From the NCBI GenBank assembly GCA_036388415.1, contig DASVRW010000002.1, positions 851,396 to 915,395 of the forward strand: a DNA stretch of 64,000 bases, read 5' to 3'. Under the pieces are notes generated by a model. It did no database searches, was not told the origin of the DNA, and saw only the letters and a program-made list of their open reading frames with translations. Position numbers and translations under genes: made by a program. Positions 1 through 64,000 of this stretch are shown one piece after another. The stretch's first letter is position 1. Each line of letters starts with the position of its first letter. This DNA is from Candidatus Saccharimonadales bacterium. GTDB lineage: Bacteria; Patescibacteriota; Saccharimonadia; Saccharimonadales; UBA4665.

Positions 1-821
1 GTGCCGCTGGCTGAACCGAGCGAATAGACGTACATGAGCCACGGCAGCAAAGACAGTACGACGGCGACGGCGACGGCAATAAACTTTTTGAATGAACCGG
101 GCTTAAATTGTTTACGATTGTAGAGGTAATAGAGGGCTTCGGCAGCCAGATTGAACATAAAAAAGTAGTGCGAATATGCGCCGATGATTGCCGTTAGTCC
201 ATACCAGAACCAGCCCTTGCCGGTTTTAAGAATCCGTAGATAGAACAATTGGTTGAGGGCTGTCACGAAAAGCAGCAGTGTATACATGCGGGCTTCACTG
301 CCATACCAGCTGAGGAACGGTGAAAAACTGAAAAGCAACACGACGATTAGCGACCAATTCCGAGAGAGCACGTGTCGGCTGAGCAAATATATGACTGGCA
401 CGGTTGCCATGAAAAAGCCGAGTGACAGCAAACGTGCGGTTGTGACATCGCCACCGAATATCGTGATGACAAAATGCAGTATCAGGTGATACAGCGGCAC
501 GTGAACGTCACGGGCAACGACGTTCAGTACCCCGCCTAGCGAATGGCTACTCTGCCACAAGCTCTGTGACTCATCGAGCCGCAGGCTGAGATGCATGAAA
601 AAGTAATAAGCAATGGCGGCAATCCCGGCCATGCAGCCAACGATGACAGCTGGCGTGAGCATAGTATCAAGCGCCCGGCGCCAGCGGCTAGTACTCGCGC
701 TCGCATCGGTAGCTGTCGTTATGGCGGCCCGGTTCGGAGCATCAGTCTGTGTGCGCAACGGAGACTTCAGAATATTGGACTGCGTTTTTGATCGTTTTGT
801 AGCTACATTTGTTTTTGACAT
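1..821 (-). CDS. GT-C family membrane glycosyltransferase (GT39/PMT-like), 3' end outside window
   Basis: Read on the minus strand from ATG at 821, the frame stays open for 273 codons to the window edge, so the C-terminus is missing. A cytoplasmic Thr/Ser/Arg-rich leader of about 50 residues precedes a hydrophobic segment. The first external loop carries the LDESQS motif (around residue 85) and a DVHVPLYHL motif; an acidic DE-type loop followed by a PxxY/H segment is typical of lipid-linked-sugar-dependent GT-C transferases. More membrane spans follow. The start overlaps the upstream stop as TAATG, so translation is probably coupled to the BcsA-like gene. The likely role is adding sugars to, or modifying, the polymer made by this operon. 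The acceptor cannot be told. Confidence 0.75.
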   Translation of the reverse strand, partial: MSKTNVATKRSKTQSNILKSPLRTQTDAPNRAAITTATDASASTSRWRRALDTMLTPAVIVGCMAGIAAIAYYFFMHLSLRLDESQSLWQSSHSLGGVLNVVARDVHVPLYHLILHFVITIFGGDVTTARLLSLGFFMATVPVIYLLSRHVLSRNWSLIVVLLFSFSPFLSWYGSEARMYTLLLFVTALNQLFYLRILKTGKGWFWYGLTAIIGAYSHYFFMFNLAAEALYYLYNRKQFKPGSFKKFIAVAVAVVLSLLPWLMYVYSLGSASG

Positions 822-2374
822 TACGATTTTATCTTTCCAGCAGAAAGTGGCTTGTTAGTTTTCGTGAGTGATAGTCCGAAGAAATTCCGAACAAAATTCT
901 GTGGTAAAGAAGCTGCAATAAACGGCAGAAACACAATGATTGTCACGACTGCCCACGATAAGTTGGCAATCAGCGAAGCGTCAAAACCTTCGCGTCGAAT
1001 ACCGACGATTATACCGACTATGGTCAGTGCAATGTAGATAAAGTGCGGAATAACCAGGTAGCTGAAATTACCTTGCTGCTGGCTTTTGGGAGTTACCGCA
1101 AAGGCTGTTTTCTGATTCAGCAGGACACCGACGATGGCCCGCAGCTGCAGATAGAACGAACTCAGTGAAAAGGCGATCGCCGCATAGGTGTACGTGAAGT
1201 TACTGCTCTTTTGCAAAGTGTACAGATTCAGGAATATGTATGGCAGGAATATCATCGCCACCGCCATCGTCTCAGTATTGATAGCCGTGATCCCGGTATA
1301 CAAGAAAATGAGCGGAATCATCATATCAATGAGGACAATGACACCCGACAGATAGTAGCTCGCGGAGACAAGGTACTGGATACGCTGTGGGAACGTTAGT
1401 CCACGCATAAACAGCGGATTGTACTTGAAGATCACTTCGAGGCTACCGCGCGTCCAGCGGAACTGCTGCTTGTAGTAGCTTAGGAAATCTTCTGGTGCTA
1501 GGCCCTCGGCTAGGACCTTTGGTACGTATCGGCTGTGCCAGCCCTTAGCATGGATGAATAATGAAGTCAGGAAATCTTCGGCAATGTTGAATTCGCACAT
1601 ACCGCCCGCTTCCAGGATGGCCTCACGGCTGACGACCATATTAGTGCCACACATGAATGCTGAACCAGTGCGGTTTTTGCCTTTCATAATTGGACCGAAG
1701 AACAGCGTTTGCTGGTCCCAAGCGGTTTGGGTGACAAAGTTTACTTTCTGGTTGTGGTAGTACTGCGGCGTCTGGACGAAGCCCATGCGCTTGTCCTTGA
1801 AGTACCCCATGGTTTCCCGCAAGAATGATAGGTATGGTACATGGTCAGCATCGAAAACGACGAAGTACGGGCTCTTGGTTTCGCGCAGGCCATTGTTGAT
1901 GTTACCGGCCTTGGCGCCGCCAGGAGTCCGGCGTGTAATGCTAGTGATGCCGAGCTCGTCAGCTAAGGCGTCGATTTCCTTCCAATTATCCTTCTTTGCG
2001 ACGTAGCCATCATTCAGCAGAAATACTTTGAAGTTCGGATAGTCCATAGCTATGGCAGCGCGCGCCGTTTCCCGGACGATTTCAACCGGCTCGCCGCACA
2101 CGGTGATGAAGACATCGACTGGTTTCGCAAAGCGCGGGTCGAAGGCTGGCTCCGGCGCTGAGCCCCAAACGGTGTAACAGTAGCCGATAACCTGGAATAG
2201 GTGGAATATTTCGCCAATGATCAGACCGGCAAACAGGACGTTGTTACCGTGCGAAAATCCAAAGGTAATCGCCAAAAAGTAGATAGTCGCCATAATGGCG
2301 TTCAACACGATAAGTTTTTTATCAGCAGTACCGTTCAGAAAGGCAGTTTGATCCTTTTGTATAGTTGCAGTCAT
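821..2374 (-). CDS. BcsA-like processive glycosyltransferase (cellulose synthase family, GT2)
   Basis: An inner-membrane polymerase expected to use a UDP-sugar and extrude a beta-glucan-like chain. Numbered from the chosen start, it has two N-terminal membrane spans (about 20-65), the GT2 core with LLNDG (~120) and DADHVP (~175), an AEDF segment (~266) and the QQFRWTRG signature (~303; Q-x-x-R-W is the acceptor-site hallmark of processive GT2 enzymes). C-terminal spans follow. No PilZ domain follows the membrane region, so c-di-GMP control in the BcsA manner is not expected. ATG 2374 is preferred over the ATG at 2398 because AAGGAA lies 7 nt upstream and this start does not overlap the GH8 gene, which ends at 2385. 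Confidence 0.85.
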   Translation of the reverse strand: MTATIQKDQTAFLNGTADKKLIVLNAIMATIYFLAITFGFSHGNNVLFAGLIIGEIFHLFQVIGYCYTVWGSAPEPAFDPRFAKPVDVFITVCGEPVEIVRETARAAIAMDYPNFKVFLLNDGYVAKKDNWKEIDALADELGITSITRRTPGGAKAGNINNGLRETKSPYFVVFDADHVPYLSFLRETMGYFKDKRMGFVQTPQYYHNQKVNFVTQTAWDQQTLFFGPIMKGKNRTGSAFMCGTNMVVSREAILEAGGMCEFNIAEDFLTSLFIHAKGWHSRYVPKVLAEGLAPEDFLSYYKQQFRWTRGSLEVIFKYNPLFMRGLTFPQRIQYLVSASYYLSGVIVLIDMMIPLIFLYTGITAINTETMAVAMIFLPYIFLNLYTLQKSSNFTYTYAAIAFSLSSFYLQLRAIVGVLLNQKTAFAVTPKSQQQGNFSYLVIPHFIYIALTIVGIIVGIRREGFDASLIANLSWAVVTIIVFLPFIAASLPQNFVRNFFGLSLTKTNKPLSAGKIKS

Positions 2375-2384
2375 GTTCGTTTCC

Positions 2385-3599
2385 TTAATAGTTTTCAAGG
2401 GCTAAATTCGGTAAATTATCAGTCATCAGGGCTATGCCAAACCACGCCCAGTTACTATCGTAGTAACTCAGGTTAGTTCGAGCTTTCTGGGTGTCGGGAT
2501 TGTAGAGGGTCTGTAGTTTTTGCTGATATATTTCTTTTGCAGCCTCTGGCTGAACCAGCTTGAAGTAGCCAATTGACCCACCGTACATAGCGGGTGTTTC
2601 ATAATTCCCGACAACTGTGCCGTCGTGGGCGTAGATAGCTTGGAGCTTGTTGTCTGACTGCCACTCGCTGTCCAGAAACCCAAAGTGCTGCAGGACGATC
2701 TTTGCTCGTTCATCCTTGTTCCAGGCGTAGTCGAGTGCCATACGGAATGGAATACGTAGCGCGTCGAAGCCGTAATTGGTATCGAGGCCGGCCTGCGTGG
2801 CAGGCACGAATGCGCCAGTTTCGATATTCATCTTAATCCAGTTCGGTGGCAGTTTACTGCTGGTGGTGCTACCGAGTGTATCCTCGCTGAGTTGATTGAG
2901 CAGGTCATACGAATGATCGGCCAGCCCGGTCCAGTCATGGCTAGGGTCAACTTTTGCAAATAATTTATAGCTGGACGGTGCAAAATATGACGGATTGACG
3001 ACGACTTCAGTTTCAGCGTTTTTCTCAAGGTCGTCGGCCGTCATGACAGGCTTGCCAGCTACCATTACGACCTCTTCATTCCAAATACTAGTGATGATTT
3101 GCTTGGCCTGGTAAAGATATTTTGCATCGTTCCAGCGACTGTAGGCCATCATGAGGCTCAGCGCAATGTCAGCGTCGGCATCAGATGCCGTGTTTTGACC
3201 ACCAATATCAGTCAGAATACCGTATGATCCGTCCAACTTTTGACCATATTTCCAGGAAAACAGATTGTCCTGCGGCCGTTGCATATTGTTTTTAGTAAAT
3301 TCCCAACTTTCATCAAACGTGGTCCGATCATCCTGCCAAACGGCCCGTAGCATCGTATAGCTCTGGCCCTCAGAAGTCGTAATATTGTTTTGTGACTTAT
3401 CAATCGTCCTGTTTGAATTTGGCTCAATATTATTGACTTTATAATCAGCCCAGAGTTCGTTCAGCATAGCTTTCTCGGAGTAAACGATCGGTGCATCAGA
3501 TCGTGTGGCATTATTATACTTCGTATACACAAGCGACGCTGACACAGTAAGGAGTAAGCCTACAATTGGAATAAGTAGTAATTTCTTGGAAGTGTTCAT
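2385..3599 (-). CDS. Glycosyl hydrolase family 8 (BcsZ-like endoglucanase), membrane-anchored
   Basis: 404 aa with an N-terminal signal anchor (about 7-25) and an exported (alpha/alpha)6-type GH8 domain. Family marks are EGQSYTMLRAVWQDD around residue 77, whose Glu is in the position of the GH8 proton donor, then FSWKYGQ, the ASDADADIA block (~138) and AYSRWNDAKY. GH8 enzymes cut beta-1,4-glucans, and BcsZ accompanies bacterial cellulose synthases. It sits 10 bp ahead of the BcsA-like gene and 10 bp behind the GT2 fusion gene, so one transcript is likely. The gene pair argues that the product is a beta-1,4-linked glucan or similar polymer; the exact sugar is inference. Confidence 0.85.
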   Translation of the reverse strand: MNTSKKLLLIPIVGLLLTVSASLVYTKYNNATRSDAPIVYSEKAMLNELWADYKVNNIEPNSNRTIDKSQNNITTSEGQSYTMLRAVWQDDRTTFDESWEFTKNNMQRPQDNLFSWKYGQKLDGSYGILTDIGGQNTASDADADIALSLMMAYSRWNDAKYLYQAKQIITSIWNEEVVMVAGKPVMTADDLEKNAETEVVVNPSYFAPSSYKLFAKVDPSHDWTGLADHSYDLLNQLSEDTLGSTTSSKLPPNWIKMNIETGAFVPATQAGLDTNYGFDALRIPFRMALDYAWNKDERAKIVLQHFGFLDSEWQSDNKLQAIYAHDGTVVGNYETPAMYGGSIGYFKLVQPEAAKEIYQQKLQTLYNPDTQKARTNLSYYDSNWAWFGIALMTDNLPNLALENY

Positions 3600-3609
3600 A
3601 ATTTATAGC

Positions 3610-5169
3610 TTATTTCTTGGCAACAATCGGTTGAACTGAAAATGTTCGATTCTTGAAGTACAAAACGTATATGGTTAGAATACTGGCTAAACCAGTAAAT
3701 ATCAAACTAAACACCAATATTTGCGGTAGACCCATTGATTTGATGGCAGTATATACACCAGACTGGCGAATGGCGGTTGCAGGACCATAGGCAGGCACGT
3801 CGGTTGGACGAACATTGCTTGCGGATTGCATAAGTACCGGCGATTCATTTGACGTACCAGATACATTCAAGGCGCTTTGCGTCTGGATCATGTAGTTTTG
3901 GCGTGCAGGTTGCTGTGAAACAGCTACCTGTGCAGTCGAAGTGGGCCGTGAATTCTGCGACTGAACCGGCTGAACTGCGTTAGTAGCAGCCGCGACCGGT
4001 TGAGTAATTATCTGGGCTACAGGAGCGGACTGAACCGGACTTACTGGCACAAGCGGGTTGTTGCTACTTACGTGTTCTACGGGTAGCACATCGATCATCG
4101 GTGCAGCACCAACAGACTGTGGCAATATACTGGCAGTACCGGTATTTGTTGGTTCCGGCACCGTGACAGCTGGTAGCGCTGGAGCGACCGTAGCCGGTAC
4201 TGGTACGTCGACAGCTGCAATTGGTGCCTGCTCTACTGTCTCGGCTACGACATTTTGGACAGTAGCGATCGGGCTGATTTGATTTAAATCTGCAAAGGCA
4301 GTTTGCGGATTAAGTCCACTGATGGCGACAGACAAGCCGACGACGACTGCAGCCAGCGATTGTCGCACGAAATGCATGTTGGAGCGTCTTCCAGACCGCA
4401 GTGAGCGGATCGAAGTGTTGGCCCGCAGTACAACTGAGGCTTTTGCCAGTTCAAAAGCAACATTTAATACTTTGACCTTCGTCAGCCCGTTTTGGCGTTC
4501 TGAAAACGGAATTGGATAAGACAAGATTCGGCGGTGGTTTTCGAGTGACTTAACCAAAAACTCCAAATCGAAGCTCCATGGTGACGGCGTCAGTTCGAAA
4601 TTCTTCAAAATGTCTTTGCGGAATAGCTTTAAGCCTGACTGCGTGTCAAAGCGAATACCGAACAGCATCTGAGCAAAAATGAAATTGAAGACTTTTGAGC
4701 TTAACTTACGCAGCACGCTCGTGTCATTAGTATGGCGTTCACTGACAACGACATCAGCGTTTGTGGACTGCAGCAGCTCATACATAGGAGCAATCGCTTC
4801 GGGTGGGTACTGCAAGTCAGCGTCAATCATGAGAAGTAATGGCGCCGAAGCCTCATCAAAACCTTCCAGCAGCGAGTAGGCCTTGCCTGGCTTGCCAGCT
4901 TTTGTCAGCGTGCGCAGCCATGGCTTAGCATCGGAAGTGTAGGCGCGACTCAGCGTATCGTCTGTCGAGTGATCATCGATAATAAGCAGTTCGTAAGCAA
5001 GTCCCGCCTCCGTTAAATTACGGTGTATGCGGTTACAGAGCTCGACGATATTGTCTGCTTCATTCAATGTCGGAACTATTACTGATATAGTCGGGCTGTG
5101 TTGCATGTCCGGTAACTCCATTGTTATGCATGTCAGCAACATATGTGCTGCATACTTAATACGTCTCAT
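3610..5169 (-). CDS. GT2 transferase (polyprenyl-P-sugar synthase-like) fused to a Pro/Val/Ala-rich exported tail
   Basis: 519 aa. Residues ~26-250 are a DPM1/ArnC-type GT2 domain: IVPTLNEADN, IIDDHSTDDT, MIDADLQYPP and a DTQSGLKLFRK segment. A short basic stretch follows (RSGRRSN). Then comes a signal-peptide-like segment ending TAFA, about 190 residues rich in Pro, Val, Ala, Thr and Gln with almost no predicted folded core, a last membrane span (~485-505) and a short basic cytoplasmic tail. Fusing a cytosolic polyprenyl-sugar transferase to a disordered exported loop is unusual. Two starts are plausible. ATG 5169 lies 9 nt after a TATAGT hexamer. ATG 5106 has GGAG 9 nt upstream and removes a poorly conserved leader. 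It is the first gene of the operon. Confidence 0.75.
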   Translation of the reverse strand: MRRIKYAAHMLLTCITMELPDMQHSPTISVIVPTLNEADNIVELCNRIHRNLTEAGLAYELLIIDDHSTDDTLSRAYTSDAKPWLRTLTKAGKPGKAYSLLEGFDEASAPLLLMIDADLQYPPEAIAPMYELLQSTNADVVVSERHTNDTSVLRKLSSKVFNFIFAQMLFGIRFDTQSGLKLFRKDILKNFELTPSPWSFDLEFLVKSLENHRRILSYPIPFSERQNGLTKVKVLNVAFELAKASVVLRANTSIRSLRSGRRSNMHFVRQSLAAVVVGLSVAISGLNPQTAFADLNQISPIATVQNVVAETVEQAPIAAVDVPVPATVAPALPAVTVPEPTNTGTASILPQSVGAAPMIDVLPVEHVSSNNPLVPVSPVQSAPVAQIITQPVAAATNAVQPVQSQNSRPTSTAQVAVSQQPARQNYMIQTQSALNVSGTSNESPVLMQSASNVRPTDVPAYGPATAIRQSGVYTAIKSMGLPQILVFSLIFTGLASILTIYVLYFKNRTFSVQPIVAKK

Positions 5170-5779
5170 TCCAATATTACTATAATATCACAATGTCGTA
5201 ATAATATCAAGTAGTTGTTTTTATTTCAATAAGATATTTTACTTTACCTTGTAAACTATCAGTTATGTTTATGTATATATGTTCATAACATGTACATTCA
5301 GCCATTCAACTAAATTAATGCAGCTGGTAAACCGCGGATCGTCGAATTCTGTACAAACCGTAGCGTCATCTTTTAGGCCAATGTATGTACGGTATGCCGA
5401 TGCTGTTGTCGACATGACATATATTGACTGAGCGAAAGTATAGTATGCAATAATTAAAAATTGCTGAAGTAATCATAAAAGGCTTTTAGACAATAAGTCT
5501 GTTCTATACCTTTCATGATGCATATGCTATGATAACTGAGTAAACATTTAACACAAACAACAATGAAAAAATCAAAAACCAGCGGCATGAAATATGAGTT
5601 CATGCCAAAACCCAACTACAAAAAACCCAAGAAATAAGAGTTGCTTGCACATTTGCAGTAATGTTTGCTGTCTATCTACAGCTATGAGCACGCATGATTA
5701 GGGATCGCTATGTGGCAAAGCTCTTGTCGCAACATATATTTATACGTCCAAAGCTCGTACGAAGCGGCGCCGTGATGTA
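5170..5779. other. AT-rich intergenic region between divergent blocks
   Basis: About 600 bp with low GC. It holds the promoter of the polysaccharide operon at its left end (minus-strand TATAGT at 5179-5184) and one short possible peptide gene at 5563-5637, listed separately. In 5200-5500 and 5640-5779 I see no convincing coding frame, RNA gene or repeat. Confidence 0.6.
5563..5637 (+). CDS. Possible 24-residue lysine-rich peptide
   Basis: An ATG-to-TAA frame of 24 codons. The peptide begins MKKSKTSGMKYEF, ends NYKKPKK, and has nine lysines. An extended -10-like sequence (TGC then TATGAT, 5525-5533) would start a transcript about 25 nt upstream. There is no clear Shine-Dalgarno site. The composition (Lys/Pro/Tyr, strongly basic) is unlike random translation of AT-rich DNA, but a frame this short can arise by chance. 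I do not recognise it. Finding it conserved in related genomes would decide whether it is real. Confidence 0.3.
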   Translation: MKKSKTSGMKYEFMPKPNYKKPKK

Positions 5780-6508
5780 TCAATTGGCGTCGCGACGTAC
5801 AAACAGCAGCCAGGCTATCAGCCAGCCGGCGGCAATGTAGGCAAGCAGCACGACGAGCGCATTGGGGTAACTTTGAGGATTTTGCTGGAGTACGCTACCG
5901 AGCGTACTAAATGGCAAATATTTGGCATCGTCCTTCAGTAATAAACTCAGCAGCATTTCACCCAAGCCCGGCACCAAAAACAGACCGGCGATAGCACCAA
6001 CTTGGCTGCGGACAATTGTTGCGATGATAAGTGCCAGCATGGAGTAACCCCATACAAACAAGACGGACCGAAGCAGCAGCTCTGCAAATGGAAAATCTTG
6101 CGGTGTGAGTGACAGGCCTCGCATGTGCAGCCCCAACTGCGTCAGGTACGGCGCGGCACTGCAAGCCAGCGCCGTGACGACAATAGCAAAAACAGATACA
6201 ACCAGAATTTTTGCAAACAGCACGTAGCTGCGACTGGCGGCCGATGTCAAAGAGTATAAAATCGTGCTATAGCGGTACTCATGAGTCATGAGCAATACGC
6301 CGGCAAGCGCAACAAACAAACTTATACCCTGGGCTACCGTGACGACTTCGGATGCCAACTTTTCCGGAGAAGCGACGCCCGACGCCTGACGAAATCCTTC
6401 GATATAAAACGCATAAAATATAGTTATTGCGGCGCAAATCAGCAAAAAAATGTACGTTGAACGAACGGTAAGCAGCTTACGAAATTCAGCTCGGATTGCA
6501 GGAATCAT
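5780..6508 (-). CDS. ABC-2 type transporter permease
   Basis: 242 aa, about six membrane spans: one near the N-terminus (15-35), a pair around 60-110, a span near 135-160 and two C-terminal ones ending in LLFVRRD. The layout resembles BcrB/NatB-type ABC-2 permeases that work with a separate single-domain ATPase. Its start overlaps the end of the upstream ATPase gene by 4 nt (ATGA), so the two are translationally coupled and form one exporter. The substrate is unknown; the family includes drug, peptide and ion exporters. Confidence 0.8.
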   Translation of the reverse strand: MIPAIRAEFRKLLTVRSTYIFLLICAAITIFYAFYIEGFRQASGVASPEKLASEVVTVAQGISLFVALAGVLLMTHEYRYSTILYSLTSAASRSYVLFAKILVVSVFAIVVTALACSAAPYLTQLGLHMRGLSLTPQDFPFAELLLRSVLFVWGYSMLALIIATIVRSQVGAIAGLFLVPGLGEMLLSLLLKDDAKYLPFSTLGSVLQQNPQSYPNALVVLLAYIAAGWLIAWLLFVRRDAN

Positions 6509-7440
6509 ATTGTGGTTTTCTCCTTGCCGGCGGACGGGGTATCCTGATGTGTTTTATATTCTTGGGCATTGGCCGTCAACTCTAGAAAAGCATCTTCGAG
6601 CGACGCGGCATGGTTGGCGAGCTCAAGAACTGTGATACCGGCACCGAAGGCTAGTTGACCAATATCGTCAGTCTTGGCTCCTTCTATTTTTAGGCCGCCG
6701 TTTTCTGAGACGTAAACAATGTCTTGGCTGCGGAGTGCTGCTTCAAGCCGTGCGCTGTCGCTCGCCCGCACGAAGACTGCACTATGGCTACTGCCACTGA
6801 TGAGTTTACTGATGGAAGTACTGGCAATCAGTTTGCCCTTACCGATGACGATGATGTTGTCAGCCATCTGCGACATTTCACTCAGCAAATGGCTCGACAC
6901 AAAGACTGCGTTGCCCTCGTCAGCATACTGCTGCAGGAATTTACGGAGCCAAGCAATACCTTCCGGATCAAGACCGTTAGCCGGTTCGTCAAGCATTAGG
7001 TATTTGGGCTTACCGAGAATTGCGGCTGCGATACCGAGCCGCTGCGCCATGCCAAGCGAAAACTTTCCAGGTCCCTTTTTGGCAACTTCGCCGAGTCCTA
7101 CAACGTCGAGGACTTCATTGACGCGGGAACTTGGTATACCGCCGGCGTCTGCCAGCACCTTGAGATGATTGCGGGCCGAACGTGTCGGATGGAAGGCCTT
7201 GGCCTCAAGTAACACACCGACAACCTTGGATGGTTGTGCATAAGCCTCCAACGGTTTGCCGTCATAGGTGGTCGTACCCTTGCCGCTATCGAGACCGAGC
7301 ATCAGGCGCATTGTTGTCGATTTACCGGCGCCGTTAGGCCCGAGGAAGCCAGTAACTTTGCCGGTTTCCACTTTGAACGACATATCATCAACAGCAATTT
7401 TGCCGCGGTACGATTTGGACAGATTATCGGCAGTTATCAT
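6505..7440 (-). CDS. ABC transporter ATP-binding protein (BcrA/NatA-like)
   Basis: 311 aa. Walker A GPNGAGKST (~residue 34), signature FSLGMAQRLG (~128), Walker B LMLDEPANGLDPEG (~149) and the H-loop SSHLLSEM. A C-terminal extension of about 90 residues after residue 210 is typical of drug-resistance-type ABC-2 ATPases. It pairs with the overlapping permease gene downstream. The mRNA is probably leaderless: minus-strand TATAGT (7448-7453) ends 7 nt before the ATG. Confidence 0.9.
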   Translation of the reverse strand: MITADNLSKSYRGKIAVDDMSFKVETGKVTGFLGPNGAGKSTTMRLMLGLDSGKGTTTYDGKPLEAYAQPSKVVGVLLEAKAFHPTRSARNHLKVLADAGGIPSSRVNEVLDVVGLGEVAKKGPGKFSLGMAQRLGIAAAILGKPKYLMLDEPANGLDPEGIAWLRKFLQQYADEGNAVFVSSHLLSEMSQMADNIIVIGKGKLIASTSISKLISGSSHSAVFVRASDSARLEAALRSQDIVYVSENGGLKIEGAKTDDIGQLAFGAGITVLELANHAASLEDAFLELTANAQEYKTHQDTPSAGKEKTTI

Positions 7441-7447
7441 AAGCTCT

Positions 7448-7453
7448 ACTATA
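7448..7453 (-). promoter_or_regulatory. -10 element of ABC ATPase gene (leaderless type)
   Basis: TATAGT on the minus strand with a 7-nt gap to the ATG at 7440. Transcription starting about 7 nt after the hexamer would begin at the start codon. No clear -35 and no Shine-Dalgarno site are seen. Confidence 0.55.
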
Positions 7454-7514
7454 GATTACTGGGCTTGTAATTACCACCTGCCTCTGTCCTATGCACAGAA
7501 CCGTATCTAGGCAG

Positions 7515-8522
7515 TTAACGGTTCTTGCTGAGCGCCTGGAGCGATGTCAGCAATTGCGCAGTTGACTCGGATGCCATCAACTGCTCGCGTAGCTCATGCG
7601 CGCCATCAAAGCCATTAATGTATATTTTGCAAAATTTATTGAGCGTATAGACGGGGCGTTCGCCGTCTCTCCAGGTGGCCGCGAATAGCTCGACATGGCG
7701 CTGGTATAGTGCAATCTTCATGTCACGGCTCCACGACTGCCACGGACTCGTCTCGGCAAACACAAACGGATCATGGAATACGCCGCGGCCGATCATGATA
7801 CCGTCGAGGCCGTATCGCTCCGCGAGTTCCATGCCGTGAGCGTGGTCCCGAACGTCGCCGTTGCCAACAATCAATGTATCAGGTGCAATACGATTTCGCA
7901 GCTGCCTTGCTTGGCCGATCAGCTCCCAGTCGGCAGGAACCTTGCTCATTTGAGCACGTGTTCGGCCATGGACCGTCAGCATTGCCAGCTGTTTTGATAG
8001 TAAAAACTCGATCCATGTCATGTCAACTGCATTGAACCCGACCCGTGTTTTGACGCTCAGAGGCAGCTTGCCGTCCAGTCCGCGCTGTGTTGCCTCGATA
8101 ATGGCTGACGCCAGCTCGCGGTTGTTGATAAGGGCGCTACAGGTGCCGTTACTGACCTCACTCTTGGCGGGGCATCCCATATTGAGGTCGATGCCGGCAT
8201 AGTTAACTCCCTCAGGCAGTCCGAATTCGCGTGCCAGCGTACCATCCGCCACTTGTCTGGCTACTGCTTCAAAATTGTCTGGCTTCAGCCCCCATAATTG
8301 AAGTATAAGCGGCCTGTCGATAGTCGTAAACCGGGCTTTTTTCAGCAGTTTTGAGCGGCCGACGCTCATGAGGCCATCAACGTTTACAAATTCGGTAAAG
8401 TACATATCTGGTGGCGCACAGCTCGCAATGATGCTTCGAAACACGGTGTCAGTGACATCGTCCATCGGCGCCAGTACCAAAAATGGTGTGGGCAAATCTA
8501 AATAGTTGGCGGATTGCTGCAT
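7515..8522 (-). CDS. dus: tRNA-dihydrouridine synthase
   Basis: 335 aa, FMN-dependent reduction of uridine to dihydrouridine in tRNA. The TIM-barrel part has LAPMDDVTD near the N-terminus, the NMGCPAK motif (~residue 115) with the catalytic cysteine, KTRVGF (~165), LTVHGRTRAQ (~190) and the FMN-phosphate site IMIGRGVFHDP (~250). A short helical C-terminal domain follows, as in the family. Monocistronic between two ABC cassettes, with a leaderless-type promoter (TAGAAT, 7 nt before ATG). Which Dus subtype and which tRNA position it serves cannot be read from the sequence. Confidence 0.92.
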   Translation of the reverse strand: MQQSANYLDLPTPFLVLAPMDDVTDTVFRSIIASCAPPDMYFTEFVNVDGLMSVGRSKLLKKARFTTIDRPLILQLWGLKPDNFEAVARQVADGTLAREFGLPEGVNYAGIDLNMGCPAKSEVSNGTCSALINNRELASAIIEATQRGLDGKLPLSVKTRVGFNAVDMTWIEFLLSKQLAMLTVHGRTRAQMSKVPADWELIGQARQLRNRIAPDTLIVGNGDVRDHAHGMELAERYGLDGIMIGRGVFHDPFVFAETSPWQSWSRDMKIALYQRHVELFAATWRDGERPVYTLNKFCKIYINGFDGAHELREQLMASESTAQLLTSLQALSKNR

Positions 8523-8529
8523 TACATCA

Positions 8530-8535
8530 ATTCTA
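8530..8535 (-). promoter_or_regulatory. -10 element of dus (leaderless type)
   Basis: TAGAAT on the minus strand, 7 nt before the ATG at 8522. No Shine-Dalgarno site in the gap. Confidence 0.5.
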
Positions 8536-8572
8536 ATCTGTTTGTTACGTATTCTACATGGGTTATTTTGTT

Positions 8573-9001
8573 TTACTGGTGATGCCGCTCACGGTGAGCT
8601 CGTTGCAGTGCCAGTAAGTGACGATACTCATCAGGATCGCCAGCTGCATCCAAACGCGCCTTGCCGGCGACGACATCCCGTACGGCTGCGGCACCTCTGG
8701 CTAACATCACTTGTTGTTCGGGCGTAAGTTCTATGCGCGGCGCATTCCAGCTCAGGTCAGCCGCACTGTCAGGAATCTCTGGGAATGCTCGTCCGCCACG
8801 GCGGGAGAGGTGTGGTACACGAGGTGGCCGATCGATCATAGGAGTTGGTGTTCGATATTGGGGGAAATCGCCTTCAATCAAAGCATCTGCGAGGTACTGC
8901 GGAAAACCGCCACCGTCTATCAAAGCATCTCGTCGATGCTCGGCAGGGTCTCTGAGTGGGCAATCAGGTGGTTCTATAGGATTTTCATGACGCAGTGTCA
9001 T
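8573..9001 (-). CDS. Hypothetical protein, Pro/Arg/Asp-rich
   Basis: 142 aa of unknown function. It has no membrane span or signal peptide. The N-terminal half contains a tandem motif, DALIDGGGFPQY then DALIEGDFPQY, in a Pro/Arg-rich context. The C-terminal part (~90-140) is helical and charged, with LTPEQQVML and a His/Arg-rich end. A TATAAA hexamer preceded by TGG (extended -10) ends 6 nt before the ATG, in the same arrangement as the neighbouring genes, which supports this as a real gene. No family recognised. Confidence 0.6.
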   Translation of the reverse strand: MTLRHENPIEPPDCPLRDPAEHRRDALIDGGGFPQYLADALIEGDFPQYRTPTPMIDRPPRVPHLSRRGGRAFPEIPDSAADLSWNAPRIELTPEQQVMLARGAAAVRDVVAGKARLDAAGDPDEYRHLLALQRAHRERHHQ

Positions 9002-9007
9002 GATCTA

Positions 9008-9013
9008 TTTATA
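9008..9013 (-). promoter_or_regulatory. Extended -10 element of the 142-aa gene (leaderless type)
   Basis: TGG followed by TATAAA on the minus strand, 6 nt before ATG 9001. Confidence 0.5.
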
Positions 9014-9060
9014 CCACAGAATAGCAAATTATGCAATGGTACTTATGTTTGACTCCAGTG

Positions 9061-10212
9061 CTATTCCCAGCGGAATACTCGGAAGGCGACGGCGTAGATT
9101 ACAATTGTCCATAGAGCCATCAAACCGAGCTGTGCGCCGATGTCAGTCAAGTGAGCACCCTGAGTCGTCAGTAACCGAATACCATCAATCACGGGTGTTA
9201 ACGGCAAAAAAGTCGAGACATTCTGCAACCATTCCGGCATGGCGAAGCGCGGGAAAAACGTACCTGACAGGAACAGCATTGGGAACACGACAATGTTACT
9301 CAGCGGTGCCGCCTGACGCTCGTTCTTGGCCCAGCCGCCAATAGCCAGCCCGATGCCGAGAATAGTAATAATACTGAATACAAGAAACAGAACAATTTCC
9401 AGGTAATTGCCGATGACATTGAGATCAAAGATCAACACGGCGACAACGAACATAACTGCCAGGCTGACCAGTCCGATAATTGCTTGAGCAATCATCGTGC
9501 TTAGGAAGTACTGCCAGACTTTAAGCGGCGTTGTGTGCAGGCGACGCAGAATTCCCTGCTTCTTGAGTTCCGGAAAGACGTTGATAGGCCCGAAGATACC
9601 CATACCAACAATGGCAAAGCCGAGTAGTCCGGCAAAGGTATAGTCAAATGGCGTCAGACTCTTTTGGTTGGTTTGCTTGGTTTCGACGCTGAGCGGCGGA
9701 TTTACGCCGGTAAATTGCTGGTTGAGTTTGGCAAATTGTCCTTGCAGCGCCGTACTCAGTCCCTGCCCAGCTTGAGCATTGTTTTGAGTATAAGACACGA
9801 CGGCTTTACCAGTAGGGCATTCGGAACGGCGGCCTTCGGCGGCACCAGCAGACGCACCGCACAATGTTGTCTGACCGAAATCTTTTGGCAAGGTAATAGT
9901 TGCGTCCAGTTGGCCCTTGCCCATCCGGTCGGTTGCTTCGACCTGCGATGTGACAGCTTCGTCTATTTTGATAACCTGGCTTTTAGCTAGGTCTTTGACG
10001 AACTGCTTAGAAAACTCACTCTGCGATTGATTGATGACCGCTACCTGGAAATTCGGTGAACTGTTGCCGCCGGAGATACCGCCAAATACAAATAGAAAAA
10101 TAAGTGGAAATAATATGCCGAAAAAGATGGCTAACCGGTCACGAAAGAAGCGCCTGGTGTTGAGCCGGGTAAATACCAGGACGGTGAAAAGCGAAGTCCG
10201 AAGTTTGTCCAT
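9061..10212 (-). CDS. ABC-2 type transporter permease with large extracellular loop
   Basis: 383 aa. One N-terminal span (~25-45), an external domain of about 140 residues (~48-185) that includes a cysteine pair (LCGASAG ... SECPTG), and five C-terminal spans ending in FRVFRWE. This is the YhgE/ABC2_membrane_3-like layout of ABC-2 exporters. It lies 10 bp after the ATPase gene, in one operon. The substrate is unknown; the Gln/Asn-rich external loop and possible disulfide suggest a binding or gating role outside the membrane. Confidence 0.85.
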   Translation of the reverse strand: MDKLRTSLFTVLVFTRLNTRRFFRDRLAIFFGILFPLIFLFVFGGISGGNSSPNFQVAVINQSQSEFSKQFVKDLAKSQVIKIDEAVTSQVEATDRMGKGQLDATITLPKDFGQTTLCGASAGAAEGRRSECPTGKAVVSYTQNNAQAGQGLSTALQGQFAKLNQQFTGVNPPLSVETKQTNQKSLTPFDYTFAGLLGFAIVGMGIFGPINVFPELKKQGILRRLHTTPLKVWQYFLSTMIAQAIIGLVSLAVMFVVAVLIFDLNVIGNYLEIVLFLVFSIITILGIGLAIGGWAKNERQAAPLSNIVVFPMLFLSGTFFPRFAMPEWLQNVSTFLPLTPVIDGIRLLTTQGAHLTDIGAQLGLMALWTIVIYAVAFRVFRWE

Positions 10213-10222
10213 AATGCTACGA

Positions 10223-10981
10223 TTAGTCCCTGAGCGCTTTGCCCGTTAAATCAATAAATACGTCTTCCAGATCAGCTTGTTCGACGTGTTGAGACTTTTT
10301 GAAACCGCGCTTCAACAGTTGCTGAATCAAATTTTTTGGCGTATCGATGGCAATGATCTTACCCTTATCCATGATAGCGACTCGGTCGCAGAGCAATTCC
10401 GCTTCGTCCATATAATGCGTCGTCATAACAACCGTTACACCTTTGTCACGGATTTCCTGAGTTAAGTCCCACAGGTTACGACGAGCCTGCGGATCAAGCC
10501 CGGTGGTTGGTTCGTCCATAAAAAAGACTTTGGGGCTGTGCACGAGTGCTGCCGCGATACTGAGGCGCTGGCGCTGGCCGCCAGAGAGGTTTTCGGCGTA
10601 ACTATCTGATTTCTCGCCAAGCTGTACGTCATCGAGAAATTCGCGGGCGTTGACCTTCTGGCCGTAAGCTGCGCCAAAGAGTTCGATAATCTCCGTTAGT
10701 TTTGTCTTGTCCTGAAAGGCTGGCGCCTGGGGCTGGACGCCGACGATCCGTTTGACGCTGTCGGGCTGCGATGCGACATCGAGACCATCAATGGTGATAC
10801 TGCCGCCGTCAATCGGCCGCATTGTCTCGATCATTTCCAGCGTCGTCGTCTTGCCAGCACCGTTTGGCCCGAGAATACCGAATATTTCGCCGCGTTTGAC
10901 CTGAAAGCTTATGCCATCAACAACTGAAGTGCCATCGTAGATTTTCCGCAGATCTTTAACATTGAGTATTATGTCTGTCAT
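10223..10981 (-). CDS. ABC transporter ATP-binding protein (ABC-2 exporter)
   Basis: About 252 aa. Walker A GPNGAGKTTTLE (~residue 38), Q-loop VGVQPQ, signature LSGGQRQRLSIAAAL (~130), Walker B VFFMDEPTTGLDPQ (~150) and the switch TTHYMDEAE. It resembles daunorubicin-type (DrrA) ATPases. It drives the permease encoded 10 bp downstream. The start is taken as ATG 10981, not the in-frame TTG at 10990, because an extended -10 (TGG-TATAAT) lies 8 nt before this ATG. Confidence 0.9.
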   Translation of the reverse strand: MTDIILNVKDLRKIYDGTSVVDGISFQVKRGEIFGILGPNGAGKTTTLEMIETMRPIDGGSITIDGLDVASQPDSVKRIVGVQPQAPAFQDKTKLTEIIELFGAAYGQKVNAREFLDDVQLGEKSDSYAENLSGGQRQRLSIAAALVHSPKVFFMDEPTTGLDPQARRNLWDLTQEIRDKGVTVVMTTHYMDEAELLCDRVAIMDKGKIIAIDTPKNLIQQLLKRGFKKSQHVEQADLEDVFIDLTGKALRD

Positions 10982-10989
10982 CTGCGTCA

Positions 10990-10995
10990 ATTATA
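10990..10995 (-). promoter_or_regulatory. Extended -10 element of ABC ATPase gene (near-leaderless)
   Basis: TATAAT preceded by TGG on the minus strand, with an 8-nt gap to ATG 10981. Confidence 0.6.
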
Positions 10996-11051
10996 CCAGA
11001 AATTTATACCATTTAAGGATTGGCGCGCGGTCGGAGAGGTGGTGTTTACGC

Positions 11052-11083
11052 AATAAAACCGGCCGCAATGGGCCGGTTTTATT
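11052..11083. terminator. Bidirectional intrinsic terminator
   Basis: A perfect 13-bp inverted repeat: AATAAAACCGGCC, a 6-nt loop, then GGCCGGTTTTATT. The GC core is flanked by A runs on one side and T runs on the other, so it can end transcripts from either direction. It directly follows the 65-aa minus-strand gene. Confidence 0.85.
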
Positions 11084-11099
11084 CTAAATGCAAAGTTTG

Positions 11100-11297
11100 C
11101 TATTTCTTGTTGCTGACAGTCAAGAATCCATTGCGTGGGTTTTCTTTGACGACTTTTCCATCAGGCAGGTCGACAGCTTCTGGGCGCTCGTCCTTGCTGA
11201 AGTAGTAGATCGGCTGTTCTTTGCCGCCGCGAAGTGTGACCTTCTTGGAATTTAAATAATATGTGACACCCTTCGAATTTGTGTGCTTGTATGCCAT
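11100..11297 (-). CDS. Conserved-looking small basic protein, unknown function
   Basis: 65 aa, 12 lysines, predicted mostly beta. It begins MAYKHTNSKGVTYYL; central YYFSKDERPEAVDLPDGK and a NPRNGFLTV end motif give it the look of a compact conserved domain. I do not recognise a named family. It has a strong promoter of its own (TTGACA/TATTTT), a leader of about 65 nt and an immediate strong terminator, which suggests an abundant monocistronic message. The upstream GAGAGGG could serve as ribosome binding site, with longer than usual spacing. Confidence 0.75.
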   Translation of the reverse strand: MAYKHTNSKGVTYYLNSKKVTLRGGKEQPIYYFSKDERPEAVDLPDGKVVKENPRNGFLTVSNKK

Positions 11298-11368
11298 GTG
11301 AGTTACCCTCTCTTATGGTTGTCTCGTTAGTTGATAGGTCGGCCAAGGCGTAACACCTCAGTACCCCT

Positions 11369-11398
11369 AAAATACTCTTGAGAGATTTTACTTGTCAA
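11369..11398 (-). promoter_or_regulatory. Strong promoter with internal inverted repeat
   Basis: Minus-strand -35 TTGACA (11393-11398), 18-bp spacer, -10 TATTTT (11369-11374). The spacer contains the inverted repeat CTCT-TG-AGAG (11375-11384 as read on plus), which could be a repressor site. It drives the 65-aa gene. Confidence 0.6.
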
Positions 11399-11409
11399 CC
11401 ATTTCTTAC

Positions 11410-11435
11410 AGATTAGCTCCACTTTGAGGCTAATC
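11410..11435. repeat. Inverted repeat between divergent promoters
   Basis: AGATTAGC and GCTAATCT flank a short centre, forming a hairpin of at least 8 bp between the promoters of the 65-aa gene (minus) and the 226-aa gene (plus). It has no T-tract for termination, so it may be an operator or chance. Function unknown. Confidence 0.4.
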
Positions 11436-11464
11436 TTGCTTGGTGCTAGCGAATGTATTACACT
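11436..11464 (+). promoter_or_regulatory. Promoter of the 226-aa membrane protein gene
   Basis: -35 TTGCTT (11436-11441), 17-bp spacer, -10 TACACT (11459-11464). The predicted leader is about 50 nt and carries GGGG/AGG before the start. Confidence 0.5.
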
Positions 11465-11520
11465 AGGGATACTGTAACCATAATAAGTTTCGATATAAAG
11501 TAGGGGTAGGTACACACACG

Positions 11521-12201
11521 ATGGATTTTAGAGGCCGAATGAATCAAAATACGCCTGTTACACCGGCACAGCCAGCGAACAGGGGCAACAACGTATCTAG
11601 TGCGACGAGTACTGGTAGTAGCTTTAGTAATTTACACAAACAACCAGGCAACAAGCTATTTAAGATCGGTTCCGTGGCTTTATTATTTTTTGCAACCGCT
11701 TTGGTTGTCGCATCGATAATCATGCTAGGATTCGGCGGCAATAATTCACAGCAGCAAGCTGTACTGAAGGACAAATACCAAGCAGTCTTCTTGAACAATG
11801 GCCAGGTATACTTCGGAAAAGTGAACTCCATTAATCCAAAAACTGTCGACCTGCGTGGTATCTACTACCTTCAGACGAACGGTAGCACTGACACGACCAC
11901 ACAGGCATCAACCGCGTCAACCAATGTTTCGCTCGTTAAGCTCGGTTGTGAACTGCACGCTCCATACGATCAAATGCTGATCAATAACGATCAAGTTATT
12001 TTCTGGGAGAATCTGCAGGACAGCAGCCAAGTCGTACAGGCTATCACGAAATACCAAAAAGACAACACTGGCAAGCAGGCATGTAGCACAGCCAGCCAAA
12101 ACTCAACACAGCAGGCTCCATCAACGACCGCTCCTGCGACCACTGCTCCAACGACAACAGCACCAGCTCCTGCGACAACACCTACTATCAAAAAACCATA
12201 A
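11521..12201 (+). CDS. Hypothetical single-span surface protein with Thr/Pro tail
   Basis: 226 aa. A Ser/Asn-rich cytoplasmic leader (1-45), one membrane span (~50-70), a folded outer segment (~85-185: YQAVFLNNGQVYFGKV, then GIYYLQTNG, two cysteines about 50 residues apart) and a low-complexity Thr/Ala/Pro tail ending in IKKP. Such tails are common in wall-spanning proteins. The outer segment looks like a small beta domain. The ATG at 11539 (codon 7) has AGAGG just upstream and is an alternative start. A perfect palindromic terminator follows. Function unknown. Confidence 0.75.
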   Translation: MDFRGRMNQNTPVTPAQPANRGNNVSSATSTGSSFSNLHKQPGNKLFKIGSVALLFFATALVVASIIMLGFGGNNSQQQAVLKDKYQAVFLNNGQVYFGKVNSINPKTVDLRGIYYLQTNGSTDTTTQASTASTNVSLVKLGCELHAPYDQMLINNDQVIFWENLQDSSQVVQAITKYQKDNTGKQACSTASQNSTQQAPSTTAPATTAPTTTAPAPATTPTIKKP

Positions 12202-12216
12202 TAAACAAACTGTTAC

Positions 12217-12244
12217 AAATAGCTCCTCGTACGAGGAGCTATTT
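12217..12244 (+). terminator. Intrinsic terminator
   Basis: A perfect 28-nt palindrome (AAATAGCTCCTCGT and its complement) followed by TATTTG, 16 nt after the stop codon of the 226-aa gene. The 12250-12400 stretch beyond it shows nothing further. Confidence 0.75.
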
Positions 12245-12400
12245 TATTTGAGCGTACCGAGACCCAGATAGCCTAACGCGTACTGTGCGGAGCTCGGTGA
12301 GCAGCATGGGTTAGTAGCATTACTCGTGGGCGCTTGATGTCAGCAGAGCTGATATATCTCAGTATTGAATTGTAATATGTCGCCAGCCGTAGCTGTATGT

Positions 12401-12997
12401 TTAGCGGCGAATGAACAGTCGGCGCGCAACCCAGAGAGCGACGGACGTGACCAGCAATGTGATTGTCGCAAGCAGGCTCCATCCAGCAACATCAGGCGAC
12501 CACGAAGGCGAGACAAAATCATATTTATATAAGCTGTCTGGTATGGTCTTCGGCGCATTCGCACCATGCGTCGAAACATATTCCTGAATACACGGCACAC
12601 GGTTGCGGCCGGAAAAATCCGTGCTATTGAGGCCTTCACAATGCTTTTGAGCGTCGTTGTATATCTGTTCATTGCTCAGCTGACTGTTATTCGCGGCCTG
12701 AAGACGTTCATAGGTGTATTTCAGTTGAATTGGCGGATAGACGGCGTTACGGCCAGGCGTCAGGTCTGTATTCATGTGCGAGGTGACGTATTGTTGTAAC
12801 TCTGTCAGGGCACCGCGAACATCGCCATTATCTTTGTCGGCCTGGTAGACATCGGAACGAAGCGTGACCATCGTCAAATTATTAGTTCTAAGACCATTGA
12901 TGCACACAATACTGCTTATGGCGGCGGCCGTAAGGAAGTAAACGGGTTTTGCGGCCTTTAATGTGCCGATGTAGGCAGTTGCTTTATGTTTTGTCAT
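12401..12997 (-). CDS. Hypothetical two-span membrane protein
   Basis: 198 aa from ATG 12997. A first span (~18-36), an external region (~40-155) with two cysteines (KHCEGLN and VPCIQEY) that could form a disulfide, and a last span (~163-185) ending in RRLFIRR. No family recognised. A longer frame up to 13066 exists but would run through the promoter: TATAAT at 13008-13013 on the minus strand lies 10 nt before ATG 12997, giving a leader of only about 3 nt. Confidence 0.65.
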   Translation of the reverse strand: MTKHKATAYIGTLKAAKPVYFLTAAAISSIVCINGLRTNNLTMVTLRSDVYQADKDNGDVRGALTELQQYVTSHMNTDLTPGRNAVYPPIQLKYTYERLQAANNSQLSNEQIYNDAQKHCEGLNSTDFSGRNRVPCIQEYVSTHGANAPKTIPDSLYKYDFVSPSWSPDVAGWSLLATITLLVTSVALWVARRLFIRR

Positions 12998-13007
12998 CTT
13001 GGTTATG

Positions 13008-13013
13008 ATTATA
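13008..13013 (-). promoter_or_regulatory. -10 element of the two-span membrane protein gene
   Basis: TATAAT on the minus strand, 10 nt before ATG 12997. It faces away from the RNA-like element at 13051-13134. Confidence 0.5.
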
Positions 13014-13050
13014 CCTGAATGGCCCGCATTAACCCGAATCTCAAGAACTT

Positions 13051-13134
13051 CCACCTTGAGTGGCAACCTGCGGGGCGGCCCTTAGAATTATTTTATCCCT
13101 AAAGATAAAAAATTTTAGGGGCGGACAGGTTGAC
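13051..13134 (+). ncRNA. Structured RNA-like element, copy A
   Basis: A short hairpin CCAC/GTGG (13051-13063) is followed by stem P1 AACCTG (13065-13070) with CAGGTT (13126-13131). Inside P1 lie CGGGGCGG (13071-13078) on the 5' side and CGGA (13122-13125) on the 3' side, then an 11-bp stem P2 (13079-13089 with 13111-13121) capped by TTTTATC/GATAAAA. Copy B at 61194-61263 has the same plan with different stem sequences. P2 contains G-U pairs only if the plus strand is transcribed. It lies between two divergent genes, so it is not a terminator. Family not recognised. Confidence 0.6.
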
Positions 13135-13193
13135 GAGGCTCATGGAGAAATTCTCGAGATTAGGATTTATTACTGCTAGCTCTTACCCGGCAC

Positions 13194-13222
13194 TTGCGAC
13201 TTACCGTATGATGATTAATACT
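13194..13222 (+). promoter_or_regulatory. Promoter of the Mur ligase gene (leaderless type)
   Basis: -35 TTGCGA (13194-13199), 17-bp spacer, -10 AATACT (13217-13222), then 7 nt to ATG 13230. There is no Shine-Dalgarno site. Confidence 0.55.
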
Positions 13223-13229
13223 TAAGTCT

Positions 13230-14528
13230 ATGCATATTTTCTTTTCAGGCATTGGCGGCACAGGACTAGGCCCACTGGCACTGATTGCCCATCAGGCGGG
13301 CTATACAGTATCCGGCTCGGACAAACAAGATTCGCAGTATATTCATTATCTGCGTGATCATGGCATCGAAAATATTGAAATTGGACAAACTGTCGAACAA
13401 ATCGAGGCGATCCACGCCAAACGTCCGATTGACTGGTTTGTGTATTCGTCGGCAGTTGCAATCGAGAATCCGGACGCTCCGGAGCTGCGCTTTTGCCATG
13501 CCGAGCATATACGGACTAGCAAGCGTGATGTATTGCTCAATGTTATTCTGGCTGACAAAAATCTCAAACTCATAGCCATTGCCGGTACGCACGGCAAAAC
13601 CACCACGACGGCAATGGCGATCTGGCTGCTATCACAGTTAGGCATCCCAGCTAGCTATTCAGTGGGCGCTAAAATATCATTTGGCGAAATGGGACATTAT
13701 GACCCTGCCAGCCAGTATTTTGTCTATGAGGCTGATGAGTTTGATCGAAATTTTCTAGCTTTTCAGCCATATATGTCCGTTATCACGGGCGTTGACTATG
13801 ACCACCATGACATATATCCGACTATTGAAAACTACCAAGCTGCCTTTCGACAGTTCGTGGATCAGAGTTCAGAAGTTGTCATGTGGAAGGAAGATTTTGA
13901 CAAGCTTCGTCTGAGCGCTAGTCCACAGCGCTTTATTGTCGGCAAAGAAGATGCAGCTATCGACGAACAGCTGCATCTGCCTGGTGAAGTCAACCGTCAG
14001 GATGCCTGGCAAGTCGCTGCCGCCGTCCAGCTGATCACCGGACTTCCCCAAAATGAGCTTATGGCGCATTTAAACGCCTTCCCCGGCGTTTCACGCCGCT
14101 TCGAACAAATCATACCGCATTTATATAGCGACTACGCCCACACGCCGCCAAAGATTCGCGGTACGCTCGAGACTGCCCAGGAAGTAGCCGGAGACAATCC
14201 GGTAATTGTCGTTTACGAGGGTTTGCACAATACCCGGCAGCATTTTATCAAGGATGAGCTACGGACGCTGTTTGACGATGTCGAGCATGTCTATATCGTG
14301 CCGAGTTATTTAGCCCGCGAGGATCAGACGCTGCCGCTGCTATCCCCTAACGACCTCGTCGGGCTGCTCAGCGAGAAGGCTCGGGCCAAAGCGACACCTG
14401 CAGCGCTGGACACTGCTCTAGAGCAGATAATCAAATCACAACGAGCCGCCGGGGCTACCGTTGTGTGCATCAGCGCCGGTGGTGGTGGCAGTCTCGATGA
14501 ATGGCTGCGCCAAAAATTTGCAGTCTGA
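13230..14528 (+). CDS. Mur ligase (MurC/Mpl-like, UDP-N-acetylmuramate:amino acid or peptide ligase)
   Basis: 432 aa, three-domain Mur ligase. The N-terminal Rossmann domain has FFSGIGGTGLGPLA and VSGSD, typical of MurC and Mpl. The central ATPase has AGTHGKTTTTA (~residue 118), YEADEFDRNFL (~175) and DHHDIYPT (~205). The C-terminal domain includes SRRFEQI and SDYAHTPP (~310). In the cytoplasm it joins UDP-MurNAc to L-alanine (MurC) or to a recycled tripeptide (Mpl). The sequence alone does not settle which. At 432 aa it is slightly short for either family. It stands alone, directly downstream of the RNA-like element. Confidence 0.85.
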   Translation: MHIFFSGIGGTGLGPLALIAHQAGYTVSGSDKQDSQYIHYLRDHGIENIEIGQTVEQIEAIHAKRPIDWFVYSSAVAIENPDAPELRFCHAEHIRTSKRDVLLNVILADKNLKLIAIAGTHGKTTTTAMAIWLLSQLGIPASYSVGAKISFGEMGHYDPASQYFVYEADEFDRNFLAFQPYMSVITGVDYDHHDIYPTIENYQAAFRQFVDQSSEVVMWKEDFDKLRLSASPQRFIVGKEDAAIDEQLHLPGEVNRQDAWQVAAAVQLITGLPQNELMAHLNAFPGVSRRFEQIIPHLYSDYAHTPPKIRGTLETAQEVAGDNPVIVVYEGLHNTRQHFIKDELRTLFDDVEHVYIVPSYLAREDQTLPLLSPNDLVGLLSEKARAKATPAALDTALEQIIKSQRAAGATVVCISAGGGGSLDEWLRQKFAV

Positions 14529-14545
14529 GCATCCTAGGACCGATA

Positions 14546-14878
14546 TTATCGATTGTCGCCAGCGCCTTTTTGTACGCCGCGCTGCTTGCGGTCGAGCAGT
14601 TTTTGCAGATTTTGCTCCATAAGCGTATCGAACGACAGTCCGAGCTTGTCGGCTAAGACGGCAATATACCAGACGACGTCGCCTAGTTCTTTTCCAAGTT
14701 CCGCACGATCCTCTTCAGTGATTTCACCGTTTTTGTAAGCAACAATTTTCTTCCATTTCTCGATGACTTCGCCGGCTTCACCGGCCACACCCATAGCCCA
14801 AATCGTTGTATCCATCAAGGGGTCCGGATTGGATATCGCCGTTGTGAGCGCCTGTTTTTGATATTCATCAAATGTCAT
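14546..14878 (-). CDS. MazG-like nucleotide pyrophosphohydrolase
   Basis: 110 aa, all-alpha NTP-PPase. Acidic metal-binding motifs are visible: GEAGEVIEKWKK (~residue 33) and ELGKELGDVVWYIAVLADKLG (~62-82), the ExxE..ExxD pattern of the MazG/all-alpha NTP-PPase superfamily. Single-domain members hydrolyse nucleoside triphosphates to monophosphate and pyrophosphate as house-cleaning enzymes. It lies 41 bp downstream of the TsaC-like gene on the same strand and may be co-transcribed. Confidence 0.85.
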   Translation of the reverse strand: MTFDEYQKQALTTAISNPDPLMDTTIWAMGVAGEAGEVIEKWKKIVAYKNGEITEEDRAELGKELGDVVWYIAVLADKLGLSFDTLMEQNLQKLLDRKQRGVQKGAGDNR

Positions 14879-14919
14879 AATTGTATTGTCCCTTTGTGCG
14901 CCTAAATTGATTAGTATTA

Positions 14920-15495
14920 TTAATTTATTGTAACAGCGCCGCTGCGCAGCACCTCGACAGCGTCGTCGACGATCCGGATAATTGTCGATGGTTTGTTGGC
15001 CGAGACATCGCCGCCGTCGACATAAAAATCAACGGTAGTCCCAAAATAATCCTGGGCCTGCGGCACGTTGACGGCTGGCGGTTGGCCGGGGTGATTAGCG
15101 CTGGATGTCAGCAGCGGACCGGTCTGTCGCAAAAGATCCTGTATGCTCGGTATAGCCGGAATACGTACCGCCAGACTCTGTACGCCTTGATGCAAATATT
15201 CCAGTTCATGCCAGGATGGAATGACGACACTGACGGCGCCCGGCCAGTACTGCATAACCGGTGTCAGGTAGCGGCGTTTCAGGCCAAGCTCTACTAATTG
15301 GTCTACGTCTGCCGCGATAACGGTGCCGGGCTTATGCTCGCGGTGCTTTAGCTCATACAGCCGAGCGACAGCAATCGGATCGTCGGCACGGCAGACAATG
15401 CCGTACACCGTATCCGTCGGCAATACGCCGACAGCGCCGCTTATAAGTTGTTGCGCGACAGCGGAGTCTGAAATAGAAAACAGTGTATCTGTCAT
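14920..15495 (-). CDS. L-threonylcarbamoyladenylate synthase (TsaC/Sua5/YciO family)
   Basis: 191 aa. It makes threonylcarbamoyl-AMP for t6A37 of ANN-decoding tRNAs. The YrdC fold shows VLPTDTVYGIVC (~22-33), ELKHREHKPG (~48), VQSLAVRIP (~105), LLTSSANHPGQPPAVN (~128-143) and the late STIIRIVDD segment. Its length matches stand-alone TsaC without the Sua5 C-terminal domain. It precedes the MazG-like gene. Confidence 0.88.
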   Translation of the reverse strand: MTDTLFSISDSAVAQQLISGAVGVLPTDTVYGIVCRADDPIAVARLYELKHREHKPGTVIAADVDQLVELGLKRRYLTPVMQYWPGAVSVVIPSWHELEYLHQGVQSLAVRIPAIPSIQDLLRQTGPLLTSSANHPGQPPAVNVPQAQDYFGTTVDFYVDGGDVSANKPSTIIRIVDDAVEVLRSGAVTIN

Positions 15496-15606
15496 AGTTT
15501 CTAAGCTGTACTATTTCCTTGAGCTAGACGCCTTTCTTCGCTTCGTATTTTAGCACAGTCTCTACCTGTCGGTAATGTGCGAATACTAGTGCGGTTGCCA
15601 TAAATA

Positions 15607-16446
15607 TCAGGCAATTCTATACAGGTTAGCATGATACGCAATCATTCCTTCTGTCTGCAGATCAGTCAGGACAGATTTGGTCCGCGCATCTGGCATGGCA
15701 GCCATGATGTCGGCACTAGACTGCGGCCCGGCTGTCAGCATTCGTATCACCCTGCCGCGCAGTTGCCGGCGCGAGCCTTCAAATCTAGATTGGCGGCTGT
15801 AGCTGGCGCTGGCTTGGTTAAGATTTCCGACTGATTGTTTCAGATAGGCACCGTAGTCCATCAGAGCCCAATAAAATTCACGTGGCGACATATACGTATC
15901 ACCGTCTATATCTGCGACTATTTCGGTGACGATATCTCGTATCGCAGCCTCAGGTACGGCCACTTCATTGGGGAAAAAGTGATGTATGATAACTGTCCGG
16001 ATGTTGGTCTCGACATACACGGCTGGTTGATTGTAAGCGTAAGCCATGATCGCACCGGCAGTGTTCGGCCCCACACCGGGCAGCTGTAGTAAACCGTCGC
16101 GAGTAGCCGGGAAAACGAGTTCATAGTCGCGGATTATCATGTGTGCGGCCGTCCACAGATATTTTGCTCGCCGATTATAGCCGAGACCACTCCACATTTC
16201 CAGCACGTCTTGAAGCGTTGCATCGGCCAGGCTCTTGACTGACGGAAACCGATGTATGAACGCCAGATATTTTGGTGTGACGCGCGGCACCTGCGTCTGT
16301 TGCAGCATCAGCTCGGATACCAGTATTTTGTAAGGATCGAAACTACTGTCAGCTTCAGGCTGACGCCATGGCATATCATGTCGGCCGTGATCGTCATAAT
16401 ATGCTCGTAGCTCTCGCTGGAACAGACGAATTGTCTCGGTATTCAT
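15607..16446 (-). CDS. MutY-like HhH-GPD DNA glycosylase lacking the iron-sulfur cluster
   Basis: 279 aa. HhH-GPD fold: DMPWR (~24), SELMLQQTQV (~44-53; this Glu corresponds to MutY's catalytic Glu), GLGYNRRAK (~88), helix-hairpin-helix LPGVGPNTAGAI (~122) and YVETNIRTV (~144). In canonical MutY/EndoIII the last motif reads DxNV; here the Asp is Glu146. The four-cysteine 4Fe-4S loop after the GPD domain is absent. The C-terminal ~70 residues look like a small winged-helix domain, not a NUDT-like one. Probably an A/G-mismatch adenine glycosylase, but specificity is uncertain. TAGACT lies 6 nt before the ATG. Confidence 0.8.
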   Translation of the reverse strand: MNTETIRLFQRELRAYYDDHGRHDMPWRQPEADSSFDPYKILVSELMLQQTQVPRVTPKYLAFIHRFPSVKSLADATLQDVLEMWSGLGYNRRAKYLWTAAHMIIRDYELVFPATRDGLLQLPGVGPNTAGAIMAYAYNQPAVYVETNIRTVIIHHFFPNEVAVPEAAIRDIVTEIVADIDGDTYMSPREFYWALMDYGAYLKQSVGNLNQASASYSRQSRFEGSRRQLRGRVIRMLTAGPQSSADIMAAMPDARTKSVLTDLQTEGMIAYHANLYRIA

Positions 16447-16452
16447 ACTTTT

Positions 16453-16458
16453 AGTCTA
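16453..16458 (-). promoter_or_regulatory. -10 element of the MutY-like gene (leaderless type)
   Basis: TAGACT on the minus strand, 6 nt before ATG 16446. Confidence 0.5.
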
Positions 16459-16486
16459 CACGAGGATTGTAGGGTCCGTAGCAGTG

Positions 16487-18472
16487 CTACCGGTAATTCC
16501 AGCGGCCAAGCCCGGCCGTACCTGTCACATCAACAATTTTTTTGGCGGCGCCGCCGTCGAGGCTAATCGCATAATCTGCCGTTTCAGACGGGGTTGTGAC
16601 GCGGTAGACAATGGTACGGTCATTGAGCCAACGCACTGGATAGGTCAGACCACTCTGTGAAGCGAGCGTCACGTCTTTGCCGGTGCTGGCATTGTAAGCG
16701 ATCAGCACGCCCTTGCCGTCACGAGTTTCCGTCCAAAGAGAGCGTTTACCATCGGGCGCATCGAGATAAAAACGCGTTTCGTTGAAAGCTGGCATACTAT
16801 CAGCTGATTTTTTGACCGACGGATCACCGATTTTGTAGCCAAAGGTGCCCTGCATAACTGAGAGGTTCAGCATGTCATATGAAGTGCGGGCAATGTTCCA
16901 AACATCGGTTTTATCGAGCAGAATTTGCTTGCCGGTATTGTCGGCCAAGATTTTGACAAACTGTGAATTGCCGCCTTGATAATTGTTCGAAGCTGCGTAG
17001 TACAAATTGCCTTTTGCGGACAGGACATCGTTAAAATAATTGGCGCTAGCCAGCTGGATTCGGGCAGCTGCCTGATAGTCGTATGAGACGAGTTGGTATC
17101 GTTCAGGATTGCCAGCACTGGTGCCAGCTTTGATTTTAACGTACACCAAACGGTCACCGATCCAATCGACGATTTGGATACGTTCCGAACGATCAAGATT
17201 AAGCACCCGCCCGGAAGACACGTCAACTATCGTAAGTGACTGTAGCGGATAACCGTCCTGGTTTTTGGTCGTATCACGTCTCGAGACCAACGCGACCTGG
17301 TCGCCGCTGCCGTGCTGCACGACTGCGATGTCGTTGTCCTCATGGCCACTGGCCGCCAGTAGGACTTCTTTGTTCTTGCCATCGATATCTATTTTGTACA
17401 AGTCGTATTTACCACTTTGTTTGGTAATATAGACTTCTTTTTGGCTGGGCACCATGGTGATAGTCTGGCTTTGTTTTTGACCGTTATCGAGATTGATTGC
17501 TTCGCTGCGGTAGCCATCGGCACGAATAGTCGCTTTAGCATCGCCAGGTTCGTTCTGATCGATTGTCAGCACGATTTCACCCGCTTTATCGGCCTGAGCA
17601 TTGGCATCGCCACGGCTTATCTCGGCATCCTTGACGGGTTTGTTACTCAGATAATCAGTCAGCTTGAAGCGAAATTGCCGCCCAACTGCCTCCAGGCTAA
17701 ATTCGCCGAGAGGATTACTGCCCCAGCCGAGCGTAACCGTCCGGCTGATAGTCGAGAACCCAGCCTGACTAACGGCCAATGACTGAACGCCAAGTGGCAA
17801 CTCGCTGAGCTTGACGATACCGTCTTGGTTTGTCTTCGCCGTACGCTCACCCAGCTTTACAGTTACATTTTTGAGTGGCTGCTGCGTTGTTTTATCGAGT
17901 ATAGTCAGTGACGCCGCCGAGCGCACGCCAACTGCATTCATGGCGTAATAACGGCTTGTTGGCATTGCGGCCAATCCGCCGAGCCCGACTACGAGCAGCA
18001 GTATCGTGCCGTAACGAGCATACTTATTGTGCCACCAGCTAGCAAAAAAGCTTTTTATACGCATTCCCAGAGTCGGACGCACATATAAACCGCCCGCAGG
18101 CTGTTCCAGCCGAGCGTCGCGGGCTGCCAGCAGTTCGTCACTTTCGCGAACCAGAATGTCATCAACGAGCGCATCGGTAGTTGGGTCACTGAGTGGATCG
18201 GCATCGGCAACTTCATGTGCGGACGGTGCGGCATTCGCCTCTGTTGGTAGTTCAGTGTCGGTGCTAGCTGTTTTTGGTTCGGGTGGCTGGGCACCAATAT
18301 CCGTAAAAAGCGGCGCTGACGGAGTAATCGGCTGTTCGTCCGGCAATTTGGTATCCATCATGGCATCGACGTGCCGCTCCAGATTTGATTCAGCCGCGCC
18401 AGCAGAGCCGTCAGCTACAGTTGTGACGTTTGAATCTGGTACTGAGCTATCTTTGTTTTGTTTTGCTGACAT
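16487..18472 (-). CDS. Membrane-anchored protein: acidic leader, carboxypeptidase-regulatory-like domains, beta-propeller
   Basis: 661 aa. Residues 1-140 are a disordered, acidic, Ala/Pro/Asp-rich cytoplasmic region. One span lies at ~151-170. Outside are two beta-sandwich segments (~185-255 and ~260-335), with VKLGERTAKTNQDGIVKL and DAEISRGDANAQADKAGEI resembling carboxypeptidase-regulatory/PEGA-like repeats. A C-terminal propeller-like region (~340-661) has recurrent YKIDIDGKNKEVL, LVSRRD and IVYRVTTPSE blades similar to TolB/DUF5050 proteins. It is probably a surface or wall-facing scaffold; no catalytic motif is seen. The protein at 62381 has a similar plan. Confidence 0.7.
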   Translation of the reverse strand: MSAKQNKDSSVPDSNVTTVADGSAGAAESNLERHVDAMMDTKLPDEQPITPSAPLFTDIGAQPPEPKTASTDTELPTEANAAPSAHEVADADPLSDPTTDALVDDILVRESDELLAARDARLEQPAGGLYVRPTLGMRIKSFFASWWHNKYARYGTILLLVVGLGGLAAMPTSRYYAMNAVGVRSAASLTILDKTTQQPLKNVTVKLGERTAKTNQDGIVKLSELPLGVQSLAVSQAGFSTISRTVTLGWGSNPLGEFSLEAVGRQFRFKLTDYLSNKPVKDAEISRGDANAQADKAGEIVLTIDQNEPGDAKATIRADGYRSEAINLDNGQKQSQTITMVPSQKEVYITKQSGKYDLYKIDIDGKNKEVLLAASGHEDNDIAVVQHGSGDQVALVSRRDTTKNQDGYPLQSLTIVDVSSGRVLNLDRSERIQIVDWIGDRLVYVKIKAGTSAGNPERYQLVSYDYQAAARIQLASANYFNDVLSAKGNLYYAASNNYQGGNSQFVKILADNTGKQILLDKTDVWNIARTSYDMLNLSVMQGTFGYKIGDPSVKKSADSMPAFNETRFYLDAPDGKRSLWTETRDGKGVLIAYNASTGKDVTLASQSGLTYPVRWLNDRTIVYRVTTPSETADYAISLDGGAAKKIVDVTGTAGLGRWNYR

Positions 18473-18566
18473 AATTGTACGGCCTTATGCAGACTAGTAT
18501 ATCAAGAACTACATAAGCAGTATAGGCTTTACATGTCACACATATTGCCCATATTGCTTGTGGGGC

Positions 18567-21440
18567 TTACAGCCTAATTGAATTTGGATGTTCGTCTGAT
18601 TGTCGGCGGCGTATGACTGCCGTTGCTATAAGAGCAACATTAAGTACCACAAAGCCGATGAGGGCAGCAACGGGACCAATAACCATTCCGAGCGCCACGC
18701 AGACCGCTAGATTCAGCGCCAGCCAGCCCAAAAAGAGCTTTCGTGATATTTTCATTCGCAGGTATTCGCCCCCGAGGTAATAGTACGGGAAAACTGTAAT
18801 GACCAAGAAGGTACTGGAAAGCAGTCCGAATATCAGCGTAACGGCCAGGCTTTGCCAAAACGGACTGGTCAGCGCGAGTGGTATCAGTGACACGACTGCC
18901 GTCAGGCTGGTTGCAACCAGCGGCCGGAACCGCTCGCCGAGTGCAGCGACGGCTGCGTCGACCGCAGGGAGTCCGGCTCGACGGGCTTGGTTAGCATAAT
19001 CAGTCAGTAGAATCGTATTTTTGATGCTGAGACCGATCAGTGCAAAGAAGCCGAGCATCGAGAAGAAGCTGAAGGCGTTATTAGTGAAGTAAAGTCCGAG
19101 CGCAATTCCGAAGAAACTAAATGGCAAAGCCATAAATATGAGGAGCGGCTGCAGCAGTGACCGGAACTGTATGAACAGCAGGATATATATTGCCAGTAAT
19201 ACCAGTGGAAATGCGACAGCGAGAGCTTTGAAGGAATCCTGATTTTCTGATTCCTGGCCGAGATCAAAGCTTATATCACTGGTCGTAAGGCCGTACGCCG
19301 CGAGCCGTTGATTGTCGTAATGATCACTTACGGCGGCTTTTGCGAGCGTCGTTAGCGTCGTCGTGTCAGTGCCATCAAACATAGCGGTGACTGATAGAAT
19401 TTGCCGTTCTCCAGATCGCTGGTAGACGCTGGTGTTACTGAGGGAAACTTCCGTTATTGTTGCCTCCTTGCCACTCGGCCGCATCAGTTTTCGGCCATTC
19501 AAGTATTCAGTCATATCTTGAGAAAGCCGGGTTGCCTGCTGACGGTCGGTTGCCGTAATATCGATTTTAAATCCAGACGATGGCGGGCCGACATCAAGCG
19601 GATAGGCGGTAACCCGGGCTTCGGGGAAATCCTTGAAACGCGCCTTAAGGGCGTCGACGAGTTGCGGCGCAGTTGCCTCGCGCTGGCTATACGGCGTCAA
19701 TTCGACACTGAGCATCGCAGTTCGGTTATTGGCCATCCCATAGTATGAGGCTTCAGCAAAATTCGCTCCCAGCACCTGGCTCGTAATATCATCAGCACGG
19801 GATGCGATCGCAGCAGCCTGTTCGACTGACGTATCGGGAGGGAATGTCATAGCTACTGCAAGCTGGTTAGTGTCTTTACTCGGCGGAAAGATATTAAATT
19901 CAACCTTTTGAAAAACATAACCTCCGCCAAGTACGAATGCTAGGCCGATAACTACAGCCGCAATGCCGACCGTGAATTCTTTGGGCCTGGAGTGCCGTGC
20001 CCAAAGCATCGGTCGGACAATTCCCTTTGCCAAACGGGCTTCAAATGCGTTGGCCCCGCCTGCCGTTCTACCTTGACCCATTTGTTTTTTGCCAAGTAAT
20101 AGCCAGCGCGCAAACAAAGGTATGAAGATAAGCGCAACAACCAAACTAATTAGCAGTGCTGAAATAATGGTAACCGGTATTGCCCGTATGAAACTGCCCA
20201 GCACGCCGCCGACAAATATAAGCGGTGCGAAACTGAGTGCAGCCGTCAGGGTAGCAGCAACCATAGCGCGGCTGATTTTGCGCGTTGCCTCTTCCACTGC
20301 AGCCCGTTTATCAGTCGTCCGCCGCCGGGCATTATCAATCGCTTCAACCATGATAATCGTGTCGTCAACAATCAGCGCCAAGCCCAGAATGAGCGCAAAC
20401 AGCGTAATGACGTTCAGCGTATAGCCGACAAGATACACCACGGCAACGGTCGCGGCGATTACCGTAATCATCGATATGACCGTGATGAATGAGGCTCTGA
20501 CAGCGATAACAATCGAGCCGATGACAAGCACCGCCAGCAAGCCCTCCAGCAGTACGCGCTGTAATTCGGAAATACTGTCTTTGATCGACGGAGCATAACT
20601 GGCGCTCACTGCCGTGCGGATTCCTTGCGCTTCTGGCGTTACCTGGTAATCGGCCAGAACTTTTCGGATCTGGTCATCGAGTTTGATAACATCTGCCCCA
20701 GGTACGCTTGCGACATTTATGATGACTGATTCATGGAATATATTTTTGTCCCCTGCGCGTTCCCCAAAACGGTCAAAACTGCGCTGCACGGTCGCAGTCT
20801 GTCCATTAGCGGGATTTAATACCGACTGAAATGGGCTGGCAACAGAAAATTTTGATACCTGCGAAGGTTTGCGGGCCTGCATATACTCCGCGGCTTGCTG
20901 AGATTTTTTGACTAGGCTAGTAATGTTTACGGAAGGATCGGTGCTATATAGAGATATTGTCGCGTCAACTTTTTCAATCGAGCCGCCAGTGACGCCGAAA
21001 TATGGAGCACCGAGTGTAAGTTTTGCGCTGCTCGGTATGTCTTTGTTCTGATCAATTGCGGTTTGCAACTTCTGTTTGGCATCTGCGGCTTGGACGCTCT
21101 CGTCATACTGGACGGTAAGGCTCATAAAATTTGGCCCACTCTCTGATGAAACCGATTTTACGCCTGGCTGTTTTAATGCCAACGAAGTCACCGGTGCGGC
21201 AAGCGATTTGTCGACGACCGCCGCATCATTGACGCCGTACGTACCGTTGACGATAACAATCGGTATGCTAATACTCGGAAAACCGTCGCGTTTGAGCAGC
21301 GTAGTGTAGCTGACAATACCGAATAATGTAATCGCAATCCAAAGCAGCGCCGTTATGCGTGGCCGGCTAAAGAAAGCGAGGGTCAGCTTCGGTAATAATT
21401 TTGCCTGAGTATCAGTGACGGTCGTAGGTTTTTGCTTCAT
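18567..21440 (-). CDS. RND-family transporter (AcrB/HAE-like)
   Basis: 957 aa from ATG 21440. The typical internal duplication is present: a span near the N-terminus, a large external loop (~65-310), six spans (~315-460), a span (~500), a second external loop (~525-770) and final spans to ~940. The fourth span carries LALIVDDTIIMVEA; the Asp pair is the proton relay of HAE-type RND pumps. GGSIEK- and VGPPSSGF-type loop motifs match AcrB porter domains. No membrane-fusion or outer-membrane partner is nearby, as expected for a monoderm. The substrate is unknown. The start is chosen because TAGGCT lies 7 nt before this ATG. Confidence 0.88.
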   Translation of the reverse strand: MKQKPTTVTDTQAKLLPKLTLAFFSRPRITALLWIAITLFGIVSYTTLLKRDGFPSISIPIVIVNGTYGVNDAAVVDKSLAAPVTSLALKQPGVKSVSSESGPNFMSLTVQYDESVQAADAKQKLQTAIDQNKDIPSSAKLTLGAPYFGVTGGSIEKVDATISLYSTDPSVNITSLVKKSQQAAEYMQARKPSQVSKFSVASPFQSVLNPANGQTATVQRSFDRFGERAGDKNIFHESVIINVASVPGADVIKLDDQIRKVLADYQVTPEAQGIRTAVSASYAPSIKDSISELQRVLLEGLLAVLVIGSIVIAVRASFITVISMITVIAATVAVVYLVGYTLNVITLFALILGLALIVDDTIIMVEAIDNARRRTTDKRAAVEEATRKISRAMVAATLTAALSFAPLIFVGGVLGSFIRAIPVTIISALLISLVVALIFIPLFARWLLLGKKQMGQGRTAGGANAFEARLAKGIVRPMLWARHSRPKEFTVGIAAVVIGLAFVLGGGYVFQKVEFNIFPPSKDTNQLAVAMTFPPDTSVEQAAAIASRADDITSQVLGANFAEASYYGMANNRTAMLSVELTPYSQREATAPQLVDALKARFKDFPEARVTAYPLDVGPPSSGFKIDITATDRQQATRLSQDMTEYLNGRKLMRPSGKEATITEVSLSNTSVYQRSGERQILSVTAMFDGTDTTTLTTLAKAAVSDHYDNQRLAAYGLTTSDISFDLGQESENQDSFKALAVAFPLVLLAIYILLFIQFRSLLQPLLIFMALPFSFFGIALGLYFTNNAFSFFSMLGFFALIGLSIKNTILLTDYANQARRAGLPAVDAAVAALGERFRPLVATSLTAVVSLIPLALTSPFWQSLAVTLIFGLLSSTFLVITVFPYYYLGGEYLRMKISRKLFLGWLALNLAVCVALGMVIGPVAALIGFVVLNVALIATAVIRRRQSDEHPNSIRL

Positions 21441-21447
21441 AAGCTTA

Positions 21448-21453
21448 AGCCTA
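21448..21453 (-). promoter_or_regulatory. -10 element of the RND transporter gene (leaderless type)
   Basis: TAGGCT on the minus strand, 7 nt before ATG 21440. Confidence 0.4.
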
Positions 21454-21465
21454 CCAGATGTGGGG

Positions 21466-21496
21466 TTGACTGCACAATTGCAAAACACTATATACT
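21466..21496 (+). promoter_or_regulatory. Promoter of the AlkA-like gene (leaderless type)
   Basis: -35 TTGACT (21466-21471) and -10 TATACT (21491-21496), or the overlapping TATATA (21489-21494) with a 17-bp spacer. TATACT ends 7 nt before ATG 21504. Confidence 0.6.
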
Positions 21497-21503
21497 AGGC
21501 TAC

Positions 21504-22166
21504 ATGCCAACAACCCCGACAGCTAATCCATCAACGCTACAAGAAGCTGCCCTCTACCTATCGGCTCATGATCCGACACTCGCACCCATTATCCAGAAGA
21601 TCGGCCTCTGTACCTTGCGGCCTCACACCAACTATTACCAGGAGCTGGTACAGTCAATCTTAGGTCAGCAGCTGAGCCTCGCAGCTGCTGCGGCTATCGA
21701 AGCCCGCTTTATAGCTTTGTTTGATGGCCAGTTCCCGACGCCTGATCAAATCCTGGCTCATGATGTCGAAACATTTCGGGCGGTTGGCCTGTCACGCGCC
21801 AAAGCCACCTACATACAGGATCTGGCGCAGCATGTCCTGGACGGCCGGGTGCACTTTGACAACATCGACAGGCGGGATAATGCCACTATCGTCAATGAGC
21901 TGACTACTGTCAAAGGTATTGGCGAGTGGACAGTCCATATGTTTCTCATATTTTGCATGGGCAGACTTGACGTGCTACCCACGGGAGATCTAGGCATCAA
22001 GAATGGTATCTGTAATCTATACGGCTTTGACTCTCAGCCGACGCCGCTTGATGTGGCAACAATTGCTACGAAATATCAATGGCACCCATATGAATCAGTG
22101 GCTAGCTGGTATGTCTGGCAGTCGCTGACACTGGAAAGTACAGCAACCACTCCAGCGCAGGATTAG
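21504..22166 (+). CDS. DNA-3-methyladenine glycosylase II-like (AlkA family)
   Basis: 220 aa, removing alkylated purines in base-excision repair. HhH-GPD fold: YYQELVQSILGQQLS (~residue 38), AKATYIQDLA (~95), the helix-hairpin-helix LTTVKGIGEWTVHMFLIF (~127-144) and PTGDLGIKNG (~155), whose Asp is the expected catalytic residue. No N-terminal AlkA domain is present, so it resembles the compact Mag/AlkA group. An ATG at 21432 opens the same frame but precedes the promoter. The gene ends 4 nt inside the convergent aspS. Confidence 0.88.
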   Translation: MPTTPTANPSTLQEAALYLSAHDPTLAPIIQKIGLCTLRPHTNYYQELVQSILGQQLSLAAAAAIEARFIALFDGQFPTPDQILAHDVETFRAVGLSRAKATYIQDLAQHVLDGRVHFDNIDRRDNATIVNELTTVKGIGEWTVHMFLIFCMGRLDVLPTGDLGIKNGICNLYGFDSQPTPLDVATIATKYQWHPYESVASWYVWQSLTLESTATTPAQD

Positions 22167-23935
22167 TCCTCTACGACTGTTTGAATACTCAGTTCTTTGA
22201 GCTGAGCAGCTTCGACGATGCTCGGAGAATTCATCATCGTGTCAATACCGGAGCCGTTTTTAGGGAAAGCCACGACCTCACGAACGTTTTCTTCGTTTTG
22301 CAGTTCCATAAGCATACGGTCAACACCGAAGGCACAACCGGCGTGTGGCGGCGCACCGTACTTGAAGGCATTAATCATGGCACCGAACTTCGCATCGACG
22401 TAGTTTGTGTCATATCCTAAGGCGCCAAATGCCTTGTACATGATGTCTGGGTTGTGGTTTCGGACGGCACCCGAACAAATTTCATAGCCGTTCATGGCCA
22501 TATCGTACTGGTCGGCGACGATGCTGAGTTTATCTTCGACATCAAGACCCTCTACGCCGCCTCGAGGCATCGAGAATGGGTTGTGGCCGAAGTCAACCTT
22601 CTGGGCTTTGTCATCCCATTCATAGAATGGGAAATCGACGATCCAAACTAGTGAGATAATGTTTGGGTCTTTTAGTTTGAAGTAATTCGCGAATTCAATG
22701 CGCAGCTTACCGAGAACTTTGTTTACAACCTGGCGTGTATCCGCTCCGAAGAATACGATGTCACCGTCTTCAGCGCCAAGCTTAGCTTTGATAGTATCAA
22801 GCTCAGTCGGTTTAAGAAATTTAGCAATCGGCGATTTGATTTCGCCGTCCGCAAACGTCAGGTACGCCAGACCGCCGGCGCCTTCTTGTTTGGCAATTTC
22901 TGTGTAGTGGTCGATTTGAGACCGGCTCAGTACAGCTGCGCCTTTGACACAGATCGCCTTTACCGTTCCTCCGTTTTTAATAGCTCCAGCAAACACGCCA
23001 AATTCAGAGTCTTTCAATTCTTCGGACAATTCGATTAGTTCCATCTTGTAGCGAAGGTCGGGCTTGTCTGATCCGTAGCGGTTCATTGCATCGTCGTAGG
23101 TTATCCGTGGAATATCTTCATGCAGCAGCTGCTTACCGGCAAAATCAGTTACCAGGCTCTTGATGAGCGGCTCAATGGTCATACGAACTTCCTCGCCACT
23201 TTCAGCAAATGCCATTTCCATGTCAAGCTGGTAGAATTCACCGTACAGGCGATCAGCCCTGGGGTCTTCATCGCGGAAACAAGCGGCAATTTGATAGTAG
23301 CGTGGCACGCCGCCAACCATCAGCAGCTGCTTGAACTGTTGCGGAGCTTGCGGCAAAGCATAGAATTTTTCCGGATGGATACGTGACGGAATCAAAAAGT
23401 CACGGGCGCCCTCTGGACTGGAATTAGCCAGTACAGGCGTGGTTATTTCAACAAAGTCGCGTTCGTCCATGTAGGTCCGCATCCGCTTATACATAGCGGC
23501 CCGCGAGCGCAGCATGTTTTGCATTTTGGGGCGGCGTAGATCAAGGTATCGGTAGCGTAGTCGTAGCTCTTCGCTTGCCATGGCATCGCTGTGGATTTGA
23601 ATCGGCATCGGTTCTGAACGGTTCAGAATAGTCAGCGCATCGACTTTTATTTCGATGGTTCCGCTGGCAATATTCGGATTTTGGAGGTGTTCCTGACGGG
23701 CTCGCACAACACCGACGGCTTTGATAACGAATTCATCACGCAGCTGTTCGGCGGTAGCAAATGCTTCTACAGTGTCAGGCTGGATAACCAATTGGGCGAG
23801 TCCAGTGTGGTCACGGATATCGATAAATATCAGGCCGCCATGGTCGCGCCTGGACTGCACCCAGCCTTTCAGAATAATACTTTCACCGACATGTTGCGGT
23901 GTTTCTTGTGTAACAGTTCTCGTTTGTGTGCTCAT
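22163..23935 (-). CDS. aspS: Aspartyl-tRNA synthetase
   Basis: 590 aa, class II synthetase charging tRNA(Asp). An N-terminal OB-fold anticodon-binding domain (~15-105, with VQSRRDHGGLIFIDIRD), the catalytic core with motif 2 FRDEDPRADRLYGEF (~215), an inserted GAD domain (~290-410, typical of bacterial AspRS) and motif 3 GFDRMLMEL (~545) followed by VVAFPK. The length fits the bacterial type. Discriminating versus Asp/Asn specificity cannot be judged here. The promoter is a clear extended -10 (TGG-TAGAAT) 7 nt before the ATG. Confidence 0.95.
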   Translation of the reverse strand: MSTQTRTVTQETPQHVGESIILKGWVQSRRDHGGLIFIDIRDHTGLAQLVIQPDTVEAFATAEQLRDEFVIKAVGVVRARQEHLQNPNIASGTIEIKVDALTILNRSEPMPIQIHSDAMASEELRLRYRYLDLRRPKMQNMLRSRAAMYKRMRTYMDERDFVEITTPVLANSSPEGARDFLIPSRIHPEKFYALPQAPQQFKQLLMVGGVPRYYQIAACFRDEDPRADRLYGEFYQLDMEMAFAESGEEVRMTIEPLIKSLVTDFAGKQLLHEDIPRITYDDAMNRYGSDKPDLRYKMELIELSEELKDSEFGVFAGAIKNGGTVKAICVKGAAVLSRSQIDHYTEIAKQEGAGGLAYLTFADGEIKSPIAKFLKPTELDTIKAKLGAEDGDIVFFGADTRQVVNKVLGKLRIEFANYFKLKDPNIISLVWIVDFPFYEWDDKAQKVDFGHNPFSMPRGGVEGLDVEDKLSIVADQYDMAMNGYEICSGAVRNHNPDIMYKAFGALGYDTNYVDAKFGAMINAFKYGAPPHAGCAFGVDRMLMELQNEENVREVVAFPKNGSGIDTMMNSPSIVEAAQLKELSIQTVVED

Positions 23936-23942
23936 CGCCGTT

Positions 23943-23948
23943 ATTCTA
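23943..23948 (-). promoter_or_regulatory. Extended -10 element of aspS (leaderless type)
   Basis: TGG then TAGAAT on the minus strand, 7 nt before ATG 23935. Confidence 0.6.
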
Positions 23949-23971
23949 CCATTTATCAGCTGCCGTGGCGA

Positions 23972-25051
23972 CTAGTTCGTGTCACCAGCTGGCAATGTGT
24001 CAGTTTCGTCAATAGATTTCCCTGAGGTCTCACCGACCACTTCCGAAAGCGGTATGGTGTGTTTGCTGCCGGCCGCAGCCACGGCGCGCCTATCCTCATA
24101 ACTATCGAAGTCATCATCAATTTTATGGCCAATTACCTGCTCAAGCACATCTTCGATCGTTATAATGCCGACATACGTTTCATCACTATTGATGACGGCG
24201 AACAGGTGTTGTTTGGTAGTTTGAAAGGCGTGCAGCACTTGGTACAAGGTCTGATCCTCGTGGACGAAATGTACGCTTGGCTTCATACTGTCCGCGACCG
24301 AACCGCCACTTTTATCGGCTACAAGATCTTTTAAATACACTATGCCGGCAATCGTTTGATCATCGGCACCAACTACTGGGAACCTCGAAAAACCACTTTC
24401 GTATAATTCATCCATCAGAATTGGTCCCAGCATATCTTGTTCGCGGACGACTTGGACCTGACTGCGCGGTACCATGATGCTTTGCACCGTTTTCTCGCCA
24501 AAACTTAGTGCATGCTCGACGATATCCAGCTCGGCGTCCGATATCCGGCTGCCGGCGATACCGCGTTGGCTTTTGATGAGGTCAATCAAATCTTCGCGTT
24601 CAAACAGGCCGGTGTGAAACGTAATTGGCCGATGATGTTCTATGTTCCGGGTTATAAAGTCCAGAAATGGATGTGTGTAATACAGAATCCAGGCAAGGAG
24701 CGGAGTTAGCAGCACCGCCAGACGCACCGCTAAGCTTCCGACGCGGGCATTGGGTATCCAAGCGAATCCATACCATACGGCTCCAGTAACGGCTACAAAC
24801 ACCAACCAGGCGGGAGCAACGACAGAGAGCAGCAAAAAGCTGCCTGCTACCGCCAACCCGATCAAGAACCACAGTAACAGACGCAAGCTGGCGCCGTACG
24901 CCACCGCCCGGTACATGGCTGCGGCCTCATTATCACCGCTGCGGGCCTGGCGCTTGAGTTCGCGGGCCGGAAAATAATAATACGTTTTTTGCAGCATTAA
25001 CAGCAAAAACGCGAAACAAAGTAATAGTAGTCCTAAAATATATTCGTACAT
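23972..25051 (-). CDS. CBS-domain membrane protein (CorC/CNNM/hemolysin-like)
   Basis: 359 aa. An N-terminal span (1-20), three further spans (~55-135) interrupted by a basic cytosolic segment, then a linker and two CBS repeats: ~190-245 with SIMVPRSQVQVVRE and FSRFPVVGADD, and ~250-310 with TTKQHLFAVINSDETYVGIITIEDVLEQVIG. A short tail follows. The layout matches DUF21/CNNM-type proteins proposed to move Mg2+ or other cations, but the C-terminal CorC_HlyC domain is missing. Adenosine nucleotides could bind the CBS pair. Function assigned by family only. Confidence 0.8.
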   Translation of the reverse strand: MYEYILGLLLLCFAFLLLMLQKTYYYFPARELKRQARSGDNEAAAMYRAVAYGASLRLLLWFLIGLAVAGSFLLLSVVAPAWLVFVAVTGAVWYGFAWIPNARVGSLAVRLAVLLTPLLAWILYYTHPFLDFITRNIEHHRPITFHTGLFEREDLIDLIKSQRGIAGSRISDAELDIVEHALSFGEKTVQSIMVPRSQVQVVREQDMLGPILMDELYESGFSRFPVVGADDQTIAGIVYLKDLVADKSGGSVADSMKPSVHFVHEDQTLYQVLHAFQTTKQHLFAVINSDETYVGIITIEDVLEQVIGHKIDDDFDSYEDRRAVAAAGSKHTIPLSEVVGETSGKSIDETDTLPAGDTN

Positions 25052-25148
25052 AGCGTGGTCACATACCCCCTGGATACCGGTTCCTGCGTATACAACGCTA
25101 GCGAGCCGTGTATACTATAGATAATATATGAGGAGGATGGTTTAGGCT

Positions 25149-25898
25149 ATGGACAAACGCTTTTTGGGACTGCTAGTTGTTATTGCTCTGGTGCTCACGG
25201 GAATATTCTTTATCAGCAACAATAAAACAGCTGAAGCCCCGTCAGGTCCTAAGGGCGGACTTACCGACCACATCCAAGGAACAGCTTCTGCGAACGTCAA
25301 ACTTGTAGAGTACGGCGATTTCCAGTGCCCAGCCTGTGGACGATATCATATTCCAGTCAAAGAAGTAGTTGAAAAGTATGGATCGCTCATATCGTTCCAA
25401 TTCCGCAATTTCCCCCTGTTTTCGATTCATCCCAATGCCATAGCTGGCGCCCGGGCAGCCGAAGCAGCTGACCTGCAAGGCAAATACTGGGAAATGCATG
25501 ACAAACTATATGAGGAAAACTACGCTCAGCAAATTGCCCAGAGTCAAGGCAAAAATTACTCCACCTGGCTCGACGCTTCAAATCCGCAAAGCAACTTCGA
25601 CAACTACGCCTCTGGGCTTGGCTTGGATCTGACAAAATTCCGCCAGGACTACAAGAGCAAGACCACTAATGACCGCGTGCAAGCTGACCTGAGAGAAGCG
25701 ACCCGTCTGGGCGTCGACAGCACACCGACATTCTATTTGAACGGCAAAAAGATCAGCACCCCGAGTCCAACGCTTGAAGCATTCAGCAAAGTAATCGACG
25801 CCGAAATTGTCAAAAAAGGCGGCACACCACCACCTGCAACAGCGCCTGCTGCAAGTACAGCCCCAGCCGCCGAGACAACCCCGGCACCTGCCGAATAG
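25149..25898 (+). CDS. DsbA-family thiol-disulfide oxidoreductase, membrane-anchored
   Basis: 249 aa. A signal anchor (~5-23) and a thioredoxin-fold domain (~35-220) with VEYGDFQCPACGRYH, a CPAC redox motif. FRNFPLFSIHPNA, AADLQGKYWEMHDKLYE and the cis-Pro segment GVDSTPTFYLNGKKI follow, as in Thioredoxin_4/BdbD-like proteins. The Pro/Ala/Thr-rich tail (~225-249) would extend into the wall. It probably forms disulfides in exported proteins; several proteins in this window have paired external cysteines. AGGAGG lies 12 nt upstream of ATG. A TATACT hexamer lies further upstream. Confidence 0.9.
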   Translation: MDKRFLGLLVVIALVLTGIFFISNNKTAEAPSGPKGGLTDHIQGTASANVKLVEYGDFQCPACGRYHIPVKEVVEKYGSLISFQFRNFPLFSIHPNAIAGARAAEAADLQGKYWEMHDKLYEENYAQQIAQSQGKNYSTWLDASNPQSNFDNYASGLGLDLTKFRQDYKSKTTNDRVQADLREATRLGVDSTPTFYLNGKKISTPSPTLEAFSKVIDAEIVKKGGTPPPATAPAASTAPAAETTPAPAE

Positions 25899-25918
25899 TA
25901 GGCTTGGTAAGTGTATTT

Positions 25919-25985
25919 TCGCGCTAAGGCACATCGGAAGCGCGAAATGTGCCATTTGCTGGCGCACATTTCGTGACCCGTACGT
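25919..25985. other. Overlapping alternative hairpins between convergent genes
   Basis: TTCGCGCT pairs with AGCGCGAA, GGCACAT pairs with ATGTGCC, and CGAAATGTGC pairs with GCACATTTCG. These helices share bases and so exclude one another. No clear T-tract follows. It probably helps separate the convergent dsbA-like and nadD transcripts; a switching role is possible but unsupported. Confidence 0.4.
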
Positions 25986-26020
25986 GCCGTGCGAGTAAAC
26001 AGAATTACCGCCACCTAGAT

Positions 26021-26653
26021 TTAGCGGCTCATTGAGCCTGGCGATACATACAGCCATTCCTGGCGAGCGTAGCGGCTGACACTTGTCAGCAAGCCTTGCG
26101 CATATTGCCCAGTACGCAGCGCTTGGCGGATTACGGCAGACGATACGTCAGGCGCATAACTATCAATAATCGTTAGCGCCCTTGGCTGCACAGTCCAAGC
26201 TTGTACCGACTTGGCTACAGTCTGGTGCTGATGCTGTGACCGAACGCCGACAACCAGCTCAGCAACCTCCAGCAAACGTTGGACATGCGGCCAGGCTGGC
26301 ATGTCCAATGCTGCGTCAGATCCCATCAAAAATATCAGTTGCGCCTGTGGAAACAGAGATCTTAGCTGCGGCAATGTCCGACTGACGCTATACTGCCTAT
26401 CTACCATTTCCAGCACAGCTAGTTTCGGGTGTGGCTTCAGGGCTTTCTTTAGCATGGCGACACGGTGTGCGTAGTGCTCAACGCCTGGCTTAAGTGGCGG
26501 TCTACGTTCTGGCATAAATATTATTTCATCCAAGCTGGCCGCCTGCAGCGCCTGCAGGGCAAAACCAACATGCCCGGCATGTACAGGATCAAACGCCCCG
26601 GCATATATACCGAGGCGTACTTGTTTTGGCTGTTTGTGTATATTAGGCCGCAA
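26021..26653 (-). CDS. nadD: Nicotinate-nucleotide adenylyltransferase
   Basis: 210 aa from TTG 26653. It makes deamido-NAD from NaMN and ATP. Nucleotidyltransferase fold: LGIYAGAFDPVHAGHVG (~20-36; GxFDPxHxGH is the HxGH-type ATP site), FMPERRPPLKP (~53), FLMGSDAALDMPAWPHVQRLLE (~110) and the late VSSAVIRQALRTG (ISSTxIR-type motif). The frame is open up to 26818, but that would overlap the zinc-ribbon gene almost entirely. AAGGTGG lies 5 nt before TTG 26653, which gives an 11-bp overlap with the upstream stop and a normal NadD length. The exact start is uncertain. Confidence 0.85.
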   Translation of the reverse strand: MRPNIHKQPKQVRLGIYAGAFDPVHAGHVGFALQALQAASLDEIIFMPERRPPLKPGVEHYAHRVAMLKKALKPHPKLAVLEMVDRQYSVSRTLPQLRSLFPQAQLIFLMGSDAALDMPAWPHVQRLLEVAELVVGVRSQHQHQTVAKSVQAWTVQPRALTIIDSYAPDVSSAVIRQALRTGQYAQGLLTSVSRYARQEWLYVSPGSMSR

Positions 26654-26825
26654 TAGGTCCACCTTCGCAACATTTCGTCGGTACTTTACATTCGGGACAA
26701 ACAAAATGTCCGTGCACTGGCTCAATCGGATAATGGCCGCAGCTGTCGCAGCATAGTTCAAGTGACCGCTCTGTAACCATAGCGGCATATGCGTCGTAAT
26801 CGGTATCGTTTGTGTCATTGCTCAT
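26643..26825 (-). CDS. Small zinc-ribbon protein
   Basis: 60 aa. An acidic N-terminus is followed by a treble CxxC pattern: CCDSCGHYP (~25), FVCPECKVP (~42) and TKCCEGGP. This is enough for one zinc ribbon. The function is unknown; such proteins often bind nucleic acid or serve as metal-binding partners. It is operon-leading and overlaps nadD by 11 bp. TATAAT lies 6 nt before its ATG and overlaps the stop codon of the upstream 541-aa gene. Confidence 0.75.
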   Translation of the reverse strand: MSNDTNDTDYDAYAAMVTERSLELCCDSCGHYPIEPVHGHFVCPECKVPTKCCEGGPIAA

Positions 26826-26831
26826 GCCTTT

Positions 26832-26837
26832 ATTATA
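26832..26837 (-). promoter_or_regulatory. -10 element of the zinc-ribbon/nadD operon, overlapping an upstream stop codon
   Basis: TATAAT on the minus strand, 6 nt before ATG 26825. Its TAA is the stop codon of the gene ending at 26833. Confidence 0.6.
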
Positions 26838-28458
26838 CCTTGGCTAGATTCAACTTGTCAGTGCGAGATGATGTGGTTTTATACTTGCGAATTTGATCTA
26901 GAACACTTTTCCATACATCTTCTGCACTTACCTGGCTTTCCGGAGCCTGCCGTTGACCTCTTGAGCTCATCGTCGGGTCGATACCGCTATCAAACTTGTG
27001 CTGACAGTTGCGGCAGACACTACAGGGACCGACTTCTGTTGGCCGTGGACTCGGACACGACTCAACGCGGCAGACGCCTTTTTTCCAGGTCCATGACGAA
27101 GCTTCACCGTCAGTTGTATTACTGTCCAGTCCTTCAAATTCGTTTGCTAGCCCGTTGGTGCCTTGTTCCTGTCTGAAATTACCCTGCGTCCCGCCGGCAC
27201 ATCCCCCGCTAATCTTGAAGTTTTGTCGTGCCAAAGAACGCATTATTTGAGCCTGGTGGCTGGCAATCAATTGAGCGTCCATATTATTAGACTGCATATG
27301 GTATAAAGTATCAATTTGCACTTGCAGCTGCTGGGCAGTTGCCTCGTCTACCTGGTCTAGCACGCTTTGATTACTCGTTACAACAGCGGCTTCGCTCATT
27401 AGTAGATGGCGCTTTGCTTTCTCAAGCATTGCAGCTAACCGCTCGGTCATAATATGACTACCGGCGACATCATGACCGAGAATCGTACGCACGTCTTCAT
27501 CATTCCAAGCATGCTGCATGACGGCTATAAACTGCTCTATTTCAGGCGTAGCCCTGCCCCGTTCCATACTTCGCGCCAACTCAATGTCAAAATTTAGCCA
27601 TTCTTTGGCGGTCCGCTCCGATTGTACTCGGTAGCGCTGTTGATCTCCTCGGAATCTGGCGATTTGCTGCTCCACCTTCCGCCTGTCAGACGGATTCGCA
27701 ATATAGGGCAGCACTGATTTGAGGATGGTGACAGGGCCCTCAGGCACCAGCTCATCAGGTAGTTCCAAGTGTCTGAACGATTCCATGACGGACAAGGCTG
27801 ATGCCTTATTTGCGAGCGTTAATGGCACGTCAAAGATATTATTGGGATCTTCGAGCAGCGCTATCCATGCCTCGAGTGGTATGTCTCGGACCAGCAGCGA
27901 CTGCGTTTGCCGGCCAATGACGACGCCTAATTTATCAGTAATTGCATATGAAACTCGAACCGCGTCATCTTCGTAAAGATTTTCGGATTTTGCAACCTCA
28001 TTACTGGCATCAGCCCGACTCATCTTCGGTGAAATAAACACTTTTGCCGTGCCGGCTTGTAACGTTTCTTCGCTGTCTCGAGCCTCCCGCACTTCAATAT
28101 CGTTGCGGCGACGACCCGCTTCCGATACATAAAATTCGGCGCCAGCTTCAGCTATCTCAACTGCCGATCTTCCAAGCCATCGCAAAACCCGTTTTGAGCG
28201 GCCCCACTCGTCGGTAACCGCTTCAAAGCGCTGAATAGTCGTGGTGACGGCACCCGGCATGGCCATTTCCTGAACGCCGGTCATATAATTGACGAGCATG
28301 TCGTTCTGGTCGGCGTCAGACAAACTGCCGTTAAACGCCAACCGCTCGCGGATATGCAGGACGTCGCGGAGCAGCCGCTGATTTACGCTTATGTCCGGCG
28401 CACAGCCTTCACTATCACCTGCCAGAGCCGTTTCGGTTGTCCTGGCTGTCTCGGCCAT
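26833..28458 (-). CDS. Hypothetical large soluble protein with C-terminal cysteine cluster
   Basis: 541 aa of unknown function. There is no signal or membrane span. It is mostly helical, with charged repeats such as VEQQIARFRGDQQRYR and AMLEKAKRHLLMSEAAV, and a low-complexity Gly/Gln/Asn stretch near 425. A C-terminal cysteine cluster (CRVESCPSP ... GPCSVCRNCQ, ~465-490) could bind zinc. The start at 28458 is chosen because GAGAGGG lies 7 nt upstream; the frame opens at 28521 without a good site. The neighbouring small zinc-ribbon gene may be functionally linked. Not recognised. Confidence 0.65.
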   Translation of the reverse strand: MAETARTTETALAGDSEGCAPDISVNQRLLRDVLHIRERLAFNGSLSDADQNDMLVNYMTGVQEMAMPGAVTTTIQRFEAVTDEWGRSKRVLRWLGRSAVEIAEAGAEFYVSEAGRRRNDIEVREARDSEETLQAGTAKVFISPKMSRADASNEVAKSENLYEDDAVRVSYAITDKLGVVIGRQTQSLLVRDIPLEAWIALLEDPNNIFDVPLTLANKASALSVMESFRHLELPDELVPEGPVTILKSVLPYIANPSDRRKVEQQIARFRGDQQRYRVQSERTAKEWLNFDIELARSMERGRATPEIEQFIAVMQHAWNDEDVRTILGHDVAGSHIMTERLAAMLEKAKRHLLMSEAAVVTSNQSVLDQVDEATAQQLQVQIDTLYHMQSNNMDAQLIASHQAQIMRSLARQNFKISGGCAGGTQGNFRQEQGTNGLANEFEGLDSNTTDGEASSWTWKKGVCRVESCPSPRPTEVGPCSVCRNCQHKFDSGIDPTMSSRGQRQAPESQVSAEDVWKSVLDQIRKYKTTSSRTDKLNLAKV

Positions 28459-28740
28459 ATATTTCCCTCTCGCCCAAGTCGGCAGAGGTACAGCCGGCCG
28501 CACGGATGGACGGACAACCATTGCTCCTGCTCGGGAGACTTGATTAGCAGCTGTATCGGACTCACTCTTGACTAGTGGTGTATATCGCTTATGTCAAGAG
28601 TTTACCGTTGCGGCACAGTTCCCGAATTCTTTTACGCACACAGTGTGAGCGGCAAAGGCACGGGATTCCAGCATGTTTTGTTAAGTATTAGTAGTTTAAC
28701 ATTCAGGGCCTACGCTAGATATAGTATTTTTGTATACGAA

Positions 28741-29436
28741 TTATATGACAACGAAGCTTTCGAGGATACGGTAAAAAATCGAATAGTCGGGTGTTGAATT
28801 GTTGTCAGTATAGACAAAGAAGAACGAGTGCTGGCCTGACGTCGGGCCGGCCAGTGTCACTTTATTGATGCTAGCTGGCGAACTTGTCCCAATGACATTG
28901 CGAGTTGTATTGTCATTGTCACACAAAAACTCGACGCCGTCCCATTTGGCAGAAATTGCCAGTGGCTTGGCAATACGGGCCTCGCTGGATGTAGCGGCCG
29001 TGAATGTTGTGCAGTTTTCGGATGTTTCGCCATGTGCCAGATTATTTCCTTGGGCCCGCACGGCTACAGCTCTGTTGACAGCCATGGTTTGCGGAATTTT
29101 ATCAATATATATATCGAGGTAGCGGTTATCGGCATTGGTCAGGCTGGCCCGGAAGCTATACATATCATACGGAGCGGTATCATGATTAATAAGTTTCCAG
29201 TCGGCCGGTGCGTCAAAAGCGAAAACGCCTTGATCAAAACGCATAGTTTTCGAGTTGGGTATCTCGAGCGGTCGGGTCGTACCGGCTGAATTCTTGATTT
29301 CGGGCTGCGTGGTTGCCTGGAACTCCATATTGACATAATAGCCGCCGCCGAGCAACGCAAGCATGAGGACGCCAACGATCAGCGCTCGGCGGCTTTTGCG
29401 GCGCTTGTAGCCGATTTCGTAAGTTTTGCGTGGCAT
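28741..29436 (-). CDS. Hypothetical membrane-anchored exported protein
   Basis: 231 aa. A very basic cytosolic start (GYKRRKSRRA), one span (~17-35) and an external domain beginning FAFDAPADWKLIN (~72), a beginning shared by PsbP/LpqN-like small alpha/beta domains. Two cysteines (ENCTTF and EFLCDN) may pair. It begins 1 nt after the stop of the LexA-like gene, so the two are co-transcribed. Its role is unknown; control by or of the repressor cannot be inferred from linkage alone. Confidence 0.65.
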   Translation of the reverse strand: MPRKTYEIGYKRRKSRRALIVGVLMLALLGGGYYVNMEFQATTQPEIKNSAGTTRPLEIPNSKTMRFDQGVFAFDAPADWKLINHDTAPYDMYSFRASLTNADNRYLDIYIDKIPQTMAVNRAVAVRAQGNNLAHGETSENCTTFTAATSSEARIAKPLAISAKWDGVEFLCDNDNTTRNVIGTSSPASINKVTLAGPTSGQHSFFFVYTDNNSTPDYSIFYRILESFVVI

Positions 29437-29437
29437 G

Positions 29438-29917
29438 TTAGCCGTTCCTCATCGAATCATCGGTGTCAGCAACGGTTACCTGAAGTTGGGCCAGCCGCGG
29501 CACAAAACGAGCTGCCGCGGCATGACACTCGAGCACTTTCAGCGCATCGACCAGTACGGTCATTTCTTGCAATCCGTAGGTACTTGCTTGTTCATTTTTC
29601 TCCAGACGGCTAATCATCGATTCAATACGGTCGACCAGCCATTTTTCCTGGCTAGCAGTAATGTTTTGAGCAACTGGCAGGTCAGGCCCAATGTCGGAGC
29701 CAACGACCTCGAGCGACCGCGCTGAGCGGTCGCGTTTACGTATATGGCCGCGGCGAATCAGGCTGTTAACATGCAGGGATACGGTCGCAACCGACGTATA
29801 GTTCAGACCGTTCATAATTTCACGGTAGCTCGGGCTATAGCCATGCTCACCGATAAACTGCTCAATGTAGGTGAGAATGTCCCGCTGTTTTTTGGTCGGT
29901 CGAACTGTTTCGCTCAT
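29438..29917 (-). CDS. LexA-type winged-helix repressor without the S24 protease domain
   Basis: 159 aa. Residues ~6-72 match the LexA DNA-binding domain: PTKKQRDILTYIEQFI, GYSPSYREI, SVATVSLHVNSLIRRGHIRKR and SARSLEV. The remaining ~90 residues are a hydrophilic linker and a helical segment (~85-135) with no Ser/Lys dyad or Ala-Gly cleavage site, so SOS-style self-cleavage is not expected. The helical tail may dimerise. It leads an operon with the exported protein downstream (TAA-C-ATG junction). TATAAT lies 11 nt before the ATG. Target genes unknown. Confidence 0.8.
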   Translation of the reverse strand: MSETVRPTKKQRDILTYIEQFIGEHGYSPSYREIMNGLNYTSVATVSLHVNSLIRRGHIRKRDRSARSLEVVGSDIGPDLPVAQNITASQEKWLVDRIESMISRLEKNEQASTYGLQEMTVLVDALKVLECHAAAARFVPRLAQLQVTVADTDDSMRNG

Positions 29918-29972
29918 GGTTATAAATTATTATACTCCTTGTGGCGTAGTCGGTTTTCCTGAATTACGAAAT

Positions 29973-31334
29973 TTAAGATACATCACGAGACCCTGTACGA
30001 CGAACGGCTATCCCACCTATCGCGGCACCGGCCAGCCCCCACCAGACATAGCTGAGCGTATCATCGGTCCAAACATGCGACAACAGAGCAACTAGTGATA
30101 TCCCGACAAGACTAGCAAGCAATATCTGCGGCAGTCGCGCATGTCGTCGTTGCCATAATCGCTGCGCTACCAATAGATTAATCGCGGCAAACAAGAGCAT
30201 CCCGATCACACCGGCCTCTTGGCCAAGTTGTAAGTAATAATTCTCGGCAATACGGGCCGGTTTGCTGTCATTGTATGCTGACGCCGGGCCGGCAGAGCCA
30301 GTACCACCGCCTTGCGGCTGGCGCAGGATATCGATGAGGCCATCCCGCGAAGCAGTCAGATGCCCCTCGTTGGAACTGCTGGCTGAGCGTGAATTCTCAT
30401 CAGTATGTAGAATCGTGTTTTGAAACACGTCGTTATCGCGCAGCGCATAGCCAGCAACCAGCAGCAGCATACACAGCAGACTACCGCCAATGAGTAGTCC
30501 CTTGCGAACTTTATTAGAGCTGATTGACCACCAGGTCAGCCAGGCTAATGCCAGGGTAGTTCCGAGCCAGGCACTGCGGGAAAACGTCATAGCTAGCGCT
30601 GCACATGCCGCTGCCAGCGAAACAATATATAGCCATCGTTTTGGTGACGCACGACTGGCGAGTACTGCCAGTGCGGAAATAATAATGATCAGGTAGGCAC
30701 CGAAGGGGTTGGCGCCGCGCAGTGTTGATTGAATACGCTGATAGGTGGATTTTTGGTCGATCGTCTGTACAGCATCAATCGTATCTGCTCCATAGCCAAA
30801 ATGCCGCAAAAAATCTGCTGGTAGCAGCGTCGCCTGCAACAGACCAAACACAACGACGATAGCCGCCGGTAGCAGCAACAATTGCCGCCAATGATCAACC
30901 AGCCAACTGCTACGGCGTGCCACCAGCCATGTTACTATGAAAAAAATCAGAAACCGGCTATCTAGAAGTAAGCCGTATGCAAAGGCCTTGGGCGTCACTG
31001 CGCCGCTGACAACGCTGGCAGCACCACTTCCAGCTAGTAGGATTATGTAGGCGCCTATTAGCAGCAACAGCGGTTGACGACGCATCGCTGCACGTATGTC
31101 TTGCTCTGCGCGAAGCATATTCACGGCTAGGACAGCCGCACCGATTAGCAGCACAGCCAGGATACATTCTTTCCATAGCCGCAGGAGCGTATAGTTACCG
31201 ACCAATGTAGAGCCCCAGACAGTGATAAAGGCGTGGAACGGTAAAATTGCCAGTATGAGCGCACTCAGCCCGGTCATAGAACGTACGATAAAACGTTCAG
31301 AAGGCGAAAATTGCGATGTCGTAAGCTTTTTCAT
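29973..31334 (-). CDS. O-antigen ligase/polymerase-like membrane protein (Wzy_C)
   Basis: 453 aa, about 12 membrane spans. A long external loop (~300-370) contains NTILHTDENSRSASSSNEGHL-type hydrophilic residues, followed by AENYYLQLGQEAGVIGMLLF, the conserved region of WaaL/Wzy-type proteins. Family members move or polymerise undecaprenyl-linked glycans on the outer membrane face. In this locus it would ligate or polymerise the glycan made by the genes to its right. The divergent start lies near TATACT (31353-31358), giving a leader of about 8 nt. Confidence 0.8.
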   Translation of the reverse strand: MKKLTTSQFSPSERFIVRSMTGLSALILAILPFHAFITVWGSTLVGNYTLLRLWKECILAVLLIGAAVLAVNMLRAEQDIRAAMRRQPLLLLIGAYIILLAGSGAASVVSGAVTPKAFAYGLLLDSRFLIFFIVTWLVARRSSWLVDHWRQLLLLPAAIVVVFGLLQATLLPADFLRHFGYGADTIDAVQTIDQKSTYQRIQSTLRGANPFGAYLIIIISALAVLASRASPKRWLYIVSLAAACAALAMTFSRSAWLGTTLALAWLTWWSISSNKVRKGLLIGGSLLCMLLLVAGYALRDNDVFQNTILHTDENSRSASSSNEGHLTASRDGLIDILRQPQGGGTGSAGPASAYNDSKPARIAENYYLQLGQEAGVIGMLLFAAINLLVAQRLWQRRHARLPQILLASLVGISLVALLSHVWTDDTLSYVWWGLAGAAIGGIAVRRTGSRDVS

Positions 31335-31417
31335 AGGGTGTTACAATCTAGTATATGGCACTTGCGCTCAAAATGTTCGCAGACTCGCGCATGACACACT
31401 AGGTAGCGTGAAAAATC

Positions 31418-32863
31418 ATGAAAAATAACGCCTCACAAATCTATAACATATTTCTCATTTTTGGAGATTTTTTAGCGCTCATTGCCGCATTCGCCGGCGC
31501 GTTCGTCCTGCGCGTGACGCTCAGCGACATTCCAATTGCCAACCCTGTTCCCGCCATAACTTATTTGAAGATTTTCTTGCTCGTAACGCCCTTTTGGATC
31601 CTGATATTTGCATTACTCGGCCTCTACAACAGTAGTATTCATGAAAAACGTTTTGTCGAATTCGGGCGGCTGCTCATCGGTTCGTTCATCGGTCTGCTAT
31701 TCGTGATATTTATCAACTTCTTGTCTGCAGAACCGCTCTTCCCAGCCAAATTAGTGCCAATTTATGGGTTTGGACTCGGATTTTTGTTCTTGCTTGTCTT
31801 CCGCAATCTGGCCCGGCTGGTCCGGACTGAGCTGTTCAGCTTTAAGGTAGGACTCGACCACGTCCTCATCGTCGGCAACACCATTATGACGGCCGAGCTG
31901 GTCGAGTTACTGAGAAGCAGCCGGCAATCAGGTTACAAAATACTGGGTGTCATTGGCACTCAGCACGCACTTGGCCTCAATAGTCACCGTGACGACATTC
32001 CGGTGTATCCAGAATTCAAAACTGCCCTGGCTCACATCACCGAACCAGTCCACACCATCATTCAGACAGAACTGTATGCCGACGAAGCCCGCAACCGCGA
32101 TTTACTGGAGTACGCCCAGTCTCATCACGTCGCCTTCCGTTTCGTACCAGGGAATACGGAGCTTTTCGTCGGAAACATTGACGTCCAGCTGTTTCGCGGT
32201 TCTATCCCGGTGATTGCCATCCATCAAACCGCGCTGATTGGCTGGGGCCGGATTGTGAAGCGCATCTTCGACTTTGCAGCGGCGGCACTCATACTTTTAG
32301 CTGTTTCGCCGATCATGTTGATTATTGCCGTAATCCTAAAAATAGTTGACCCTGGCCCCATCTTTCTGCGCCAGACACGACTGACTCGGTTCAACAGTGA
32401 ATTCAAAGTGTTTAAATTTCGCAGCATGAAAAAGACTTACAACGGTATGACTCCCGAGCAAGCCTTTACCAAAATGAACCGCCCCGAATTAATTAATATA
32501 TACCGCCAGAACGGCGATCAACTGCCGAATGATCCGCGCATTACGCCAATTGGGCATTTCCTACGCCGCAGCAGCCTGGATGAGTTGCCGCAATTATTTA
32601 ACGTACTAAAGGGGGATATCAGCCTGGTTGGACCGCGGGCATTGGTACCGGAAGAATTGTCAGTCTACGAGAAGCGTCACACCATACTCAGCGTCAAATC
32701 CGGCTTGACCGGTCTGGCGCAGGTGTCAGGACGGCGTAACATCAGCTTTGACGAGCGCCGCAAGCTCGACATCTTTTATGTGCAGAATTGGAGCTTCTGG
32801 CTTGATCTGGTTATTCTCGTCAAGACAATTCGCGTCGTGCTGGAGCGTACCGGCGCCGAGTAA
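31418..32863 (+). CDS. Undecaprenyl-phosphate sugar-1-phosphate transferase (WbaP/WcaJ type)
   Basis: 481 aa. Four N-terminal spans (~10-135), a central Rossmann-like CoA_binding_3 domain (~145-265: [18 protein letters not shown]), a fifth membrane helix (~280-305) and the catalytic Bac_transf domain. That domain shows [52 protein letters not shown] and [11 protein letters not shown]. It starts glycan assembly by moving a hexose-1-phosphate to undecaprenyl phosphate. It is divergent from the ligase-like gene and heads the plus-strand glycan genes. The sugar is probably glucose or galactose, by family only. Confidence 0.92.
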
Positions 32864-32931
32864 GTTCATACTCTTGATGTAATTTATTCAGCGGCACGGC
32901 AATTTACTGTCGTTTTCATCCGTGCTACGTC

Positions 32932-32937
32932 TACAAT
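32932..32937 (+). promoter_or_regulatory. -10 element of GT4 gene (leaderless type)
   Basis: TACAAT with a 6-nt gap to ATG 32944; the gap contains AAGG, too close to act as a usual Shine-Dalgarno site. Confidence 0.5.
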
Positions 32938-32943
32938 AAGGAT

Positions 32944-34209
32944 ATGACCGAAGCCAGGATGAAAACAGCATCAAAAACGACCAAAAAGCTAGCAAAAGCA
33001 CCCAGGAAGGTGGCTCGTAGAATCGCCGGGTCTGCCATCAGCCCAAAATCGTCCGTTGACCTGCAGTCACTCAAGGTCGCCATTGTCTGTGACTGGCTGA
33101 CAGGAACGGGCGGCGCCGAACGGGTTGTGCTTGAAATGCACAAATTATTCCCAAAAGCGCCGATATATACGTCGCAGTACGATAGCAATCCGGCAATTTG
33201 GTACGGTGATACCTGGTTCCAGAAGGCCGACGTACGAACCACGGCATTGCAAAGATTGCCGAAGCGCCTCAAGAAATTTTTGCCGGTTCTGCGTGCACGG
33301 ACATTTAGCCGGTTAGATCTTAGCGCATACGATCTGGTGATCGCATCAAGCGGTGCCGAGGCAAAAGGCGTCAAAGTGGGGCCTGACACCAAACTCGTCT
33401 GGTACTGCCACGCGCCGACACATTATTATTGGGGCAGGTACGAAGATTATTTGAAACATCCGGGTTTTGGCGGCTTTGATCCGCTGGCTCGAACTGGCCT
33501 TTATGCATTGGTCAAACCACTCCGCACATGGGACTACGCCGCAGCTCAGCGACCCGACCTGATTATTGCCAACTCAACACACACAGCGAGCGAGGTCAAA
33601 AAATACTACGACCGCGACGCAAAAGTAGTTTTTCCGCCCGTTGATATCGACCGTTTCGGCGCACAGTCGAGTCGTAAGGCGCGTATAGAACCGCGCGCAG
33701 AAAGATTTGGATTTATTATCGCCGGCAGGCAAACGCCTTACAAAAAAATAGCCTTAGCCGTTGAAGCCTGCTCGCAGCTCAATCTGCCTCTAACTGTTAT
33801 CGGCAACGGTCCTGAGCATCACAATCTGACTGCTCTGGCCGGGCCGTCGGTGCGCTTTCTCAGCAAAGTCAGCGACGCTGAAATGGCTCGTCATTTCAAA
33901 CTTGCCAAAGCATTTTTATTCCCAGGTATCGACGACTTTGGTATTGTCGCCGTCGAAGCCCTGAGTGCCGGAACACCCGTTATCGCCTACCGTGGTGGCG
34001 GCGCACTGGATTACATCAAAGAAGGTGTTACCGGCGAGTTTTTTGACGAACAAACAGCAGAAAGTCTGGCGGCGGCACTTCGTTCGTTTGATGCCTCCAA
34101 GTATGACAGCTCGCAAATTATGAAAGAATCAAAGCGCTACAGCACGGCTCAATTCGGACGCAATCTAACCAAAGCTCTCCAAGCTTGCATGAAGCAAACA
34201 AAAAAATAA
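32944..34209 (+). CDS. GT4-family glycosyltransferase
   Basis: 421 aa. A Lys/Arg-rich N-terminal tail (1-40) precedes the GT-B fold: VAIVCDWLTGTGGAERVVLEMH (~46-67; Gly-rich acceptor-side loop), WYCHAPTHYYW (~155), NSTHTASEVKKYYD, FIIAGRQTPYKK (~258) and the nucleotide-sugar motif FLFPGIDDFGIVAVEALSAG (~325; EX7E-type). Probably a cytoplasmic retaining transferase extending the lipid-linked glycan, mannosyl-transferase-like in appearance. Donor and acceptor unknown. The basic tail could touch the membrane. Confidence 0.9.
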   Translation: MTEARMKTASKTTKKLAKAPRKVARRIAGSAISPKSSVDLQSLKVAIVCDWLTGTGGAERVVLEMHKLFPKAPIYTSQYDSNPAIWYGDTWFQKADVRTTALQRLPKRLKKFLPVLRARTFSRLDLSAYDLVIASSGAEAKGVKVGPDTKLVWYCHAPTHYYWGRYEDYLKHPGFGGFDPLARTGLYALVKPLRTWDYAAAQRPDLIIANSTHTASEVKKYYDRDAKVVFPPVDIDRFGAQSSRKARIEPRAERFGFIIAGRQTPYKKIALAVEACSQLNLPLTVIGNGPEHHNLTALAGPSVRFLSKVSDAEMARHFKLAKAFLFPGIDDFGIVAVEALSAGTPVIAYRGGGALDYIKEGVTGEFFDEQTAESLAAALRSFDASKYDSSQIMKESKRYSTAQFGRNLTKALQACMKQTKK

Positions 34210-34276
34210 TGAAGTAGCAGAGTGTCGCAATTGTCGGCAACAGAGGTATAATGAGCCTTGAGACATAATAGACATA

Positions 34277-35251
34277 ATGAAACTATTTCACACACCGCGA
34301 ATTTCGATCGTTATACCGTGTTTTAACGAAAATGATAATATTACTCCGTTTTTTGATGCGCTTGATACAATGGCCGAATCACTGTCGCGATACAATTTCG
34401 AGTTTGTCTACGTTGATGACGGCAGCATAGACAGCACCCTGACAACCCTGCAGGAAATAGCCAAACGTGATAAACGCGTCAAAGTCATCCGGTTTTCCCG
34501 TAATTTTGGTAAGGAAATGGCGACGACGGCTGGTATTCGTCAGGCAACCGGCGACGCAATTATACTTATGGACGCCGATGGTCAGCATCCGGTGACATCT
34601 ATTCCGGCGTTCCTTGCCCATTGGAAGTCTGGCACACAAGTCGTCATTGGCGTTCGCAGCAATGCTCACAAAGGTTTTCTAAAAAATATATCGTCAAAGA
34701 TATTTTACCGTCTGTTCAATACGCACGCCGATCAGGAGCTTTTGCCCGGCTCAACAGATTTCAGACTCATCGACCGCGTAGTACAGCAGGAATTTATCAA
34801 ACTCACCGAACACAGCCGTATTACCCGCGGCCTGATAGATTGGCTCGGCTTCCGGCGAGAGTATGTCTATTTTGATATTGCCGAGCGAGGTGCCGGCGAT
34901 GCCAGCTATAGCTTCAATAAGCTAGCTGGCTTAGCTCTCAACAGCTTCGTTTCTTTGTCATTAAAGCCTCTGTATGTCTTGGCGTATCTCGGAGCCAGTG
35001 CACTCATACTGTCAATCGTGCTGGCGGTATTTTCTGCGGTTGAAATGCTGATTGGCGATCCGCTGGGACTCGATATTACCGGCACGGCGTATTTGGTTAT
35101 GCTGGTGTTGTTTCTTGTGGGAGTCATTCTCATAACCCAGGGTGTTTTAGCACTATATATTTCCCATATACATACCGAGAGCAAGAATCGGCCACTATTC
35201 GTCATCGACCAGGGCGCTTCGCGGGGCATACAAGCAAAGGAACGGGCGTAA
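34277..35251 (+). CDS. GT2 polyprenyl-phosphate glycosyltransferase (ArnC/GtrB-like)
   Basis: 324 aa. GT2 domain: ISIVIPCFNENDNI, YVDDGSIDSTL (~50), FSRNFGKEMA (~77), LMDADGQHP (~100) and STDFRLIDR (~162). Two C-terminal spans (~232-260 and ~270-295) follow. Such enzymes load glucose or a related sugar onto undecaprenyl phosphate for use outside the cell. The next gene overlaps it (TAATG) and encodes a GtrA-like flippase, the classical GtrA/GtrB pair. TATAAT at 34247-34252 gives a leader of about 18 nt. Confidence 0.9.
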   Translation: MKLFHTPRISIVIPCFNENDNITPFFDALDTMAESLSRYNFEFVYVDDGSIDSTLTTLQEIAKRDKRVKVIRFSRNFGKEMATTAGIRQATGDAIILMDADGQHPVTSIPAFLAHWKSGTQVVIGVRSNAHKGFLKNISSKIFYRLFNTHADQELLPGSTDFRLIDRVVQQEFIKLTEHSRITRGLIDWLGFRREYVYFDIAERGAGDASYSFNKLAGLALNSFVSLSLKPLYVLAYLGASALILSIVLAVFSAVEMLIGDPLGLDITGTAYLVMLVLFLVGVILITQGVLALYISHIHTESKNRPLFVIDQGASRGIQAKERA

Positions 35252-35661
35252 TGGATCAATACATCCAGCAGGTACGGGCATTCCTAAACCGGCCGTTTGG
35301 CCGTTACCTACTGATCGGTGGCGGCGTCTATCTGTTTGAACTGCTTGTCATATATATTGCACAGGAAATGGGCGCCAGCGCCTTGGTAGCTGTCGGACTT
35401 GGCTTTTGGCTCGGATTGATTGTGTCATTTCTATTGACGAAATTTGTGACATTTCAAGACAAGCGGACACAGCACCGTATTTTGATTCCGCAGATCATCG
35501 CCGTGAGCCTACTCGTACTGTTTAATTTTGGCTTTACCCTGCTCGTTACCGCGCTACTGTCAGATGTCGTGCCTGCCGCCGTCACCCGCACGCTAGCCCT
35601 TGGCATAACTACCATATGGAATTTCTATCTCTACCGAACTAGGATTTTTAAACAGGTTTAA
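35251..35661 (+). CDS. GtrA-family membrane protein (probable polyprenyl-P-sugar flippase)
   Basis: 136 aa, four membrane spans (~19-37, 42-64, 80-102, 108-128), with FGRYLLIGGGVYLFEL and WNFYLYRTRIFK as family-like ends. GtrA proteins are thought to flip the undecaprenyl-phosphate sugar made by their GtrB partner, which here is the overlapping upstream gene. Confidence 0.88.
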   Translation: MDQYIQQVRAFLNRPFGRYLLIGGGVYLFELLVIYIAQEMGASALVAVGLGFWLGLIVSFLLTKFVTFQDKRTQHRILIPQIIAVSLLVLFNFGFTLLVTALLSDVVPAAVTRTLALGITTIWNFYLYRTRIFKQV

Positions 35662-35669
35662 AGGCTAAT

Positions 35670-36344
35670 TTACTCTGGTTTTTTGGCAAGCAGCAGCGTC
35701 CACGGCAATGGCGTCTTAACGACCTGTACTGGACCGAAATGCTGCTCTACATACTTCTTAATGCCGTTAGTCGACCAATGGTTCAGGTGGCCAGGCGTAT
35801 TACCGAAGCGCTTCAAATATTTGCCGCGGGCCATATTGAGCGCGCACCACAGCGGTTCGCGCGGTACGCCGAGCACTATGAAGCCACCAGGCTTAGTAAT
35901 GCGCTGCAGCTCTGCGAGGCCCTTATCCGGAAAATCGAGGTGCTCAAGCACTTCCAGCAAAAACACCAGGTCGAAGGAGTTGTCAGCATGCTGCAGATCA
36001 TACACACTCTCTTCGGTGACGCGCATGCCGGGGTTGTTGGCCTGTGCCTTCGGAATCATATGCGCTACGTACTCTGACGCCTCAAGCGTAACCTGCGCCG
36101 GCAGCAAATCGTTCAGCCGTTTCGTCGAGAAGCCTTCGCCGCAGCCAATCTCGATCGCTGCCGCTGTGTCCCTCCGGCTAATAGCCGATATTTTGACAAG
36201 CTGCGCAACATTATTAAAATAGCCGTCAAGCAACCGCCGGCCAATCTTGCCCTGCCCTTCTTCGGTGTACTTGTGCGCGAAGTCTTCGACTTCTGGTGTC
36301 GCTTTTAGTTGCTGCGGGGTTTTTGTCGGTGTACTGGCTGCCAT
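35670..36344 (-). CDS. Class I SAM-dependent methyltransferase
   Basis: 224 aa. Rossmann motif I AAAIEIGCGEGFSTK (~60-74), post-I VTLEASEY, motif II region NSFDLVFLLEVLEHLDFP (~122-139) and GGFIVLGVPREPLW (~152). It resembles UbiE/COQ5-like small-molecule or sugar methyltransferases. Lying inside the glycan locus, it may methylate a sugar or the lipid carrier end, but that rests on location only. It is convergent with the GtrA gene. Confidence 0.85.
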   Translation of the reverse strand: MAASTPTKTPQQLKATPEVEDFAHKYTEEGQGKIGRRLLDGYFNNVAQLVKISAISRRDTAAAIEIGCGEGFSTKRLNDLLPAQVTLEASEYVAHMIPKAQANNPGMRVTEESVYDLQHADNSFDLVFLLEVLEHLDFPDKGLAELQRITKPGGFIVLGVPREPLWCALNMARGKYLKRFGNTPGHLNHWSTNGIKKYVEQHFGPVQVVKTPLPWTLLLAKKPE

Positions 36345-36424
36345 TACCTATTCCTGTGAGTGTTATATCATTCCTGTGCAATAATCGTGGTCGAAACTAC
36401 GATTTATGGCGCATTTTGAATGGT

Positions 36425-37282
36425 CTACGCGTTTGTGTCTAGAGATTTTAACTGTTTTACCAGTTCATTATACGACTTCAGGTCATTAACTGCGATCCAT
36501 TTACCAGCTTTTAATCCAGCAGACCACAACATCTGCTCTTTGGCCAGCAATGGGAATAAGACTTGTTCAAAATCACTTTTTTCAGTCAGGCTGAACAATT
36601 CGCTGAAACGAGGTAGGATCTTCGCGGAGAATACAGTGATGCCAACATGCGCCGGTATCGGTATGAACGGATACATCTGCGTATCGACGACGGCGTTGTC
36701 GACGACCATCATGCCAGTGGCAGCGTAGTGCTGACCCAAGCCAAGCACGGCGGTGGCCAACATGCCGCGTGTTTCGGCTTCGATATGCGCTTCACCGATA
36801 AACCGGGCATAGTTCCCGGGAAAGTTCAAAATGACGTCATCTGGATTGACGACGATCAGATTACTATCTGTCGGAATAGATCCATTTTCGATCGCGTTTC
36901 GGATCGCTCCGCCTTTGCCGGCCGAAGGTTCGGGATCCTGACTATACACAATTTCGACGCCAAGTGCAGAGCCGTCACCGAGCCGATCCTCGACAGTATG
37001 GGCATTATGGTACACCAAGGCGACAAACTTTTTGATACCGGCGTCCCGATATTCACGGATCGCCATTTCTATCATCGTGTCGTCGTTCGGCAAGACATGG
37101 GCATTTTTTTGCACCTTTTGACCGCCGAGTACCGCCGCATAGCGACTGCTTTCGCCGCCCGCCATTAAAGCAACAACGGTATTTGCTGCAAATTCGCTCC
37201 ACTGCTCGTCCGAGACGTGTGGAGCTTCATGAAAACTGGCCGTCCGCTGTGCCAAATTATCCAGTTCCTGCTGTAGATTCAT
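36425..37282 (-). CDS. Sugar-1-phosphate nucleotidyltransferase-like protein
   Basis: 285 aa. The NTP-transferase fold is visible: TVVALMAGGESSRYA (~31-45), VVNPDDVILNFPGNY (~140; PDD in place of the usual D-x-D), SAGKGGAIRNAI (~115), GMMVVDNAV and a late FEQVLFPLL. The first motif departs from the standard GGxGTRL..P.TK pattern. It reads GGESSRYAAVLGGQKVQK, so it is a divergent member, perhaps UDP-sugar pyrophosphorylase-like. It sits between glycan genes and divergent from the phosphohexomutase, which would supply its hexose-1-phosphate. Confidence 0.75.
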   Translation of the reverse strand: MNLQQELDNLAQRTASFHEAPHVSDEQWSEFAANTVVALMAGGESSRYAAVLGGQKVQKNAHVLPNDDTMIEMAIREYRDAGIKKFVALVYHNAHTVEDRLGDGSALGVEIVYSQDPEPSAGKGGAIRNAIENGSIPTDSNLIVVNPDDVILNFPGNYARFIGEAHIEAETRGMLATAVLGLGQHYAATGMMVVDNAVVDTQMYPFIPIPAHVGITVFSAKILPRFSELFSLTEKSDFEQVLFPLLAKEQMLWSAGLKAGKWIAVNDLKSYNELVKQLKSLDTNA

Positions 37283-37482
37283 ACCCTTGTACTACCTCCG
37301 AAGTTTAATCACGGCTTGTTCTGCATCGTTACAAATAGTCGATTGCACCGTATGCGTGCAGCTCTATAACGGTGATGTCGTGCTGACTACCCTCATCAAT
37401 ACGTTTTATAATAGCAGAAAATAGCTGGAACTGCCGGTTACGGGTTATGATAGAGAATATGCTAACGTCTGGAGGTACTACT

Positions 37483-38889
37483 GTGAATGATAATGGAAAC
37501 GACAATAATAATTCAATCAGCAGCATTTTTAAGGCCTACGACATTCGTGGCAAGGTCGGTAGTGAGCTCAACGCTGAAGTTGTCGGCAACATCGGCCAGG
37601 CATTCGCCAGCTGGCTGCCGGATGGTGCCGGAGGTACAGATGGCAGCAAAGGCACTATCGCCGTCGGCCGTGACATGCGGCCCGATTCAGCCGAGCTTGC
37701 CACCGCCCTTATCGAAGGTGTCCGGGCGCAAGGTTACGATGTCTACGATATCGGCCAGGTCACCAGTGATATGATCTATTTTGTTGTTGGAAACTTCCAG
37801 TTAGCTGGCGGCGCCATGATTACTGCTAGTCACAACCCTGGTGAATACAATGGCATCAAACTCTGCCGCGAAGAAGCCCGGCCTGTTGGCCAGGATACCG
37901 GCCTGTTTGATATACGCGACGCTGTCCTAGCCGCCGATTTTACGCCCGCTACTTACCAGGGCACCGTGGAAGACAAAGACGTTGTCGAAGCCTGGATCCA
38001 ACACACCTTGTCGTTCATCGAAGCCGACAAGCTAAAACCGCTTAGCATAGCCGTCGACGCCGGCAATGGTATGGCTGGCAAAATCTTCCCAGAGCTTGAG
38101 CCGTACGTACCATGGGACGTAACCGAAATGTACTTCGAGCTGGACGGAACTTTTCCAAACCATGAAGCCAATCCCCTCAATTTTGAAACGCTTACTGATA
38201 TGATCAAAGTCATTCAGGACAATCAGCTTGACGGCGGTATCGCTTTCGACGGCGACGGCGACCGAGCATTCCTGGTCGACGAAACCGGTACGGTTATACC
38301 GGGTAACGTCATGATCTCACTTATCAGTGAATACTTCCTCGGACGTTTCCCGAGTTCAGCTATTCTGTACGATGTCAGGGTTAGCAAAAGTGTCCGCGAG
38401 CTTATTGAAGCCAAAGGTGGCAAACCTATCCGTACCAAAGTTGGCCATTCGTTCATCAAACAAATTATGAGAGAAGAAAACGCACCGTTCGGCGGCGAAG
38501 TCTCCGGGCATTTCTACTTCCGCGACAACTTCTTTGCTGATTCGGGCTTGATCGCCGCAGTCATCAGCCTATACGTGGCCGGACTCCCCGCGTACGAGGG
38601 CAAGAAACTTTCTGAGATCCGTGAGATGTACACTAAATACCCAAGCATTCCTGAGACAAACTTTGTGGTCGAAGACAAAGCCAGCGCTCTGTCGCGCCTC
38701 GAAACCGCCTTTACCAACGCTCAGTTCGACCGTTTGGACGGGCTGACGGGGATTCTCGACAACGGCAGCTGGTTCAATGTCCGTGCTAGCAACACCGAGC
38801 CCGTGCTGCGCCTGAACGCCGAAGCAACGACACAGGAAGATTTGGATGCGCTCGTCGAAAAAGCTACAACGGTGATACAGGGGGCGTAA
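37483..38889 (+). CDS. manB: Phosphomannomutase/phosphoglucomutase
   Basis: 468 aa from GTG 37483. It interconverts hexose-6- and hexose-1-phosphates. Alpha-D-phosphohexomutase signatures: FKAYDIRGKVG at the start, active-site MITASHNPGEYNGIK (~115-129; phospho-Ser), metal loop AFDGDGDRAFL (~255), sugar loop GGEVSGHFYF (~335) and phosphate loop RASNTEPVLRL (~435). GTG is chosen because GGAGG lies 7 nt upstream; the in-frame ATG at 37447 lies inside a TATGAT -10-like element. It overlaps galE as TAATG. It feeds the nucleotide-sugar genes that follow. Confidence 0.92.
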   Translation: MNDNGNDNNNSISSIFKAYDIRGKVGSELNAEVVGNIGQAFASWLPDGAGGTDGSKGTIAVGRDMRPDSAELATALIEGVRAQGYDVYDIGQVTSDMIYFVVGNFQLAGGAMITASHNPGEYNGIKLCREEARPVGQDTGLFDIRDAVLAADFTPATYQGTVEDKDVVEAWIQHTLSFIEADKLKPLSIAVDAGNGMAGKIFPELEPYVPWDVTEMYFELDGTFPNHEANPLNFETLTDMIKVIQDNQLDGGIAFDGDGDRAFLVDETGTVIPGNVMISLISEYFLGRFPSSAILYDVRVSKSVRELIEAKGGKPIRTKVGHSFIKQIMREENAPFGGEVSGHFYFRDNFFADSGLIAAVISLYVAGLPAYEGKKLSEIREMYTKYPSIPETNFVVEDKASALSRLETAFTNAQFDRLDGLTGILDNGSWFNVRASNTEPVLRLNAEATTQEDLDALVEKATTVIQGA

Positions 38890-39908
38890 TGCACGTACTC
38901 GTTACCGGCGGCGCCGGTTATATTGGTAGTCATACAATTATAGAACTGTTAGCGAACGGCCACAGAGTCACGGTTGTCGACAGCCTGGTCAACAGTTCAA
39001 AAGCCTCGCTCGATCGAGTAGAAGATATAACAGGTCAGGCTATACCATTTACAGCACTTGACCTCTGTGACAAGCCCGCACTTGAAGCGGTATTTGCCAC
39101 CAACACATTTGATGCAGTCATTCATTTTGCCGGCCTTAAAGCAGTCGGTGAGTCAGTACAGAAACCGCTGTGGTACTACCGCAATAATATAGACTCAACC
39201 TTGGTGCTCTGCGAGGTTATGAGTGCGCATCATGTCAAAAAGCTGATTTTCAGCTCCTCAGCAACCGTCTACGGCGTGCCCGAGAGTTTGCCTCTTACCG
39301 AATCGAGCCGCACCGGCGTTGGCATCACCAACCCGTACGGACAGACCAAATATATGATTGAGCAAATTCTCCACGATCTGGCCGTTTCAGATCCGCAGTG
39401 GCAAATCAGCATACTCCGTTACTTCAATCCCATCGGTGCTCACGCCAGCGGCCAGATCGGCGAGGATCCGAACGGCATACCAAACAATCTCTTGCCCTAT
39501 GTATCGCAGGTGGCAGTTGGTAAACTTGCTGAGATCCAAATATTTGGCAATGACTACGAGACTTCGGACGGTACCGGCGTCCGTGACTACATTCATGTCG
39601 TCGACCTCGCCAAAGGGCACGTCGCCGCTCTCGAACACCTCCCTGTTCCTGGTGACGCAAATGCCTACAACCTCGGTACTGGAACCGGGGCGTCCGTGCT
39701 CGAGCTCATTCATGCCTTCGAAAAAGCCTGCGGCAAACAGTTGCCTTATAAAATAACTGGTCGCCGACCGGGTGATATAGCAAATTGTTATGCCGATGTA
39801 TCGCTAGCGGCCAATGACCTTGCCTGGAAGGCTGAAAAGTCTATTGAAGACGCCTGCCGGGATGCTTGGCATTGGCAATCACAGCATCCTAATGGCTATA
39901 AGTCGTGA
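38889..39908 (+). CDS. galE: UDP-glucose 4-epimerase
   Basis: 339 aa short-chain dehydrogenase. The NAD-binding VTGGAGYIGSH is at the N-terminus. VIHFAGLKAVGES (~78), SSSATVYG (~122), the catalytic NPYGQTKYMIEQ (~146; YxxxK) and GRRPGDIANCYAD (~293) follow. It interconverts UDP-glucose and UDP-galactose (and possibly GlcNAc/GalNAc). It overlaps the upstream mutase gene by one base, so translation is coupled and a shared hexose-1-phosphate to UDP-sugar route is likely. Confidence 0.93.
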   Translation: MHVLVTGGAGYIGSHTIIELLANGHRVTVVDSLVNSSKASLDRVEDITGQAIPFTALDLCDKPALEAVFATNTFDAVIHFAGLKAVGESVQKPLWYYRNNIDSTLVLCEVMSAHHVKKLIFSSSATVYGVPESLPLTESSRTGVGITNPYGQTKYMIEQILHDLAVSDPQWQISILRYFNPIGAHASGQIGEDPNGIPNNLLPYVSQVAVGKLAEIQIFGNDYETSDGTGVRDYIHVVDLAKGHVAALEHLPVPGDANAYNLGTGTGASVLELIHAFEKACGKQLPYKITGRRPGDIANCYADVSLAANDLAWKAEKSIEDACRDAWHWQSQHPNGYKS

Positions 39909-39962
39909 TCCACACTATATAATAAATGTTGTAGAAATATAGAATGTTGCTGATTTTACTAA

Positions 39963-41003
<1,041 letters not shown>

Positions 41004-41032
41004 ACCTACGGGGGCGGAGTAACGGTATACGT

Positions 41033-41584
41033 ATGACGGACACACTAACAGTACACGAGACAGCAATTCCCGGATTTTATACAGTCAATTTAGCCGTCCA
41101 CGGTGATAATCGTGGTTGGTTCAAGGAGAATTATCAGAAAGAAAAAATGGAAGCCTTAGGCCTTCCCTCATTTGACATAGTACAAAATAATTTTTCATTC
41201 AATGCTGAACTGGGCGTAACGCGAGGACTACATGCTGAACCATGGGAAAAGTTCGTATCGGTCGCCAACGGCCGAGTATTTGGCGCTTGGGTAGACCTGC
41301 GCAAAGGTCCCAGCTTCGGGCAAACGCTCAGTCTCGAGATTACTCCTGATGTAGCCGTCTTTGTGCCCCGCGGCGTCGCAAATGGCTATCAGACACTTGA
41401 ACCAAATGTAACGTATACATATCTTGTTAACGCTCACTGGTCAGCCAATGCGCAGTACACATTCGTCAACCTATTCGACCTAGCGCTTGAGATTAACTGG
41501 CCGATAGCCCGAGAGACGGCGATTATTTCTGACAAGGATACTGCCCATCCGATGCTAAAAGATGTAATACCGATGGAGGTGTAG
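41033..41584 (+). CDS. rfbC: dTDP-4-dehydrorhamnose 3,5-epimerase-like cupin (variant)
   Basis: 183 aa RmlC-type cupin. GDNRGWFKENYQ (~20), VTRGLHAEPWEKFVSV (~60) keeping the catalytic His and Lys positions, VDLRKGPSFGQ (~84) and the YTYLVNAHWS segment (~125). Two usual family stretches differ. The GFAHGF-like loop reads GVANGY, and the RGLHYQ..P..Q spacing is shortened to RGLHAEPWEK. Placement between rfbB and rfbD supports the epimerase step, though the altered motifs leave room for a related epimerase activity. GGCGGAG upstream of ATG gives a ribosome binding site. Confidence 0.8.
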   Translation: MTDTLTVHETAIPGFYTVNLAVHGDNRGWFKENYQKEKMEALGLPSFDIVQNNFSFNAELGVTRGLHAEPWEKFVSVANGRVFGAWVDLRKGPSFGQTLSLEITPDVAVFVPRGVANGYQTLEPNVTYTYLVNAHWSANAQYTFVNLFDLALEINWPIARETAIISDKDTAHPMLKDVIPMEV

Positions 41585-41586
41585 CT

Positions 41587-42465
41587 GTGGCTGTTTTAGA
41601 TCCGGTAAAATTTGTAATTATTGGCGCCAAGGGCCAACTAGGCACAGCGCTCAAAAAGAAATATCCTCAAGCGACAGCCGTTGATTCCGATGAGCTCGAT
41701 ATAACTAATGCGGACGAAGTAGCACGGTATGACTGGTCGAATGTATCTGTAATCCTCAATGCTGCCGCCTACACCAATGTTGATGGCGCCGAGACCTTAG
41801 GGGGCCGTGCTATTGCCTGGCGCGTCAATGCAGTCGGTGTTGCGAACCTCACGAAAGCCGCCATGACACACAATCTTACTCTCGTTCATGTCTCTTCGGA
41901 GTATGTTTTTGACGGGACGGTATCTCCTCACGGCGAAGATGAACCGCTGACACCACTTGGTGTCTATGCGCAGAGCAAAGCAGCCGGCGATGTCGCTGCA
42001 TTACTACACGACAAAACCTACATACTTCGCACCAGTTGGGTGATTGGTGACGGCCAAAATTTTGTCCGCACCATGATCGGGCTTGCCGGCAGAGATATTT
42101 CTCCTACCGTCGTTGGCGACCAGATAGGCCGATTGACGTTTACGTCAACACTGGTTGATGCAGTAGCACACCTACTAACTACGTTGCCGGCAAGCGGCAT
42201 ATACAATATCAGCAACGACGGTGATCCAGCTTCATGGGCAGACATCACCCGAGCAATCTTTAGTGAGCTCGACAGGAGCGATCTAACGGTTACTGACACC
42301 ACGACAGACGACTACTTCAAGACTAAACCAGAAGCAGCACCACGCCCACTGCAGAGCGTTATGGACCTCAGCAAGATCAAGGCATCTGGACTTGATCTAC
42401 GCAGTTGGCGAGATGATTTATCTAAATATGTAAAATACGAGGTTGAAAAGGAGAAAATTTCATGA
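41587..42465 (+). CDS. rfbD: dTDP-4-dehydrorhamnose reductase
   Basis: 292 aa SDR starting at GTG, 2 nt after the rfbC-like stop, with GGAGGTGTAG as ribosome binding site. [14 protein letters not shown] (~11), [14 protein letters not shown] (~57), [10 protein letters not shown] (~100), the catalytic YAQSKAAGD (~126) and LRTSWVIG (~142) fit RmlD. It reduces the 4-keto sugar to dTDP-L-rhamnose with NAD(P)H. It overlaps rfbA by 4 nt (ATGA). Confidence 0.92.
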
Positions 42466-43319
42466 AAGGTATTATATTAGCCGGAGGTTCCGGTACGCGT
42501 CTCTACCCGATTACAAAAGGTATATCCAAGCAGATCATGCCGATTTACGACAAACCGATGATCTATTATCCGCTGAGCACCCTTATGCAAGCCGGCATAC
42601 GCGAAATACTCATCATTACAACACCGCAGGATCAAGCGCAGTTTCAGCGCCTCCTCGGCGACGGCTCTGAACTTGGCATATCGCTGCAATACGCTGCCCA
42701 ACCTAGCCCCGACGGCCTTGCCCAAGCCTTCATCATCGGTGAAGAGTTTATAGGCGGTGACAAGGTTGCCCTCATTCTTGGAGATAATATATTCTACGGC
42801 GAAGCATTCGGCGACAGCCTTCAGGCCTGCAATGACCCTGACGGCGGCATCGTCTTTGCATATGAAGTTTCCGACCCTGAGCGCTACGGAGTCGTCGAAT
42901 TTGATGCCGACCGCAATGCCGTCTCTATAGAAGAAAAACCATCTCAGCCGAAATCCAACTTTGCCGTCGTCGGCTTGTATTTCTACAACAATGACGTTGT
43001 TGAAATTGCCAAGAATATTAAGCCTAGCAACCGCGGCGAACTGGAAATTACCACCATTAACGAAGAATATTTAAAGCGTGCCAAGCTCAGCGTCCAAACT
43101 ATGGACCGCGGCTCGGCCTGGCTCGATACCGGTACTTTCGAAAGTATGAACGACGCCAGTGAATATATTCGCGTCATTGAGAAACGAACTGGTATTAAAA
43201 TTGGGTGTATTGAGGAAATTGCGTACCGACAAGGGTTTATTACTAGAGAACAGTTGCACACAATTGCTGAGCCGCTCAAAAAGTCTGGGTATGGAGTATA
43301 CCTGCTCTCATTGGTGTGA
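42462..43319 (+). CDS. rfbA: Glucose-1-phosphate thymidylyltransferase
   Basis: 285 aa. [22 protein letters not shown] at the N-terminus, [26 protein letters not shown] (~107), [30 protein letters not shown] (~157) and the [10 protein letters not shown] loop (~220) are RmlA signatures. It makes dTDP-glucose from dTTP and glucose-1-phosphate and is usually feedback-inhibited by dTDP-rhamnose. Last gene of the rhamnose operon; GAAAAGGAG precedes the ATG. The genes beyond this point are more AT-rich. Confidence 0.95.
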
Positions 43320-43328
43320 TAACAAGGT

Positions 43329-44330
43329 CTACTCGGACCAAAAATCTGAGTTTGAAATCACGTTGAGCACATTCGTATTGTCAGCAGCACTGATGCCGAG
43401 CGTCGCGTTGGGATCTAAACTTAAAGTAGCCCGTCCATCAACGCTTAACATTCGAAATGTTAAGCGGACCACTTCACTATCTCCATTTTGAGGAGACGCA
43501 CTTGGAGTTCCCCTTGCTATCCTGATCAGTCCTGGGGTTCTCGTGTCAGTAGCAGCGATCTGAGAAAACAATGAAGTATTCTGTACGCTCACATATTGTA
43601 CTTTAGTCGGATCAAATTGGATTGAAGCTTGCGCAGTATTTATTTTATCGACAGTATTTGTACGGACTGAAACAGTAAATATGTCATTTGCCTTAATACT
43701 GGCCAGTCTTGGAGAAACATACAGCGAGTTAGCAGCAGGCGCTCCAACTGAATCCGGCACGTAATAAGCTATCCCTTCGTATCGATAGGTATTCAGCTGG
43801 GCGGCTAGAATTTCTTTCTCGCTGGCTGTCGTTGTATAGAAATGTATACCCTGGTTCAGGTTATACAGTCTGTAAACTGCAGTTAAACCGTCCCCACTAT
43901 TAGGCATGCCGTAATAGGCTATTCCCTCATTCCGGTAAGCGTTGGTTTGGGCGGCAACCGAATTATACTCATTAAAATTGACTGTGTAGAAATGATAACC
44001 TCTGACTTTATCGTATAGCCGATAAATAGGTGAACTTCCTGCCACTTGAGCCGTATGCGCATAATATGCAGTTCCTTCATATGAATATCCGGAATTAGTA
44101 CTGATAACGGTATTGCGTTCTGGCTTTGAGGAAGTGAAAAAGTGCCCTCCGGCAAGCCTATAAAATCTATAGATTGGAGTAACGCTCGTATTAGTCACTA
44201 CGCTCGGTATTGCTGCGGCATGGCTTTGAGAAAGTATATTTATTCCTACGGTAGCGAACCCAAGCGGTACTATTAGGAGCAGTAGACTCTTGACATTCAG
44301 GAACTTGAAACGCGATATAGTATAGTTCAT
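43329..44330 (-). CDS. Exported protein with three DUF5648-type repeats and a cohesin-like domain
   Basis: 333 aa from ATG 44330. A signal peptide (~1-37), then three repeats of about 45 residues around YRFYRLAGGHFFTSS ... YEGTAYY, YRLYDKVRGYHFYTV ... NEGIAYY and YRLYNLNQGIHFYTT ... YEGIAYY. A C-terminal beta-sandwich (~195-333) resembles cohesin domains: FTVSVRTNTVDKINTAQASI, then FDPTKVQYVSV. It is probably a surface adhesin or glycan-binding protein; no dockerin is seen nearby. The start is set by TATAGT ending 6 nt before this ATG; an ATG two codons upstream abuts the hexamer. It is convergent with rfbA. Confidence 0.8.
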   Translation of the reverse strand: MNYTISRFKFLNVKSLLLLIVPLGFATVGINILSQSHAAAIPSVVTNTSVTPIYRFYRLAGGHFFTSSKPERNTVISTNSGYSYEGTAYYAHTAQVAGSSPIYRLYDKVRGYHFYTVNFNEYNSVAAQTNAYRNEGIAYYGMPNSGDGLTAVYRLYNLNQGIHFYTTTASEKEILAAQLNTYRYEGIAYYVPDSVGAPAANSLYVSPRLASIKANDIFTVSVRTNTVDKINTAQASIQFDPTKVQYVSVQNTSLFSQIAATDTRTPGLIRIARGTPSASPQNGDSEVVRLTFRMLSVDGRATLSLDPNATLGISAADNTNVLNVISNSDFWSE

Positions 44331-44336
44331 GTTCAT

Positions 44337-44342
44337 ACTATA
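44337..44342 (-). promoter_or_regulatory. -10 element of the cohesin/DUF5648 gene (leaderless type)
   Basis: TATAGT on the minus strand, 6 nt before ATG 44330. Confidence 0.55.
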
Positions 44343-44406
44343 AGGCTTATGTTAAATTATTAAAAATATCTTACTGGTTTGCTATGCAGATTAGATTGTG
44401 GTTAGT

Positions 44407-45750
44407 TTAAATAATCTTCTTTATCATTTTTTTCGAATGAGTCTTCACCGCGATAACTTTACCTTTGATTTTGTAAGTAAAGCGGTTATGGGTAAGGCGA
44501 TGTATATTTTTGTATTTGATATTTAATTGATGGTTGTGCTGGAATAATGCCAGAGTGGGATCAAAAATATTGTCATTACGATATTCCGCACGGTGTTGTT
44601 GGAGGTATGCAACCGCGTCAAGAAGGACTTCATACCTATCGGAACTGAAGAATTTATCGAGCTGGATTTGTTTCGCCGCTGTTGCCATAGCTATTGATTC
44701 CTCAGCGTGTGATATTATCCAATCGAGCGTACTAGCGAGACTTTCGTGATCGCCTGAAGTGTAGACAAATCCCGTTCGCCTATCCTCAACTAATTCCAAA
44801 CCACCGCCCGTATTATTAGTAACGACAATCCGTCCAAAAAGTTGACCTTCAATTATTGTACGACCGAACGGCTCGTAGGTGGCTGTGCTTAAGATAGCAT
44901 TGTATTCGTTCATCCGTACATATGCCTCTGAAGTGAATCCTTTGATCTTAACTTGATCACTTATACCATTATCGCGGATATACTTCCTAAGCTGCTTTGT
45001 ATAGCGAGCATCCGCTTCTGTATCACCGTACAAATCTAAAGTAATGAATTTTTTACCTTGATCGCTTAGTATCTTAATAGCCTGTACTGCCTCTAGTTGA
45101 TTTTTTCGGGGCGAAAGTGCTCCGAAGATTGCAATCGAAATATTTTTTTTAATTTCATTCTTTTTATATAACTGACGTATTTTCTCTGCATCGAGCGGAG
45201 GTAACGGATATAATATCTTTTCTGCTAATTTAGGTGAAGCAAAGCTGCTGTCGAATTCATTTTTAACGAACAGCGAGTTGAATATGATGTAATCAGAATT
45301 ATCATTGAGGATTTGACCATATCGTTTATAGTCGGGCACCATTCGTAATGATGGATCTTTTTCATTTAAAATTTCATGCACGAGAACTATATTCGGGATG
45401 CCGAATGCCCTTCCAGCATACATACCCCATGGTATGACCGTAGTGTTGGAAATGATCACATCTGGCTTATATTTTTCTACTTCTTGAAATATTCTTACTA
45501 AAGAATTTCCAGTACTCGCTAGTATGCGATGCGGGTGAACTTTTCTATGAGGTTTAGTGGCCCATCCATATCCAACTACGATACTAGGAATGTTCTTCTT
45601 GGCTAGATTTTCTGTCATCGGACCTTTATAAGGAACCATTACCGTACATTTATATCCATTGCGGATTAAGACATCGACGTATTCAAGTAAGCATTGTTCT
45701 GCTCCGCCAGTTACCGCGCCAGTATGTGACAAAAATAGGATTTTTTTCAT
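44407..45750 (-). CDS. GT4-family glycosyltransferase
   Basis: 447 aa. GT-B fold: FLSHTGAVTGGAEQCLLEYVDVL (~5-27), DVIISNTTVIPWGMYAGR (~95), IFGALSPRKNQLEAVQAI (~208) and STATYEPFGRTIIEGQLFG (~290; E-x7-E donor motif), then a Lys/His-rich C-terminal tail that could bind the membrane. Probably adds a sugar to the lipid-linked glycan. It overlaps the upstream RgpF-GT2 gene by 4 nt. It is notably AT-rich, with AAA, ATT and AAT favoured, unlike genes left of 43 kb. Confidence 0.88.
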   Translation of the reverse strand: MKKILFLSHTGAVTGGAEQCLLEYVDVLIRNGYKCTVMVPYKGPMTENLAKKNIPSIVVGYGWATKPHRKVHPHRILASTGNSLVRIFQEVEKYKPDVIISNTTVIPWGMYAGRAFGIPNIVLVHEILNEKDPSLRMVPDYKRYGQILNDNSDYIIFNSLFVKNEFDSSFASPKLAEKILYPLPPLDAEKIRQLYKKNEIKKNISIAIFGALSPRKNQLEAVQAIKILSDQGKKFITLDLYGDTEADARYTKQLRKYIRDNGISDQVKIKGFTSEAYVRMNEYNAILSTATYEPFGRTIIEGQLFGRIVVTNNTGGGLELVEDRRTGFVYTSGDHESLASTLDWIISHAEESIAMATAAKQIQLDKFFSSDRYEVLLDAVAYLQQHRAEYRNDNIFDPTLALFQHNHQLNIKYKNIHRLTHNRFTYKIKGKVIAVKTHSKKMIKKII

Positions 45751-47549
45751 TTAAAAGGCTCCTCGATTCCGTCCCAGTATTCTTGGACTAAATTTCGATA
45801 ATTTGGATATCTTTCGAGGAGGATTTTTTCATTGCGTTCAATCTGCGCATTTCGTACATCTTTACCGAAACTACGAGATTCATAATGGAAAACATATGAG
45901 TGGTTTGCAACCGCGCATTTCCATCCTTTACTTCTGAGTCTCATCGCAAAATCATTTTCTTCGCCGTACCCTTTGCCATAAATTTCATCAAACAAACCGT
46001 ATTTGTTTATCACTTCTCGTCGTATGAGTACGCAAAAACCATGAATGGTTGGCGTTATATATCTTTCAGGCAGTTTTCGTTTAATTAGACGGTAAAGCGT
46101 GTATGAAGCTGATTTATAATTTGCTAATCGACTTGTCATCGGAACGGACCAAATCGTTGCATTGTTACTACGGGAGGTGGTGGCAGCGATTTTGGGTTCT
46201 GAGTAGAGAGTCTTTCGCATTTCGATCAAAAAGTTCTTCGTGACTTTTGTGTCGCTATTTAGCAGTAATACGTCGTCTTTTTGATTAACCAATTTGAGGA
46301 CTGCTCGATTGCAAGTCTGTACGAATCCAAGATTTTGCGGATTCCGATGGTAATAGAAATTAGTCAGCCCCGTAATGCTATTCAAAATATCTTTTTCTAA
46401 TATATCAGCGTCTGGACCGCAATCATTAACATAGTGAACTGACACATCCTCCGAATTTCCCACTTCTTTTATTAATGATTTGATATTAATAGCCAAGGAT
46501 TGCCAATCAGCATATACCGGGACTATGATACTTATCTGTGGCCTGCCGCCTGATACATCCCCGAAATACCAATCAGGAAACGATGATCCACTATTTTCAA
46601 TTTTTACTATACCTCGTCTAGAAGAACCAATCATATCTTTCCTTTTTAGTTGCGGTAATATACAAAAAACTCTCTCTAGCGCATGTGCCGTCGTACGGTC
46701 AAATTGTCCTTGCTCTGATTGAAAATTTTTTGAAGAAATGTTCAGAACAGTACTGATACTTGACAAGTCTACCCAAAACATTGTCCCTCCAAAAAATCCT
46801 ATTGTGTCGATGTATTCAGAGGAAGAAGCACTGAAAAAACTAGAGTCGACTTCATTATAGAGTAACTCTTGAATAATTTCTCGGTTATGCCTCAGATACA
46901 TTTTGATTGGGTAAAAGTATTCTGACGGACCAATCATTCCCGTCTGATTGCTGTTCAGTTTCTTTAATATATTTTTTAATTTTGTTTTATCATCTGGAAT
47001 CAATGCTTCAAGCGTATTATTCAACCAAACATCACCACCTCCTGCTGAAGCTGTGTTACTGGTCTCGCGATGTACAGATTTCTTGGAATGAATTTTTAAA
47101 ACTTTTTTATAACCTAAAGTATCGAGTAATGAAGCTACTTTTATAAATGGCAGCACATCCCGACCTTTGTTTGGCACGATCAATATATTTGCGGCAGGAA
47201 AATCATGCCTTATGTCAGATACATACTTTTTATTGGATTGCGGCATTGTTATGTAAAGATCTGTAGACAAAGCGGCAGACAATGTAAGTAGCTTGGGCGA
47301 GAATACTTCACTCCAACTTTCGGGATGATATAAGTGCAATACAACTGCGTAATCTGATTTTTTCTCGAAGTTTCCATTTTTTTCTATGAAGTATCTTTCA
47401 TACCTGGCATTCTTGTTATTATATCGAAACAACTGATGGCGTAGTCGCTTCGGCAATTTAAAACCAGTTAAGCGGCTTTTGATTGATAAAGTTTTAGTAT
47501 ATAAACGTCTTACGAGAGATCGACTGGTGCGTTGCGTTATCATATTCAT
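45747..47549 (-). CDS. Rhamnan synthesis protein F-like domain fused to a GT2 rhamnosyl-type transferase
   Basis: 600 aa. Residues ~60-310 match the RgpF/DUF616 type: YAVVLHLYHPESWSEVF, IVPNKGRDVLPFIKVASLL, VLKIHSKKSVHR and FFGGTMFWVDLS. Residues ~335-590 form a GT2 domain: ISIIVPVYADWQSL, YVNDCGPD, NLGFVQTCN, LLLNSDTKVTKNFL and GKGYGEENDFAMRLRSKG. RgpF-type proteins build rhamnose-containing wall polysaccharides. This fits the dTDP-rhamnose operon next door. It forms an operon with the GT4 gene. TATAAT lies 13 nt before the ATG. Confidence 0.85.
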   Translation of the reverse strand: MNMITQRTSRSLVRRLYTKTLSIKSRLTGFKLPKRLRHQLFRYNNKNARYERYFIEKNGNFEKKSDYAVVLHLYHPESWSEVFSPKLLTLSAALSTDLYITMPQSNKKYVSDIRHDFPAANILIVPNKGRDVLPFIKVASLLDTLGYKKVLKIHSKKSVHRETSNTASAGGGDVWLNNTLEALIPDDKTKLKNILKKLNSNQTGMIGPSEYFYPIKMYLRHNREIIQELLYNEVDSSFFSASSSEYIDTIGFFGGTMFWVDLSSISTVLNISSKNFQSEQGQFDRTTAHALERVFCILPQLKRKDMIGSSRRGIVKIENSGSSFPDWYFGDVSGGRPQISIIVPVYADWQSLAINIKSLIKEVGNSEDVSVHYVNDCGPDADILEKDILNSITGLTNFYYHRNPQNLGFVQTCNRAVLKLVNQKDDVLLLNSDTKVTKNFLIEMRKTLYSEPKIAATTSRSNNATIWSVPMTSRLANYKSASYTLYRLIKRKLPERYITPTIHGFCVLIRREVINKYGLFDEIYGKGYGEENDFAMRLRSKGWKCAVANHSYVFHYESRSFGKDVRNAQIERNEKILLERYPNYRNLVQEYWDGIEEPFK

Positions 47550-47592
47550 ATTTTATCTATAGATTATACCCTATGCACGCCTTGTATGCTTT

Positions 47593-47601
47593 TGATATAA
47601 T
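47593..47601 (+). promoter_or_regulatory. Extended -10 element (leaderless type)
   Basis: TGATATAAT (TGn-TATAAT) ending 6 nt before ATG 47608; no Shine-Dalgarno site. Confidence 0.65.
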
Positions 47602-47607
47602 ATACTT

Positions 47608-48159
47608 ATGCATAATGTATCAAAAATCAAAATTAGTATGAAAAGAGTTGCTTTAAGCGCTGTCATATTCCTTATAGCAATCGGATTCGTTATAACGTTA
47701 TTAGAAAAAACAAATGTTACCCATCTATTTCATTCCGAGTCGTCAACCGCCGTTAAGCACGATCAAAAATTTCAAGCGGACAAAAAGGCTGCGACTATTG
47801 ATTCTGATGGTAATGCCGTCAGTTTAGATAGTAAAGGAAATCCAGTTAAAAATACTGGTAATTATACTCCGCCCAGCAACTCAGAAAATATCTCAATTTC
47901 TGCTAATCGGCAAGACGATGCGTTAGTAATCGGAACCAAGCTGGCTGGATATAGTGATGGCACATGCGACCTGGAACTGACGAGTGGCGCACTGACGATT
48001 AAACGCCAAGTGACGGTAGTGTATGCCCCCAATTATTCAACGTGCGCCGGTTTTTCAATACCAACAAGTGAGCTGCCACGCGGCGATTGGAAAATTATGA
48101 TTACAGTATTGTCAGGTGGCGTTACAACATCAAACTTCATAAATCATAGAATCTTATGA
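47608..48159 (+). CDS. Hypothetical membrane-anchored exported protein
   Basis: 183 aa. A basic start, one span (~12-32), a Lys/Asp/Ser linker with DSDGNAVSLDSKGNPV-type charged repeats, then a beta-sandwich-like domain (~90-183) with one cysteine pair (GTCDLEL and YSTCAGF) that may form a disulfide. Its stop overlaps the start of the 680-aa transglycosylase/DUF5648 gene (ATGA), so the two work from one message, perhaps as surface partners. Not recognised. Confidence 0.7.
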   Translation: MHNVSKIKISMKRVALSAVIFLIAIGFVITLLEKTNVTHLFHSESSTAVKHDQKFQADKKAATIDSDGNAVSLDSKGNPVKNTGNYTPPSNSENISISANRQDDALVIGTKLAGYSDGTCDLELTSGALTIKRQVTVVYAPNYSTCAGFSIPTSELPRGDWKIMITVLSGGVTTSNFINHRIL

Positions 48160-50198
48160 CCGCACTAAGCCGACTCACTAAGAAAATATTACTGATAGCA
48201 CTTTTATTGGTATCAACTGCTGCTATTTCTAATCCTACTTCAGCGAGCGCTATAGACACCTCCGAGTGGCAGGCCGGCAAGATTATAGATGATCACAACT
48301 TTTCGGACGCTGATAGTCTCTCAGTTGATCAGATACAAGCGTTTTTGAATAATTTAGTACCTGATTGTGATACCTATGGTAACCAACCTGCTGCCAATTA
48401 TGGCCGTCCTGATTTGACGCGCGCTCAATATGCAACGCAGATAAAGGGATGGCCAGCGCCTCCTTATGTTTGTTTAAAAAACTATCACGAAGTTCCGAAG
48501 ACTAGTCCCGGACCAGGCGTACCTGACAACAGCTTCAATCACGGTGGTGGCGCATTCACAGGAGGTACTAGCGCTGCTCAGTTGATATACAATGCAGCAC
48601 AGCGATATCGTATCAGTCCTAAAGTACTTTTAGTTAAGATACGCGCCGAATCCGCGGGGCCGTTGACAAATGACAGCTGGCCTTTTGCTAGCCAATATAC
48701 TTATGCTATGGGAGCACATTGTCCTGATAGCGGTCCAAATAGATCAGCGAATTGTGATCCGAACTATGCCGGATTTTCAATACAAATTTCAGAAGCGGCC
48801 TCTTTAATGCGGTACTATTTAGATAATATGGGTCAGCCATGGTGGCCCTACAAAAAGCCCGGAGTAAATTCAATACAATACCATCCAGATCCAACGTGTG
48901 GATCAAGTGGTGTAAATATATCATCACAAGCCACCGCTGCACTATACACTTATACTCCATATCAGCCGAACGCCGAAACACTTGCAGCCGGATATGGTAC
49001 GGCGCCTTGTGGAGCGTATGGAAATAGAAATTTCTGGCTATACTACAGGGAATGGTTTGGTAGTACGACCTATTCTCCACCAGTATGTAATTCTCGAAGA
49101 TCTGGTGTTGCATGCGTTTGGCAGCTGAATAATGTCTTTAGCGACAGTAACTTCCTAACGATTAGCAATAGTGAGCGAGACACTGCAATTAGCAATAGTC
49201 TGTATATGTACAACGGTCAACCGTTTTATGGTTTTACCGCACAACAACCTGGTTTAATTCCGGTGTATAGATTTAAGCTGGCTAAAGAGCACTTTTATAC
49301 TACGAGCGAGTCAGAAAAAACATCCATATTGCAAAACTCGAGTAACTCGTACGAGGGTGTGGCATTTTACGCGTACCCAGGATCGTCGAATACAAACGCT
49401 ACTTATCCAATTTATCGATTATCTTCGACCAACGGTCACGTATTCGTAGCAGATGCCGGTAAAAAAGATGCCCTGATTAATTTAGGATATACGTACGAAG
49501 GTGTAGCATTCAATACGCCTAGTGCGCTAGGGAGCCAACCCACTCCATTGGCAAATCATTTCAATGTCTATCGGTTAAGCAAGGCCGGTCATCATATTTA
49601 CACACAGGATCTTTCCGAAAATGACACTCTTCTTCGCGCTGGCTGGGTCAATGAAGGAGTGCTATTAAATGCCCCTGTCAGTCAGACTACTACACCTGTG
49701 TTTAGAATTACTAACGGATCTGATCACGTGTATACAAGTTTGATTAATGAGAGGAATCAGCTACTATCGCTTGGTTGGAAATATGAAGGAATAGCATGGT
49801 ATGTTGATGCAACAACACCTCAAACATTTCGTTTCTATATAGATAATAAACACTTCTATACCGCAGATCCTAATGAATCGTTACTCCTTGCTTATAATTC
49901 GACACGATTTGAAAGCATATCTTTTGGCTACAAACAGCCGAATGATTATACCGTATATAGAATGTTTAAAAATTCCGCTCACTTCTTTACTGCCGATATT
50001 ACAGAGGCCATGAACGCTTCGAGTGCTGGATGGAAATATGAAGGAATAGCGTGGTACGCAAATCCTACAAGTACGCAATCGACCATTCCGGTGCATAGAT
50101 TGGTTATCGGACAAAGGCATTTCTACACTGTAAGTGATTCCGAGAAAGCTCAGCTCATGAGTGCTGGATGGAAATATGAAGGAATAGCGTGGTACTAA
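48156..50198 (+). CDS. Exported lysozyme-like domain plus seven DUF5648-type repeats
   Basis: 680 aa. Signal peptide (~8-31). Residues ~32-305 form a lytic-transglycosylase-like domain: IYNAAQRYRISPKVLLVKIRAESAG (the Glu is a candidate catalytic residue), FSIQISEAASLMRYYLDN, ATAALYTYTPYQPNAETLAAGYG and NRNFWLYYREWFGS. Several cysteines are present. Seven repeats of about 40 residues follow (~330-680), patterned YR....HFYT....E.......W.YEGIAWY; the last two are almost identical in DNA. It is likely a secreted wall hydrolase or adhesin bound through the repeats. Domain names are from memory; activity is inference. Confidence 0.8.
   Translation: MTALSRLTKKILLIALLLVSTAAISNPTSASAIDTSEWQAGKIIDDHNFSDADSLSVDQIQAFLNNLVPDCDTYGNQPAANYGRPDLTRAQYATQIKGWPAPPYVCLKNYHEVPKTSPGPGVPDNSFNHGGGAFTGGTSAAQLIYNAAQRYRISPKVLLVKIRAESAGPLTNDSWPFASQYTYAMGAHCPDSGPNRSANCDPNYAGFSIQISEAASLMRYYLDNMGQPWWPYKKPGVNSIQYHPDPTCGSSGVNISSQATAALYTYTPYQPNAETLAAGYGTAPCGAYGNRNFWLYYREWFGSTTYSPPVCNSRRSGVACVWQLNNVFSDSNFLTISNSERDTAISNSLYMYNGQPFYGFTAQQPGLIPVYRFKLAKEHFYTTSESEKTSILQNSSNSYEGVAFYAYPGSSNTNATYPIYRLSSTNGHVFVADAGKKDALINLGYTYEGVAFNTPSALGSQPTPLANHFNVYRLSKAGHHIYTQDLSENDTLLRAGWVNEGVLLNAPVSQTTTPVFRITNGSDHVYTSLINERNQLLSLGWKYEGIAWYVDATTPQTFRFYIDNKHFYTADPNESLLLAYNSTRFESISFGYKQPNDYTVYRMFKNSAHFFTADITEAMNASSAGWKYEGIAWYANPTSTQSTIPVHRLVIGQRHFYTVSDSEKAQLMSAGWKYEGIAWY
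50021..50195 (+). repeat. 37-nt perfect direct repeat inside the DUF5648-repeat gene
   Basis: The same 37 bases occur at 50021-50057 and 50159-50195, encoding SAGWKYEGIAWY. A near copy lies around 49780-49807. It marks recent duplication or homogenisation of repeat units. Confidence 0.85.
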
Positions 50199-50218
50199 AC
50201 AGCGATCCGACTAGCTAG

Positions 50219-51169
50219 CTATTTATTCTTACGAGTTATAGCATGTTTAATTCTATGTATGCGCGTAACTGATTTCCAAGCTTTTGAATTCTTTATGTCA
50301 TTCAATTCTGCTAATATTACTGCATTCATTGCTTGCTCAGACTTTAGTAAGTGCTGTGAATGTATCAAGTCTTTATGTAAACGATCCATCTCTTTAGACG
50401 CCCAGTCTTCTTTGCCTAAATGTATTAGGTCTTGCTCATGGAGTTGACGATCGCTATAATGCTCGCCTAGAGCTCCAACATACTCAACTTTTTCCACAAT
50501 TTTTCTATTACTACACACTAGGTAAAAATATAAATGTTGCTCGCGAGTTTTCGAAGTCAGGTTCAGCAACTTACAATTTACGTCACTATTGAGTTGCGTT
50601 TCACTTCCCACGGCTACATATTTCCATGTTGACTGGAAGTATGGCTCAATATTTTTATAATACTTCTTAAGGAGCGATGTCAGTTCGTTGTACTCAAATT
50701 CATGTAAATGAAAGTGATTACCTTCTGCAAACTCTACATCATTTGGCGTAGAAACTAACGCTACCCCATCAGGCTTAAGGACGCGCTGAACCTCGTCTAG
50801 AAACTTCTTATAATCCTTGATGTGCTCGATGGTTTCAAAAGTAATTACCACATCGACACTATTTTCCTCTAAGGGTATTGATTCGCCGTCACCTACCCGG
50901 TACTCGATATTTTTCGCGTCGTAATTTTCTTGAGAGTATTTAACCGCGTCCTCATTGACGTCCACCCCATATACAAATTTTGCAGATTCTGCTATCAATT
51001 TAGTCCCGTAGCCTGAACCACTAGCGATGTCTAAAACGACCTTGTTTTCGACGACTGGCTTGGCCGCTAGATATCGAGTCAGGTGCTCAGCGTATATTAA
51101 ATGACCCTTGTGGAACTCTGGTACCATTCGCTCATAATCGTTTTCCAACTTCGTCCGTTTTTTTGACAT
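50219..51169 (-). CDS. Class I SAM-dependent methyltransferase (Wzt-associated)
   Basis: 316 aa from ATG 51169. Motif I VVLDIASGSGYGTKLI (~48-63), VDVNEDAV, VDVVITFETIEHIKDYKKFL (~112-131) and RVLKPDGVALVSTPN. A C-terminal helical region (~245-316) resembles the coiled tails of glycan-capping enzymes. The start follows the Wzt stop by 1 nt and has AAAGG 7 nt upstream; the same frame open to 51295 lies inside wzt. Methyl capping of a chain end often sets chain length in Wzm/Wzt systems, so such a role is reasonable inference. Confidence 0.85.
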   Translation of the reverse strand: MSKKRTKLENDYERMVPEFHKGHLIYAEHLTRYLAAKPVVENKVVLDIASGSGYGTKLIAESAKFVYGVDVNEDAVKYSQENYDAKNIEYRVGDGESIPLEENSVDVVITFETIEHIKDYKKFLDEVQRVLKPDGVALVSTPNDVEFAEGNHFHLHEFEYNELTSLLKKYYKNIEPYFQSTWKYVAVGSETQLNSDVNCKLLNLTSKTREQHLYFYLVCSNRKIVEKVEYVGALGEHYSDRQLHEQDLIHLGKEDWASKEMDRLHKDLIHSQHLLKSEQAMNAVILAELNDIKNSKAWKSVTRIHRIKHAITRKNK

Positions 51170-51170
51170 G

Positions 51171-52346
51171 TCAGACCTTTGCAATATTAACTTTAATTTC
51201 TGGGTCAACAATTCCCGCGGTCTTAGTGTATTTTCTAACCTTGAATGTTGCTGCATTATTAACCCACTGATAAAAGTGTGTCGTTGATTGATCACAGCAA
51301 GCTACGCTTAGAGTGAATGTCCCGTCGGGAAGCATGTTTGGAATTTTCCAAGACAACTTTAGAGAATCACCTTGTTTGACCGAGATTGTCTTTAATTTTT
51401 CCTTGATCGTGTTTGCTTCTAGAACATTGACTCCTGCTTGGTTATACAGGACAAAACCGTAAACTGGTGGCGGGAGGTTTTTTGAAGCCGTGTAGGACGT
51501 AATCACTTCTATTGCGTCATCAGTAACTTTAACCGAGGTATTGTCCACGACCATACCGCCTTCGCCCCAAACATCACTTTCAACCTCGACTTCATCACTA
51601 GAGGCATCTATGAACAACTTTTGATATTCCTGCGCAACCTCTTCGGCAGTACCCGATTTAGCAATTTGACCTTTTTCGATCATTACAGCTCGGTCACAGT
51701 ATTGTCTAACCGCCCCCATGTCATGAGTTACGAGTATTACTGTTTGCTTTTTTTTCTTTAAAGACATGAAGTAGTCATAGCATTTTCTTTGAAAATCAGC
51801 ATCGCCTACAGCTAATACTTCGTCGAGAAGCAGGATGTCTGTCTGTGCCTTGATTGCAATTGCGAACGCGAGCCTAACCTGCATACCGCTACTGTAATTT
51901 TTGAGCTTTTGATCCATGAATTTTTCGATCTCTGCGAAAGCAACTATATCTTCATACATCGCATACATTTCTTTTCTACTGAATCCAAGTAGAGCACCGT
52001 TCAGAAACACGTTTTCGCGACCTGTTAGTTCAGGGTTAAAGCCGACGCCCAACTCAATGAACGGGGTTAATGAACCATTGATTTTCACACTCCCCTCTGT
52101 TGGCATATATATACTTGCCAGTATTTTGAGTAACGTACTTTTTCCTGAGCCATTTCGTCCAACTATGCCAAAAAATTCTCCCTTTTTGACTGTAAAAGAA
52201 ATGTCTTTAAGTACATGTTGTTGCTCAAAACTGCGTCGGCCACCTCGAAACCTATGTATTAAAGCACTTTTGACAGAAGTTTGTCGTTCATGGGGTAACT
52301 TAAAAGTCTTACTAAGGTGGTCGACATGTATTGCATAGTCTTTCAT
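51171..52346 (-). CDS. wzt: Polysaccharide ABC exporter ATPase with carbohydrate-binding C-terminal domain (Wzt-like)
   Basis: 391 aa. ATPase domain (1-~240): Walker A GIVGRNGSGKSTLLK (~60-74), signature YSSGMQVRLAFAI (~156), Walker B ILLLDEVLAVGDADFQ (~177), VTHDMGAVRQ. The C-terminal domain (~255-391) is a beta-sandwich with YGFVLYNQAGVNVLEAN and FTLSVACCDQ, the Wzt_C type that recognises the finished or capped glycan. Together with the Wzm-like permease it moves the undecaprenyl-linked glycan across the membrane. Joined to the permease gene by a TAATG overlap. Confidence 0.92.
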   Translation of the reverse strand: MKDYAIHVDHLSKTFKLPHERQTSVKSALIHRFRGGRRSFEQQHVLKDISFTVKKGEFFGIVGRNGSGKSTLLKILASIYMPTEGSVKINGSLTPFIELGVGFNPELTGRENVFLNGALLGFSRKEMYAMYEDIVAFAEIEKFMDQKLKNYSSGMQVRLAFAIAIKAQTDILLLDEVLAVGDADFQRKCYDYFMSLKKKKQTVILVTHDMGAVRQYCDRAVMIEKGQIAKSGTAEEVAQEYQKLFIDASSDEVEVESDVWGEGGMVVDNTSVKVTDDAIEVITSYTASKNLPPPVYGFVLYNQAGVNVLEANTIKEKLKTISVKQGDSLKLSWKIPNMLPDGTFTLSVACCDQSTTHFYQWVNNAATFKVRKYTKTAGIVDPEIKVNIAKV

Positions 52347-53155
52347 TAAATATTCTCCGCAAAACTTTTAGCTTGGCTTCTAAAATAGACTACACCGCCT
52401 ACCAATACTAGGATGACTATGGCAAATGGAATTAGTCCATACCAGCCGCCATCGAATATTCTATGGATGGTAATTGTTTCATGAGTAATTGAACTATATC
52501 GAATATCTTGTATGGCTTGTGTCATTGGGCTCATGAATATCAGCTTTTGTAAGTTCAAGTCTGTTATTTTAGACAATGGATAAATGATCGGGGTGAGATA
52601 GAAACCAGCCTGTAAAATCACTTCCCAGATATACCCAAGATCTCTAAATTTTACAAACGCAGCAGCGAAGAATAGTGATATGCCAAGTGCAAATAAGTAC
52701 ACTTCTACTAGAATAAGGGGTACAAATAGTAGTGTACGGTACACATCGACATGGTTAATCACCATGAATATACTTACGACAACTAGATTAAGTCCGAGAT
52801 TTATCAATGCTGAAATGCTGCTACTAAATACAATAATCCACCTAGGAATACTAATCTTACGTATTAGATCGCCACGTCCAACAATTGACCCCAAACTTTG
52901 CTGAGTCATCTCTGTGAAAAAATTCCATACTACTATACCCAAAAGTAGGTACACCGGATAGTGAGGGATGTCATCGCCCAATTTCAAAAAGCGAGCAAAA
53001 ACTATGTACAAAATGACAAATATTAGTAGTGGCCGTAACAATGACCAAGCATACCCCAATGCTGATCCTTGATAACGAAGCTTGAAATCAGTGCGCACTA
53101 ATTCAGCCAGTAGGGCACGGTTTTGTTTCGTGAATATTCTGCTTAGTCGGTTCAT
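52346..53155 (-). CDS. wzm: Polysaccharide ABC exporter permease (Wzm-like)
   Basis: 269 aa ABC-2 permease with about six spans (~35-55, 70-90, 110-135, 145-170, 180-200, 235-258). DFKLRYQGSALGYAWSLLRPLLIF (~20-43) is typical of Wzm/TagG/RfbA exporters, as are the later AGFYLTPIIYPLSKI residues. It starts the wzm-wzt-methyltransferase operon, divergent from the GT2 gene at 53184. TATAAT at 53166-53171 lies 12 nt before its ATG and overlaps a TATTAT for the opposite strand. Confidence 0.92.
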   Translation of the reverse strand: MNRLSRIFTKQNRALLAELVRTDFKLRYQGSALGYAWSLLRPLLIFVILYIVFARFLKLGDDIPHYPVYLLLGIVVWNFFTEMTQQSLGSIVGRGDLIRKISIPRWIIVFSSSISALINLGLNLVVVSIFMVINHVDVYRTLLFVPLILVEVYLFALGISLFFAAAFVKFRDLGYIWEVILQAGFYLTPIIYPLSKITDLNLQKLIFMSPMTQAIQDIRYSSITHETITIHRIFDGGWYGLIPFAIVILVLVGGVVYFRSQAKSFAENI

Positions 53156-53183
53156 CTGTTGTAAGGTATTATAAGGTAACGAT

Positions 53184-54248
53184 ATGAATAAGTCGATTCA
53201 ATCCCCTGTAGTCGTCATCCCAAATATCAATGGCGGTGACGGCCTGTTAAGAGCCGTTGACTCGTTAGTACTCCAAACTACACCGCTTCATATTATAATC
53301 GTGGACAATGCATCCACGGACGATTCGATTCAAAATCTTCTTAAAAAATTCCCGCTCATTGAAATCATCAAACATAGCAACAACAAAGGTTATGCAGGAG
53401 GAGTAAACCCAGGCTTTAAAAGAGCATTAGAATTAGGGGCATCCTATACTGCTCCGTTTAATAATGACGCCGTAGCCGACCCTCGTTGGTTGGAACGACT
53501 TGTTACATTTTTAGATTCCCATCAGGATTACGGCGCAGCGGCCAGCAAGGTGCAGGACATAAAAAAAAACAAGTTAGATAGTAGCGGAGAATTTTACTCT
53601 GTTTGGGGATTACCATATCCACGAGGTAGATCTAATTCGAATATATCAAGATATGATATGGATACCGAAATATTCGCCGCTAGTGGCGCTGCCAGTCTAT
53701 ATCGTACAAAAACCATAGCGGACGTAGGTCTGCTTGACGAAGATTTCTTCGCCTACTACGAAGACGTTGATTTGGGCTTTCGAATGCAGCTAATGGGCTG
53801 GAAAGTAGGCTATGTCCCACAATCGGTTGTCTATCATGCCACTGGCTCAACTAGCTCTAGAATTCACGGCTTCACTACGTTGCAAACCTTAAAAAACCAA
53901 CCTTTAGTTTTATGGAAGAATGTACCTACTAAGTATCTATGGTCGGTTAGTTGGAGATTTATAATTGCCCACAATCTTATTTTCCTTCGAGCTATTTTTA
54001 GTGGAAATATCAAAGCTGCTTGCACTGGCTATTTTAAGGCGGCATGGTTAATACTTCGGAAGACCAGTCAGCGTAAATCAATTCAAAAACGCAAACGAGT
54101 TTCCGATGACTACATATGGAGCATCATGACACATGACTTGCCTCCGAACGCGACCGCCCTACGCCGTCTACGATCTTTCTGGTGGAGACTTATTGGCCGA
54201 CAACACAACGATCAGGATGTAGGGACGAGCAAGGGTAGTGGCTTATGA
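53184..54248 (+). CDS. GT2-family glycosyltransferase (rhamnosyltransferase-like)
   Basis: 354 aa. PVVVIPNINGGDGLLRAVDSL at the start, VDNASTDDSI (~35), NKGYAGGVNPGFKRAL (~68), FNNDAVADPRWLE (~92), AASGAASLYR (~172) and EDFFAYYEDVDLGFRMQLMGWKVGYVP (~193-219) match WbbL/RfbF-type GT2 enzymes. One membrane-proximal hydrophobic stretch (~255-290) follows. Likely adds rhamnose or a similar sugar. AAGG lies 8 nt before ATG. It overlaps the following GT4 gene by 4 nt. Confidence 0.9.
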   Translation: MNKSIQSPVVVIPNINGGDGLLRAVDSLVLQTTPLHIIIVDNASTDDSIQNLLKKFPLIEIIKHSNNKGYAGGVNPGFKRALELGASYTAPFNNDAVADPRWLERLVTFLDSHQDYGAAASKVQDIKKNKLDSSGEFYSVWGLPYPRGRSNSNISRYDMDTEIFAASGAASLYRTKTIADVGLLDEDFFAYYEDVDLGFRMQLMGWKVGYVPQSVVYHATGSTSSRIHGFTTLQTLKNQPLVLWKNVPTKYLWSVSWRFIIAHNLIFLRAIFSGNIKAACTGYFKAAWLILRKTSQRKSIQKRKRVSDDYIWSIMTHDLPPNATALRRLRSFWWRLIGRQHNDQDVGTSKGSGL

Positions 54249-55351
54249 GCCACATCGTTATAGACGCCCGAGAATATACGACGACAACTGGTCGCTACAT
54301 GTATCGGCTGCTGCAGTATCTCGATAAAATCGATGCCATGCAGGCGACCGGCCATGAATATACTGTTTTGCTTAAGCCGCGCGATATGAGGGTCTACGAA
54401 TTCGTTAGCCCCCGATTTCGTAAAGTCACGTGCCCTCACCAGGAATTTACATTCGATGAGCAGCTCGGCCTACTTGGACAGATCCAAGACCTGAAGCCTG
54501 ATCTCGTGCACTTCGGCATGGTACAGCAGCCTATCGGCTACCACGGGCTCAGCGTGACAACGATGCATGATCTGACGACCATTCGCTTCCGTAACCCTTC
54601 AAAAAACGTTGTGTCTTTTACTATAAAGCAGCAAATATACAAAGGTGTGAACAAGTATGTTGCCCGTAAGTCGGCAGTAATTCTGACGCCAACAGACTTC
54701 GTGAAGCAGGATATTGTCAACTACACCGGTGTAAAGCCCGATAAAATTACCGTGACCTACGAAGCAGCTGACAAAATTGAGGACATACCCGAACCCGTTT
54801 CGGCAGTGGCAGGTAAGCGGTTTGTGATGTATCTTGGCCGGCCTTTGCCGCACAAAAACCTTGGCAGACTTATCGATGCTTTTGAGCTGCTTAAACAGAC
54901 GCAGCCCGATCTGATGCTGGTGCTGGCCGGCAAAACCGACCCGCTGTACGAACAACACTATGAAGACGTGCAGAAGCGTCGCATCTCTGACGTGATCTTT
55001 ACGGGTTTCGTCAGCGAAGGTCAATTACGCTGGCTGTACGAAAACTGCCAGGCATATGTCTTTCCGACGCTCAGTGAAGGTTTCGGCCTGCCAGGTCTGG
55101 AGGCGATGATACACGGCGCGCCAGTCGTCAGTAGTAATGCTACCTGTCTGCCGGAAGTCTACGGCGACGCTGCTCACTATTTTGATCCGCTGGATGTGCC
55201 AGCCATAGCAAAAGCCATGAATGACGTCTTAACTAACCAAAAATTACGCAATGGTCTGATACAGAAAGGTGGTTTGCAGGCTGCTGGCTATTCCTGGGAG
55301 CGCATGGCGCGGCAGACGCTCGACGTCTATAATAAAGCGCTCGGTGCGTAA
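54245..55351 (+). CDS. GT4-family glycosyltransferase
   Basis: 368 aa. GT-B fold: VIDAREYTTTTGRYMYRLLQYL (~4-25), DLVHFGMVQQPI (~86), TMHDLTTIRF, VILTPTDFVKQDIV (~146), FVMYLGRPLPHKNLGRLIDAF (~194) and the donor motif FPTLSEGFGLPGLEAMIHG (~275; E-x7-E). The length and motifs are those of mannosyl- or rhamnosyl-transferases in wall-glycan clusters. Translationally coupled to the GT2 gene through ATGA. Base composition returns to that of the flanking genome here, closing the AT-rich stretch. Confidence 0.9.
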   Translation: MSHIVIDAREYTTTTGRYMYRLLQYLDKIDAMQATGHEYTVLLKPRDMRVYEFVSPRFRKVTCPHQEFTFDEQLGLLGQIQDLKPDLVHFGMVQQPIGYHGLSVTTMHDLTTIRFRNPSKNVVSFTIKQQIYKGVNKYVARKSAVILTPTDFVKQDIVNYTGVKPDKITVTYEAADKIEDIPEPVSAVAGKRFVMYLGRPLPHKNLGRLIDAFELLKQTQPDLMLVLAGKTDPLYEQHYEDVQKRRISDVIFTGFVSEGQLRWLYENCQAYVFPTLSEGFGLPGLEAMIHGAPVVSSNATCLPEVYGDAAHYFDPLDVPAIAKAMNDVLTNQKLRNGLIQKGGLQAAGYSWERMARQTLDVYNKALGA

Positions 55352-55358
55352 CGAAAAT

Positions 55359-55931
55359 TTACTCCTCTTCAGTAGCTGCAGAAGTTTTGTCGTCATCAAT
55401 TGCCGCTGGCTTTAGTATAATATGCCGCTCACGTCCTTCGCCAACTGATTCGGTAGTGAGGCCCGCTTCCCCCGCTACTTTATGGACGATTCGTCTATCG
55501 GCGGCGTTCATCGGCCTTAAAGCATAGGGCTCACCGCTATCCTGGACAATTTTAATCCAATCCTGGGCAGTTTCTGCCAGCCGATCGGCCCGCTGCTTTT
55601 TGTAGGCAGCGACGTCAACATTGACGCGGGTGTAGCGGTAATTATTGTTCTTGAGTGCACTGCTGACGACAAACTGTAAGGCTCGCATCGTATCACCATG
55701 CTGACCGATCAGAAATCCGTTCAGATGCGTCGATGGTATGTCGAGCTCGATGACCTCATCATCCTCAGTTGTCGCGTGTACGTCAGTATTGATACCGAAA
55801 AACGACAGGATGTCTTCGAGGTACTTGCGGGCAAATAATATCGCTTCGTCAATTGAATCGTGCTTGTAGCTCGCTGCGGGAGCTCCAGCTGTGCCGTCTT
55901 CGTCTGTCTGTACGCTATCGTCTGCAGTCAT
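55359..55931 (-). CDS. jag: Jag/KhpB RNA-binding protein (KH-R3H)
   Basis: 190 aa. A short acidic leader, then a KH domain (~50-110: IPSTHLNGFLIGQHGDTMRALQFVVSSAL, whose IGQHG loop stands for GxxG) and an R3H domain (~115-175: MNAADRRIVHKVAG, R-x3-H), then an acidic tail. The N-terminal Jag_N domain of Firmicutes homologues is reduced or missing. KhpB proteins bind RNA and influence wall synthesis and division. Last gene of the rpmH-rnpA-yidC-jag operon. Start and yidC stop overlap at 55931. Confidence 0.88.
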   Translation of the reverse strand: MTADDSVQTDEDGTAGAPAASYKHDSIDEAILFARKYLEDILSFFGINTDVHATTEDDEVIELDIPSTHLNGFLIGQHGDTMRALQFVVSSALKNNNYRYTRVNVDVAAYKKQRADRLAETAQDWIKIVQDSGEPYALRPMNAADRRIVHKVAGEAGLTTESVGEGRERHIILKPAAIDDDKTSAATEEE

Positions 55932-56968
55932 TATCTCCTCCTTTGCTTCTTACCGTACGTCACACTAGTGACGGTGGAGCCGGATTTTGGTTGGAACGAT
56001 TTTGTTTTTTTGGATGATTTTGCCGCTAGCATGTCCGTTTTGTCTGCTAATTTTGATGATTTTGAATCGATAATCTCTGCTTCCGGGATGGCCATCGTGT
56101 CTTTCGTATTTTTGCCGGATTTCTTGCTAGAACTACTCGTACCGCTCTCGCTCAGCTCTTCCATCTCCTTGGAGTCCCCACCGAGCACGATAGACTGCTG
56201 GATGAATGCTACCAGTCCGCCGATAAACCAGTACAGGCCAAGCGCCGAAGCGATATTGACGGTGAACACGAATATCATCACGGGTAAAATATAGCGGGTA
56301 CTGCGACCAATGGCGGCGCTGACCTCCGATTGATCGGCCTGCTTGCCGGCACCAGCGTCCTTCATGATGGCTCGCAGGCTGCGAGCGTCTTTGTCATTTG
56401 GCATCAGCTGCTTGGCCTGGAAATACTGGGTGACAGCACTGGCCAGCACGATGATCAATGCCGGTACATACAGGCCTTGTGGCCCAATGGCGGCCCGGCC
56501 GAGGTCGACAATGCCAAACAGGGAACTATCGAATAATTTAATATTGTCAGACAGCTGTTGCATCCAACCGAGGTTTTGCAGTGCCGGATAGGCAAAGTCG
56601 ACCATCTGGTTCGGGTCCTTAATGACGCGCTGCAGTCCAATATATAGGCCGATGAGCACCGGTAGTTGCAGTAAAGCGACGCCGATTGAGCTAAACGGAT
56701 TGATGCCCCGTTCCTTATAGAGCTCCATTTGCATCTGGCCCTGTTTCACTTTGTCGCCTTTGGTTTGCTTGGCGATCTTCTTCAGTTCAGGCTGAATCTT
56801 GCGCATCAGTTTTGCCTGGTGCAACTGCTTTTTGACTAATGGCCACAGCAATAAGCGGATGATGATTGTAAAGATAATAATCGCCAGACCAAAATTATGA
56901 CCAGGCAGCACTGCATAAATCAGTACCAGCAGGTTAAAAATGGGCTGCACAATAAAAGTAGTAAACAT
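55931..56968 (-). CDS. yidC: Membrane protein insertase YidC/Oxa1
   Basis: 345 aa. Five spans expected: ~5-25, a cytosolic helical hairpin (~45-90: LWPLVKKQLHQAKLMRKIQPELKKIAKQ), then spans ~98-118, ~165-190, ~225-245 and ~245-262. A basic Ser/Lys-rich tail ends in KKQRRR. It lacks the large periplasmic domain of Gram-negative YidC, as in monoderm bacteria. It inserts membrane proteins with or without SecYEG. The C-terminal basic tail would contact the ribosome. Four nt separate it from rnpA. Confidence 0.92.
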   Translation of the reverse strand: MFTTFIVQPIFNLLVLIYAVLPGHNFGLAIIIFTIIIRLLLWPLVKKQLHQAKLMRKIQPELKKIAKQTKGDKVKQGQMQMELYKERGINPFSSIGVALLQLPVLIGLYIGLQRVIKDPNQMVDFAYPALQNLGWMQQLSDNIKLFDSSLFGIVDLGRAAIGPQGLYVPALIIVLASAVTQYFQAKQLMPNDKDARSLRAIMKDAGAGKQADQSEVSAAIGRSTRYILPVMIFVFTVNIASALGLYWFIGGLVAFIQQSIVLGGDSKEMEELSESGTSSSSKKSGKNTKDTMAIPEAEIIDSKSSKLADKTDMLAAKSSKKTKSFQPKSGSTVTSVTYGKKQRRR

Positions 56969-56971
56969 AAT

Positions 56972-57391
56972 TTAAGTGCGCTCCTTACTATCTACTATAG
57001 CACGCGATTGTCCATCTGGCCGAAGGTGTGAGCTAGTACCTACGGCTGATACGATACCGGCCCGCTCGAGCTGCTGAATAACCGCCTCGCACAGTTCAGC
57101 CGCTGGCATCGTGGCAAGCTGTTCGCTAAAGACAGTAATAATAATATCGTACGGCGCAGCTATGTGCGCTTCCTGACCCCTGATAACTTCATATATTCTG
57201 CGCCGTATCCGCCCACGCACGACAGCTGACTTGTGAACCTTACGACTAACTACTACGGCGGCTCGATACGATGACCGCTTGGGGTTATGTAGATATTTGA
57301 CAGCCAAAAGCGGTCCGCGGACGGTCTGGCCACGGCCATAAGCGTGACGGAGCGCGTTATAACCATGGAATCTATGTGCGCGGATGATCAT
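56972..57391 (-). CDS. rnpA: Ribonuclease P protein component
   Basis: 139 aa. The central RnpA fold carries RAAVVVSRKVHKSAVVRGRIRRRIYEVIR (~42-70). This includes the conserved RNR-like basic helix, here VVRGRIRRRI rather than the usual RNRIKRRLRE. DIIITVFSEQLATMPAAEL follows. It is somewhat longer than typical RnpA (~115-120) at both ends. It assists the RNase P RNA in 5' maturation of tRNA; no RNase P RNA gene is visible in this window. It lies between rpmH and yidC, the conserved arrangement. Confidence 0.9.
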   Translation of the reverse strand: MIIRAHRFHGYNALRHAYGRGQTVRGPLLAVKYLHNPKRSSYRAAVVVSRKVHKSAVVRGRIRRRIYEVIRGQEAHIAAPYDIIITVFSEQLATMPAAELCEAVIQQLERAGIVSAVGTSSHLRPDGQSRAIVDSKERT

Positions 57392-57464
57392 AATTTTCCA
57401 AGATACGTTGGTGTAGATTATTCGTAAATGTACAAAATACGAACAAAAGGGCAGCCGCGCATCT

Positions 57465-57602
57465 CTACGCTGATAGCTTGCGGCGGCCCTTGTTGCGGCG
57501 GCGCTGCAAAAGCGAACGGCCAGCGCGAGTCGCCATGCGCTTCATAAAGCCATGAACTCGTGATCGGTGGCGCTTTTTTGGTTGGTAGGTTCGCTTTGGC
57601 AT
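57465..57602 (-). CDS. rpmH: 50S ribosomal protein L34
   Basis: 45 aa, starting [19 protein letters not shown] and ending RRKLSA. It has the full L34 pattern: [20 protein letters not shown] and a [10 protein letters not shown] end. A structural protein of the large ribosomal subunit. It heads the rnpA-yidC-jag group, with its promoter facing away from dnaA, the arrangement seen beside many bacterial origins. Confidence 0.95.
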
Positions 57603-58039
57603 ATATGTCCTTAGGTTTGTAGTTAGTTAAACATTTGCATAGATTAGCAAAATGTCATCATTGATATATAGTAACGACTAACGTCTCTCGGTGCAAGCGT
57701 AGGCATTACTTACCTACCAGTCTTTTGTCTAGACTGAGCATTAATGTACGGTCGGCGTAGTTTTCACAATGCCTAGGTTACACATTCAACAACGTTTACC
57801 CCGTATTTAACCCACTAATTTTACCAAGTTTTCCTCTTTTTGCCAAGACTTATCCACAGATTATCAGATGAGGAGCGCGGCTGTGCACAAATACGGTACA
57901 AACCGCTGTCACCCCTTCCCTGCCTTTCATAATGAAAAATTGCTTGTGGAAAAGTCCCCCCAAATCGACTATAGTAGGCGCTAGGCACACATTGACATGT
58001 GGGATAAGCAGCTGATAGACAGGCGGAGGGTAATAGCGA
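57603..58039. other. Putative oriC: rpmH-dnaA intergenic region with DnaA boxes
   Basis: 437 bp without a gene. DnaA-box-like 9-mers: TTATCCACA at 57850-57858 (perfect consensus), TTGTGCACA on the minus strand at 57882-57890 (one change) and TTTTCCACA on the minus strand at 57945-57953. The 57720-57845 stretch is AT-rich and could be the unwinding element. TTGACA at 57992-57997 and a GGCGGAGGG ribosome binding site precede dnaA. The position between rpmH and dnaA is the classic one, but origin activity is inferred. Confidence 0.75.
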
Positions 58040-59485
58040 ATGCATTCGGGTAATTTGTGGCAGGCCGTACTGGGCGAGATCGAACTTTCGGTTTCCCGCG
58101 GTAATTTTATGACATGGTTCAAGCCGACACAGCTACTAAAGTGCGACAACGATGTGGCGATCATCGGCGTCCCGAACGTCTTTATCCGACAGCAGCTGGA
58201 ACGTAAATACACGACGCTGATCGTTGAAACACTGCAAAAGAACGGCGTCACGCCGGAAAAGATCGAATACAAGATTTATACCTCTGCCGCCAAAAAACAA
58301 CCTGCCGAAGATCCGATGACACTGCAAGACAACCGACCGCAGCAGCTGACGCCTGCCCCGAGACCAGCTGACGCCATGGCCCGGCCCGCTTCCAAATACA
58401 GCACTGATTATAAATCAACCCCGCTCGCCAGCTCGACAAGCGGCGGCGGTTCCGGGCATACAACTTACCGCCAAGGCCTCAACGAACGCTACACCTTCGA
58501 AAATTTTATTGAAGGCTCCGGCAACGAACTTGCTTACGCCGCCTGCCAGGCGATTGCGACCAGCCCTGGTACCAAATACAACCCGTTGTTTCTATACGGC
58601 GGTGTCGGCATCGGCAAGACACACCTGATGCAGGCTGTCGGTAATGCCGTACTGGCGAATAACCGCTCGGCTCGTATCGTCTATGTCTCAAGCGAACAAT
58701 TTCTGCAGGAATTCGTAACGGCACTGCGGTTCAAGAAAATATCTGACTTTACAGAGGTGTACCGGACAGCCGATGTATTGATTGTCGATGATGTGCAGTT
58801 TATTGCCGGCAAAGAAAAGGCTCAGGAAGAGTTTTTCCATACCTTTAACACCCTTCATCAGGGAAACAAGCAGATTATTATCAGCAGCGATAAACCGCCG
58901 TCCGACATTCCGGGGCTCGAAGATCGCCTGCGATCAAGATTTGTCTGGGGTATGAGTATTGATATGCAAATTCCGGATTTTGAAACTCGCTGCGCAATCA
59001 TTCAGACCAAAGCCAGCACCCATGCCGTTGAGCTGCCGCCGGACGTAGTTGAATACCTAGCGAGTCACATACAGACGAACATCCGCGAACTCGAGGGTGC
59101 ACTCAACCAGTTGTTGGCGTTTTGTGAAATGCGCGCCATCGAACCCAACCTAGCTATTGTCAGCGGGCTGCTTGGCAGCGCTAAGACACGCCCGAAGCAC
59201 ATCAGCGCCAAACAGATCATCGAGCGGACTGCCCGGCACTTTTCCATCAGCGTCGATGAAATCTTGAGCGCCAAACGTGATAAGGACATCGTTATGCCCC
59301 GGCAAGTCGCGATGTATATCCTGCGCAGCGAACTGCACCTCAGCTTTCCGAAGATTGCCCGTGAACTCGGCCGCAAGGATCATACTACCGCTATTCACTC
59401 AGTTGAAAAGATCGAGAAGGAAATCCACGTCGACAATACTATCCGTGAGGCTATCAACGATATCAAGGAACTGCTGTATGCATAA
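58040..59485 (+). CDS. dnaA: Chromosomal replication initiator protein DnaA
   Basis: 481 aa. Domain I (~1-85) contains NFMTWFKPTQLL. A Pro/Ser/Thr-rich linker (~90-150) follows. The AAA+ domain III carries Walker A LYGGVGIGKTHLMQA (~188-202), Walker B VLIVDDVQFIAGKEKAQEEFFH (~250), sensor and arginine-finger segments RLRSRFVWGM (~295). Domain IV has the DnaA-box signature GRKDHTTAIHSVEKI (~450). It binds the boxes flanking its own gene and opens the origin. GGAGG lies 10 nt before the ATG. Confidence 0.97.
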   Translation: MHSGNLWQAVLGEIELSVSRGNFMTWFKPTQLLKCDNDVAIIGVPNVFIRQQLERKYTTLIVETLQKNGVTPEKIEYKIYTSAAKKQPAEDPMTLQDNRPQQLTPAPRPADAMARPASKYSTDYKSTPLASSTSGGGSGHTTYRQGLNERYTFENFIEGSGNELAYAACQAIATSPGTKYNPLFLYGGVGIGKTHLMQAVGNAVLANNRSARIVYVSSEQFLQEFVTALRFKKISDFTEVYRTADVLIVDDVQFIAGKEKAQEEFFHTFNTLHQGNKQIIISSDKPPSDIPGLEDRLRSRFVWGMSIDMQIPDFETRCAIIQTKASTHAVELPPDVVEYLASHIQTNIRELEGALNQLLAFCEMRAIEPNLAIVSGLLGSAKTRPKHISAKQIIERTARHFSISVDEILSAKRDKDIVMPRQVAMYILRSELHLSFPKIARELGRKDHTTAIHSVEKIEKEIHVDNTIREAINDIKELLYA

Positions 59486-59864
59486 ATCTCATATACCAAT
59501 TGCCGTCCGTTCACATCCCTTTCTACACGTGCAGCCGAAAATAGCTACTTTTGCAATTTGCTTTTTTACTCATTTGAATTCAATACGCTGTGCACAACCT
59601 GTTCAAATCTGGGGAAAAGCCGTGCACACCATACGGGATGCGTGTGTACGAAATAAGCACTTACACACATACCTGAAGCGACATGCTGGCTGGGCTGTGC
59701 GTAAACTAGTCCAGATAGCGCCGCCTTACCTGTCCATTACCCACACCTCATCCTATGATTTTTTTGCTCAATTTACAGATACCGTCAGACATTTATCCAC
59801 CCTATCCACACCCCCTACAATAACTACTACTAAGTATATAAAGATATAGTAAGGAGCAATTAAC
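59486..59864. other. dnaA-dnaN intergenic region with a second DnaA-box cluster
   Basis: 379 bp without a convincing gene. TTGTGCACA on the minus strand at 59589-59597, TTATCCACC at 59793-59801 and CTATCCACA at 59802-59810 are DnaA-box-like; the last two are adjacent. An AT-rich tract (59811-59850) with TATATA-like sequences precedes the dnaN ribosome binding site AAGGAG. It may be a second half of the origin or an autoregulatory site for dnaN. Confidence 0.6.
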
Positions 59865-60968
59865 ATGAAGCTGCAGGTCACCCAGGAAAACCTCAACAAA
59901 GCTCTCGGCATTGTCGCTCGAGTCGCCAGTGCACGTGGAACATTACCGATACTTGCCAATGTGCTCATAAAAACCGTCGATAACCGGCTGAGCATTTCAG
60001 CAACCAATCTAGATATCGCGATTACTCAGCATATTGGTGCCAAGGTGTCCGAAGAAGGTGCTATTACCGTCCCTGCCCGGCTGATGCAGGACTTCATCAA
60101 CAGTTTGCCGGCTGGTGTCATCGAGCTGAAGCTGGAGGATCATAAGCTGCATATCACAACTGACCAGTACCAGTCAGTCGTGAATGGTGTGATGGCTGAC
60201 GACTTCCCTGTTATGCCAGCCATTAGTGCCGACAGCGAGCAAAGCCGTACCTGGACGATCAATGCGTCTACCTTCAAAAAAGGTTTGCAACAAGTCATCA
60301 TGGCCGCCAGCTCGGACGAATCCCGCCCGGTACTCACCGGTGTACTACTGCAAACAACCGAAGGTAATTTGTACGCTGCTGCCACGGACAGCTACCGCTT
60401 AGCAGAAAAGAACCTTGGCCCCAACAGTCAGGATGTCAGGCTGTTGATCCCGGCAACTGCTATTCAAGATTTGCTGCGCATACTCGGCGACTACGACGAT
60501 AACGTCCAGGTAACGCACGATGACCAGCAAATTTTATTCCAAGCCAACGATGTCGATCTGGTTGCCCGCCTGATTGAAGGGAAGTATCCGGATTACCGCA
60601 AACTGATTCCAGCGGATTTTGCGGTTGTCGCGCGGGTCAAACGGGCTGATCTAGTTAACGTCACAAAGGTTTCCAGCCTGTTTGCGCGCGAATCAGCCGG
60701 AAGCGTAACCATTAACGTTGACGATGTTAAAAACGAGCTGAGCATACGCTCTGTGGCCTCACAGCTTGGCGAAAACACTGCCGCCGCATCTGGAGCAATC
60801 ACTGGATCAGGCAGTATCACGCTCAACTCCCGTTATTTGCTGGATGCGCTGCATGCGTTTGGCAGTGACGAAGTCGAATTCTGCTTCAATGGCAAGCTGG
60901 AGCCAACTCTGCTGCGCGATTCCGGCAATAGTGACTACCTGCACATCATCATGCCACTGAAATCTTAA
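59865..60968 (+). CDS. dnaN: DNA polymerase III subunit beta (sliding clamp)
   Basis: 367 aa, three repeated clamp domains (~1-120, 125-245, 246-367). Recognisable stretches are NKALGIVARVASARGTLPILANVLI, ARLMQDFINSLP, ESRPVLTGVLLQ, ATDSYRLAEK (~172), EGKYPDYRKLIP (~240) and the C-terminal LHIIMPLKS. It forms the ring that tethers the replicative polymerase. A clear AAGGAG lies 8 nt before ATG, in contrast with leaderless neighbours. Follows dnaA as usual. Confidence 0.96.
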   Translation: MKLQVTQENLNKALGIVARVASARGTLPILANVLIKTVDNRLSISATNLDIAITQHIGAKVSEEGAITVPARLMQDFINSLPAGVIELKLEDHKLHITTDQYQSVVNGVMADDFPVMPAISADSEQSRTWTINASTFKKGLQQVIMAASSDESRPVLTGVLLQTTEGNLYAAATDSYRLAEKNLGPNSQDVRLLIPATAIQDLLRILGDYDDNVQVTHDDQQILFQANDVDLVARLIEGKYPDYRKLIPADFAVVARVKRADLVNVTKVSSLFARESAGSVTINVDDVKNELSIRSVASQLGENTAAASGAITGSGSITLNSRYLLDALHAFGSDEVEFCFNGKLEPTLLRDSGNSDYLHIIMPLKS

Positions 60969-60982
60969 AAGTCATTTGAAGT

Positions 60983-61200
60983 CTCGTCTACGGCCGACAG
61001 ACTGCTCGTACATACACGACGATATAGCGACACAGTACGACAGACAGAGCGTTCACGCGCCGGACAGTGCCCGCTGAGCCTTATGGTCTCATCGGATCAC
61101 TGTTCGGGCTTCACTTCGAGACGGTAACTCTGTCTGTCGTACTGTGCCGCTAGCCAAGCTAGTATACGAGCAGGAATGAAACCTCGTCTGCGGGTGGCAG
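60983..61200. repeat. Imperfect 18-nt direct repeat around the rod-like hairpin
   Basis: 60983-61000 and 61183-61200 agree at 14 of 18 positions (both begin CTCGTCT and end in CAG). They flank the 61002-61173 inverted repeat, and the second runs into RNA-like element B. This could reflect local duplication or competing RNA pairing. Confidence 0.45.
61002..61173 (+). ncRNA. Long rod-like hairpin between dnaN and recF, possible structured RNA
   Basis: Closing stem CTGCTCGTA (61002-61010) with TACGAGCAG (61165-61173). A 14/12-nt internal bubble follows, then a 25-bp stem 61025-61049 with 61128-61152 (one A-C mismatch). An inner 10-bp stem 61060-61069 with 61098-61107 contains a G-U pair, and a small apical hairpin closes it. 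A competing mini-hairpin CTAGC-caa-GCTAG (61150-61162) sits on the 3' bubble strand. The outline resembles 6S RNA, but I see no decisive sequence mark. No T-tract, so not a simple terminator. Confidence 0.5.
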
Positions 61201-61263
61201 TCGTCGGGGCGGCCCCAAAATTATTTCGTTAATACGAAAAATTTTAGGGGCGGAACGGCTGAC
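61194..61263 (+). ncRNA. Structured RNA-like element, copy B
   Basis: GTGGCA (61194-61199), P1 AGTCGT (61199-61204) with ACGGCT (61255-61260, one G-U), internal CGGGGCGG (61205-61212) and CGGA (61251-61254), P2 CCCC-AAAATT (61213-61222) with AATTTT-A-GGGG (61240-61250), and cap TTTCGT/ACGAAA. The loops are identical to copy A at 13051-13134 while P1 and the cap stem differ in sequence yet still pair. It lies about 45 nt upstream of recF, just before GAAGGAGG. Confidence 0.6.
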
Positions 61264-61295
61264 AGGACCCGAAGGAGGTTTTGAGTTTAAGCTTG

Positions 61296-61301
61296 TATAC
61301 T
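61296..61301 (+). promoter_or_regulatory. -10 element of recF (leaderless type)
   Basis: TATACT ending 6 nt before ATG 61308. The GGAGG at 61274-61278 is too far upstream to serve this ATG. Confidence 0.55.
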
Positions 61302-61307
61302 TTAGTA

Positions 61308-62378
61308 ATGATATCCGATATTCGCCTGCAGCATTTCCGGTCGTACGACGACGAAACATTTGAATTCACGCCGGCTGTCAATATTATCGTCGGCTCAAAC
61401 GGTAGTGGTAAAACCAATTTACTAGAGGCAATACTCGTAACAGCCCGCGGCTCCTCGTACCGCGCCAAAGACGCCGAGCTGATTCAGTATGACCAACCAT
61501 GGGCCAGGATCGACGCCCATGTTGATGGTGATATTCGCACCGTCAAGATCGTTCAGGACGCCGCAGCTACGAAAACAACCAAAACATATGAGATCGAAGG
61601 CCGCATCTTTCGCCGGCTTATGCCCGCCAAAACCTTGCCAGCCGTTATATTTGAACCGAACCATTTGTATATGCTGACGGGCTCGCCGGAACTGCGGCGT
61701 AGCTACCTTGATGACCTGCTGGAGCAGATCGATCCAGATTACGCCCGGCTGCGCAGAGATTATCGCCGGGTGCTGACGCAGCGCAATACGCTGCTCAAGC
61801 GGCTTGGCATGGATGCGTCCACACAAATATTTCCCTGGAATATTCGGCTCAGCGAACTTGGTGGCAATATAATGCAGGCCCGGCTGCAGCTGCTCGAAAC
61901 GCTCAACCAAGCTGCCAGCGAACTCTATAGCAGTTTGGCGCAGCACGATACGACGGTTGAGCTGCGCTATGAAACCAAACTCCCGTCGGACGGCTACGGC
62001 TCTGCCCTGCTCCGGTCACTGGAAACAAACTTTGCACTGGATGTCGCCCGCGGCTTCACTGGCGCAGGGCCGCACCGCGAAGACGTCACCGTACTGATTC
62101 GGGGTCGTACGACGCAGACGTCCGCCTCACGTGGAGAGACGCGTACGGCCGTGCTTATGCTGAAAGTCATGGAACTGCGACTCATTGAGCAGTCACGGGC
62201 TGTCCGGCCGCTCCTGCTGCTCGACGACGTCTTCAGCGAGCTCGACGGCGCGCGGAGGCAGGCGCTCACCAATTATCTACAGGATTATCAGACTTTTATC
62301 ACGACGACTGATGCTGATGTCGTGATCCACCACTTTATGGACAAGTGCACGATTATACCGCTGCAACCTCATGACTAA
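61308..62378 (+). CDS. recF: DNA replication and repair protein RecF
   Basis: 356 aa SMC-like ATPase. ISDIRLQHFRSYD and Walker A VGSNGSGKTNLLEAI (~31-45) at the start, SPELRRSYLDDLLEQIDPDYA (~125), FTGAGPHREDV (~247), the signature-like SRGETRTAVLMLK (~275) and Walker B LLLDDVFSELDGARRQAL (~305). It loads RecA at single-strand gaps with RecO/RecR. The frame is open from a TTG at 61281, but GGAGG only 3 nt before that codon and the -10 element at 61296 favour ATG 61308. gyrB does not follow here. Confidence 0.93.
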   Translation: MISDIRLQHFRSYDDETFEFTPAVNIIVGSNGSGKTNLLEAILVTARGSSYRAKDAELIQYDQPWARIDAHVDGDIRTVKIVQDAAATKTTKTYEIEGRIFRRLMPAKTLPAVIFEPNHLYMLTGSPELRRSYLDDLLEQIDPDYARLRRDYRRVLTQRNTLLKRLGMDASTQIFPWNIRLSELGGNIMQARLQLLETLNQAASELYSSLAQHDTTVELRYETKLPSDGYGSALLRSLETNFALDVARGFTGAGPHREDVTVLIRGRTTQTSASRGETRTAVLMLKVMELRLIEQSRAVRPLLLLDDVFSELDGARRQALTNYLQDYQTFITTTDADVVIHHFMDKCTIIPLQPHD

Positions 62379-62380
62379 CT

Positions 62381-63892
62381 TTACTGAGTGAAAAATATAC
62401 GCTCGACAGGTATAGGTATCGCATCTTCCGTTATACGAGTAAGCACAAGTTTTTTTGCATTTTCAAATTCTGATGGATCATAGGTAATTTTGCCAGTTGC
62501 CCTGTCGGAAGTAAATGACGTTAGGGCTAGTTGAACCTTGATTGAGTCAGAAGTGTAATCCATTTGAATAATCGGTAAATCATCAGATGATTTATATGGT
62601 AATGTGTCTTCTAATCGACGTGATGTGAGGGGTGTGGCGGTCAGTGCGTAGCTACTTAGGTTGCCTGACGTATCGTTATTTGTAAATGCGTTGAAGGTGA
62701 ACTGCCCGCGTGTACTTGATAATTTTGAAACAGTTTGTCGCTTACTGCTAAAAACTCTATATGCTTGGCTAGTCATATTATCGTATGTAAAAATATTGTT
62801 ATTCCTCGTAAAGTATAATTTTCCGCCTGTCGTATGAAAATCATTTATATTATGAGAGTAGAACACTTGCCGAGGTTTATTCTCGATTGAATACACCATA
62901 AGTCCTTTGCTATCGAGTAATGCGACAGTGTTAAGATCAATTAATTGCGCACTATTTATGCGAATACGATCTGGAAATTCGACAGTCCTTTTAAGCTCTC
63001 CGGTGCCTATGTCATAGAGGGTAATGATGTTTTTGTGAACAATACTTTGATCATCGTCACCTGCAATGTCTGGTTGCCCAATTGTAACTGTAAATATGCC
63101 GTTAAGTAGCTGATACGCACGACTCGATCCTTCTGAATTTTTTTGATCGGGTAAATTTATCGGCACGGGTGATGTATCGGTGACAGATTTGTATACGTAA
63201 GCTTTGCCATTCTGATCGTCGACTAATACGAAATGTTCATCATCACTAAAATTATCTACAATGATCGAATATTCTCCTTCTGAAGACTTTGATGGCAAGG
63301 TAATATTCCCTGTCATATTTGTAGTCGTATCAATATATTCAATAGAATTCCCATCTGATTGCTCGAAACTTGCAATTACGCCGTTTTTGTAGGGAAAAGC
63401 TCCGGATATTTGCGATGCTCCGTTATACAAAGGTGTATTAGCGACAAAGGCATTTAAAGGGTTATTGTGCTTCATGACCAAGCTTTTGCTCGCACACGCG
63501 TAGCTATAGAGCGTATTGTCTTGGAGTATGTCACACCCGAGACTGCCCGAACCGACTTTGTTGAGAGTCACTTCAGGATTCAATTCTATATCGACTATAG
63601 ATGTTTTCATTCGAACTATATCAACTGATGCAATCGTTTGTCGATCATCAGTACGTACATCAATAGTTTTACTACCGGCTGGGAAACGTTGCTTGATAGT
63701 CTCGCCCGGCACTACCTGTCGGCTGAATAATTGCTCACCACTGTCTACGTCGTTAATAGTGATGAGTACAGATTTGGCGTTACTAACGATCGTCAGCTTC
63801 AAAGTACCGCGTAGCAGTACGTTTTGTATCAAAAACCAACTTATAAATATTATAAATAAAAGCGCTAGTCCTAATAGTATTCGTTTACGCAT
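62381..63892 (-). CDS. Membrane-anchored exported protein, PEGA-like domain plus beta-propeller
   Basis: 503 aa. A signal anchor (~4-25), a beta-sandwich (~30-110: LKLTIVSNAKSVLITINDVDSGEQ, then PAGSKTIDVRTDD) of PEGA-like appearance, then a region of repeated four-stranded blades (~110-430), for example YSIIVDNFSDDEHFVLVDDQNGKAYVY, ending in a small alpha/beta part. Cysteines LGCDIL and YACASK may pair. Function unknown. Its plan parallels the 661-aa protein at 16487. The gene is AT-richer than recF, with which it converges (2 bp apart). Confidence 0.7.
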   Translation of the reverse strand: MRKRILLGLALLFIIFISWFLIQNVLLRGTLKLTIVSNAKSVLITINDVDSGEQLFSRQVVPGETIKQRFPAGSKTIDVRTDDRQTIASVDIVRMKTSIVDIELNPEVTLNKVGSGSLGCDILQDNTLYSYACASKSLVMKHNNPLNAFVANTPLYNGASQISGAFPYKNGVIASFEQSDGNSIEYIDTTTNMTGNITLPSKSSEGEYSIIVDNFSDDEHFVLVDDQNGKAYVYKSVTDTSPVPINLPDQKNSEGSSRAYQLLNGIFTVTIGQPDIAGDDDQSIVHKNIITLYDIGTGELKRTVEFPDRIRINSAQLIDLNTVALLDSKGLMVYSIENKPRQVFYSHNINDFHTTGGKLYFTRNNNIFTYDNMTSQAYRVFSSKRQTVSKLSSTRGQFTFNAFTNNDTSGNLSSYALTATPLTSRRLEDTLPYKSSDDLPIIQMDYTSDSIKVQLALTSFTSDRATGKITYDPSEFENAKKLVLTRITEDAIPIPVERIFFTQ

Positions 63893-63898
63893 AGTTAC

Positions 63899-64000
63899 CT
63901 ATTCCGGAAGTCCATTAAATAATTTATTCATTAATTCATTTATGCCTGGGTCGCGGCAATCATCTGATCCACCGGGTTGCTTGACACCGTTAATCACACA
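63899..64000 (-). CDS. 3' end of a gene continuing beyond the window
   Basis: The minus-strand frame is open from the edge for 33 codons to TAG at 63899-63901. The tail includes QPGGSDDCRDPGIN and ends LFNGLPE. It lies 6 bp ahead of the propeller gene, so probably in the same operon; GGTAACT near its stop may hold that gene's ribosome binding site. Product not identifiable from this fragment. Confidence 0.55.
   Translation of the reverse strand, partial: CVINGVKQPGGSDDCRDPGINELMNKLFNGLPE

Follow-up and report, generated by a model that had tools for sequence, protein, structure and literature searches.

The DUF5648-repeat protein B of a Candidatus Saccharimonadales bacterium resembles a secreted, wall-cutting enzyme whose sugar-binding tail can be exchanged, and it is part of a wider system in the order, in which its N-terminal domain is paired with a membrane partner, usually among surface-sugar genes. 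In the window analyzed here (the whole stretch of DNA, 64,000 nucleotides long), B and its partner C form a two-gene cassette of a surface-glycan locus. The explanation we prefer, and hold tentatively, is that the tail would keep this lysin on the cell's own rhamnose glycan while C would act on the N-domain.

B (680 aa; 48156–50198, forward strand) begins with a hydrophobic stretch, recognized by eye, that gives it a secreted, modular and lysin-like appearance. A catalytic-type N-domain occupies residues 36–306 (48261–49073, forward strand). It is followed by a tail (49092–50195, forward strand) of seven DUF5648 repeats and one degenerate first unit, defined by Pfam, motif and model. The match to DUF5648 (PF18885) reaches E 2.2e-97 and 322.9 bits against a gathering cut-off of 25, the motif is found seven times, and the extra degenerate unit lies at residues ~318–360 of a predicted structure of middling confidence. 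Structure prediction of the repeats, proposed with the initial annotation, returned strand-strand-helix-strand in seven of the eight units and a helix only in the sixth (mean pLDDT of the full B model, 60.7). A comparable arrangement is described for the (beta3-alpha)3 domain of GH70 enzymes, which is DUF5648 and is built from ~45-residue units of three strands and a helix, as in the B model; the enzymes have three units, whereas B has seven to eight (PMC11299179). Apart from B and a second protein, A, no DUF5648 protein turned up in the genome, which is 1.14 Mb in size. Both had been reported at the outset, A with three repeats and a cohesin domain and B with seven repeats, and Pfam and motif searches confirm them.

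The surrounding locus is devoted largely to surface sugars. A block of low GC3 runs from 43329 to 54248 (GC3 0.34–0.41, vs. 0.47–0.61 in the genes on either side), so A stands at its left edge and B in its middle; the two proteins had been said to bracket an AT-rich cassette, a description that fits A and fails for B. Between and beside them lie, as first reported, glycan genes: a GT4-type glycosyltransferase (44407–45750, reverse strand) and an RgpF-domain + GT2 protein (45747–47549, reverse strand), which have relatives 50% and 60% identical, respectively, in the DUF5648 lysin locus L164; a methyltransferase, identified by Pfam (50219–51295, reverse strand); an ABC-2 exporter pair (51171–53155, reverse strand), comprising an ATPase with Wzt_C (51171–52346) and a membrane subunit (52346–53155); and a GT2 glycosyltransferase at the right edge of the block (53184–54248, forward strand). 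Nearby, outside the block and of normal GC, are rmlB, rmlC, rmlD and rmlA for dTDP-rhamnose synthesis (40005–43319, forward strand), with RmlC assigned by family match, RmlA as NTP_transferase, and RmlB and RmlD by eye.

This setting recurs across relatives. At least three relatives of the window's glycan genes were present in 31 of 34 full 20-kb enzyme regions (those of at least 19 kb among 49) and in none of 20 control regions, hand-chosen on contigs of the same genomes. Among the nine DUF5648 lysin loci of relatives longer than 15 kb (L101–L104, L106, L108, L110, L153 and L164), eight hold at least three such genes and L101 holds two, and the proposed association of the repeats with glycan loci withstands this comparison. 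The N-domain itself is widespread: of the order's 392 genomes, 300 have a profile match, mostly a single one. The enzyme loci sampled were the DUF5648 loci of the window's family plus 40 of the best matches from a search spanning 288 genomes, a selected rather than random draw; the 47 homologue ORFs include one gene twice, L005 and L164 being the same contig, and alignment A1 was made without L161, L164, L170, L101, L103 and L108.

While the N-domain is conserved, the tails are exchanged. At a cut of 50 bits, the tails of the 42 homologues sort into 15 clusters (those of L152 and L160 hold masked stretches), and even where two N-domains share as much as 79% identity, BLAST may find no similarity between the tails. 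The N-domains of B and L145 are 67% identical and their tails share no similarity; B and L106 have tails 51% identical and N-domains only 21% identical. Other members carry tails assigned by Pfam to B_lectin, RicinB, LGFP or ChW. On the N-domain tree, the DUF5648 tail requires at least six changes, four of them forced by starred branches. Members with the DUF5648 label also group together on that tree, with 1 of 500 shuffles equally low, so shared descent contributes to every count. A conserved domain of predicted hydrolase type joined to unrelated C-terminal modules is the layout of a modular lysin. B resembles phage endolysins and autolysins with exchangeable wall-binding domains in combining a hydrolase-type domain with a glycan-binding module, but differs from them in that its N-domain is unnamed, chromosomal, found across much of the order, and encoded in a glycan locus beside the gene for a membrane protein.

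The N-domain is probably a wall hydrolase, a prediction from sequence that draws on its invariant residues, the fusion of a relative to NlpC/P60, the occurrence of DUF5648 on wall hydrolases and a non-significant likeness to glucosaminidases. Glu165 (codon 48648–48650) and six cysteines are invariant across the 42 aligned homologues, and one relative of the domain, from a viral contig, occurs in a fusion with NlpC/P60 (E 4.8e-10). Among 10 DUF5648 proteins selected by hand, with lysins in mind, from 103, four carry GH25 and three a glucosaminidase domain. Lactococcal, enterococcal and streptococcal lysins bear the same module fused to GH25 or glucosaminidase, and one GH25+DUF5648 endolysin has been described (PMC13379245). 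In group 1 BSAP toxins of Bacteroidales, DUF5648 is the C-terminal, receptor-binding domain, and three of these toxins target O-antigen glycans (PMC12853789). BSAPs are pore-forming toxins directed against other strains, whereas B has a hydrolase-type domain and a putative ligand. The BSAP precedent and the DUF5648-hydrolase fusions lend support to the original suggestion that the repeats would bind glycan and be joined to a wall hydrolase.

The domain had first been called transglycosylase-like. That label finds no Pfam match at E 0.1, the threshold at which the window's N-domain matched no family, and what survives is the broader prediction of a hydrolase; among the 42 homologues, two match unrelated Pfam families, weakly. 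The PDB profile search with the N-domain gave chance matches only, to a phosphatase stretch with E values from 0.57 upwards; Foldseek with the full B model likewise gave chance matches only, and neither this model nor that of the N-domain alone (mean pLDDT 60.7 and 44.1, both low confidence) had a Foldseek match reaching E 0.001. With the N-domain model (pLDDT 44.1), 9 of 12 Foldseek rows were LytB, AtlE, SagB or a glucosaminidase, at a best E of 1.5; in structural comparison the same model (pLDDT 44.1) gave Z 6.2 with LytB 4q2w (98 aligned, 3.3 Å) and Z 5.0–5.3 with AtlE. We take LytB, AtlE and SagB to be members of GH73. Profile comparison of the N-domain with GH73 yielded E 0.14, and the unrelated GH25 control did no worse (E 0.11). 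Glu165, placed in a helix of the low-confidence N-domain model, pairs with the invariant Glu of GH73 in a non-significant profile alignment that the GH25 control equals. No sequence match to GH73 was found; since the likeness is not significant and the control scores equally, membership is not claimed and GH73 is kept as a resemblance. A phage-borne endolysin was also considered and rejected, given that the loci lie among glycan genes and that phage and plasmid records hold no relatives (no N-domain match, with the N-domain of L169 as the query in place of the window's). Viral contigs scanned with B's own N-domain contained no relative, and scans with homologue alignments recovered one partial relative on a single contig.

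C (183 aa; 47608–48159, forward strand), a one-helix membrane partner, overlaps the start of B by four bases, and its outer domain has a conserved G.C ... C ... G.W pattern. Cross-trained partner profiles, each built from half of the known partners, matched a gene adjacent to that of the enzyme at 48 of the 49 loci (L164 being the same gene as training row L005), with one match elsewhere and none in the 20 control regions. Divergence in the outer domain of C follows that of the N-domain (Mantel r 0.35, p 0.001) and not that of the tail (Mantel r 0.05, p 0.10). An adjacent partner that follows the enzyme domain is what would be expected of a lysin–immunity pair, with inhibition as a prediction; this correlation could also be plain co-inheritance. 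The window's C matches no Pfam family, its homologues match scattered families, of which SpoIIIAH is the commonest (6 of 44), and its PDB profile matches lie nearly all over the helix and linker. A comparable pairing is SagB-SpdC (PDB 6u0o), in which SagB, presumably a glucosaminidase, is membrane-bound and joined to a membrane partner; the N-domain model (pLDDT 44.1) aligns with it at Z 5.2 over 91 residues (3.2 Å), below kinship level, and C differs in having a single helix with a small outer domain. Among the matches listed in open-access literature on DUF5648 or on wall enzymes of Saccharibacteria/Patescibacteria, no description of the B/C cassette was found.

The DUF5648 tail is statistically linked to rhamnose genes. 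Across the order, RmlC is present in 27 of 33 DUF5648 genomes and 119 of 359 others (counts that include, below the family cut-off, one of the DUF5648 genomes, G101, and two of the 146 RmlC genomes). Within the window's family the figures are 12 of 12 against 27 of 81, and outside it 15 of 21 against 92 of 278; RmlC is missing in 6 of the 33. In independent tree pairs the link is never reversed, although the small number of such pairs keeps it short of significance (median p 0.25). Of 10 DUF5648 loci, the window included, 4 have an RgpF-domain gene no more than 3 kb away, compared with 0 of 36 others; without the window, which supplied the query, the count is 3 of 9 vs. 0 of 36, and counting whole regions gives 4 of 10 vs. 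1 of 36 (L105, L107, L148 and L183 were omitted as short and L005 as a duplicate). The whole RgpF protein shows no clear difference, with matches in 7 of 33 DUF5648 genomes and in 1 of 17 others, chosen by us among RmlC genomes, some of them through the GT2 part only. Among loci with closely similar tails, L164 alone has the GT4 + RgpF pair; L106 and L153 do not. If anything, the RmlC excess in DUF5648 genomes favors a rhamnose-containing glycan of the cell itself as the ligand of the tail, with a host glycan as a strong rival. Together with the RgpF and glycan-locus counts, it is consistent with the tie to a locally made, rhamnose-related glycan drawn in the initial annotation.

A (335 aa; 43329–44336, reverse strand) looks exported by eye and carries three DUF5648 repeats at residues ~44–200 (43737–44207, reverse strand; E 4.9e-35, 121.1 bits against the PF18885 cut-off of 25) and a cohesin domain at residues 214–327 (43356–43697, reverse strand; PF00963, E 4e-11, 43.7 bits against a cut-off of 24.1). 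This layout is absent from 12 other DUF5648 proteins of family genomes and from two of another family, in a scan that did not extend to two more matches in the family, one from G003 and one from G026, the latter a fragment at a contig edge. Dockerins, which had been suggested as worth seeking elsewhere in the genome, are present at domain level: four matches exceed the cut-off, the best at E 4.1e-9 over model positions 1–56 of 57, and among 14 control genomes there are 2 in which Dockerin_1 likewise scores above the cut-off. Cohesin matches number eight, A's own included, one of which (contig C1) is lost when its protein is scanned alone (L200:953-2701). The four dockerin matches could fit A's cohesin in a predicted pairing reminiscent of cohesin–dockerin scaffolds. 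B contains neither domain in Pfam and thus offers no visible counterpart to A's cohesin, and the idea of A and B as one machine was set aside; they are treated as separate parts.

According to the reading we prefer, B would be exported and its Cys-rich N-domain would cut peptidoglycan, while the exchangeable tail would dock on a polysaccharide. In the DUF5648 form, this would be the rhamnose-containing polysaccharide of the same locus, and the enzyme would be retained on the surface of its own cell, where either that cell's wall or another wall in close contact with it could be the substrate. Membrane-anchored C would act on the catalytic domain, whether to inhibit it, to confer immunity or to help in assembly. 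A would be a separate surface protein in which the same repeats hold a cohesin that could recruit dockerin-bearing proteins. The tail might instead bind a host's wall glycan and bring the hydrolase there to attach, open or feed, with C protecting the producer and tail swapping setting the host range. We regard this host-directed lysin as possible, if on the unlikely side. The variety of tails resembles that of phage endolysins, C tracks the catalytic domain, and among the LGFP, B_lectin, RicinB and ChW tails, those like LGFP may equally bind a host envelope. Moreover, cultivated patescibacteria are epibionts (PMC10633639, PMC12102498), and host glycans have been suggested as targets of essential proteins of their envelope that bear glycan-related domains, a dockerin in one case (PMC10633639). 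A host target would not, however, predict placement among the cell's own glycan genes or a link to its own RmlC unless host and epibiont share the glycan, and epibiont status of the window's genome is itself deduced.

A domestic role would also suit an enzyme with matches, mostly single, in about three-quarters of the genomes of the order and a gene placed among exporter and glycosyltransferase genes: B would open the cell's own peptidoglycan for the attachment or passage of polysaccharide, the tail merely serving as a scaffold at the export site. Such housekeeping has no need for wholesale replacement of the tail by several known lectin-type domains, and we consider it improbable. Still harder to credit is that A and B are plain adhesins and the N-domain a non-catalytic binding domain. 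A's cohesin, the adhesin-like repeats and the lack of a recognized enzyme family for the N-domain are compatible with it, but the invariant Glu, in a helix of the low-confidence model, the NlpC/P60 fusion of a relative and the wall hydrolase domains on 7 of the 10 hand-picked DUF5648 proteins argue against it.

For the question of how these tiny bacteria recognize and handle walls, their own or those of others, the widespread B/C cassette offers a small set of testable genes. For DUF5648, a Pfam domain of unknown function also present in lysins, GH70 enzymes and BSAP toxins, it suggests a rhamnose-containing polysaccharide as a candidate ligand. A broader and rather doubtful extension is an order-wide polymorphic lysin system, in which a constant catalytic domain would keep its own membrane inhibitor while tail, surface-sugar genes and host range change together. 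If this were true, the tail type of a genome would predict the glycan on its own surface or on that of its host.

The window's 1.14 Mb genome encodes two DUF5648 (PF18885) proteins, A and B, the only ones returned by a genome search. In protein A (43329-44336, minus strand, 335 aa), three DUF5648 repeats are combined with a cohesin domain; in B (48156-50198, plus strand, 680 aa), a DUF5648-repeat tail follows an N-terminal domain that Pfam does not name (the N-domain). Motif counting agrees with the initial annotation, with three repeats for A and seven for B, and the structure model of B adds a degenerate first unit to its tail. By eye, both proteins start with a hydrophobic signal-like stretch. 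Between them lie the genes of two glycosyltransferases, one of which contains an RgpF domain, and a small open reading frame, C (47608-48159), absent from the initial annotation. The AT-rich block they had been said to bracket spans 43329-54248, with a GC3 of 0.34-0.41 against 0.47-0.61 in flanking genes; because it extends to 54248, A alone stands at its edge and B lies inside it. It looks as if it had been acquired next to rhamnose genes that were already resident. GC3 falls sharply from A through the GT2 gene, and the rml genes on the left (40005-43319) have normal GC.

B belongs to a widespread two-gene arrangement. Counting weak and partial matches, mostly one per genome, its N-domain occurs in 288 of the 392 genomes of the order by single-sequence search and in 300 by profile search (274/316 among near-complete genomes). 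A draw of 192 genomes from the phylum gave matches in 69, of which 57 lie outside the order and are mostly limited to the N-domain core stretch. In another genome of the phylum, this core lies inside a 24404-residue open frame encoding a giant protein (G546:C1:736337-736732, minus strand). In the fetched loci, the enzyme gene is preceded, with an overlap or a few bases between, by a partner gene such as C, whose 170-215 aa product has a single membrane helix, a linker of low complexity and a small outer domain in which two cysteines are conserved. When profiles trained with half of the partners were run against the remainder, they matched next to the enzyme gene in 48/49 loci (one of which, L164, duplicates a training row), once elsewhere, and in none of 20 control regions; the sole miss, L102, nonetheless has an adjacent 191-aa frame in the partner alignment. 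In Mantel tests across 39 loci, the outer domain tracks the N-domain (r 0.35, p 0.001) rather than the tail, for which r is 0.05 (p 0.10) and the partial correlation 0.003.

The tail, for its part, is exchangeable. All-against-all comparison of 42 homologues gave 15 tail clusters at 50 bits, with Pfam names including N_BRCA1_IG (11 members), DUF5648 (6), B_lectin (4), LGFP (3), RicinB_lectin_2 (2), ChW (1) and DUF346 (1), among others. N-domain identity reaches 79% in pairs whose tails give no BLAST hit, and the tails of B and the L106 homologue are 51% identical over 375 residues against 21% for their N-domains. Close pairs such as L158/L159 (91% N-domain identity) keep a common tail. A quick tree built from 48 N-domain rows requires at least six changes for the DUF5648 tail, four of them forced by starred branches; only 1 of 500 shuffles was as low (mean 10.8), and this clustering indicates that the tail is also inherited.

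The N-domain is quite probably a peptidoglycan hydrolase. One glutamate and six cysteines are among the invariant columns of the 42 aligned homologues, and a relative of the core is fused to NlpC/P60 in viral contig L185 (IMGVR_UViG_3300046837_000409). Models of full B and of the N-domain alone are both poor; structural comparison of the latter reached a Z of 6.2, and in Foldseek 9 of 12 rows were LytB, AtlE, SagB or another glucosaminidase, none significant (best E 1.5). The N-domain matched nothing in Pfam and gave chance hits only against PDB sequences. Membership of GH73 is not claimed, since the Foldseek rows are non-significant and profile comparison with GH73 did no better than its control. 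Elsewhere, ten hand-picked DUF5648 proteins carry GH25 (four), glucosaminidase (three), or SSURE, CAP/Big and subtilase domains (the other three). In genomes of the same family, the repeats also occur on a reprolysin-like metalloprotease and a metallophosphoesterase-like protein (L113:8974-10638 and L111:30-1613).

Residence among glycan genes is the rule and no accident of one genome, within the limits of locus and control choice. With 16 glycan-related window proteins as queries, leaving out best matches to the ABC ATPase, at least three glycan-gene relatives were found in 31/34 full 20-kb enzyme-gene regions against 0/20 control regions of the same genomes; the loci were the DUF5648 loci plus 40 of the best matches, with no random draw, and the controls were hand-placed.

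Rhamnose-rich wall polysaccharides occur in lactococci, enterococci and streptococci. The dTDP-rhamnose enzyme RmlC occurs in 12/12 DUF5648 genomes of the family against 27/81 others (near-complete genomes, 12/12 against 16/41), in 27/33 against 119/359 across the order, and in 15/21 against 92/278 outside the family; six DUF5648 genomes are missing it. Lysin loci with a DUF5648 tail lie in RmlC genomes in 12/12 cases, compared with 12/36 for other tails. Independent tree pairs include none in the opposite direction, but with four on starred branches (median p 0.25) they are too few for significance. Within 3 kb, 4/10 DUF5648 loci, the window counted, have an RgpF-domain gene, against 0/36 others (4/10 against 1/36 over whole regions); with the whole RgpF protein as query, 7/33 DUF5648 genomes against 1/17 others show no clear difference. 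Near full-length relatives of the window's GT4 (50%) and RgpF (60%) proteins occur only in L164, the DUF5648 locus in a genome from another family; the tails of L106 and L153 are equally similar, but these loci have different glycosyltransferases in their place.

In the proposed mechanism, B would be exported, held at the cell surface by its polysaccharide-binding tail, and would cut peptidoglycan, with C in the membrane, most likely acting on the catalytic domain. The DUF5648 tail accompanies rhamnose genes of the cell itself, which makes docking on the cell's own rhamnose-containing glycan the simplest interpretation. Host-directed action of B is a strong rival. A is most plausibly another user of the docking repeats it shares with B, one that carries a cohesin. 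Dockerin modules, for which the initial annotation had proposed searching elsewhere in the genome, are present: four hits pass the cut-offs, as do eight cohesin hits, A's included (G000:C2:1003000-1022900, L198; G000:C2:793000-804000, L199; G000:C1:1-9000, L200; and L197). One 1000-aa protein combines three cohesins, fn3 and a dockerin; another has CBM_4_9 and a dockerin, and its N-terminal part resembles, by eye, a sugar hydrolase. The essential envelope proteins of a cultivated relative include one with a dockerin domain, and the authors propose that proteins of this sort target glycans of the host (PMC10633639).

Modular lysins are a familiar kind, and glycan recognition by DUF5648 has already been published as an inference (PMC12853789). 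Among the papers listed by searches of PubMed Central, no description of the cassette was found. What appears to be new here is a cassette of a conserved hydrolase-type domain, a membrane partner and an exchangeable tail, residing among glycan genes.
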